Below are positions 1-29,560 of a stretch of 29,560 bases of DNA, in pieces. The notes beneath the pieces are model-generated. The model was not told the DNA's origin and made no database searches. It worked only from the letters and a program-made list of their open reading frames with translations. Position 1 is the first letter of the stretch. Every line of letters starts with the position of its first letter. The stretch is from a virus: positions 1-29,560 of the IMG/VR virus record IMGVR_UViG_3300031974_000226; one strand, 5' to 3'. The translations under genes were made by a program, and so were the position numbers.

Positions 1-1362
1 TCCACGGACAACATTAACTTTAGTGTTGCTAACGATCCCTATAACTTTTTTGTTAAGTCAGCTCTTACACAGATTGACTCAGATCCGATTGATTTGAACG
101 TGGCTAGTGTCAGACCTGTTACTTTGTCTGATGTGCTGCCTTCTCCTCAAGGTCTGCTGGTGTTCTCTGAGCGTCAACAGTTCCAGGTGTTTACCACCGA
201 TGGAAGCACGTTGACTCCTACTTCTACCATTGTTCGTTCACTCTCTAACTATGAGATGAATACGAACATTGCTCCTGTAGATGTTGGTACTACCACTGCA
301 TTCGTCAGCAATGTGTCGGGTTACAGCAAGCTGTTTACTCTGCAACTGCGTGACGTTGAACAACCGCCTATCGTGGTTGACATCAGTAAGGTGGTACTTG
401 AGTGGATTCCTGACACTGTGGACAATCTGACGGTTAGCCCGCAGAACTCAGTGATTATGCTGATTGACCGGGATACCTCTTACCTGTATCTCTATCGTTA
501 CTACAACAACGGTAAGGAAGACCTCTTCCAAGCGTGGACTAAGTGGCAGCTTCCTGGTACTATCCAGTCTGCTAAGATCCTTAATGACTCTGTTATTGTT
601 ATTTCTCAGCACGAGGATGAGTACACCATCGGTTCTATCACCCTTGATGAGATCCCCACAGGAGACGTTGTAGCAGGCGCTAGCACCATTGAGGGTAATC
701 CATGCCTAGACATGGCTACACGCCCCGTATCGCCCAATCCAGGCACCGTAGACGCCGTTGTATACGACTCTACTAACGATCTGACTAAGATCTATGTACC
801 GTTCACTCCATTCCAACAACGGAATGCAATGATGCTTCTGACTGTTCCTACAGCAGATGATGGTACGGCTGCAGAGATTGATGCTGATTCTGGTTACTAT
901 GCAACTGCATACGAACGTACAGAAAGTGGTACCAATTTCCGGTACTTTGAAGTAAAAGGTAACTTCACTAACTATGCTGATGGCATTGTTGTTGGTTATC
1001 CTTATGACTTTGAAGCAACTATACCTAGGTTCTATTTCCGTAGGGACGCTAACACTACTGATTTTACCGCTGCTTTGACTGTCTCCAGAGCTAAGTTCTC
1101 TGTAGGTAGAACAGGTGCAGTGAAGTTTAAACTAAAAGCCCAAGGTTCTAACGAGTGGCGCGATGTTCAACACACTGCAGATGCTGACTACTACTCAGCC
1201 GATAGTTCTCCTGTCAAGAGTGAGCGACAGTTTATTGTCCCTATTCATCAACGTAATACTAATTTTGAACTTAAAGTGACAAGTGATTTCCCTTATCCTG
1301 TATCGTTGGTGTCGATGATGTGGGAAGGTAACTATACTCCCCGATTCTATAGGAGGTCTTAA
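1..1362 (+). CDS. Tail tubular protein B (T7 gp12-like), 5'-truncated by window edge
   Basis: This is the C-terminal 453 residues of a tail tube/nozzle protein. In T7, gp12 forms the lower tail nozzle through which DNA leaves the particle. The frame is open from base 1, so the gene begins upstream of the window. A TTG at 94 in this frame is internal, not a start. Support comes from a stretch with the words LPSPQGLLVFSERQQFQV, typical of gp12-type proteins, a beta-rich composition, and position directly before the gp14-like gene, as in T7. T7 gp12 is 794 aa, so roughly the last 55-60% is probably present. The stop at 1360-1362 is 2 nt before the next ATG, with a strong AGGAGG (1351-1356) inside the end of this gene. 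Assignment rests on family resemblance and synteny. Confidence 0.85.
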   Translation, partial: STDNINFSVANDPYNFFVKSALTQIDSDPIDLNVASVRPVTLSDVLPSPQGLLVFSERQQFQVFTTDGSTLTPTSTIVRSLSNYEMNTNIAPVDVGTTTAFVSNVSGYSKLFTLQLRDVEQPPIVVDISKVVLEWIPDTVDNLTVSPQNSVIMLIDRDTSYLYLYRYYNNGKEDLFQAWTKWQLPGTIQSAKILNDSVIVISQHEDEYTIGSITLDEIPTGDVVAGASTIEGNPCLDMATRPVSPNPGTVDAVVYDSTNDLTKIYVPFTPFQQRNAMMLLTVPTADDGTAAEIDADSGYYATAYERTESGTNFRYFEVKGNFTNYADGIVVGYPYDFEATIPRFYFRRDANTTDFTAALTVSRAKFSVGRTGAVKFKLKAQGSNEWRDVQHTADADYYSADSSPVKSERQFIVPIHQRNTNFELKVTSDFPYPVSLVSMMWEGNYTPRFYRRS

Positions 1363-1364
1363 GG

Positions 1365-2198
1365 ATGACGGCAACAGATACATCTAAATTGCTTGGAGGT
1401 ATTGGCGGCGGTCTATCTCTTATTGGCGGAGTTGTCGGTGCCTTCCAAGCAAGCGCAAATAACTCTAGAGCTGCTCAAGCCAGGAACCAAGCTCTTGAAG
1501 CATCCCGGCAGAAAGCTAATATGATCAATGCATATAACCTTGAAAGGTTTAATGCTGAGGTTAATGATTACATTGCTGCACGTCAATACCAGTTCGACAC
1601 TGCTGTTAAACAGTGGCAGTACGACACTGAACTACAAGACTACCGCTATCTTCAGGAAACTAAAAAGTATCAAGGTTCTGTTGATAATTATCAGCAGCAG
1701 ATTACTTTTAACGACATCGGTGCCCGGATGGCTTACGAGTCACAGCAGGCAACGTTTAACGAATTGTTAGCGTCTTCTGCGTTTGAAGGGGAAGGTGCTC
1801 TTATTGAACAGCTTCAAGCTGAAGGTAGGGCTTCTTTGAATCAAGCTGGTGGCTCACGTACCAAGGCTATTCAATCTACTCTTGCAGAGCAAGGTAGGAA
1901 CGCAGCTATTTTGAGTGCAAGTCTAGTTAGTGGTGAGCGTGAGTATAATCGTGGTATGCGTGATGTTGGTCTGCAACGATACGGTGCCGACATGCAAGCT
2001 GCAGCTAATCTTATGATTGAACCTGAACGGTTGCCTGAACTGGTTAGACCTACTATGGCACCTGCACGTACCTTCGTTGCACCAATGGTAGCTATGCCTG
2101 AAGCTGTTCCTCCTGCTCAAAAAACTAACCCTCTTATGCCGCTTATTAGTGGCATGGCTTCTGGCTTTATGGGGGCTGCTCCTGCTTTTATGGATTAA
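1365..2198 (+). CDS. Internal virion core protein (T7 gp14-like)
   Basis: 277 aa, against 196 aa for T7 gp14. In T7 this protein is ejected at infection and forms the outer-membrane part of the DNA translocation channel. The N-terminus (about residues 8-28) is glycine-rich and hydrophobic (LLGGIGGGLSLIGGVVGAF), suitable for membrane insertion. It is followed by a long Gln/Ala-rich helical region with coiled-coil character (about 35-130), and a Pro/Ala/Met-rich hydrophobic tail. The start is fixed by AGGAGG at 1351-1356, 8 nt upstream of ATG 1365. Its place between the tail tubular B gene and two very large virion genes matches T7 gene 14. The sequence alone has low complexity, so the assignment leans on synteny. 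Confidence 0.8.
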   Translation: MTATDTSKLLGGIGGGLSLIGGVVGAFQASANNSRAAQARNQALEASRQKANMINAYNLERFNAEVNDYIAARQYQFDTAVKQWQYDTELQDYRYLQETKKYQGSVDNYQQQITFNDIGARMAYESQQATFNELLASSAFEGEGALIEQLQAEGRASLNQAGGSRTKAIQSTLAEQGRNAAILSASLVSGEREYNRGMRDVGLQRYGADMQAAANLMIEPERLPELVRPTMAPARTFVAPMVAMPEAVPPAQKTNPLMPLISGMASGFMGAAPAFMD

Positions 2199-2201
2199 AC
2201 T

Positions 2202-5200
2202 ATGGCACGACGACAGTACACCCCTGGTACAAAAGCTAGGGGTTTTAATGCAGTTCAAGTCAGCAATGCCAATCTTGCTCGATTAGAAGAGGAGGGTAAC
2301 CGTGTCCTGCAGAATATGCAGGCTCAACGTAATGCTGATTTAGAGAACAGGCAGCGGACTCTTAGTGAGATGCAGTCCAATGCCAATTACACACAAAACG
2401 CTCTGGATCGTAATTTCCAGATTGCTTCTAACAATGAAACTGAGCGGCAGAAGCAGATTCAATATGACGAAGCTGAAAGGCAGCGTCGTTTTGAACAAGC
2501 CAGCTCTGGTACTGCTAAAATTTTCAAAGATTTATCTACCCTAAGTTTTACTGCTGGTCAAAAATTTAAAGCACTAGGCAAAGAAGAAGACGAAGAGAAT
2601 TACAAAAAGGGTCTGTATGAAGGTCTAGCTACTGGCGGGGCTATGACCCAAGAGAAACTTCTGTTTCTTGCTAAGCTAAACGATCAGGACTCCTTGTCCT
2701 CGCTGCTAGAAAATAATGCAGCTTTGGCAAAAGAAAAAGGCTATGATCCTAATGCTATTGCTCGTGTCTTAAACATGAGTGCTAAGCAGCGTGCTGGTTT
2801 CTTCTACGGCGCTATTCAGCAGCAAACAAAAAGTCAGTATAGTGCTTTCTATAATGACCAACTGGCAAATCCAGATAACACTATTCTTGTAAATGGTCAG
2901 GAAATTTCCTACAGCCAAGCACTAGGTGAGCCTGGTCAACTTGCTGTGGTCCAACAAGCCATTGCAGATAAGTGGATTAAAACCAACCAATGGCCTGAAA
3001 ACCATGACATGCTGGGTGGTGCCTACCAAGAAATGGCAGTCGTCCACAATAATGCTCTTACTATTGCTACGTCTCAACAGACTAAAAACCTGAACGCAGA
3101 CACGTTGCAAAGGTGGGATAATGCTTCTTACACAGACTGGGACCGCTACGGTGGTGAAGCCTTTAGGATGCATAAAAAACTGGAGGGTGCTCCCGCTGCT
3201 CATACTTGGCTTAAAAAACAAGCCACTTTGATGAACCCAGACGGAACATTTGTATTAAGTGACGCTCAAGTCAAAAATATTGATGTTTACGGTGAAGGTG
3301 CAGTTAAAGGTAAGTACGGTACTTACGATAAAGATTTTGCGGGGCGCTACCTAGAGATTATGAACGCTAGGCAAGACGCTAGGCGTGAGTGGGCAACTAA
3401 CCAGGCTAACACCGATAAGGCTGAATACAAACAAGAGAGTAAAGCATGGTGGGAAGAGTACCAACGAAACCCAACTGAAGAGACTTTGGCTGCTGCTGAA
3501 GAGTCTTTTAGCGATAACCAAGAGGGTCCGCCTGACTGGATTAAACGAGCTAGACAAGGTTTGCAAGGTGGTCAATACATCCAACAACTTAAACTTGCAG
3601 CTAAAGATGCAGAACAGCGTGGTATTCTAACACAAGCGCTTGTCACTGAAGTCTTCGGTTACGATCCTGAAGAAGGTAACCGTTTGCAGGCAGCACTGGA
3701 TAAGCAGAACCCTTTTAATAAAAGTGATGTTTTTAAAGAGCAGCGCAAAGGTCTGACCAGACTTACTAAAAAACCTTCTGCAACTGTACAATTTCCTCAA
3801 GACTCTTCCCATACCCTACACGCTTCTCGAATCTTGGGACGTGAGTTTGACGCTCTTGTAAAAGATTTGGCCACTAAGTACGGTGGTGATCAAGCTGCTA
3901 TTGAAAAGGCTTCAGTTGAAGCAGCAGGTATTTTGGAAGGTAAATTGGCAAAAGATGCTACAAAACCTGATGGAAGGTACTATCGAGAATACAACCCTAT
4001 TACAGGTTTGTTCACTTTCCCTAATCTAAAAGACCAAAACCTCACCCCTTCTCAAGAAGCTAAAGAAGCAGCCATTCAATTCCAAGACGCTCTCAAGGCT
4101 GGCAAACGTAAACAACTTATTAACACTAAGTTTGGTGTCTTGACTGAAGCTGAGTTGACCAAAGAACTGGAAAACTTTAACAAACCAGGCTATGTCCCTA
4201 ATGTTAAACTTGTTCTAGCATCTGAAGGTGTTGAGGGTGGAATGCCTGCTGTTCTGCGCAAGCAAGCTACTTTAGCTGGCATGTCTGACAAGTTGGGAGA
4301 CCTGCCTGAGTCCTTACAACGTGTTAGTGCTTACACACCAACTGCTCAAAAACTTCTGACACAATACCTGAACGCAGAAGTATCTACCCGAATCCATGGT
4401 TATGAAGGCGGTAAATTGGCTGTTGAGTGGAACCGCCACATTGTTCCTGCTCAACACAGAGACAGCGTGGAGTTACACGCTAAAGAGTTAAACCAGTCCC
4501 CCGCAATTCTTTCAGCTGTTCTGGAACAATCCGGCTGGAATCCTAATGCAAGACTTCCATCTGGACGGGCTGGTATTGGACTGCTGTCACCAGAGATGGC
4601 ACGTGCCCGTGGCATTGATTTAAGCAACGCTGATTCTAGCATCAAAGGCGTTGCAGAATATATGAATGTGTATACCGCTGCCTTTAAGGATCCCATCCTT
4701 GCAGCAGGTGCTTTACATTCTAGTCCTGAAATTATGCAGGCTCATTTGCAAGGCGGTAAACCTCTGCCTGCAGAGACTATTAACTATATGCGTAGGGTAG
4801 CTAAGTCTTACTACAAATATAGTGGTGATGCTCGTGTGTTAACTAACCCTAATCTTGCTCGTCCTGGTACTCCTTTCCAAGCGGCTAACATAGCTGCAAC
4901 CTTTGAAGGCATGACTACTAGCGAAGGTCCAGATAAGGGTGAAAACGCTTGTGTCTATGCGATTAACAAAGTACTACGAGCTAGTGGAATCCAGCCACCT
5001 TGGGGTGATGACCTATATGTTCCAACTGTAAAAGCAAATCTTGATGCAAGTGCAAAACAGATTTCTGGACCAGTTCCTGGAGCAATCGTTATCATGCAAG
5101 ATAATGGTAACCCTCCTTATCCACACATCGGCATTGTCCGTAATGATGGGATGATTATCAGTAACAGTAGTTCTGCACGTTCATTTAGCTGGGTAATGTC

Positions 5201-5258
5201 CCCAGAAGAATATGAAAAGCACTACGGTAAACCTAATCTTTACTACAGATTGAACTAA
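2202..5258 (+). CDS. Internal virion protein (gp15-like) with C-terminal lytic transglycosylase-like and NlpC/P60/CHAP-like domains
   Basis: 1018 aa, larger than T7 gp15 (747 aa). Residues 1 to about 730 are mostly charged and helical, as expected of an internal core/ejection protein. Near residue 775 is an LEQSGWNPNA motif followed by AGIGLLSPEMARARG and, further on, LPAETINYMRRV. These match the order of motifs in SLT-type lytic transglycosylases (catalytic Glu in ES/EQSG, the G-L-x-P-ARA block, and the AET-x-Y-x-x-V helix), making E775 the likely catalytic acid. The last ~106 residues look like an NlpC/P60 or CHAP cysteine amidase: C917 in ENACVYAINKVL, H975 in PHIGIVRNDG, and N988 as a possible third residue. 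Such enzymes would open the cell wall during DNA entry. In T7 the SLT domain is on gp16. Enzyme activity is inferred from motifs only. Confidence 0.8.
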   Translation: MARRQYTPGTKARGFNAVQVSNANLARLEEEGNRVLQNMQAQRNADLENRQRTLSEMQSNANYTQNALDRNFQIASNNETERQKQIQYDEAERQRRFEQASSGTAKIFKDLSTLSFTAGQKFKALGKEEDEENYKKGLYEGLATGGAMTQEKLLFLAKLNDQDSLSSLLENNAALAKEKGYDPNAIARVLNMSAKQRAGFFYGAIQQQTKSQYSAFYNDQLANPDNTILVNGQEISYSQALGEPGQLAVVQQAIADKWIKTNQWPENHDMLGGAYQEMAVVHNNALTIATSQQTKNLNADTLQRWDNASYTDWDRYGGEAFRMHKKLEGAPAAHTWLKKQATLMNPDGTFVLSDAQVKNIDVYGEGAVKGKYGTYDKDFAGRYLEIMNARQDARREWATNQANTDKAEYKQESKAWWEEYQRNPTEETLAAAEESFSDNQEGPPDWIKRARQGLQGGQYIQQLKLAAKDAEQRGILTQALVTEVFGYDPEEGNRLQAALDKQNPFNKSDVFKEQRKGLTRLTKKPSATVQFPQDSSHTLHASRILGREFDALVKDLATKYGGDQAAIEKASVEAAGILEGKLAKDATKPDGRYYREYNPITGLFTFPNLKDQNLTPSQEAKEAAIQFQDALKAGKRKQLINTKFGVLTEAELTKELENFNKPGYVPNVKLVLASEGVEGGMPAVLRKQATLAGMSDKLGDLPESLQRVSAYTPTAQKLLTQYLNAEVSTRIHGYEGGKLAVEWNRHIVPAQHRDSVELHAKELNQSPAILSAVLEQSGWNPNARLPSGRAGIGLLSPEMARARGIDLSNADSSIKGVAEYMNVYTAAFKDPILAAGALHSSPEIMQAHLQGGKPLPAETINYMRRVAKSYYKYSGDARVLTNPNLARPGTPFQAANIAATFEGMTTSEGPDKGENACVYAINKVLRASGIQPPWGDDLYVPTVKANLDASAKQISGPVPGAIVIMQDNGNPPYPHIGIVRNDGMIISNSSSARSFSWVMSPEEYEKHYGKPNLYYRLN

Positions 5259-5260
5259 TC

Positions 5261-8200
5261 ATGCCTTATGATCCGAATGGAGTACTTCGGTCAGAAGAAG
5301 AGGAACTGCAACTGACTGAAGAAGGTCAGAAACAAGCAGAAGCTCTTCAACGGGCAGCAGAACTAGAGGATGCCCAAGCTGCTGAACAAGTGGCTGGGCA
5401 ACCTTCTGCTGCAGCTCCCACGGGAGAAACCGAATCAACTCCAACCCCCGCTGCTTCTACGGAAGCGGAAGAAGAATTTGATCCTACAAAAGACTTTTCT
5501 TACTACGAAGCCCGTGGCATGAGTAGGAAAGAATGGAATAAGCGAAGGCTTGGCGGTCTCAACGTTGGCAGTGATGTAGAAGGTTTTGCTACTGATCCGC
5601 GCTACGCTTGGGAACTGGCTATGTCTGTTCCTACAGGCGGTTTAGACTTTGCTGTAGACATGATTAACATCATTCCTGGTGTTAATCTGCCTAAACTTAC
5701 TAAATTTGAAAACGAATCAGCACAAGCTATTCGTCAAGTATCCTCTGTAGTTTTGCCTACAATGACCGGCACTGGTGTACTTAGGGCTGGTGGTTTGGCT
5801 GCCCAATCACGTGTTGGTTGGAGTCTGGGTAATACTCCTTTCATGAAATTCCTTGGAAATCGTGGAGTGGAGGCGCTTGCCGGTCTTGGTGTTGGTGCTG
5901 TTAGCAGTGAGTACGAAGGTGAAAACTTGTTGGGTATGGCTAAGGCTGCCCTTCCTTCGCAATTTGATTTTATTCCTGATGACCTTGCTACGCTAGGTAC
6001 CGCTGAGGAACCAGACGCAAAACGTAAAAAGAATATTTATGAAGATTTGCTGACTGGTCTTGTTCTAGAGCTTGCAGTAGGTACTGTTCGTCTTAGTAAA
6101 GCTTTCCTAGAAACTTCTGGGATTTTGCGTAAAACTAACAGAATGGTTGCTCAATCCGAAGCTTCACAGCAATGGTTAAAAGCAAACGAACCTCCTGCAC
6201 CTACGACTGTTGAAGAATCCGTTACCTTGGGTATGCTACGCCAAGAGGACGCTTTGGATGAAGTAGGTTACTACGGTATGTCACAAAGCATGGATCTTGA
6301 TAAACCTATCAGAGGTGTTCATGATTTGTTTGAATACGGTGAACTGGGAGTCCGTACCGTCGATGACTTTGGCGTCGTTGGTGCCAGTATTGACCAAGCT
6401 CGAATTGCACGTAATTTAGGTACTGTTGAAGGTCGCCTGGGTAATATTATTTCTGAACCTGCTTTGCAATATGGTTTGCGTGGTGAAGGTAATGTTGACG
6501 AAATTGTCCTTGGTTTAGCAGACCAACTCCGTCAGGCTGACCGTATTGGCATGGAAAGTGACGCTGGCTGGAAAGTTACCTTTGACGATCAGATTGATGC
6601 CACGATGGATCTGACACATGATTTGTTTGATCCTCGCATGAGTCGTGCTGACATTATGCAGATTATCCAACCTTACCTTAGAGTCAATGACGCTGGCGTC
6701 CAAGTTATGGACGAAGCTGGGTTTGGTATGATCTCCAAAGCTCTCCGTAATTTTGGTGAGCAAGTCAGTGCAATGGATGTCTCCAGGGCGCAATCTCTTT
6801 TGGCAGGTTCTTTGTCAGGTCGTGTGTCTGACTTGTCCGAAGGCGTTCGTTTGATGGAAGGTACTTCTGCTGTTAAACCTGGGCAAGAGAAAATTATTGA
6901 TTTGATGCAATATCTTGTACAACTTCAGGGTTCTGCAAGTTATTACAAACACCGTAAGGTGGGTCTCCTTAAACAAATCCAAAACGGTTTTACAAACATT
7001 ACAGGCTACAATGCTGCTACTATTAGTGAAGCAGATGAGGTAGCTAAAGCTATCTTCCAAAAATCTGAGCAGTTTGGAACTACTCTCCGGGCTATTGCAG
7101 AGGTCAACCCTAACCTGATGAAGCAATTCCTGATGGGTTATGAGATGACCGGTGGTCGAATTAGTAGTATTAGTCAGCTAAATGACTACATCTCTGCAAT
7201 GACGACCAATTTGGGTAAGGCGATTATTGATCCTAATCCTGAAGTTCAAAACAAGCTTCTGGCTGGTATGTGGTCTAACATCTACGCTTCTTACCTGTCA
7301 GCATTTAAGACCCCGATTGAAGCACTGTTTGGTAACGTCGGTGGTTTGATTTCTAAACCTACTAGTCACTTTATCGGTGCTGTTATGCACGGTGACTTCA
7401 ATGCAATCCGTCGTGGCTACATCGCTTATGGTGCCATGAACGAAAGTTTGCGGAGGTCTCTGCCTTACATGGGTGAAATCTTTGCTAAAGCTTCTAAAAA
7501 CCCTGATTCTGTTTCTGCAATTACTCGTCGTGATTTGTTGCTTCAGCAAGAGCAAGAGCTTGAGCTTCTACGTGAAGTAGCAGATAGTCAAGCCGCTGAA
7601 GGCAGTTGGGGTATGCAATACATTGTTCAACAGATTGAAACAATGAATGCCCTTGCTAAAGATCCTAGGATTCGTTTCGGTCCTAATGGTTTGATTGCAA
7701 CTGACGGATTCACTGGTGCAATGATTGCTCACTCTGAATCCTACACTCGTGCTGTGAATGAGCTGATGGAATCTGGGCTACCTCTTACTAAAGAGAACCT
7801 GGCTCCTATCGCTCAAAAAGAATACAACAAAATGTTCGGACCTGACGGTCTGATTAAAGATGAGGCTGTCCGTTGGAGTACTAACGAATTAGCACTTAAC
7901 TTGGATTCTCCTTTGGTAAATGGTTCTAATGCTTTGTCTCAGCACATGGCATTTATGAAACCGTTCCTTATGTTCCCCACTACGGGTGCTAACAGGATCT
8001 CCATGTTTGGTAAATATGCTCCGTGGGCACCTTTCCAAAAGGATGTTAATGAACTAGCATTTACTCCTCTTAAGCAGCTACTTGGTAATGAGCAGTATGT
8101 CAATGACCTGCTGTCTAGCCGTGGTTACGATGTTTCCAGTATGACGACGTTGGCTAAGGTCAACAAAATCACCGATCTAAAGTATGAAACTTTGGGACGT

Positions 8201-9244
8201 AAAGCTATTGGTACCTCTGCAGTGATGGGTGTTGTGTCGTTGTTCGGTGATGATCGCATTACTGGAGATGGGCACTATGATCCTCAAATCCAAAGAGCAC
8301 GTATACAGCAAGGCTGGAAACCTCGTAGTGTTAAAGGTTTAGATGGTAGATACTACTCTTACAAAGGTTTGGGTGTTTTAGCCGACTGGATTGCATCTAC
8401 TGTTAATACTATTGATAATTTTGATAGTATTGGTGCACAAGGTATTGAAACTATTCTACCTAAGTTTGCTTTTGTTATTAGTGCTGCTACTACCGACAAC
8501 ACTGGTTTGTCTAGTATTCGTCCTTTGCTTCAAATTGTTAGCGGAGATACTTCTGCTGCCACTCGTTGGGCAGCTGGTTTCCTGAACGGTCTTGGTCCTC
8601 TCGCCTCTCAACGTGGTGAGTGGAGCCGTATCTTTGCTGACGGTCTCCGTATTGTAGACGAAGACGTTTACAGCTACGGTAAGAATCTTAACCGATTTGC
8701 TGCTGAAATTGATCCTAAGACTGCAGATCCATTTATCTACAGTCCTGTAAGTGGTAAGAAAGTGAATAGCTATGGTTTCCTGCAACGTGTATGGAATGCT
8801 TATATGCCATTCCCCATCCACGATACCCCTTCTGAAGAAGAACAATTCCTACAGAAAATTGAGTATCCCACTGCTACTTTGTTTAAAACCAAAGATGGTG
8901 TAAAAATTCCTAAACAGATGCGGTCAGAACTGCTGCGTATTATGGGTGAAGACGGTATTTTCCGTACTGGTATCCAGGAAGTTATGCGTAGTAATACACA
9001 GTGGAGATCTATGGAAAGTTTTGAACAACTCCGCCGTCAAGGTAAAGCTCCTGAGCTAGCAACGTGGCATAGTATTCACGAACGTCTTCGTGCTGCTCAA
9101 AGGTTCGCAGAGAACCAAGCTTATGCGCGTCTTGATCCTGGTCTTCAGCAGAAGTTTGCACAACTGCAAGTGGAAGAACAGTTGAAACAAGCTGCAAGTA
9201 GGCAAGGTGTTGTATTAGATTCCACCCTGTCAATTCGTAAGTAA
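5261..9244 (+). CDS. Large internal virion protein (T7 gp16-like)
   Basis: 1327 aa, almost the length of T7 gp16 (1318 aa), and third in the gp14-gp15-gp16 order. In T7 this is the inner core protein ejected first, forming the periplasmic/cytoplasmic DNA conduit. The first ~75 residues are acidic and Ala/Pro/Thr-rich, apparently disordered. No SLT motif (ES-x-W/F-NP) is visible at the N-terminus where T7 gp16 carries one; the equivalent motif lies at the C-terminus of the preceding protein. The rest is a long helical protein with hydrophobic patches, for example around residues 120-160 and 200-215. ATG 5261 lies 2 nt after the previous stop, implying translational coupling. Assigned by size and synteny. 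Confidence 0.8.
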   Translation: MPYDPNGVLRSEEEELQLTEEGQKQAEALQRAAELEDAQAAEQVAGQPSAAAPTGETESTPTPAASTEAEEEFDPTKDFSYYEARGMSRKEWNKRRLGGLNVGSDVEGFATDPRYAWELAMSVPTGGLDFAVDMINIIPGVNLPKLTKFENESAQAIRQVSSVVLPTMTGTGVLRAGGLAAQSRVGWSLGNTPFMKFLGNRGVEALAGLGVGAVSSEYEGENLLGMAKAALPSQFDFIPDDLATLGTAEEPDAKRKKNIYEDLLTGLVLELAVGTVRLSKAFLETSGILRKTNRMVAQSEASQQWLKANEPPAPTTVEESVTLGMLRQEDALDEVGYYGMSQSMDLDKPIRGVHDLFEYGELGVRTVDDFGVVGASIDQARIARNLGTVEGRLGNIISEPALQYGLRGEGNVDEIVLGLADQLRQADRIGMESDAGWKVTFDDQIDATMDLTHDLFDPRMSRADIMQIIQPYLRVNDAGVQVMDEAGFGMISKALRNFGEQVSAMDVSRAQSLLAGSLSGRVSDLSEGVRLMEGTSAVKPGQEKIIDLMQYLVQLQGSASYYKHRKVGLLKQIQNGFTNITGYNAATISEADEVAKAIFQKSEQFGTTLRAIAEVNPNLMKQFLMGYEMTGGRISSISQLNDYISAMTTNLGKAIIDPNPEVQNKLLAGMWSNIYASYLSAFKTPIEALFGNVGGLISKPTSHFIGAVMHGDFNAIRRGYIAYGAMNESLRRSLPYMGEIFAKASKNPDSVSAITRRDLLLQQEQELELLREVADSQAAEGSWGMQYIVQQIETMNALAKDPRIRFGPNGLIATDGFTGAMIAHSESYTRAVNELMESGLPLTKENLAPIAQKEYNKMFGPDGLIKDEAVRWSTNELALNLDSPLVNGSNALSQHMAFMKPFLMFPTTGANRISMFGKYAPWAPFQKDVNELAFTPLKQLLGNEQYVNDLLSSRGYDVSSMTTLAKVNKITDLKYETLGRKAIGTSAVMGVVSLFGDDRITGDGHYDPQIQRARIQQGWKPRSVKGLDGRYYSYKGLGVLADWIASTVNTIDNFDSIGAQGIETILPKFAFVISAATTDNTGLSSIRPLLQIVSGDTSAATRWAAGFLNGLGPLASQRGEWSRIFADGLRIVDEDVYSYGKNLNRFAAEIDPKTADPFIYSPVSGKKVNSYGFLQRVWNAYMPFPIHDTPSEEEQFLQKIEYPTATLFKTKDGVKIPKQMRSELLRIMGEDGIFRTGIQEVMRSNTQWRSMESFEQLRRQGKAPELATWHSIHERLRAAQRFAENQAYARLDPGLQQKFAQLQVEEQLKQAASRQGVVLDSTLSIRK

Positions 9245-9263
9245 ACTTACACCTTAACTAATT

Positions 9264-12200
9264 ATGTCGTGTACTGACGTACAAACAATTCAAGCGGGTA
9301 ATGGGACTAAGACACAGTTCTCATTTGACTTCCCGTACATTTTCAAATCTGAGATCCACGTTTATTTCTGGAACGCTACAACTAAAGAATGGGACGAAAA
9401 GCTCACGACTGATGGTACCTATCCGTGGCAGGTAACCGATGCTAACCCTACTATTGTAGAGTTTACTAGCACTGCTCCGCCTTCAACTCCTGAGGCTGGG
9501 GTAGATAATGTTCGGATTCGTCGTCTAACCAAACTTGACGACATCCGGGCGTTGTTCAACCCTGGCTCTGCCATTCGTTCGGATGACTTGAACCGGAACT
9601 TTGAACAGCTTCGCTATGCTATTCAGGAAGCATTCTGCCAGGAAGTTCCTGAAGAGGTTGAAGAATACATCAACACCTATTATTGGAACAACTACACAGA
9701 TACTGTAAAGTCCAGTGACACGTGGGATAGCAGCGACACTAAGATTGCTACAACCGCTGCATTGGATGCACGGTTCCAGGATGAAGCTAACGAGACCATT
9801 ACTAGTTCAGAGTCTTGGGTAAGTGATGATGATCACGTTGCAACTACGGCTTCCATTGACGCTCGTTTCCAAGATGAACTAAATGAAACTATTACTAGTT
9901 CGGAGACTTGGCCTGACAATGACGATACTATTGCCACGACTGCTGCGATTGATAACCGTATTGATACTGCTATCACTAATGATATTGGTACCGATGGCAC
10001 TGGTATCACCGTAACCGATGATGGTGACGGTACGATCACTCTTGGTCTTGCTAACATCGACCTGGATCGTATCAAGGCTGAGGACATCATTACTCAATCT
10101 GAGCAAGATGCTGACTATGATCTTGCTGGTGATGATGATTCTGTCTTCACTTCATCTGCTGCTATCCGTCGCTTCGAGAACTACGTTCAAAACTCTGCAC
10201 CGTCTGGTACCGGTATTGGTACAGGTCGTGTGTGGGTTGACGTTGATAACGACCTGACTCTTTCTGTTTGGAATGGTTCGGCTTGGTCTGCTATCACCTC
10301 TGGTGGTACGTTTACCGAACAGCCTAACGTTGTTTATGTGGATGGAGCAGGTGGTGACGACGCTAACGACGGTCACCGTGTTAGCCGTCCTAAGCAGACT
10401 ATCCGTGCTGCTATCAACCAAATCAACGCAGAGATTAACATTAGTGTCACTAATGGTGGCTCTGGTTACGTCGAAGGTACCTACAACACTGTTGCACTGA
10501 CTGGTGGTGTTGGTACTGGTTTGACTGCTGACATCGTTGTCAACGCCTCTGGTGTTGTCACTACTGTTACTGTTAACAGCACCACGACCCTTGAGGATTA
10601 CAACATCGGTGACATTCTGTCGGCTGATGCTGCTAACCTGGGTGGTAGCGGTTCTGGTCTTCAGATCACTGTTGGAGGTAACGGTGACGGACAGATTGTT
10701 GTAGTTGCTGCTGGTACTTACCAGGAAACTGCACCTCTGCAAATTAAACGCCGTAACGTTTCTGTTATCGGTCAAGCACTGCGTAGCTGTATTGTACATC
10801 CTACCTCTGCAACTGAACTCAACAACCTGTTTGAGTTGAACAGCGGTTCATACATTGCTAACCTGACGCTTACCGGTATGCAAGCTGGTACGGGTACTGG
10901 TAACACGCTTGACGCCGTTCTGCCTACTGATCAAGGTTGGAACTTTGCATTCTATAATAATGCATTTATTACCAAGTCTCCTTACATCCAGAATTGTACT
11001 AACTTCTCTGACTCGGAGATTGACAACGATGACCTGAGGTCTCACCGTCCCCGTGGTGGTCAAGCTGGTGACACTGACTCCGCTCCTACTGGCGGTGGTC
11101 TGCTGGTCAACGGTGCAACTCCTCACGCCGATAGTCCCCTGCGGTCTATGGTGGCTGACAGCTACACCCACGTGGCACTGAATGGTCCTGGTATCCTTGT
11201 TACTAACAACGGTTACACCCAGATCACTAGTAGCTACGCTTTCTTCAACACTTATCATATCAAGTGTCTGAATGGTGGTCAGGCTAACCTTGCTGCTTCT
11301 ACCACTGACTTTGGTGATCGTTCTTTGGTTGCTGATGGTCGTTCTACTACCAACATCTTTACCGCTGACTGCGTAACCCAAGCTAACGTTAACGACACTA
11401 CTATTCGTGTTAGCAACGGTGTGGCTGATGCTTCCTGGCATGGTACTTCTACCCGTCCAGCTAGCAACATGCTGCTGTCGGTGAACAGTGACGCAGAGAT
11501 CTATCCTATTACTAACGTTGTTCCTCAAGATCAAACGACTTTTGACGCTGATCCTGCTGGTTACACTGGTGATTGGATTGTAACGATTAGTCGTCCTGAT
11601 CCTACTAACCGTAGTAATAACCTTGGTTTCAGTGTTCAAGTCAATACTGGTACTAATAACGTTCAGTTCTGGCTCCGTTCCATGATCGCTTCTAGCGGTC
11701 ACACGATGGAGTACGTGGGCTCTGGTACTAACTACACCGCACTGCCTGAGAACGGTGGTGTGCCTAATGAAGCACGTCAAATTACTGAATCTAACAACGG
11801 TAAAGTCTGGACTGCTATTACTGATCACAACGGTAAGTTCCGCATTGGCGGTAACCAAACCGATGACCCGATCTTTGAAGTAGACCAACAGCTTGGCTTT
11901 GTTACCATCCCTGAAGGTTCTATTGCCTTTAACTTGTTGTCGGATACGACTCCGCAACTTGGCGGTGACCTTGACGTAAACGGTAGCACGATTACTGGTC
12001 TTCCTACTACCCCTACTGCAAGCTCTGAAGCAACGTCCAAGGCGTATGTTGATGCTCAAGTAGCCGCAGCAACAAGTGATGTTGTCGATGATACGACGCC
12101 TCAACTTGGTGGTAACCTTGACGTTCAAGCACGGACTATTACTACGTCTACCACTGACGGTAACATCACCCTTGATCCTAACGGTACTGGCACTGTTGAC

Positions 12201-12593
12201 GTAAGCACTAGCCGTATTACCAGTGTTACCGACCCTACCGGTGCACAGGATGCAGCAACTAAAAACTACGTTGACACTAACTTTGTAGACCAAACCTCTG
12301 CAACTGGTGCTGCTGCTCTGCCATCTGGTACTGAAGCACAGCGTCCGACTGGTTCCGCCGGTCATCTCCGGTTTAACACTGATACCGACAGTTTTGAAGG
12401 GTTTGACGGTACATCTTGGGGAAGCATTGGTGGCGGTGCATCCGCTGGTGGTGCTATCTACGAGGTGTCCCAAACTATTAGTTCCAACTACACGATTACG
12501 TCGGGCACCAACGGCCTCAGTGCAGGTCCGATCACGGTGGACGCTGGCGTCACTGTGACTATTCCTTCTGGTTCTACTTGGACGATTGTTTAA
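9264..12593 (+). CDS. Tail fibre protein with T7 gp17-type N-terminal attachment domain
   Basis: 1109 aa. Residues 1 to about 130 form a T7 tail-fibre N-terminal domain, with the hallmark run AGNGTKTQFSFDFPYIF and then VRIRRLTKLDD and SDDLNRNFEQLRYAIQEA, which anchors the fibre to the tail. Next come three copies of a 31-residue repeat (about residues 150-237). A segment starting VVYVDGAGGDDANDGHR and continuing with TIRAAI and GTYQETAPL resembles the opening of a right-handed beta-helix. Near the C-terminus DTTPQLGG(D/N)LDV occurs twice, followed by AT(S/K)-x-YVD triplets common in cyanophage fibre shafts. No S74 chaperone is seen at its end. It starts 20 nt after the gp16-like stop with no clear Shine-Dalgarno. 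The N-terminal assignment is firm; receptor and enzymatic role are unknown. Confidence 0.9.
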   Translation: MSCTDVQTIQAGNGTKTQFSFDFPYIFKSEIHVYFWNATTKEWDEKLTTDGTYPWQVTDANPTIVEFTSTAPPSTPEAGVDNVRIRRLTKLDDIRALFNPGSAIRSDDLNRNFEQLRYAIQEAFCQEVPEEVEEYINTYYWNNYTDTVKSSDTWDSSDTKIATTAALDARFQDEANETITSSESWVSDDDHVATTASIDARFQDELNETITSSETWPDNDDTIATTAAIDNRIDTAITNDIGTDGTGITVTDDGDGTITLGLANIDLDRIKAEDIITQSEQDADYDLAGDDDSVFTSSAAIRRFENYVQNSAPSGTGIGTGRVWVDVDNDLTLSVWNGSAWSAITSGGTFTEQPNVVYVDGAGGDDANDGHRVSRPKQTIRAAINQINAEINISVTNGGSGYVEGTYNTVALTGGVGTGLTADIVVNASGVVTTVTVNSTTTLEDYNIGDILSADAANLGGSGSGLQITVGGNGDGQIVVVAAGTYQETAPLQIKRRNVSVIGQALRSCIVHPTSATELNNLFELNSGSYIANLTLTGMQAGTGTGNTLDAVLPTDQGWNFAFYNNAFITKSPYIQNCTNFSDSEIDNDDLRSHRPRGGQAGDTDSAPTGGGLLVNGATPHADSPLRSMVADSYTHVALNGPGILVTNNGYTQITSSYAFFNTYHIKCLNGGQANLAASTTDFGDRSLVADGRSTTNIFTADCVTQANVNDTTIRVSNGVADASWHGTSTRPASNMLLSVNSDAEIYPITNVVPQDQTTFDADPAGYTGDWIVTISRPDPTNRSNNLGFSVQVNTGTNNVQFWLRSMIASSGHTMEYVGSGTNYTALPENGGVPNEARQITESNNGKVWTAITDHNGKFRIGGNQTDDPIFEVDQQLGFVTIPEGSIAFNLLSDTTPQLGGDLDVNGSTITGLPTTPTASSEATSKAYVDAQVAAATSDVVDDTTPQLGGNLDVQARTITTSTTDGNITLDPNGTGTVDVSTSRITSVTDPTGAQDAATKNYVDTNFVDQTSATGAAALPSGTEAQRPTGSAGHLRFNTDTDSFEGFDGTSWGSIGGGASAGGAIYEVSQTISSNYTITSGTNGLSAGPITVDAGVTVTIPSGSTWTIV
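9711..9974 (+). repeat. Three tandem 93-bp (31-aa) repeats in the tail fibre shaft
   Basis: Three in-frame units start at 9711, 9804 and 9897. Each encodes SS(D/E)(T/S)W, an Asp-rich loop, ATTA-x-(L/I)D-x-R; copies 1 and 2 continue with FQDE and NETIT. The third copy is cut short and diverges after IDNRID. The DNA copies differ at many synonymous positions, so this is an old duplication or a repeated structural motif rather than a recent slippage event. Confidence 0.85.
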
Positions 12594-12595
12594 TT

Positions 12596-13699
12596 ATGAG
12601 TATTCAAATTAATGGAACCTCTGGAATCTCGGGTGTGGATGGCTCTGCCACCACGCCTGCACTTCAGGGGACAGATACAAACACCGGCATTTCGTTTGGC
12701 ACGGATACGATCAACGTTGTCACGGGCGGCAGCACTCGCACCACGGTTGACAGCAGCGGACGGCTGTTGGTTGGAACGTCTAGCCAATTTGGCACAAGTT
12801 CGCGGAGTTCTTTTTACAGCTTTCTTCAAGTAGAAGGCAACACCAGTGGGTCCACTGGCGACGGCAGAATTACTCTGGGCACAGGAGCAACAACAGGTAG
12901 CAACACGGGACTGGGATCACTTTATTTTTGTGATACCGATGGCGGAGATCGTGCATTAATTAGGGGATACAGCACGTCTGCTGGTGGCAGCGAGAACTAT
13001 CCCGGTTATTTAACTTTTTGGACGAACGACGGCAGCGCCAACCCGACGGAGCGGGTGAGGATTAAGAGCAACGGACAAACATTTTTCGGGACCACCAGCA
13101 GCATTAGAGGAACGAATAGGGAAAAAGTTGAAATAAGGGGCAGCAACGGAGAGGCGCTTTGTTTAAGCAGCAATGCAGGAACATACTCAGCCTTGATATT
13201 TCGCGATCAAGGTTCTGGCGGCACTCGTTATATCGGATACTGGGAAAACTCATCCGGTACAAATGTTGGCGCAATTACGCATAACGGCTCAAATACAACT
13301 TATTCCACGTCGTCTGATTACAGGCTTAAAGAAAATGTTGTTGACCTTGATGGCGCAATCACCAGAGTCAAACAACTTTCACCCAGACGGTTCAATTTTA
13401 TTGCTAATCCAGAATTAACCGTCGACGGCTTCCTCGCTCATGAAGCACAGGCAGTCGTCCCAGAGGCTGTTGTAGGCACACAGGATGAAGTAGAGGTTTG
13501 GAAAGAAGGCGAAGAATTGCCAAGCGGTGTTTCCGTTGGCGATAACAAGCTGGACGAAGACGGCAACACGATTCCTAAGTATCAGGGCATCGACCAATCC
13601 AAACTGGTGCCCTTGCTGACTGCTGCATTGCAGGAGGCTATCTCCAAAATTGAAGCCTTAGAAACCCGCGTCGCCCAACTCGAAGGAGGCACTAACTAA
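12596..13699 (+). CDS. Tail fibre/spike protein with C-terminal S74 intramolecular chaperone
   Basis: 367 aa from ATG 12596, which lies 2 nt after the previous stop; an upstream in-frame start inside the fibre gene is less likely. Residues 1 to about 235 are Ser/Gly/Thr-rich beta sequence typical of trimeric fibre shafts. Residues 240 to about 330 form a peptidase S74 domain: S240-D241 in STSSDYRLKENV with K245 as the probable Ser/Lys dyad, then RRFNF and DGFLAHEAQAVVPEAV. S74 domains direct trimer folding and then cut themselves off just before the catalytic Ser, leaving the shaft on the virion. The last ~25 residues form a helix (ALQEAISKIEALETRVAQLE), probably a trimeric coiled coil. GAAGGAGG (13682-13689) at its end serves the next gene. 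Gly is mostly GGC and Ser often AGC, unlike the GGT/TCT-rich fibre gene upstream, which suggests recent acquisition. Confidence 0.88.
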   Translation: MSIQINGTSGISGVDGSATTPALQGTDTNTGISFGTDTINVVTGGSTRTTVDSSGRLLVGTSSQFGTSSRSSFYSFLQVEGNTSGSTGDGRITLGTGATTGSNTGLGSLYFCDTDGGDRALIRGYSTSAGGSENYPGYLTFWTNDGSANPTERVRIKSNGQTFFGTTSSIRGTNREKVEIRGSNGEALCLSSNAGTYSALIFRDQGSGGTRYIGYWENSSGTNVGAITHNGSNTTYSTSSDYRLKENVVDLDGAITRVKQLSPRRFNFIANPELTVDGFLAHEAQAVVPEAVVGTQDEVEVWKEGEELPSGVSVGDNKLDEDGNTIPKYQGIDQSKLVPLLTAALQEAISKIEALETRVAQLEGGTN

Positions 13700-14316
13700 T
13701 GACACTTAAACTAAACGGATCCACTAACGGCTCCGTATCTATCGACGCTCCTGCTGACACTAGTCCGTCTGGAACTGACGTTACCCTGACCCTGCCGACT
13801 AGCGCGGGGTCTAGCGGTCAATACCTGCAGACGAATGGTAGTGGCACGTTGAGTTGGCAGACGGTCACAAGTGGCATGACTGCTGATGGTCCAGCATTTT
13901 ATGCTAGCCGATCCGCTAATTACGACATTAGTCACAACACAGAAGCGGTTATACAATTTAATCAAGAAGAATTTGATACAGACAATTGTTATAACACGTC
14001 AACCTACCGGTTTACACCAACTGTTGCAGGGTATTATTTCCTTGCGGCGGTAGGAACAGTAGCAAATACAGCCGGTGATTACCTTGAAACCGGAATTAAC
14101 ATCCGCAAAAATGGGTCGACTGTGTTAGCTAATTTAGACGGAAGACTAGGTTATGGCGGTTATAGCGGTATAAACTGTTCAGGTATTCTCTACGCTAATG
14201 GCAGTACGGATTATTTTGACGCAACTTATTATTATTTTGACAGTGATTCTGAAACTCTCAATTTCCGAGCTGGGATGCGGAGCGGATTTTGGGGTGCTTT
14301 AATTAGGGAGGCTTAA
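13699..14316 (+). CDS. Fibre-associated protein with C1q/TNF-like domain
   Basis: 205 aa. The first ~60 residues are a short beta-repeat module (LKLNGSTNGSVSIDAP, then LTLPTSAGSSGQYLQT) seen in cyanophage fibre-like proteins. From residue 65 to the end the pattern fits a C1q-type jelly roll: GPAFYASRSANYDIS, IQFNQEEFDTDNCY, YRFTPTVAGYYFLAAVGT and a closing FWGALIREA strand. C1q-like domains trimerise and bind ligands, so this is probably an adhesin or fibre tip. ATG 13699 overlaps the preceding TAA by one base (TAATG), with a strong GAAGGAGG nine bases upstream. The fold is inferred from the residue pattern. Confidence 0.75.
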   Translation: MTLKLNGSTNGSVSIDAPADTSPSGTDVTLTLPTSAGSSGQYLQTNGSGTLSWQTVTSGMTADGPAFYASRSANYDISHNTEAVIQFNQEEFDTDNCYNTSTYRFTPTVAGYYFLAAVGTVANTAGDYLETGINIRKNGSTVLANLDGRLGYGGYSGINCSGILYANGSTDYFDATYYYFDSDSETLNFRAGMRSGFWGALIREA

Positions 14317-14318
14317 TA

Positions 14319-14672
14319 ATGTTATCATTATCACAAAAAATTGAAAGTATCTATCCACAGCTTAAAACTAGAGCTGATTGGGAAGGTATTGTTTTAGAAA
14401 ATTCAGGTTCTGGTGATTACATTAAAACTTGGGACCATTCGACTCTTACCCAACCTACCGAAGCTGAGCTTGATGCAGTTGACGAGTCAGCATACCTTGC
14501 TCGCAAAGCTCGTGCAAAAGCTGAACGCAACCGCGCCGCTGCCTACGCCGCAGAATCTGACCCTCTCTTCTTCAAAGCACAACGTGGTGAAGCTACCACC
14601 GACGAATGGACCGCAAAGGTCGCTGAAATCAAAGCACGTTTCCCGTATCCCGCTGAAGGAGGTGCCAGCTGA
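14319..14672 (+). CDS. Phage tail assembly chaperone-like small protein
   Basis: 117 aa. The C-terminal half is a charged helix rich in Ala, Lys and Arg (about residues 66-82), followed by SDPLFFKAQRGEATTDEWTA and ending in ARFPYP. This layout recalls the Phage_tail_APC/XkdW-type small proteins often found beside fibre genes in tailed phages. The N-terminal half has no motif I can name. AGGGAGG (14305-14311) lies 7 nt before the ATG. It sits inside the fibre block, so a role in fibre or tail assembly is plausible, but the family match is from memory of the motif. Confidence 0.6.
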   Translation: MLSLSQKIESIYPQLKTRADWEGIVLENSGSGDYIKTWDHSTLTQPTEAELDAVDESAYLARKARAKAERNRAAAYAAESDPLFFKAQRGEATTDEWTAKVAEIKARFPYPAEGGAS

Positions 14673-15289
14673 TGTCTACGATCAAGGTTACCAATCTGCG
14701 CCACGAAAGCGCAACGTCTAACAACATCGCGCTGGACAGCTCCAATAACGTTACCACTGCCAATAACTTTACGGCTGGTGGAACGATTGGTTGCACGGGC
14801 GATCTGACTGTCACCAGCGGCAATGTTGTCCTGAGCAGCGGCAACGGTATTGATTTCTCAGCAGCAGGCAACGCTTCTGGAATGACCAGCGAGTTGCTGG
14901 ATGATTATGAAGAGGGAACATTTACCCCCGGAATCCAGGGCACCACAACTGGTGGTACGGCTACTTATGCCAGTGCCGTTGGCACTTATACAAAGGTAGG
15001 AAGGCTAGTAACTATTCAAGCTTTTCTACAATGGAGTAGCGGCACCGGATCTGGTGCAATGCAGATAACCGGATTGCCTTTTGCCGCAGCTTCAGGCAAC
15101 CGATTTTATGCAATTTCGGTTTCTGATTCAACTATTACTACTAGTGCCAATCATATACTTGTAGGAAGAACTGAAAACAGTAAAACCACTATTATTTTAA
15201 AAGAAGAGCCAACTGGTGGCGGTTCACAGAAAAACGGTACATATGATTCAGCGGCTCAGGTTATCATTAGTTGTTCCTATCACGTTTAA
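14672..15289 (+). CDS. Fibre-like virion protein, function unknown
   Basis: 205 aa. The first ~75 residues are a short-repeat beta shaft (IKVTNLRHESATSNNIALD, then FTAGGTIGCTGDLTVTSG), similar in style to the N-termini of the preceding fibre proteins. Residues 75-205 contain EEGTFTPGIQG and VGTYTKVGRLVTIQAFL, a pattern common in C-terminal domains of cyanophage and prophage fibre or receptor-binding proteins, and probably a globular beta domain. ATG 14672 overlaps the previous TGA (TGATG), with GAAGGAGG at 14655-14662. Gly/Ser codons are again GGC/AGC-rich in the first part. Likely part of the host-recognition apparatus; the partner is unknown. Confidence 0.65.
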   Translation: MSTIKVTNLRHESATSNNIALDSSNNVTTANNFTAGGTIGCTGDLTVTSGNVVLSSGNGIDFSAAGNASGMTSELLDDYEEGTFTPGIQGTTTGGTATYASAVGTYTKVGRLVTIQAFLQWSSGTGSGAMQITGLPFAAASGNRFYAISVSDSTITTSANHILVGRTENSKTTIILKEEPTGGGSQKNGTYDSAAQVIISCSYHV

Positions 15290-15352
15290 AATCGCAAGCC
15301 CGCAACGGCTAAAAACTACGCCTAAACCCGTTTCATCTGGAGGATGACCCTA

Positions 15353-15610
15353 ATGGCTTTTACTGAACGCCACGAACACAAAATTGAAATTATTCCCCCG
15401 TACAACATCCTGCAATGCCGCCGTGCGGACATTGTTGAAAAGGATGGTGTTGAAGTGGGACGCACTTATCACCGCCACTGCAAAACACCTGGCGAAGATA
15501 TGACCGGCGAGTGCGCCGAAATGCAGGCAGTTGCCACGGCGCTTTGGACCGATGAGGTCGTTGCTGCTTATCAGGCAATGCTTGAGGCGCAGGAAAATAG
15601 CAACCCGTAA
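15353..15610 (+). CDS. Conserved cyanophage-type hypothetical protein
   Basis: 85 aa from ATG 15353. Another in-frame ATG at 15344 directly abuts the GGAGG at 15339-15343, leaving no spacing, whereas 15353 has 9 nt, so the second is preferred. The sequence contains KIEIIPPYNILQCRRADIVE and TYHRHC, and ends LWTDEVVAAYQAMLEAQ. No catalytic motif or membrane segment is visible. From memory, similar small proteins sit after the fibre genes in other cyanophages. Function not recognised. Confidence 0.75.
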   Translation: MAFTERHEHKIEIIPPYNILQCRRADIVEKDGVEVGRTYHRHCKTPGEDMTGECAEMQAVATALWTDEVVAAYQAMLEAQENSNP

Positions 15611-15630
15611 ACCCTTACTTCTTTAGAACA

Positions 15631-15792
15631 ATGATTGCACTTATCCGTCCCGTTCTTATGTCGTTCCTTAACAGCGACAAAGTGAAGCGATTGATTGTTG
15701 ACCTGCTCCGCAAACTGGCTGAGCAATCTGATAACACTGTTGATGACCAAGCCGTTGATTTTATCGAGCGTGGTCTTTTCGGTGATAAGTAA
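15631..15792 (+). CDS. Small conserved hypothetical protein (53 aa)
   Basis: An open frame of 53 codons from ATG 15631 to TAA 15790-15792. It encodes MIALIRPVLMSFLNSDKVKR, then an amphipathic helix (LIVDLLRKLAEQ), then DDQAVDFIERGLFGDK. The N-terminus is hydrophobic and may touch the membrane. The TAATG overlap with the next gene supports translation. I recall similar small proteins next to the proline-rich and holin-like genes in cyanophages. A lysis-related role is possible but not shown. Confidence 0.65.
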   Translation: MIALIRPVLMSFLNSDKVKRLIVDLLRKLAEQSDNTVDDQAVDFIERGLFGDK

Positions 15793-16250
15793 TGGACTTG
15801 GGAGCACCGCCGGTACTGCCGGTTCTACGGCTCCCTGAGGCGCCTTTACTACCCCGTCCGGTACTGGAGGTACCACGAGCCACTTTACCCACCTACAAAC
15901 CGCTTGTAGTGCCTCCTAACGACCTTCGACCGCCTCCGGGCGTGAAGGGTACGACACAATCGGACAAAAAGAAGGCGGAGAAGCCTAAACCAGTGACTCC
16001 TCCACCCCCTAAACCACCCCCAATACCTTCACAAGTTCGTTACGTTGACGTACCGGGTACAGATTTTACTGTTCCACTACCGAGTAACGAAATCTTAGCT
16101 ACGGCTACAACGACAGCTACTGTCTCAGTTGCAGCCACCCTTACAGCTACTGCAGTCTTTAAACGGACAGTTAGCGTCTTGAAACCAATTATCAAGAAAC
16201 TGCTAACCAAGAAAAAGAAAAATGCACAAAACGAAGAGCTTCCTGAATGA
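15792..16250 (+). CDS. Proline-rich membrane-anchored protein
   Basis: 152 aa. Residues 1 to about 80 are extremely proline-rich (PPVLPVLRLPEAPLLPRP, and TPPPPKPPPIP later). Residues 85-100 contain YVDVPGTDFTVPLPSNEI, then an Ala/Thr/Val segment (about 100-122) that could be a weak transmembrane helix, then a very basic tail with KKLLTKKKKN. Similar proline-rich proteins occur in cyanophage late regions as unassigned virion or membrane proteins. A spanin-like role was considered because proline-rich spanins exist, but there is no lipobox or signal peptide. It overlaps the preceding gene by one base and the holin-like gene by 29 nt. Confidence 0.65.
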   Translation: MDLGAPPVLPVLRLPEAPLLPRPVLEVPRATLPTYKPLVVPPNDLRPPPGVKGTTQSDKKKAEKPKPVTPPPPKPPPIPSQVRYVDVPGTDFTVPLPSNEILATATTTATVSVAATLTATAVFKRTVSVLKPIIKKLLTKKKKNAQNEELPE

Positions 16251-16434
16251 GTTCTTTAGCGAAATCGTTAAAGCACTTGTGCTCGTGTGGAGTGCTGGTG
16301 TACTAACAGCTTCCTACATGGGAATGCTGCAAAAGATGGATCCCACGTTCGTTGCTTCGCTGCTGTCTGGCACGTTAGCATCGTATGGGATCAGTCGAAT
16401 GGACACCAAGAAAACTTCGGAGCCACCTAAATGA
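16222..16434 (+). CDS. Holin-like small membrane protein
   Basis: 70 aa with two likely membrane segments: about residues 13-34 (EIVKALVLVWSAGVLTASYM) and a weaker one at about 43-58 (FVASLLSGTLASYGIS). They are joined by a short loop and followed by a charged tail (MDTKKTSEPPK). Size and layout fit a class II holin, which would release a lysis enzyme across the inner membrane, but no endolysin is adjacent. Its start lies inside the proline-rich gene, and its stop overlaps the next start as ATGA. Could equally be another small virion membrane protein. Confidence 0.5.
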   Translation: MHKTKSFLNEFFSEIVKALVLVWSAGVLTASYMGMLQKMDPTFVASLLSGTLASYGISRMDTKKTSEPPK

Positions 16435-16781
16435 AGAAACTACTTCTACTGCTGTTGTTGGCTTCTCCTGCAGCAGCTCAAACTGTTACCCCACAGTTTA
16501 CCCAGGGGTCAATGCAATCCACTACAACCACCACACAAACCATCACTGAGACCATTGCAACTGAGGTTTATGGTGGTGCATACTCATCATGGTCTGGAAC
16601 AAACGTAACCCCAAGTGGGGACATCACCGATTCCGCAACTACTTGGTCGGTGACCACAGCTGGCGAACAGTTTCAACTGGAGACTGTGACACGAGCAGCG
16701 GGAATCATCGAAACAATCGACATCACCCGCGACATCGAAACTACCTCTACTACTACCTCGCTTTCTGTCTTCTCGCAGTAA
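16431..16781 (+). CDS. Secreted Thr-rich protein of unknown function
   Basis: 116 aa with a textbook signal peptide: MKK, a run of seven leucines, and a probable cut after ASPAAA. The mature part is Thr/Ser-rich and beta-like (TTTTTQTITETIATEVYGG, and later ETVTRAAGIIETIDITRDIE). It would be exported or membrane-associated. Start ATGA overlaps the holin-like stop. Its last 193 nt are shared with the next gene in another frame (16589-16781). Because both overlapping products look protein-like, I keep both. No function can be assigned. Confidence 0.65.
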   Translation: MKKLLLLLLLASPAAAQTVTPQFTQGSMQSTTTTTQTITETIATEVYGGAYSSWSGTNVTPSGDITDSATTWSVTTAGEQFQLETVTRAAGIIETIDITRDIETTSTTTSLSVFSQ

Positions 16782-17239
16782 CTCCGGTTAAAGCAGAAGA
16801 ACCAACAGTTAGTAACAATGCATCGCCTATTGCGGCTGCTACAGGTAACGTAACAAATCAAGCTGTACAATTCCAGAATAACGGTGCCCCTAGTAGACAG
16901 CAGTTTACTGGGGGTAATTCTTGTAACGGTACAACGATGACGTTCTCCCCGTTTTACATGGGGAACGATACGTTGCCTCAAGGCTACACCCGTAATAATA
17001 ACTACGGTGCACAGCTTAACTTCTCCGTTCCTTTGGATGGTGGGATGATTGAGCAATGTAAAGCTATCGCTAGACGACACGAGGAAAAGCTACGGCTGGA
17101 CTATGAGCTTGTGAGAGCTTTGAAATGTACTGAGATCATGAAGGCTGGATTTACTTTCCGTCCTGGATCTCGGGTAGAGGTATTGTGTCACGACATTGTA
17201 CCTATTGTGTCTTTGACAAATGAAGAAAAAGGCTACTGA
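16589..17239 (+). CDS. Secreted/membrane protein whose N-terminal region overprints the previous gene
   Basis: Up to 216 aa from ATG 16589 (or TTG 16643), in the -1 frame relative to the preceding gene. The first ~50 residues are odd (rich in His, Arg and Asn) and are followed by a hydrophobic stretch ending VTPVKA at residue ~69, resembling a signal peptide with cleavage before EEPTVSNN. The mature part contains VTNQAVQFQNNGAPS and SFS/PF motifs; it ends with a charged helix (CKAIARRHEEKLRLDYELVR) and CHDIVPI. Similar mature domains occur in cyanophages. No better start is visible: there is no in-frame ATG/GTG between 16589 and the signal-like stretch. It overlaps TerS by 20 nt. The C-terminal half is certain to be coding; the start is not. 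Confidence 0.6.
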   Translation: MVWNKRNPKWGHHRFRNYLVGDHSWRTVSTGDCDTSSGNHRNNRHHPRHRNYLYYYLAFCLLAVTPVKAEEPTVSNNASPIAAATGNVTNQAVQFQNNGAPSRQQFTGGNSCNGTTMTFSPFYMGNDTLPQGYTRNNNYGAQLNFSVPLDGGMIEQCKAIARRHEEKLRLDYELVRALKCTEIMKAGFTFRPGSRVEVLCHDIVPIVSLTNEEKGY

Positions 17240-17465
17240 GGACCAGTTTAACGAGCTTCACAATCTCGTAACTACTGAGTTCCTCAATCGTATCAAATCC
17301 GGTGAAGCCTCTACGCAGGATCTTAAAGCTGCGTGTGACTGGCTCGCCAAAAACGACATTAGTGGTGTTGCCCTTGAGGGTAACCAACTAGACAAACTGG
17401 CAAGTGTCTTGCCTACTATTGATCCAGAACTAGTACAGCGGAGATTGTATGGCCCGAAAGTCTAA
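17220..17465 (+). CDS. terS: Terminase small subunit (T7 gp18-like)
   Basis: 81 aa, close to T7 gp18 (89 aa). The small terminase recognises concatemeric DNA and recruits the large subunit to the portal. The sequence has an N-terminal helix (ATEDQFNELHNLVTTEFLN), a segment STQDLKAACDWLAKNDISG that fits small terminases of cyanopodoviruses, and a C-terminal IDPELVQRRLYG. It starts inside the end of the previous gene and overlaps the next by 17 nt. Unusually, the large subunit does not follow directly: three genes (17449-19438) lie between. Assigned by length, pattern and location. Confidence 0.72.
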   Translation: MKKKATEDQFNELHNLVTTEFLNRIKSGEASTQDLKAACDWLAKNDISGVALEGNQLDKLASVLPTIDPELVQRRLYGPKV

Positions 17466-17688
17466 GTACAGCGGTCCTAAGTACGCTAACGGTAACTACA
17501 AATCATACCAAAAGAAGTATGATAGTAGTTCTTTGCAAATACGAAAACGTACCGAACTCAACAAAGAGAACCGAAAACGCGGCACCTATGGCAATGGAGA
17601 TGGTAAAGATGTATCCCACAAAAAGGATGGATCTACAATTCTTGAAATTGCATCTAAAAATAGAGCCCGTAAAGGCAAGAAAGCATGA
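17449..17688 (+). CDS. Small highly basic conserved phage protein
   Basis: 79 aa, rich in Lys/Arg/Asn/Gly. Distinct motifs are KRTELNKENRKRGTYGNGDG, SHKKDG and a final ASKNRARKGKKA. I recall the ELN-x2-NR-x2-G-x-YGNGD pattern in small proteins beside terminase genes of cyanophages, without a known function. Its charge suggests nucleic acid binding. It overlaps TerS upstream by 17 nt and the HNH gene by ATGA downstream, so it belongs to the packaging transcript. Confidence 0.65.
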   Translation: MARKSKYSGPKYANGNYKSYQKKYDSSSLQIRKRTELNKENRKRGTYGNGDGKDVSHKKDGSTILEIASKNRARKGKKA

Positions 17689-18011
17689 CCCCGCTGCTCC
17701 CCAGTCCTGATCACTACCTGCAAAATCTAATAACCATGACTAGCCCTGAAGCGAAACGGCTATGGCGACGTGCCATTAAGGAACACTTCAACTGTCAATG
17801 TGTCTATTGTGGAGAAACTTATGAATTACACGAACTTACTCTTGATCATGTTGTACCTCGTTTTTATGGAGGACAGACGATCACGCGAAATTTGGTTCCA
17901 TCCTGCAGGAAATGTAATCAGAACAAAGGAACGAATAACTGGCTCACTTGGATGAGGCAGACTTTTGGCACTACGCCTAGAGAACAACTTATTTTATCGC
18001 ACATCAAATGA
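17685..18011 (+). CDS. HNH endonuclease
   Basis: 108 aa with a complete HNH domain: C39-x2-C42 (CVYC), the catalytic D54-H55 in LDHVVP, N69 in RNLVPSC, and a second zinc pair C74-x2-C77 (CRKC) followed by NQNKG. HNH proteins nick or cut DNA. Beside terminase genes they often assist cleavage at packaging, and small free-standing ones may also be homing nucleases. The gene overlaps both neighbours (ATGA at each end), which argues for integration into the packaging operon rather than a loose insertion. Confidence 0.88.
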   Translation: MTPLLPSPDHYLQNLITMTSPEAKRLWRRAIKEHFNCQCVYCGETYELHELTLDHVVPRFYGGQTITRNLVPSCRKCNQNKGTNNWLTWMRQTFGTTPREQLILSHIK

Positions 18012-19438
18012 ACGACTATGAGATTGGTTTAGAAGATAGAAAAACAGGTAAACGTTGGGCTGGTGAAAACTACGGCTGGCAATCTCAAGAAAGTTTTGAT
18101 AAACTTTATGTTCAAGGTAAGTTAAATCCAGCCCAACAACAAATTGATCGGTTAGTTTCACCTATAACTAAACCGCTTGTTCAAGCTGCTACAGATTTTT
18201 ATCAGAATGATCCGATAATTGGTCCGACATTGCGTTCGATAGGTGGTGGCATTTCATTAGCTTTTCAATCTGCGCCTCAACCTGTTCAACAAAAAATTAC
18301 TGAAGTTGCACAATTACCACAAACAGCTGCAGAAAATATTGCCGCTGCAACTGGCTTACCTGTTTCTTTAACTGATCCTTTTCTGATAACTGACGTAGCT
18401 ACTGGTGGTGCATCAGCATTAGCTAGCAAAGGTTTACGCCAAACTGTTAAAACAGCTGTTAAAGGTTTAGCTGATGATGTAATAACACCTCCTACGGGTT
18501 TGGCCCCCGCTGTGGCTGGTGCTGCACTTACGCCTCCTATATCTAAACCTAGGATTCAAGGTGGCAGCGTGTTTATGTCTACTACTTCACCTGAATGGAC
18601 TTCACCTAAAGCAGGTCTTGGTTCAGCAGAGTCACCTCAATTTAAACCTGCTGTTGAAACGTTTGAACGTAGGCGTGCTATTTATGAAGAAGTTAAAGCT
18701 GACCTTAAAGCAGCTTATGCATCTGGTGAAGTAAACGCTGAACGTTTGAAAAAAGCGTTGGCAAAAATTGGCAAACACGAAAAAGGTGTTATGTCAACTT
18801 TCCCTTATGATGAAGCTAACCCTGAAGCATATCTAACTGATTTACGGGTGTCTCAAGCCTATCGGCAAGAACGTGCAGGTCAAAGAGGTGTTCTTAGTAA
18901 ATTAGAAGAAGAGTTTGGTAGAGTTGATCCTTATGATGTCACTAAACCTGCTCAACAGCATCACGTTTTGGCTAAAGCTGAAACTAAACCTTTTGTCGAT
19001 ACACTGTTAAAGCTAATTGACACGGGTGTAGGCAATAAAGATGATTTGGTAAACTTCTTTGTTTGGCCAGAAAAATACGAACTTTATCCGGGTAATGTTA
19101 TTAAAAACCTGCTTGACATGGGTGAAATTACGCACACCGTTGCTCAAAAAGACCCCATGGCTTTGCATAAAATTTTAGACATGGCTGGATTGGAGTTTGG
19201 TGGTCGTACTAAAGCTAGAATTATCAAAGATTACGGTCTAGATAAAGTCACTAATGTTGACGAATTGATGCAAGCTTACGACAGGTATTTGCAAGAGATT
19301 GCAGTACCTAGCCGGGACATTGCTTACAAAGTACAAGATTGGTGGTACAACAAAACTATTAACACTTTAAAGGGTCAAGAACTTATAGATTTTAAACAGC
19401 GATATGCTGCACTACAAGACCCGCGTAAACCTAGGTAA
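18008..19438 (+). CDS. Large protein of unknown function inserted between TerS and TerL
   Basis: 476 aa, not recognised. The N-terminus opens with YEIGLEDRKTGKRWAGENYG, followed by helical segments with Ala/Gly-rich hydrophobic patches (about residues 75-175) and a Pro-rich stretch. The C-terminal third contains QQHHVLAKAETKPFVDTLL and LVNFFVWPEKYELYPGN. The HHVL followed by an Asn/Trp-Pro segment is reminiscent of HNH/AHH/LHH-type nuclease toxin cores (His pair, later Asn), but the spacing is not diagnostic. It is visibly richer in TTA, AAA and other A/T-ending codons than TerL, which suggests separate origin. It overlaps the HNH gene by ATGA and ends 3 nt before TerL. Options are an ejected virion protein, a nuclease effector or a packaging accessory. 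Confidence 0.75.
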   Translation: MNDYEIGLEDRKTGKRWAGENYGWQSQESFDKLYVQGKLNPAQQQIDRLVSPITKPLVQAATDFYQNDPIIGPTLRSIGGGISLAFQSAPQPVQQKITEVAQLPQTAAENIAAATGLPVSLTDPFLITDVATGGASALASKGLRQTVKTAVKGLADDVITPPTGLAPAVAGAALTPPISKPRIQGGSVFMSTTSPEWTSPKAGLGSAESPQFKPAVETFERRRAIYEEVKADLKAAYASGEVNAERLKKALAKIGKHEKGVMSTFPYDEANPEAYLTDLRVSQAYRQERAGQRGVLSKLEEEFGRVDPYDVTKPAQQHHVLAKAETKPFVDTLLKLIDTGVGNKDDLVNFFVWPEKYELYPGNVIKNLLDMGEITHTVAQKDPMALHKILDMAGLEFGGRTKARIIKDYGLDKVTNVDELMQAYDRYLQEIAVPSRDIAYKVQDWWYNKTINTLKGQELIDFKQRYAALQDPRKPR

Positions 19439-19441
19439 TTT

Positions 19442-21169
19442 ATGAACACATTAGACCTGCTTAAAGAAGATTTCAAACTATTTTTGCAGGCTTTGTGGGC
19501 TCAACTAGATCTACCATCCCCTACCCGTGCTCAGTACGCTATTGCGGACTACCTACAGTACGGACCGAAACGTCTACAGATTCAGGCGTTTCGAGGGGTT
19601 GGTAAATCTTGGATTACTGGCGCTTTTGTGCTTTGGACTCTGTTCAAAGACAACGAAAAAAAGATCATGATTATCTCCGCCTCTAAGGAGAGAGCTGATA
19701 ACATGTCTATCTTTCTTCAGAAGCTGATTATCGAGACTCCCTGGCTGAATCATATGCAACCCGCTGATGATTCGGCTCGGTGGTCTCGTATTTCTTTTGA
19801 CATTAAGTGCCCACCCCACCAAGCCCCCTCCGTTAAGTCCGTTGGTATCACCGGTCAGCTCACGGGTAGCCGTGCAGATTTGATGATCCTGGACGACATT
19901 GAGGTTCCCGGAAACAGCATGACTGAGCTGATGAGGGAGAAACTTTTACAACTCTGTACTGAGGCAGAATCTATCCTTACACCAAAAGAGGATAGTAGGA
20001 TTATGTACCTTGGTACGCCACAAACAGTTTTTACTATCTATCGTAAACTTGCAGAACGTAACTACCGCCCCTTTGTATGGCCTGCTCGTGTACCTCGTAA
20101 GCTATCCAGCTACGAAGGACTCATCGCTCCCCAGCTCCAGGAAGACATCGACCAAGGTGCCGATCCGTGGAGCGTAACTGACCCGGATAGATTTGACCAT
20201 GAAGACCTTATCGAACGTGAAGCGTCTATGGGACGCAGCAACTTCATGTTGCAGTTCATGCTTGACACAAGCCTCAGTGATGCTGAAAAGTTCCCACTCA
20301 AGATGGCTGATCTTGTCGTCACCAGTGTTAATCCTAAGTCCGCTCCTGATAGCGTCATCTGGTGCTCAGATCCTAAAAATGTCATCAAAGACCTCCCAAC
20401 GGTTGGGCTACCTGGAGACTATTTCTACACTCCAATGCAGCTCCAGGGAGACTGGGGGGATTACTCCGAAACAATCTGCTCAGTTGACCCGTCGGGTCGT
20501 GGCTCAGATGAGACGGCAGCAGCTTTTATCTCCCAACGAAACGGTTACCTGTACTTGCATGAAGTGTCGGCTTACCGAGACGGATACTCAGACAATACGC
20601 TTCTGGACATTCTAAGACGGTGTAAAAAGTACGGTGTTACGAAGTTGGTCATTGAGACGAACTTTGGTGACGGTATTGTCGCTGAGCTGTTTAAGAAGCA
20701 TCTCCAACAAACTAAACAAGGTATAGACGTAGAAGAGGTACGTGCCAATGTCCGTAAAGAAGACCGTATTATTGATGCCCTTGAGCCTGTCCTTAATCAA
20801 CACCGCCTTATTGTTGATCGCTCTGTCATCGAATGGGACTTTAAATCAAATCCCGACGAAGCTCCAGAAAAGCGTCTCCTCTATATGCTCTTCTATCAAA
20901 TGAGCCGGATGTGTCGTGAGCGTGGTGCTGTACGACACGATGACAGATTAGACGCACTAGCCCAAGGTGTTAAATACTTTACAGATGCTATGGGTATCTC
21001 TGCCCAAGAGGTCATCAAAGAACGTAAAAGAGAGCAATGGAATGACATGCTAGAGGCGTTCCTAGACGACCCAGAAGCAGAGACAAACCACATCGTTTTA
21101 GGTATGTCTTTAGACCAAAAAAGACAAGCTAGAGGTGGTGGTAAGAACTCAGTCCCCACCTGGATTTAG
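19442..21169 (+). CDS. terL: Terminase large subunit (T7 gp19-like)
   Basis: 575 aa (T7 gp19: 586 aa). The packaging motor ATPase and headful/terminal nuclease. The ATPase Walker A is at about 50-56 (FRGVGKS) and Walker B with the catalytic acid at about 148-153 (MILDDIE). A coupling-type motif YLGTPQ follows at about 189-194. The RNase H-like nuclease starts with D349 in CSVDPSGRGSDETA, continues with LVIETNFGDGI, and ends with the conserved acidic RHDDRLDALAQGVKYF near residue 515. All expected residues are present. A hairpin terminator follows about 50 nt downstream, consistent with the end of the late transcript. Confidence 0.95.
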   Translation: MNTLDLLKEDFKLFLQALWAQLDLPSPTRAQYAIADYLQYGPKRLQIQAFRGVGKSWITGAFVLWTLFKDNEKKIMIISASKERADNMSIFLQKLIIETPWLNHMQPADDSARWSRISFDIKCPPHQAPSVKSVGITGQLTGSRADLMILDDIEVPGNSMTELMREKLLQLCTEAESILTPKEDSRIMYLGTPQTVFTIYRKLAERNYRPFVWPARVPRKLSSYEGLIAPQLQEDIDQGADPWSVTDPDRFDHEDLIEREASMGRSNFMLQFMLDTSLSDAEKFPLKMADLVVTSVNPKSAPDSVIWCSDPKNVIKDLPTVGLPGDYFYTPMQLQGDWGDYSETICSVDPSGRGSDETAAAFISQRNGYLYLHEVSAYRDGYSDNTLLDILRRCKKYGVTKLVIETNFGDGIVAELFKKHLQQTKQGIDVEEVRANVRKEDRIIDALEPVLNQHRLIVDRSVIEWDFKSNPDEAPEKRLLYMLFYQMSRMCRERGAVRHDDRLDALAQGVKYFTDAMGISAQEVIKERKREQWNDMLEAFLDDPEAETNHIVLGMSLDQKRQARGGGKNSVPTWI

Positions 21170-21171
21170 TT

Positions 21172-21194
21172 TAACCCCACATGTATAAGGGGGA
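21172..21194 (+). repeat. Copy 1 of a 16-bp exact repeat (TAACCCCACATGTATA + AGGGGGA)
   Basis: TAACCCCACATGTATA followed by AGGGGGA lies just after the terL stop. The same 16 bases recur at 26919-26934 inside the RNA polymerase gene, where CAGGGGGA follows (one extra base). CCCC and GGGGG can pair around a loop containing the palindrome ACATGT, so each copy can form a hairpin. Confidence 0.8.
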
Positions 21195-21220
21195 AGGGAA
21201 GGGTGGACCCAACCCCCGAC

Positions 21221-21253
21221 GGGAGGGATTCGAGACAAGCTCTCATCCCTCCT
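21221..21253 (+). terminator. Rho-independent terminator-like hairpin after terL
   Basis: GGAGGGAT (21222-21229) pairs with ATCCCTCC (21245-21252). Inside, GAGA (21232-21235) pairs with TCTC (21241-21244) around loop CAAGC, with a 2-nt bulge. The stem is followed by TCTTT, a modest U-tract. It sits 50 nt after terL and before thyX, so it is placed to end the late transcript. A second, weaker G/C hairpin (GGG-TGGA-CCC with an outer GGG/CCC) lies immediately upstream. Confidence 0.65.
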
Positions 21254-21264
21254 CTTTACTACAG

Positions 21265-21270
21265 TATAAT
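21265..21270 (+). promoter_or_regulatory. Possible -10 box upstream of thyX
   Basis: A consensus TATAAT lies 62 nt before the thyX ATG and just after the terminator hairpin. No -35 match exists at 16-18 nt upstream, so it is only a weak candidate for a separate thyX promoter. CACTGTATTCT after it and CACTGTATCCT at 21316-21326 are near-repeats. Confidence 0.25.
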
Positions 21271-21331
21271 AGACACTGTATTCTTCATCCCCCATCCAAA
21301 CCTTTGAATATTAGGCACTGTATCCTACTGT

Positions 21332-21967
21332 ATGCATAACGTAGAACTAGTTCATGTTACACCCGACGCTGAATCCTTGATAGCGTACATGGCTAGGGTA
21401 TCTAACCCATCCAACCAAAACAATACGGAGACCTCTCCACGGCTCATTAGGTATCTAATCAAGCACAAGCATTGGTCACCGTTTGAAATGGTAAATATGT
21501 GCGTTTCTATAGAGACCACTAGGAGTATTGCCGCACAGATACTGCGTCACCGCTCCTTTTCCTTCCAAGAGTTCTCTCAACGGTACGCTGAAGCTTCCCA
21601 ACTGGGCTCACCGGTCACTCCAGAGCTTCGTTTACAAGATACTAAGAACCGTCAGAACAGTATTGAGGTAGAAGAAGAAGATCTATTCCTAAAAGACCGT
21701 ATTAGGTACCTCTATAAGCACGCTGAACAGGTTTATGAGGCACTTCTAGAGGCTGGAGTGGCTAAAGAGTGCGCTAGAGACGTTCTACCGCTCTCAACGC
21801 CCACTAAACTCTATATGAACGGCACTTTACGCTCTTGGTTGCACTATTGTGACCTTAGATGCGCTAATGGTACCCAAAAAGAGCACAAACTGATCGCAGA
21901 TGGCGTTAAACAGCTCATCGCAGAGCAGTTTCCCCAAGTTTATGTCGCTATGTGGTCCGATGCTTAA
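21332..21967 (+). CDS. thyX: Flavin-dependent thymidylate synthase ThyX
   Basis: 211 aa, normal size for ThyX. It makes dTMP from dUMP using methylene-tetrahydrofolate and FADH2, supplying thymidine nucleotides for phage replication. The diagnostic RHR-x7-S motif is intact at residues 72-82 (RHRSFSFQEFS) and continues QRY. Upstream HWSPFEM (about 47-53) is the typical family block preceding it, and LYMNGTLRSWLHY near residue 170 is the conserved C-terminal helix. No Shine-Dalgarno is seen before ATG 21332. ThyX is known from several cyanophages. Here it sits beyond the terL terminator, at the putative genome end, probably as an independently expressed gene. Confidence 0.95.
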   Translation: MHNVELVHVTPDAESLIAYMARVSNPSNQNNTETSPRLIRYLIKHKHWSPFEMVNMCVSIETTRSIAAQILRHRSFSFQEFSQRYAEASQLGSPVTPELRLQDTKNRQNSIEVEEEDLFLKDRIRYLYKHAEQVYEALLEAGVAKECARDVLPLSTPTKLYMNGTLRSWLHYCDLRCANGTQKEHKLIADGVKQLIAEQFPQVYVAMWSDA

Positions 21968-22070
21968 GTTTTTAGTCATTATTATGCTGACTTTTACATT
22001 TATAGAGGCAGCACACCTGAATTATCACGTCCAACAGGACGTTCAACGGCGCTCCACCGTAGAATTTTAA
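21960..22070 (+). CDS. Putative 36-aa membrane micropeptide
   Basis: An ATG at 21960, overlapping the thyX stop by 8 nt, opens 36 codons to TAA 22068-22070. The product begins MLKFLVIIMLTFTFIEAAHL, a hydrophobic helix that could be a signal anchor, then a polar tail with YHVQQDVQRRST. The overlap and clean hydrophobic N-terminus favour a real gene, but the length makes chance possible. No function known. Confidence 0.45.
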   Translation: MLKFLVIIMLTFTFIEAAHLNYHVQQDVQRRSTVEF

Positions 22071-22128
22071 CAGAAATTTCTGAAGCCTTATATCATATAA
22101 GCAACGCTAATCAATCCCCCATAGGGGG
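22071..22128. repeat. Cluster of three short palindromes
   Basis: Perfect palindrome CAGAAATTTCTG (22071-22082); CTTATAT-C-ATATAAG (22087-22101); and CCCCC-ATA-GGGGG (22116-22128). The first two are AT-rich and could be protein-binding or unwinding sites. The third forms a short GC hairpin and may act as a weak terminator for thyX. Confidence 0.7.
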
Positions 22129-22145
22129 TATCAAAATATTTTATC

Positions 22146-22234
22146 CCGCTCACTTCGTTCGCTCCTTTATACCGTGTTCGCGCTGTGTTATACTGCGCCG
22201 ACATGATTGCCAGGGGAGCGAGCGAAGCGAGCGG
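22146..22234. repeat. 20-bp inverted repeat flanking a promoter-like element
   Basis: CGCTCACTTCGTTCGCTCC (22147-22165) pairs with GGAGCGAGCGAAGCGAGCG (22215-22233). There is one mismatch and one G-T pair over 19 positions, plus an extra C-G pair outside (22146/22234). The 49-nt loop contains CGCTGTGTTATACT. As RNA or single-stranded DNA it would form a long stable stem. Confidence 0.85.
22166..22194 (+). promoter_or_regulatory. Candidate sigma70-like promoter inside the inverted repeat
   Basis: Extended -10 TGTTATACT (TATACT at 22189-22194) with a poor -35 (TTTATA, 17 nt upstream). The block CGCTGTGNYATACT is shared with the promoter at 22362-22375. It lacks the TGTCCAC element of the other three. 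A start codon-like ATG lies 8 nt after the -10 box. Confidence 0.4.
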
Positions 22235-22312
22235 CACTAAGTATAACGGTACGAATACGTATCAATATCAAACATTGATAACGATATGTAAAAGTCAAAA
22301 CATCTGTCTGCG

Positions 22313-22620
22313 GTTGAACGCCAGTCAAACAACTGTCCACCAATCCAACCAAACGGTGCGACGCTGTGCCATACTATATGCATCAACGACAGAGACAGAC
22401 ATGCGCAAGATTGAACGCCAGATGTGCGATGCTATTCGCGACAGCAAAGATTGGAAACTCGACAACACTGAGGTTATCAACTTTTACAATGATGATAAGC
22501 AACTCGTTGTAACTAGTGTATACCTGCACGGCAACCTGATTGCAGAACTTACTGACACTGACGTTACTATCTTTGATGGTGGCTGGCAGTCTAACACCAC
22601 CAAGTCACGATTGAACGCCA
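22313..22620 (+). repeat. Three dispersed copies of TTGAACGCCA
   Basis: Copies lie at 22314-22323, 22411-22420 and 22611-22620, all on the + strand within about 300 nt. The first is noncoding; the other two are inside the gene at 22401 but in different reading frames (IERQ and LNAI), so shared protein sequence does not explain them. Confidence 0.65.
22334..22375 (+). promoter_or_regulatory. Early promoter P1 (TGTCCAC-type)
   Basis: TGTCCAC (22334-22340) lies exactly 36 nt before an extended -10 TGCCATACT (CATACT 22370-22375), the same spacing as in the two promoters downstream. The -35 position is poor. The predicted start is near 22382, giving a leader of about 19 nt for the gene at 22401. 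Confidence 0.6.
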
Positions 22621-22760
22621 TTTGTTCTACGTTCTGTGTTGACGGTGAGGGTGTGTTTCAACACAAGTTTGAGTGGTTCATTCATAAGTTTGTGGGACAA
22701 GCTGGTACATCTAAGGTGTACAATACTATCCCATTTGTTAGTGGTTACACCTTCGCTTAA
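22401..22760 (+). CDS. Conserved cyanophage hypothetical protein (early)
   Basis: 119 aa from ATG 22401. The frame is open upstream to an ATG at 22203, but that extension is low-complexity and contains promoter P1; family members I recall start with MR-x-IE, as here. Contains NTEVINFYND, VYLHGNLIAEL, TIFDGGWQSNTTKSRLNAIC and later a hydrophobic/aromatic FEWFIHKFVG. The LHGN-x-IAE and DGGWQ-x-TTKSRLNA blocks are typical of a small family in cyanophage genomes with no assigned function. First gene of the early region and driven by P1, so probably expressed immediately after entry. Confidence 0.8.
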   Translation: MRKIERQMCDAIRDSKDWKLDNTEVINFYNDDKQLVVTSVYLHGNLIAELTDTDVTIFDGGWQSNTTKSRLNAICSTFCVDGEGVFQHKFEWFIHKFVGQAGTSKVYNTIPFVSGYTFA

Positions 22761-22797
22761 CTAACACTAACTAACACATTCACGCTAACACTCACTC
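22761..22797 (+). promoter_or_regulatory. 37-nt spacer with CTAACA repeats and an ACACATTCAC box
   Basis: Immediately after a stop codon: repeated CTAACA units, then AACACATTCACG (22773-22784), 13 nt before ATG 22798. This is the same box that ends the four hairpin spacers downstream, but no hairpin is present. No Shine-Dalgarno. Confidence 0.5.
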
Positions 22798-22980
22798 ATG
22801 ACTCCTAAGATTAAACTCAACGACGTTACCTTTGTTCTAGGCGACAAGCCTATGTCTCACCTGTTGTGGTGTAACAAGGTGCCCAAGGGTAAGCGTAACA
22901 AACCTGCCAAGATTAACGGTGTTCAGCATAGTGAAATCAGCAACGCGGTAGAACACACGTACTATCAGCCAGTTAACTAG
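22798..22980 (+). CDS. Small basic hypothetical protein
   Basis: 60 aa, Lys-rich in the middle (NKVPKGKRNKPAKINGVQ), starting MTPKIKLNDVTFVLGDKPMS and ending HTYYQPVN. No motif recognised. The basic segment suggests nucleic acid or acidic-protein binding. Bounded on the left by an ACACATTCAC spacer and on the right by promoter P2, which starts directly after its stop, so it looks like a self-contained early gene cassette. Confidence 0.65.
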   Translation: MTPKIKLNDVTFVLGDKPMSHLLWCNKVPKGKRNKPAKINGVQHSEISNAVEHTYYQPVN

Positions 22981-23029
22981 GTGTCCACTACCGCTTGACT
23001 TTTGCCCGATTCTGTGCCATACTAAAAGC
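22981..23029 (+). promoter_or_regulatory. Early promoter P2 (49-bp spacer, probable leaderless start)
   Basis: Begins right after a stop codon with GTGTCCAC. TTGACT (-35, 22995-23000), exactly 17 nt, then CATACT (-10, 23018-23023) with an extended TGC in front. Only AAAAGC separates the -10 box from ATG at 23030, so transcription should begin at or within a base or two of the A of the start codon. It has the same length (49 bp) and layout as P3. Confidence 0.8.
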
Positions 23030-23203
23030 ATGATCAACGAAACCAACATGACTGCCACTCTCCAAGCCGACGGAACTTATTTCATTCAGAACGCCGACGG
23101 TTTCACCGTTATGCGTAACGCTACCGATGCTTACCTGGATTGGATGTTCGAGCGTCAGCTGGTTGAGTGGGAAGCCGAGATGAACGAAGAGCCAATCTAC
23201 TAA
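23030..23203 (+). CDS. Small acidic early protein (57 aa)
   Basis: 57 codons from ATG 23030 to TAA 23201-23203. Contains TATLQADGTYFIQNADGFTV, then an acidic C-terminal helix (DWMFERQLVEWEAEMNEEP). Few basic residues. No family recognised. Small acidic phage early proteins often block host enzymes (T7 gp0.3 and gp2 are examples), but that is only an analogy. The start is supported by the promoter, whose predicted transcription start coincides with this ATG. It lies alone between two 49-bp promoter spacers. Confidence 0.7.
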   Translation: MINETNMTATLQADGTYFIQNADGFTVMRNATDAYLDWMFERQLVEWEAEMNEEPIY

Positions 23204-23252
23204 GTGTCCACCATCGCTTGCAATCCGCTCCAATCCGTGCCATACTACGTAC
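23204..23252 (+). promoter_or_regulatory. Early promoter P3 (49-bp spacer, probable leaderless start)
   Basis: Starts directly after a stop codon with GTGTCCAC. -35 TTGCAA (23218-23223), 17-nt spacer, extended -10 TGCCATACT (CATACT 23241-23246), then ACGTAC and ATG 23253. Identical in length to P2 and about two-thirds identical in sequence, with TGTCCAC again 36 nt before CATACT. Confidence 0.8.
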
Positions 23253-23468
23253 ATGCCTGAGACATCCACCATCACTCGCTCCCATCTCATCACTGCACTG
23301 CAGCACGAGTATGCTTTCTTGTGTCACGACGATTTCGATCCTGACGTTGACATGTCTGAGTCTGAGCATCTAGACTATCTCAACTCGCTCACTCTTGAGC
23401 AACTCATTATTGAGACAACTACCGACGACGAGTATACTCTCGACGACTTCATGCGTAACTGGCTTTGA
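23253..23468 (+). CDS. Highly acidic early protein
   Basis: 71 aa with about 17 Asp/Glu and two Arg, no Lys. Contains HLITALQHEYAFLCHDDFDP, then EHLDYLNSLTLEQLIIETTT and DDEYTLDDFMRNWL. The C-terminal pattern (LTLEQLI-x-ETT-x-DE-x-TLDDF) is one I recall from small cyanophage proteins with no known function. The charge would suit a DNA-mimic or host-enzyme inhibitor, which is inference only. Probably leaderless from P3. It is followed by the first hairpin spacer. Confidence 0.75.
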   Translation: MPETSTITRSHLITALQHEYAFLCHDDFDPDVDMSESEHLDYLNSLTLEQLIIETTTDDEYTLDDFMRNWL

Positions 23469-23543
23469 CTCTTACACTGAGGCTAACTTGTTAGCTTCTC
23501 TGTAGCACTCAAGCTACTCACTAACACATTCACAATTCGCTTC
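23469..23543 (+). promoter_or_regulatory. Hairpin spacer A (structured intergenic leader)
   Basis: Three nt after the stop: TTACACT (23472-23478), then hairpin 1 GAGGCTAA-CTTG-TTAGCTTC (23479-23498, one G-T pair, CUUG tetraloop), then hairpin 2 GTAGC (23502-23506) with GCTAC (23513-23517), then AACACATTCACAA (23523-23535) and ATG 23544. No Shine-Dalgarno. Same order of parts as spacers B and C. Confidence 0.75.
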
Positions 23544-23774
23544 ATGTTCTTCAACATCTTCCGCACTTCTGACGCTATCGACAACATCTCCGTTTCGCCT
23601 ATTCTTGGCGTTGTGCTTGTTGAGTATAGCAACGGTTTGTCCTATGAGTACACCAACGTTAGCCGTCGTGCTATCGTTAACCTGATGTGCAATCCTAACA
23701 TGTCGCTTGGCTTCTGGGTTAACGACAATTGCAAAGTGCACAGCCGCGTTAAGTATCAAGCACTCGCTTACTGA
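23544..23774 (+). CDS. KTSC-like domain protein, paralogue 1
   Basis: 76 aa. The pattern SDAIDNISVSP, VVLVEYSNGLSYEYTNVS, AIVNLM and later GFWVNDNC follows the small KTSC-type domain (a Ser/Ala-Ile strand, L-x-V-x-F/Y-x-NG-x-x-Y-x-Y-x-NV, a helix, then a G-x-F/W-x-N ending). This is a fold of uncertain function found in phages and bacteria. The next gene is a diverged copy with the same start (MFF) and blocks. Each copy has its own hairpin spacer upstream. Domain assignment is by residue pattern. Confidence 0.7.
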   Translation: MFFNIFRTSDAIDNISVSPILGVVLVEYSNGLSYEYTNVSRRAIVNLMCNPNMSLGFWVNDNCKVHSRVKYQALAY

Positions 23775-23850
23775 TAGTTACACTGAGAGCATACGTGCTC
23801 TCTCTGTAGCTTTCACAGCTACGCTCACTAACACTTAACACATTCACAAC
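23775..23850 (+). promoter_or_regulatory. Hairpin spacer B (structured intergenic leader)
   Basis: Three nt after the stop: TTACACT (23778-23784), hairpin 1 GAGAGCA-TACG-TGCTCTC (23785-23802, UACG tetraloop of the stable UNCG class), hairpin 2 GTAGCT (23806-23811) with AGCTAC (23817-23822), then AACACATTCACAA (23837-23849) and ATG 23851. Hairpin 1 has a different sequence from spacer A but the same position and pairing. Confidence 0.75.
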
Positions 23851-24075
23851 ATGTTCTTCCAAGCTGACAATCTGCAATCTTCCGCTATCCGTAGCCTGAA
23901 GCTCAATCCTGCAACTAGCCAGGCACTCGTTGAGTATGTCACCAGCGCTAAGTCTTTCCTCTATGAGAACGTGAGCGCTGATGCTATTGCTGACTTCTTC
24001 TTCGGTGAGATTGAGTCTGCTGGTAAGTTTGTCAATGCATATTGCAAAGGCAATCAGTACACCATCGTCGGCTGA
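23851..24075 (+). CDS. KTSC-like domain protein, paralogue 2
   Basis: 74 aa. Shares with the preceding gene the MFF start, SSAIRSLKLNP, ALVEYVTSAKSFLYENVS, AIADFF and GKFVNAYC blocks, so the two are tandem paralogues despite clear divergence. It fits the same KTSC-type pattern. Function unknown. It is preceded by spacer B and followed by spacer C, so gene and structured leader appear to have duplicated as one unit. Confidence 0.7.
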   Translation: MFFQADNLQSSAIRSLKLNPATSQALVEYVTSAKSFLYENVSADAIADFFFGEIESAGKFVNAYCKGNQYTIVG

Positions 24076-24144
24076 CGATTATACTAAAGCCTTCGGGCTT
24101 TTCTATAGTCCTCTGTGACTATGTGTTCTTTACCACATTCACAA
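24076..24144 (+). promoter_or_regulatory. Hairpin spacer C (structured intergenic leader)
   Basis: Three nt after the stop: TTATACT (24079-24085), hairpin 1 AAAGCC-TTCG-GGCTTT (24086-24101, the classic C(UUCG)G tetraloop, followed by TTC), hairpin 2 ATAGTC (24105-24110) with GACTAT (24117-24122), then CCACATTCACAA (24133-24144) directly abutting ATG 24145. Hairpin 1 could be a weak terminator. Confidence 0.78.
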
Positions 24145-24471
24145 ATGCTTTTCTACACCCACGAACTCACCGACGCTCTCTCTGAGCGCTTCGACGATGT
24201 ATCCGAGATCAACGATGTTGCACGCTACGGTTGTAGCGGCGGTGTGTCTGGTTTCATCTACCACACCGAATGCGCTGAGTTCTTTGATGCTCACGAAGAC
24301 AGTGTTGAGGATGTTTGCTATGACATGCTCGGCAAAGACTGGATGGCTACGCTAACCAAGCAAGCAGACATTGCATCCATTCTTGAGCTCAAGACTCAAG
24401 CAGTTTGGTTTGTCGTTGAGGCTTACTGTCAGGCTGTTATGCAAGAGATTGAGGAGGCAGTTCCCGCCTAG
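24145..24471 (+). CDS. Conserved cyanophage-type hypothetical protein
   Basis: 108 aa from ATG 24145; a longer frame from 24115 would run through the hairpin spacer and is rejected. Contains LTDALSERFDDVSEINDVAR, YGCSGGVSGFIYHTE, FFDAHEDSVEDVCYDMLG and a helical acidic C-terminus. The GCSGGVSGFIY block resembles a small phage/plasmid family without known function. Acidic overall. The spacer box ACACATTCACAA touches its start codon. Confidence 0.72.
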   Translation: MLFYTHELTDALSERFDDVSEINDVARYGCSGGVSGFIYHTECAEFFDAHEDSVEDVCYDMLGKDWMATLTKQADIASILELKTQAVWFVVEAYCQAVMQEIEEAVPA

Positions 24472-24550
24472 TTAGCTATACTTAGCGGCTCAACATCGAG
24501 TCGCTACCTAACCCAAACACATTCACAACACACACTCCAAGGACGCAGCA
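24472..24550 (+). promoter_or_regulatory. Hairpin spacer D with Shine-Dalgarno
   Basis: Four nt after the stop: CTATACT (24476-24482), then one longer hairpin TAGCGGCTC (24483-24491) with GAGTCGCTA (24498-24506), 9 bp including one G-T pair. Then AACACATTCACAA (24516-24528) and CCAAGGACGCAGC (24537-24549). AAGGA gives a proper Shine-Dalgarno 7 nt before ATG 24551, which the other spacers lack. Confidence 0.72.
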
Positions 24551-24772
24551 ATGCTAGTCTACATTGTCACCCAACGCTATCCGTACTCCGAGTCTGACAT
24601 TGTGTCAGTGTATCAAAACATTGATGCAGTAATGCACAAGATGGAGATTGTCCGCCTTCACGGTATGGATGAACTCGAAGAGATTAAGATCGAGTGCGCG
24701 GAAGTTATCAGTGAAGATACTGCACTTGAGCGCCTCAACAATGTTCGTAAGTACAAGCAAGTCTCCGAATGA
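24551..24772 (+). CDS. Small acidic hypothetical protein
   Basis: 73 aa: a short beta start (MLVYIVTQRYPYSESDIVSV) followed by helices (NIDAVMHKMEIVRLHG, LEEIKIECAEVIS) and a charged tail. No family recognised. It has its own Shine-Dalgarno (AAGGA) and starts a run of overlapping genes: its stop overlaps the next start as ATGA. Confidence 0.7.
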   Translation: MLVYIVTQRYPYSESDIVSVYQNIDAVMHKMEIVRLHGMDELEEIKIECAEVISEDTALERLNNVRKYKQVSE

Positions 24773-24960
24773 TTAGTAACACCTGCTACGAGTTGATCAA
24801 CACATCAACAGATCTAATCAACTATTGGCAGCCGCGTCTAACCAACAAAGCGTTGCTACAATACGTTGATCCCGTGCATGAGTACAAAGAGAATCATCTC
24901 GACTTGTACCGTTACATTGCGTGGGCTGAAACTTACGACCAATCCGAAGAAAACTACTAA
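24769..24960 (+). CDS. Small hypothetical protein
   Basis: 63 aa, helical, rich in Tyr/Asn/Leu (STDLINYWQPRLTNKALLQY, then DLYRYIAWAETYDQSEENY). No motif recognised. Overlaps both neighbours by a few bases, so translation is probably coupled. Confidence comes from the overlaps and the run of similar genes rather than from sequence similarity. Confidence 0.65.
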   Translation: MISNTCYELINTSTDLINYWQPRLTNKALLQYVDPVHEYKENHLDLYRYIAWAETYDQSEENY

Positions 24961-25115
24961 TGCCTGAAACCAACATCATCCTCGCCGTTGTAGGCGTTGT
25001 CGGACTTCTGTCCACTCTTGCTGTATACTCACGCGCAAACAATGCTAGCCTCTCCTATGAAAAGCGACTTGTACGACAGCGAAACGTTAACCGTGTGGCA
25101 CACGAGGATGAGTGA
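24960..25115 (+). CDS. Single-pass membrane mini-protein (51 aa)
   Basis: ATG 24960 overlaps the previous TAA (TAATG). After METN-like polar residues comes a clean transmembrane helix at about residues 5-23 (NIILAVVGVVGLLSTLAVY), then a basic tail (KRLVRQRNVNR) that would stay in the cytoplasm. It may act on the host membrane early in infection. No family recognised. Confidence 0.65.
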   Translation: MPETNIILAVVGVVGLLSTLAVYSRANNASLSYEKRLVRQRNVNRVAHEDE

Positions 25116-25227
25116 TTGTCTTCGTGCAATGGATGCACCTTGGCAGTCTACAATCAACCGAACAAACTACGGCTACGCTACGTGGCTAAGAATTTACTTA
25201 CAATACGTTGAGGTTCTCAATGACTGA
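25108..25227 (+). CDS. Mini-protein (39 aa)
   Basis: From ATG 25108, overlapping the previous stop by 8 nt: MSDCLRAMDAPWQSTINRTN and a C-terminal helix with WLRIYLQYVEVLND. An upstream in-frame ATG at 25057 would give 56 aa but overlaps the membrane gene by 59 nt; the shorter form matches the coupling pattern of its neighbours. Function unknown. Confidence 0.5.
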   Translation: MSDCLRAMDAPWQSTINRTNYGYATWLRIYLQYVEVLND

Positions 25228-25375
25228 TTGCGATGCTAAGATGCTTGTGTTCGTGCATGAGTTAATGCGCGACGAGTTAGTTACTCTACTTCGCAAACGT
25301 GGTAGAGCGTGTGATGCTGACTACCTCAAACTTCTTAACCTTTCCAACAAAGCACTTGAACTCCTCAATGACTAG
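25220..25375 (+). CDS. Mini-protein (51 aa)
   Basis: ATG 25220 overlaps the previous TGA by 8 nt; stop TAG 25373-25375. An all-helical protein: CDAKMLVFVHELMRDELVTL, then RGRACDADYLKLLNLSNKAL. The pattern resembles a small helical bundle. No family recognised. Confidence 0.58.
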   Translation: MTDCDAKMLVFVHELMRDELVTLLRKRGRACDADYLKLLNLSNKALELLND

Positions 25376-25586
25376 AACTCGTGAGTGGCTGCTATACAAT
25401 GCAGTCGAAGCTTGGCTACATCACTATAGCGAGCCACCCTCAGAAACCGTCTCTCAGTATAAACAACTGCGTGACGAGCTTCATGACACATTCATCGCGT
25501 CTATACAACCCAAGGACGCAGACACTCCCAAACCACGTACAACTCGCAAGCGTACCAATGCAAACAAGCCAGCCAAAACTTTATAA
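25368..25586 (+). CDS. Small protein with basic tail
   Basis: 72 aa from ATG 25368, overlapping the previous stop by 8 nt; the longer frame from 25299 is rejected because it lies in the preceding gene. N-terminal helices (TREWLLYNAVEAWLHHYSEP, YKQLRDELHDTF) and a disordered basic tail (PRTTRKRTNANKPAKT) that could bind nucleic acid. Contains one copy of CCAAGGACGCAG in coding sequence. No family recognised. Confidence 0.62.
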   Translation: MTRTREWLLYNAVEAWLHHYSEPPSETVSQYKQLRDELHDTFIASIQPKDADTPKPRTTRKRTNANKPAKTL

Positions 25587-25716
25587 CGTCACGCTACGTT
25601 CAGGCACTATCTCATTGCTAGCGCCCGATTCTGAGTCAGCCGCATGGATGGCTCTAGAATTGTCCCATGAGCGTAACGATGAACTTGTAGATGTGAGGCT
25701 GGCTGATGAGTGGTAA
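25558..25716 (+). CDS. Mini-protein (52 aa)
   Basis: ATG 25558 lies inside the end of the preceding gene (29-nt overlap). Product: PKLYNVTLRSGTISLLAPDS, then a helix SAAWMALELSHERNDELVDV. The strand-then-helix pattern with TLRSGTISL resembles small early cyanophage proteins. Stop overlaps the next start (ATG at 25706) by 11 nt. Function unknown. Confidence 0.6.
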   Translation: MQTSQPKLYNVTLRSGTISLLAPDSESAAWMALELSHERNDELVDVRLADEW

Positions 25717-26017
25717 ACCCTACTATCCGAACAACTGGGAGGCATACAAAGACGCTCCCGATGAGGCTTTCATCCCGCACACCTTCGAAGAGTTGATGTC
25801 TTGGAAGGTCGCGGGTTGGGAGCTTCCTTCTTCTGTGTGCTGCATCATACGCGCTGAGACGAAAGGCAAAGTCAAAGAGTACGTGTACCAGAAGCAGTAT
25901 GCAGCAGAGAATAAAGTCAAAAGTCTAATGGCAGAGGGTGCAGAGTTCACCGTCTGTACTGACGAAGCTATCCATTTTGTATCACCCGATTCCACCGATG
26001 TCATTGATTTCGATTGA
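25706..26017 (+). CDS. Conserved cyanophage hypothetical protein
   Basis: 103 aa. Contains PYYPNNWEAYKDAPDEAFIP, HTFEELMSWKVAGWELPSSV, CCIIRAETKGKVKEYVYQ and EFTVCTDEAIHFVSPDS. I recall the PNNW-x-A-x-KDAPDE and FEE-x-M-x-WKV-x-GWELPSSV blocks from many cyanophages, where the protein is unassigned. A compact alpha/beta protein with two adjacent Cys. It sits two genes before the RNA polymerase, so it is an early gene. Confidence 0.8.
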   Translation: MSGKPYYPNNWEAYKDAPDEAFIPHTFEELMSWKVAGWELPSSVCCIIRAETKGKVKEYVYQKQYAAENKVKSLMAEGAEFTVCTDEAIHFVSPDSTDVIDFD

Positions 26018-26129
26018 ACAGTATCACGAACTGGCTGAGGATTACCCTGAGCTAGCACAACTTATCCACATTCACGACGACACCAAGGACGCAGCGGAGG
26101 ACTTTATTGGCTACACCAGCGGAGATTGA
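25998..26129 (+). CDS. Acidic mini-protein (43 aa) overlapping the RNA polymerase start
   Basis: From ATG 25998: MSLISIEQYHELAEDYPELA, then QLIHIHDDTKDAAEDF. Overlaps the preceding gene by 20 nt and the RNA polymerase gene by 23 nt. It may couple translation of the polymerase, whose Shine-Dalgarno lies inside it. A second CACATTCAC...CCAAGGACGCAGC block (26068-26095) lies within its coding sequence. Confidence 0.6.
   Translation: MSLISIEQYHELAEDYPELAQLIHIHDDTKDAAEDFIGYTSGD
26095..26109 (+). promoter_or_regulatory. Shine-Dalgarno and TTG start of the RNA polymerase gene
   Basis: CGGAGG (26095-26100) lies 6 nt before TTG 26107. The frame has a stop at 26053-26055 and no ATG or GTG between that stop and 26107, so TTG is the only well-placed start for the polymerase. 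Confidence 0.7.
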
Positions 26130-28446
26130 CGAACAGATTAAGCTCGAACGCGATGCTATCTCGCAGGGGCTAACTAAGCTCCACAAGAATACACGCGAGC
26201 TTGAGGCTAAGTCCTATGCATCCGCTACAGTGTACGGTGCAGCATCTATTGACACACTGTTACCGCTTGTTGTCGAACAGATTGAGGCGACAAAGCTACG
26301 TCTAACCAAAGGTCAAGCGGGTGCAGCGTTCAAAGAGATACACCAATACCTAGCAGATGTTGAGCCTTTAGCTGCTGCTGCTATCGCTGTTAAACTAACC
26401 TTTGATAAGGTCTTCTCATACAAAGATAAGAGCAATCAGGTTACAAACGTATGCGATGCGATTGGTCTTGGTATTGAGCAAGAGTGTCAGATGCGTCACT
26501 ACGAAAAGAACGCACCTGGCTTACTCAAAGTCCTCAAAGATAACTACTGGCACAAGTCCATTGGTACTCAGCAGAAGCTAGTAGTCATTCGTACTTTAAT
26601 GAACCGCTATGATGTCAAACAGTGGGATGCGTGGGGTAGATCTAATCGCATCAAACTTGGAGGCTGGCTACTTGATTGCATCATGCAAAGTAGCGGGTGG
26701 TTCGAAAAGGACATGCAGCAAGAGGGACGCAAACGTGTACAGTATGTTGTACCTACTCCAGCGTTCATTGAGATCAAGGACGCAGTGATGCGTGACGCTG
26801 AGCTATTCAGCCCGCTTGCGTGGCCGATGCTCATCGAACCTAACGACTGGTCACACGATCGTTGTGGTGGCTATCTCCTCAACGAGGTCATGCGTGGTCA
26901 CGATATGGTCCGTCGCGGTAACCCCACATGTATACAGGGGGAGAAACCACTGGAGTTCTTGAATAAGATCCAGAAGGTCTCCTACTGTTTAAACCCTTTT
27001 ATTGTAGGGGTAGCTGAGAAGTTAGATGAGTTGGAAAGACCAGTAGGTAAGTTCCTTCCTATCGTTCACTACCCTCTTCCTCCTAAACCAGTAGACATTG
27101 CGGAGAACGAAGAAGCTAGAAAGTCTTATAGACGACAAGCTGCTGAAGTTCGTAATAAGCAAGCGAATGAGTTTAGGAAGTCATGTCGTACTCGAATGAC
27201 GATGGAAGCAGTAGCAAGGTTTAAGGATAGAGAGAAGTTCTACATTCCGTGGTCGTTTGACTATCGGGGTCGTGCTTACCCTATCCCTGCGTTTCTTACT
27301 CCACAAGATACAGACTTTGGAAAAAGTTTGTTGAGGAGTTATGAACAATCTTACATGACTCCTGAGGCTGAAGACTGGTTAGCTTTTCAAGTAGCTACAA
27401 CGTATGGTCTTGACAAAGCTCCTATGCAGGAGCGATTGCAATGGGTACAAGACAACATCACATTCATCAAGCGCGTTGCTACAGATCCCATTGGTTATCT
27501 TTCTGAATGGGAAGAAGCTGATGAGCCTTGGCAGTTTCTCGCAGCTTGTGAGGAGTACTACCATTGTGTTGTCGTTTGTGACCGCAGTCACACTGGCTTG
27601 TTTGTAGCAACAGACGCTACATGTAGTGGTCTACAAATCCTCGCAGGATTGGCACGTGACAGATCTACTGCACAACTTGTAAACGTCCTGCCTGGTAACA
27701 AACCACAGGATGCATACAAGGTCGTTGCTGAACAAGCTAAGCCACACAGTCCTAAGTCTATTCGTCCTTACATGGATCGAAAAACGGTCAAGCGTGTAGT
27801 GATGACCGTTCCCTATAATGCCAAACCTTTCTCCAACCGTGGGTACATCAAGGACGCACTGAAGGAAAAGGGTGTTGAGATTGACAAGGACGATCTAACC
27901 AAGACTGTTAAAGCAGTCAGAGATGCTATGGATGTCGTTGTCCCTGGTCCTATGGCTGTTATGACATGGATTGAGGATGAGGTATCCAAGGCTATTGATC
28001 GTGGTGAGACGAAGCTCACGTGGGTAACACCATCTGGCTTTGTCGTTAACCAACGGCTGATGAAGAAGCAGACGGTGCAAGTTGAGCTACAGTTGATGGG
28101 TCGTTGTAAACTTACAGTTGCAACAGAAGACTCCAACAAGGTAGACAAACAGCACCACAAGAACGCAACAGCGCCCAATCTGATTCACAGTTTAGATGCA
28201 AGCTTGCTCCACCTATCTGCACTACGCTTCGACGCTCCGATTTCCCTCATACACGACTCGGTTTTATGTCGTGCTACTGACATGTCTGTTTTATCAGCCA
28301 TTGTTCGTGAGACATACATGCACCTCTTTGCGGAGCATGACTACCTGAGAGACTTTGCGCAACAGATAGGCGCAGAGACTGAACCACCGATCATTGGAGA
28401 TCTGGAACCAGAATCCGTGATTGAATCCACTTACTTCTTTTGTTAA
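26107..28446 (+). CDS. Single-subunit DNA-directed RNA polymerase (T7 gp1-like)
   Basis: 779 aa, shorter than T7 RNA polymerase (883 aa). It transcribes the phage middle and late genes. Catalytic core is complete: DYRGR with D385; D503 in TDATCSGLQ (equivalent of T7 D537); RKTVKRVVMTVPYNAK with K562 and Y570 (T7 K631 and Y639, spacing of 8 kept); WVTPSGF; PNLIHSLDAS; and LIHDS with D717 (T7 D812). The C-terminus STYFFC replaces the T7 FAFA foot. Start is TTG 26107 behind a strong Shine-Dalgarno. The gene contains the second copy of the TAACCCCACATGTATA repeat (26919-26934). Its promoters cannot be identified from this window. Confidence 0.97.
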   Translation: MATPAEIDEQIKLERDAISQGLTKLHKNTRELEAKSYASATVYGAASIDTLLPLVVEQIEATKLRLTKGQAGAAFKEIHQYLADVEPLAAAAIAVKLTFDKVFSYKDKSNQVTNVCDAIGLGIEQECQMRHYEKNAPGLLKVLKDNYWHKSIGTQQKLVVIRTLMNRYDVKQWDAWGRSNRIKLGGWLLDCIMQSSGWFEKDMQQEGRKRVQYVVPTPAFIEIKDAVMRDAELFSPLAWPMLIEPNDWSHDRCGGYLLNEVMRGHDMVRRGNPTCIQGEKPLEFLNKIQKVSYCLNPFIVGVAEKLDELERPVGKFLPIVHYPLPPKPVDIAENEEARKSYRRQAAEVRNKQANEFRKSCRTRMTMEAVARFKDREKFYIPWSFDYRGRAYPIPAFLTPQDTDFGKSLLRSYEQSYMTPEAEDWLAFQVATTYGLDKAPMQERLQWVQDNITFIKRVATDPIGYLSEWEEADEPWQFLAACEEYYHCVVVCDRSHTGLFVATDATCSGLQILAGLARDRSTAQLVNVLPGNKPQDAYKVVAEQAKPHSPKSIRPYMDRKTVKRVVMTVPYNAKPFSNRGYIKDALKEKGVEIDKDDLTKTVKAVRDAMDVVVPGPMAVMTWIEDEVSKAIDRGETKLTWVTPSGFVVNQRLMKKQTVQVELQLMGRCKLTVATEDSNKVDKQHHKNATAPNLIHSLDASLLHLSALRFDAPISLIHDSVLCRATDMSVLSAIVRETYMHLFAEHDYLRDFAQQIGAETEPPIIGDLEPESVIESTYFFC
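26919..26942 (+). repeat. Copy 2 of the TAACCCCACATGTATA repeat, inside the RNA polymerase gene
   Basis: The 16-base match is followed by CAGGGGGA. Here it encodes GNPTCIQGE, a stretch without obvious T7 polymerase equivalent. Copy 1 is noncoding, so shared protein coding does not explain the match. Confidence 0.75.
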
Positions 28447-29012
28447 TGACCCGCACCATCCACAAAACTGAACAGCCTGTTGTCCTTGAAGGTTACCAAG
28501 CTGTACTGAAGCCGAGCAAGTTCGGCTATTCTTTGTCTGCCCTGGTCGATGCTGAACTGGTTGAGAAACTGGAAGAGGATCGCACTGAGTCCCTCAAGTG
28601 GGCAGAGACCAAACTGAAGAACCCCAAGCGTTCTACTCTCAAGCCTGAGCCTTGGGAAGAAGTTGCTGAGGGTCAATACAAGATCAAGTTCTCCTGGAAT
28701 GAAGAAAGCAAGCCTCCGGTTGTTGACACTGAGGGCACTCACATCACCGATGAGTCTATTCCTATGTACTCTGGCAGTCGTGTGAAACTCGCCTTCTACC
28801 AGAAGCCCTACATCCTGCGTGATGGTGTCACCTACGGCACGTCTCTCAAGCTTGTGGGCGTGCAACTTGTGGCACTGAATAACTCTGCTGCTGTTGACAC
28901 TGGCGACATGGCTGCTGAGGATGTGGCTGCACTGTTCGGCACTACTGCTGGATTCAAAGCCTCTGAACCTAACGTTACCACCACCGATTCCACCATCGAC
29001 GACGACTTCTGA
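28446..29012 (+). CDS. Single-stranded DNA-binding protein (T7 gp2.5-like)
   Basis: 188 aa from ATG 28446, which overlaps the polymerase stop (TAATG); a TTG at 28440 is not preferred. Gene position, after RNA polymerase and shortly before endonuclease I, matches T7 gene 2.5. The C-terminus ends in an acidic tail with a final Phe (TIDDDF), the hallmark that binds polymerase and helicase in gp2.5. A beta-rich body includes KIKFSWNEESKP, GSRVKLAFYQKPYI and GTSLKLVGVQLVAL, as in an OB fold. It coats ssDNA and supports recombination and replication. T7 gp2.5 is 232 aa. Confidence 0.88.
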   Translation: MTRTIHKTEQPVVLEGYQAVLKPSKFGYSLSALVDAELVEKLEEDRTESLKWAETKLKNPKRSTLKPEPWEEVAEGQYKIKFSWNEESKPPVVDTEGTHITDESIPMYSGSRVKLAFYQKPYILRDGVTYGTSLKLVGVQLVALNNSAAVDTGDMAAEDVAALFGTTAGFKASEPNVTTTDSTIDDDF

Positions 29013-29194
29013 TGATTACCTTTGATTGCACTAAAAACGAAGAGCTCGGACTGTACGAAGGCACCCTGTGTGTCCGACTTCCTGAGATCAGTGTCACCCG
29101 CTACAAGGCGGATCGCAACGACTTCAAGTATGAGATGCGTCGTGCGGTATCGGAGATCGTTGAAGAGATCATCGAAAAACAACTTGACGACTGA
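29012..29194 (+). CDS. Small hypothetical protein between SSB and endonuclease I
   Basis: 60 aa: beta strands (MITFDCTKNEELGLYEGTLC), then a charged amphipathic helix (MRRAVSEIVEEIIEKQLDD). Starts in the SSB stop (TGATG) and ends on the next start (TGATG), so it is locked into the same translational unit. Function not recognised. Confidence 0.72.
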   Translation: MITFDCTKNEELGLYEGTLCVRLPEISVTRYKADRNDFKYEMRRAVSEIVEEIIEKQLDD

Positions 29195-29544
29195 TGTATA
29201 GATCAGGCTTGGAGGGCAAGGTCGCAGACCTGCTCTCTGGCTTGAAAGTCCCTTACGAATACGAATCAACTAAACTCGCATACGTTCTCGAATGCAACTA
29301 CATCCCAGACTTTCTTTTGAAAAATGGTGTCTATCTCGAAGTGAAAGGACGCCTGACGAGCGAGGATCGCCGCAAGATGAAAGCCGTGAAGAAGAGCAAT
29401 CCAGAGTTAGATATTCGCTTCGTCTTTCAAGCACCATTTAACAAGATCTACAAAGGATCTAAAACTACATATGCCAAGTGGGCGGAGCGATCCGGTTTCC
29501 CTTGGTGTTCATATCAATCAATTCCTATTGACTGGCTCAAATGA
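29194..29544 (+). CDS. Endonuclease I (T7 gp3-like Holliday junction resolvase)
   Basis: 116 aa (T7: 149 aa). Resolves branched DNA and helps break down host DNA. The active site is complete: E7 in RSGLEGKV (T7 E20), D39 in YIPDFLL (D55), and E49 and K51 in YLEVKGR (E65, K67). Downstream NPELDIRFVFQ and KIYKGSKTTYAKWA also match T7 endonuclease I. It lacks the basic C-terminal extension of the T7 enzyme, and its N-terminus starts directly at the SGLE helix. Overlaps both neighbours. Confidence 0.95.
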   Translation: MYRSGLEGKVADLLSGLKVPYEYESTKLAYVLECNYIPDFLLKNGVYLEVKGRLTSEDRRKMKAVKKSNPELDIRFVFQAPFNKIYKGSKTTYAKWAERSGFPWCSYQSIPIDWLK

Positions 29545-29560
29545 GCGAGAGCGAATTTGT
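29541..29560 (+). CDS. Start of next gene, cut by the window edge
   Basis: ATG 29541 overlaps the endonuclease I stop (ATGA) and opens MSESEF before the window ends. By position it could be a primase/helicase or a lysozyme-like gene, but six residues cannot decide. Confidence 0.45.

Follow-up and report, generated by a model that had tools for sequence, protein, structure and literature searches.

The window analysed here, 29,560 nucleotides of IMG/VR record IMGVR_UViG_3300031974_000226, comprises the early region of an Autographiviridae-type cyanophage, in which small genes are parted by two standard kinds of spacer, one carrying a promoter and the other a three-strand RNA element with two competing pairings. 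The element is very probably switchable, and gene content changes around it between related phages. The best explanation overall, a reading that stands about evenly poised, is that one-gene units are joined by two standard RNA/DNA parts, which would serve RNA processing and allow swaps to be tolerated.

A T7-like RNA polymerase is encoded at 26107-28446, and the relatives belong to the Autographiviridae. Seven small early genes, all on the + strand, are parted by two promoter spacers (49 bp each) and four hairpin spacers. The series runs from gene A (60 aa; 22798-22980), which has a ACACATTCAC box upstream without a hairpin, through promoter spacer 1 (22981-23029), gene B (57 aa; 23030-23203; replaced by unrelated genes in loci L014 and L003) and promoter spacer 2 (23204-23252) to gene C (71 aa; 23253-23468; phrog_734). 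Hairpin spacer 1 (75 bp; 23469-23543) then leads to gene D (76 aa; 23544-23774), spacer 2 (76 bp; 23775-23850) to gene E (74 aa; 23851-24075), spacer 3 (69 bp; 24076-24144) to gene F (108 aa; 24145-24471), and spacer 4 (79 bp; 24472-24550) to gene G (73 aa; 24551-24772), which is missing at this place in L014. As the initial annotation had described, both promoter spacers begin at the stop codon with GTGTCCAC, the hairpin spacers carry YTAYACT 3-4 nt past the stop, and the genes are unrelated save for one pair. That pair consists of the KTSC-like paralogues D and E, both matching phrog_7365 and, weakly, KTSC. Gene F encodes a very acidic DUF7222 protein, for which a confident predicted structure (pLDDT 86) gave no match in a fold search.

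The first standard part may be regarded as a host-type sigma-70 promoter that would place the start codon at the expected transcription start. In both promoter spacers the -35 and -10 boxes lie 17 nt apart (TTGACT at 22995-23000 and CATACT at 23018-23023; TTGCAA at 23218-23223 and CATACT at 23241-23246), with the ATG 6 nt past the -10. Exactly this spacing is found at 23 of 31 promoter sites, which implies leaderless mRNAs; the message of promoter-spacer genes probably starts right at the start codon. A third copy of this class (GTCCAC ... GTGCCATACT; 22336-22372, + strand) has a leader of about 37 nt before the ATG at 22410. Promoter spacers fold no better than shuffled sequences, and a scan detected no promoter-like site in the hairpin cores.

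The second part is a conserved RNA element directly after the stop codon, consisting of S1, a stem-loop, S2 and S3, followed by a G-poor leader without a Shine-Dalgarno sequence and the next ATG. S2 can pair either with S1, around the stem-loop and a 2x2 internal loop, or with the downstream S3, but not with both; the second, competing helix (S2:S3) had been overlooked in the initial annotation. In hairpin spacer 1, S1 (23471-23476), the stem-loop (23479-23498), S2 (23501-23506) and S3 (23513-23517) are followed by a G-poor leader up to the ATG at 23544, and the L014 counterpart is 95% identical. Spacer 2 has the same order (S1 23777-23782, stem-loop 23785-23802, S2 23805-23810, S3 23817-23822). 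In spacer 3, S1 (24078-24083; ATTATA), S2 (24104-24109; TATAGT) and S3 (24117-24123; GACTATG) are all off consensus, yet pairing is kept around a stem-loop with a UUCG loop (24086-24101), and this core is identical in L014 and L015. Spacer 4 retains TATACT and a stem-loop (24483-24506), followed by a Shine-Dalgarno-like leader, CAAGGACGCAG. The four hairpins had been treated as one class, and this holds for the three that carry S1, S2 and S3; the fourth has no TGTAG/GCTAC strands and gave no covariance-model match even at E<=10, and is therefore a degenerate or different member. The ACACATTCACAA box, thought to be terminal throughout, stands at the very end of spacers 2 and 3 (in the latter as CCACATTCACAA), and about 9 and 22 nt follow it in spacers 1 and 4.

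The hairpin spacers are confirmed to be more than chance. All four are more stably folded than their dinucleotide shuffles (z -2.9, -3.6, -6.4 and -3.6 for spacers 1-4), and a covariance model, R1, built from 11 spacers retrieved 196 copies at 106 phage loci. Window hairpins 1-3 score at E 4e-11 to 3e-7 as training sequences, and about 100 further loci, most of them outside the training set, score comparably. Matches with E<0.01 are all on the sense strand and between genes, and the matches in nine phage records, complete or nearly so, fall in the early region only. An exact-pattern scan of 84,980 bacterial and archaeal genomes gave 20 scattered non-cyanobacterial matches of at most 20 bits; these are at chance level with none convincing, and a host origin of the element was rejected. 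The Rfam 15 covariance models gave a single chance-level match to the region, on the other strand. The S1/S2/S3 element is missing at some homologous junctions (S-SBP1 D-F, S-RIP1 D-E), and, together with the fourth window spacer, this indicates that it is not essential.

Comparison of the copies establishes the element as a sense-strand RNA whose two predicted pairings are both kept through compensatory change, with S1, S2 and S3 covarying across 11 S2 classes. In an alignment fitted to the structure, the two helices of the S1:S2 fold, P1 and P2, have 91.8% of cells paired (73.6% when shuffled) and a covariation of 0.478, as against 0.141 shuffled and 0.06-0.12 when slid. Because the MAFFT alignment A3 leaves S3 unaligned, the S2-S3 pairing, which lies outside the model, was tested by permutation: own tails beat permuted tails, none of 20,000 permutations reached the observed value, and the outcome is unchanged when each S2 class is represented once (n=11). 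P1 has 5-6 bp, often with one wobble and one mismatch, and P2 at least 6 bp; the internal loop is CU/UC in 39 of 50, and the loops are UNCG-like. Opposite a G, S1 has U in 40 of 49 representatives and S3 has C in 43. The median energy difference between the S1:S2 and S2:S3 folds is 0.7 kcal/mol. Leaders contain 8% G, relative to about 22% in genes, with a Shine-Dalgarno sequence in one of 152. Since covariation marks a selected RNA structure, the element should have a job besides exchange.

Gene turnover across the spacers is readily seen. Different genes do lie between the same spacers in different phages: relative to L014, the core of hairpin spacer 3 is identical and hairpin spacer 4 is 80% conserved with both of its flanking genes different, and the enclosed gene, DUF7222 in the window and ArdA-like in L014, is 49% identical, that is, unrelated. 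A promoter spacer is likewise 86% identical to that of L014 with an unrelated gene behind it. Across the same hairpin element, a single upstream family can have any of many families behind it, and where two loci have the upstream gene in common (92%) and differ in downstream family, identity runs 88% in the hairpin, 78% in S3, 52% in the leader and 53% in the gene, which places the loss of similarity, as read from these alignments, at S3 and the leader. There is little doubt, then, about gene exchange with boundaries at spacers. Scored by local alignment with a contig bootstrap, downstream turnover is 49% at hairpin junctions versus 19% at other junctions (CI of the excess 0.12-0.48), pair counts not being independent since many metagenome contigs are related; relative to junctions within 1 kb (30% turnover), the bootstrap interval of the excess includes zero. 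Of the cassette system that had been proposed, the differing gene content between the same spacers thus stands, and the spacers as a recombination system are unsupported by the 1-kb control. Spacers of one genome are no more alike than those of different genomes, giving no sign of frequent spacer-to-spacer exchange, and within-genome homogenisation was rejected on this comparison. That the spacers actively promote recombination is accordingly doubtful.

How the element might act can be outlined from its structure. On a long early transcript, the S1:S2 helix and the stem-loop would give a double-stranded site whose internal loop is fixed at 2x2 and which a host RNase III-type enzyme might cut, as in T7 early mRNA. 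The upstream mRNA would then have its 3' end guarded by the stem-loop, and S2, once released, could refold on S3 and protect the downstream mRNA at its 5' end. Each gene would get its own mRNA ends, so that swaps at the parts would do little harm, and the shared spacer sequence may help homologous recombination. Such a processing role is possible, at somewhat less than even likelihood. Cyanobacteria possess one to three RNase III genes plus Mini-III (PMC10989914). A P1 of 5-6 bp is short for a classical RNase III site, which counts against processing.

Several other readings deserve consideration. Exchange may occur at gene boundaries everywhere because intragenic breaks are lethal, with the spacers being regulatory sequence that happens to lie there; this falls only slightly short of even, rivals just the idea that spacers promote exchange, and is compatible with processing. 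The turnover seen elsewhere (19% over all other junctions, 30% at those within 1 kb) and the lack of homogenisation within a genome speak for it, whereas the identical spacer cores on both sides of swapped genes, the hairpin identity of 88% right up to the break, and the excess over the wider control, which excludes zero, speak against it. A switch coupled to translation, in which a ribosome at the upstream stop covers S1 and favours S2:S3, with S1:S2 forming when no ribosome is present, would couple expression of the next gene to translation of its predecessor. Of 193 cases, 74 have exactly 2 nt between the end of the stop codon and S1, and in about two thirds the gap is no more than 10 nt, which falls inside the footprint of a terminating ribosome; S1:S2 and S2:S3 also differ little in energy. 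However, the stop lies 13-36 nt away in many real cases, and S3 is well upstream of an ATG that has no Shine-Dalgarno to hide, making this reading unlikely.

Less probable still is a transcription terminator or attenuator, one fold of which would halt host RNA polymerase in the gap from one early gene to the next. Attenuators typically have competing hairpins, and hairpin 3 (AAAGCC-UUCG-GGCUUUUCU) is terminator-like, but U-tracts reach just 3-4 nt, the S2:S3 hairpin has 5-7 bp of mixed content, and most genes behind hairpin spacers are without their own promoter. A terminator scan gave fewer sites than shuffled sequence; an intrinsic terminator of GC-rich stem and U-run was found nowhere in the spacers. 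Finally, S1 and S3 repeat each other directly and S2 is the inverted repeat, as might suit DNA-level operators for a DNA-binding protein or recombinase. Among stem pairs, however, G.U occurs 58 times and A.C once, which points to sense RNA and not a DNA cruciform; the S1-S2 distance varies widely with stem-loops of 15-46 nt, leaving no fixed phasing, and a single orientation is found. Operators or cruciforms are disfavoured by this asymmetry and variable spacing, and the chance that they explain the element is very slim.

Parts of this arrangement recall known systems. T7 early genes are transcribed by host RNA polymerase, and their mRNA carries RNase III processing sites in the form of intergenic hairpins that contain an internal loop. 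The cyanophage hairpins likewise separate early genes, lie upstream of the gene for the phage RNA polymerase and have two helices with an internal loop (P1, 2x2, P2); unlike the T7 sites, they have a shorter lower helix and a conserved alternative partner, S3, and their cleavage is conjectural. Literature on T7 is cited in PMC8616936. Promoter-early stem-loops (PeSLs), which combine a promoter and a stem-loop in a single composite motif, offer another comparison. In T4-type phages, PeSLs are small regulatory cassettes, each with an early promoter and a stem-loop, that separate small early genes in a hypervariable stretch and have been proposed as the means by which related phages shuffle genes (Arbiol et al. 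2010 and Comeau et al. 2014, as described in PMC4503421); such a mechanism was judged unlikely for cyanomyovirus S-PM2 (PMC4503421). The window spacers also have small early genes on either side and lie in a hypervariable region, with gene content changing at the element between related phages. In contrast to PeSLs, promoter and stem-loop occupy separate spacers, the position of the promoter suits leaderless mRNA, a third strand competes for pairing in the stem-loop element, and the hosts of the element are T7-like podoviruses of cyanobacteria, not T4-type myoviruses. Halovirus HF2, according to its abstract (PMC8707807), similarly has repeated intergenic spacers in two classes carrying promoters, but it is an archaeal virus, and that abstract reports no three-strand RNA element. 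Cyanophage genomes also harbour the structured RNAs PhotoRC-II, wcaG, manA and glnA (PMC2864571, PMC9964418); these are Rfam families, whereas no Rfam family matches the region, and most of them serve as leader RNAs for the metabolic or photosynthesis genes that T4-like cyanophages carry. As for an integron-type array, no integrase was recognised among the early ORFs by reading, or is annotated in the early regions of S-RIP1 and S-RIP2.

The genes exchanged may themselves be informative. ArdA-like and SAM-lyase-like proteins occur in the slot, making the host-takeover or counter-defence role originally suggested for these genes reasonable, and anti-restriction genes are likely among those plugged between spacers. 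Any gene flanked by two connectors probably acts early in host takeover, and the connector could thus be a search tool for counter-defence candidates in uncultured phages. Tentatively, and with more doubt than confidence, the element may represent a new class of structured phage RNA: a three-strand "cut and re-cap" switch that closes one early mRNA and opens the following one, present in at least two cyanophage lineages that are unrelated to each other (the 64.6-kb contig L227 included) and acting as a standard plug-in socket for counter-defence genes. If so, the DUF7222 proteins, which occupy this socket as ArdA-like and SAM-lyase-like genes do, would be new anti-defence proteins. The three-strand covariation gives a clear, cheaply testable prediction on RNA processing, and the exact 6-nt spacing of promoter and ATG predicts leaderless early mRNAs in cyanophages. 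Standard RNA-structured connectors would provide a concrete physical basis for the reshuffling of the mostly unknown early genes of T7-like cyanophages.

The window, a virus contig of 29,560 bases, begins in tail and terminase genes (terminase large subunit, 19442-21169) and runs through thyX (21332-21967) and the early region to a T7-like RNA polymerase gene (26107-28446). Its nearest named phages, namely S-RIP1, S-RIP2/KBS-P-1A, S-CBP4 and the MedDCM-OCT-S04-C24 contig, are all Autographiviridae with marine Synechococcus as host, by infection or assignment, and at best roughly half of the 6.6-kb query is matched by any one of them. An imperfect 30-nt inverted repeat, CCCGCTCACTTCGTTCGCTCC / GGAGCGAGCGAAGCGAGCGG, lies at 22136-22244 between thyX and the early genes and may be situated at the genome end or packaging region; S-RIP1 possesses a similar repeat (L001, about 2779-2872). 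A CAAGGACGCAG-like, Shine-Dalgarno-like string recurs at 24538, 25511, 26084, 26775 and 27845, and also in S-RIP1, both ahead of some starts and within coding sequence.

The small early genes are separated by two 49-bp promoter spacers (22981-23029 and 23204-23252) and four 69-79-bp hairpin spacers (23469-23543, 23775-23850, 24076-24144 and 24472-24550), located as in the initial annotation. The hairpins are more stable than shuffled sequences. Two points of their initial description are amended: the fourth lacks the two downstream strands (S2 and S3), and the ACACATTCACAA box said to end each spacer does so in the second and third copies but not in the other two. The KTSC-like gene D closes with two in-frame stops in tandem (TGA TAG, 23772-23777), with a hairpin immediately after. 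For the promoter class, 31 promoter-like sites in the fetched loci are followed by a start within 60 nt, and 23 of these place the ATG exactly 6 nt past the -10 hexamer; given usual start-site spacing, the A of the start codon is predicted to be the first transcribed nucleotide.

Comparison of the window with four named relatives revealed the order of the hairpin spacer: stop codon, S1 (YUAYA), CU, stem-loop, UC, S2 (UGUAGC), a short YUCA loop and S3 (GCUAC), followed by an unstructured leader and the ATG. In 39 of 50 representatives the internal loop reads CU/UC; short stem-loops are often capped by a UNCG-like loop. The leader contains 8% G, versus about 22% in genes, and a Shine-Dalgarno-like string in only one of 152 cases. 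The distance from stop codon to element varies between 2 and 36 nt. Eleven copies served to build a covariance model of the S1:S2 helix and stem-loop, leaving out S3; the model matched 196 copies at 106 loci, and all matches with E below 0.01 lie on the coding strand. Model copies were present in 9 of 12 complete or near-complete records and, where the position of the RNA polymerase gene is annotated, lie upstream of it, i.e., in the early region. Scanning for the pattern without regard to gene content turned up 86 viral stretches; the same scan of bacterial and archaeal genomes yielded 20 unrelated matches, scoring at most 20 bits.

Pairing of S1:S2 and the stem-loop, and of S2:S3, is supported by compensatory change. 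For the former, 91.8% of cells are paired (73.6% shuffled, 34-47% slid) and covariation is 0.478 (0.141 in shuffles), in an alignment fitted to the model. The 155 distinct spacers contain twelve S2 types, including UGUAGC, UGUAGU, UAUAGU, UGCAGU, UGCAGG, UGAGGG and UGAUGG, and S1 and S3 vary along with them; the third hairpin of the window, for example, carries the set AUUAUA / UAUAGU / GACUAUG. When tails or S1 strands were permuted among the 50 representatives, the observed pairing was reached in 0 of 20,000 trials each, and again in 0 of 20,000 each among 11 single-class representatives. G.U outnumbers A.C in the stem by 58 to 1, by which the strand is RNA-like. Opposite the conserved G of S2, S1 usually has U and S3 has C. 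The two helices are mutually exclusive by geometry, the median energy difference between their folds is only 0.7 kcal/mol, and we infer that both form in life.

Two further observations concern these elements. A 64.6-kb viral contig (L227:9684-10570) carries three S1/S2/S3 elements in a row, one of which reads TCTGCA/TGCAGA/CTCTGC and was missed by the covariance model; no similar phage record was found, and a T7-like RNA polymerase was not detected by a search whose control was silent too. Additionally, a hairpin of about 22 nt, GAGTGTCTCGTTACACTCGACT, occurs in these spacers before S1, in the loop of the stem-loop, in the S2-S3 loop or after S3, always in sense orientation (L017:4128, L021:4123, L022:1520, L029:4480, L033:5229, L047:5236, L050:1309, L055:5236, L063:900, L165:7114 and L196, minus strand). 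Comparison with close relatives that lack it shows a clean insertion of 22 nt, and exact matching against all viral contigs placed it in 11, every one of this phage group; it looks like a tiny mobile hairpin.

Different genes do lie between the same spacers in related phages, as had been anticipated. The clearest single case is the related locus L014, where genes D and E are 90% and 88% identical to those of the window and hairpins 3 and 4 are kept around an ArdA-like gene in place of DUF7222. Its first promoter spacer is 86% identical, yet the position of gene B holds an unrelated gene; L014 alone has an extra gene ahead of hairpin 2, and the window alone has gene G after hairpin 4. Flanking genes were grouped into families. 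Downstream of the KTSC-like family, across the same element, lie DUF7222 (56), KTSC again (15), ArdA-like (15), DUF3574/SAM-lyase-like (9), Kyano_Gp96-like (4) and other families, and the DUF7222 family is followed by at least eight different families. A Kyano_Gp96-like gene lies behind a promoter in the window and L003 and behind a hairpin in L019, L024 and L042, so the same gene can use either spacer type.

In pairs sharing the upstream gene (at least 85% nucleotide identity) with different downstream families, mean identity was 92% for the upstream gene, 88% for the hairpin, 78% for S3, 52% for the leader and 53% for the downstream gene, versus 93, 84, 84, 74 and 83% in controls sharing both genes. 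The drop runs the opposite way in pairs with only the downstream gene in common (downstream gene 90%, leader 77%, S3 74%, hairpin 72%, upstream gene 52%). Hairpins resemble each other no more within a genome than between genomes. The downstream region was unrelated in 49% of pairs with a similar upstream gene at hairpin junctions, versus 19% at other junctions; with the control limited to 1 kb, the latter value was 30% and the bootstrap interval of the difference ran from -0.02 to 0.36, indicating that the whole region is labile. The proposed role of the spacers as exchange sites is supported insofar as genes differ across them; a recombinogenicity above that of other nearby gene ends is not supported by these figures. 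Some junctions also persist without the spacer: S-SBP1 has the KTSC-DUF7222 pair with no model-type spacer, and between genes D and E of S-RIP1 the box stands alone.

The L014 gene in this slot matches phrog_2059 (anti-restriction; 2.7e-7), and its predicted structure best matches ArdA in the PDB (2w82; probability 0.96, though with E 0.05). For the DUF3574 family there are additional matches, under the curated cut-off, to S-adenosylmethionine lyases; phage T3 uses a SAM lyase-type function where T7 has Ocr. Acidic residues strongly predominate in DUF7222 proteins (about 22 D+E versus 4 K+R per 103 residues), and a fold search with the window copy gave no match; by association only, through a slot in common with anti-restriction genes, DUF7222 is a counter-defence candidate.

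On the available evidence, the spacers are best read as insulating connectors. The S1:S2 form would be cut by an RNase III-type enzyme, after which S2 would refold with S3. Such cleavage and refolding would explain the need for S2 to fit both partners, the fixed internal loop, the freedom of the stop-codon distance to vary and the confinement of the element to the early region of a T7-like phage, where transcription by the host polymerase is expected; cyanobacteria possess one to three RNase III genes plus Mini-III (PMC10989914). The main rival, a switch controlled by the ribosome, would fit the frequent 2-nt spacing from the stop codon, but longer spacings are many and there is no target near the ATG.

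Cassettes that couple an early promoter and stem-loop to gene shuffling have been described as the PeSLs of T4-type phages (summarised in PMC4503421), so the principle is not new. Unlike in PeSLs, promoter and hairpin are separate here, and the phage is not T4-type. Within the material searched, three features are new: the RNA structure of three strands, the promoter spacing that predicts leaderless transcripts, and the occurrence in a T7-like phage.
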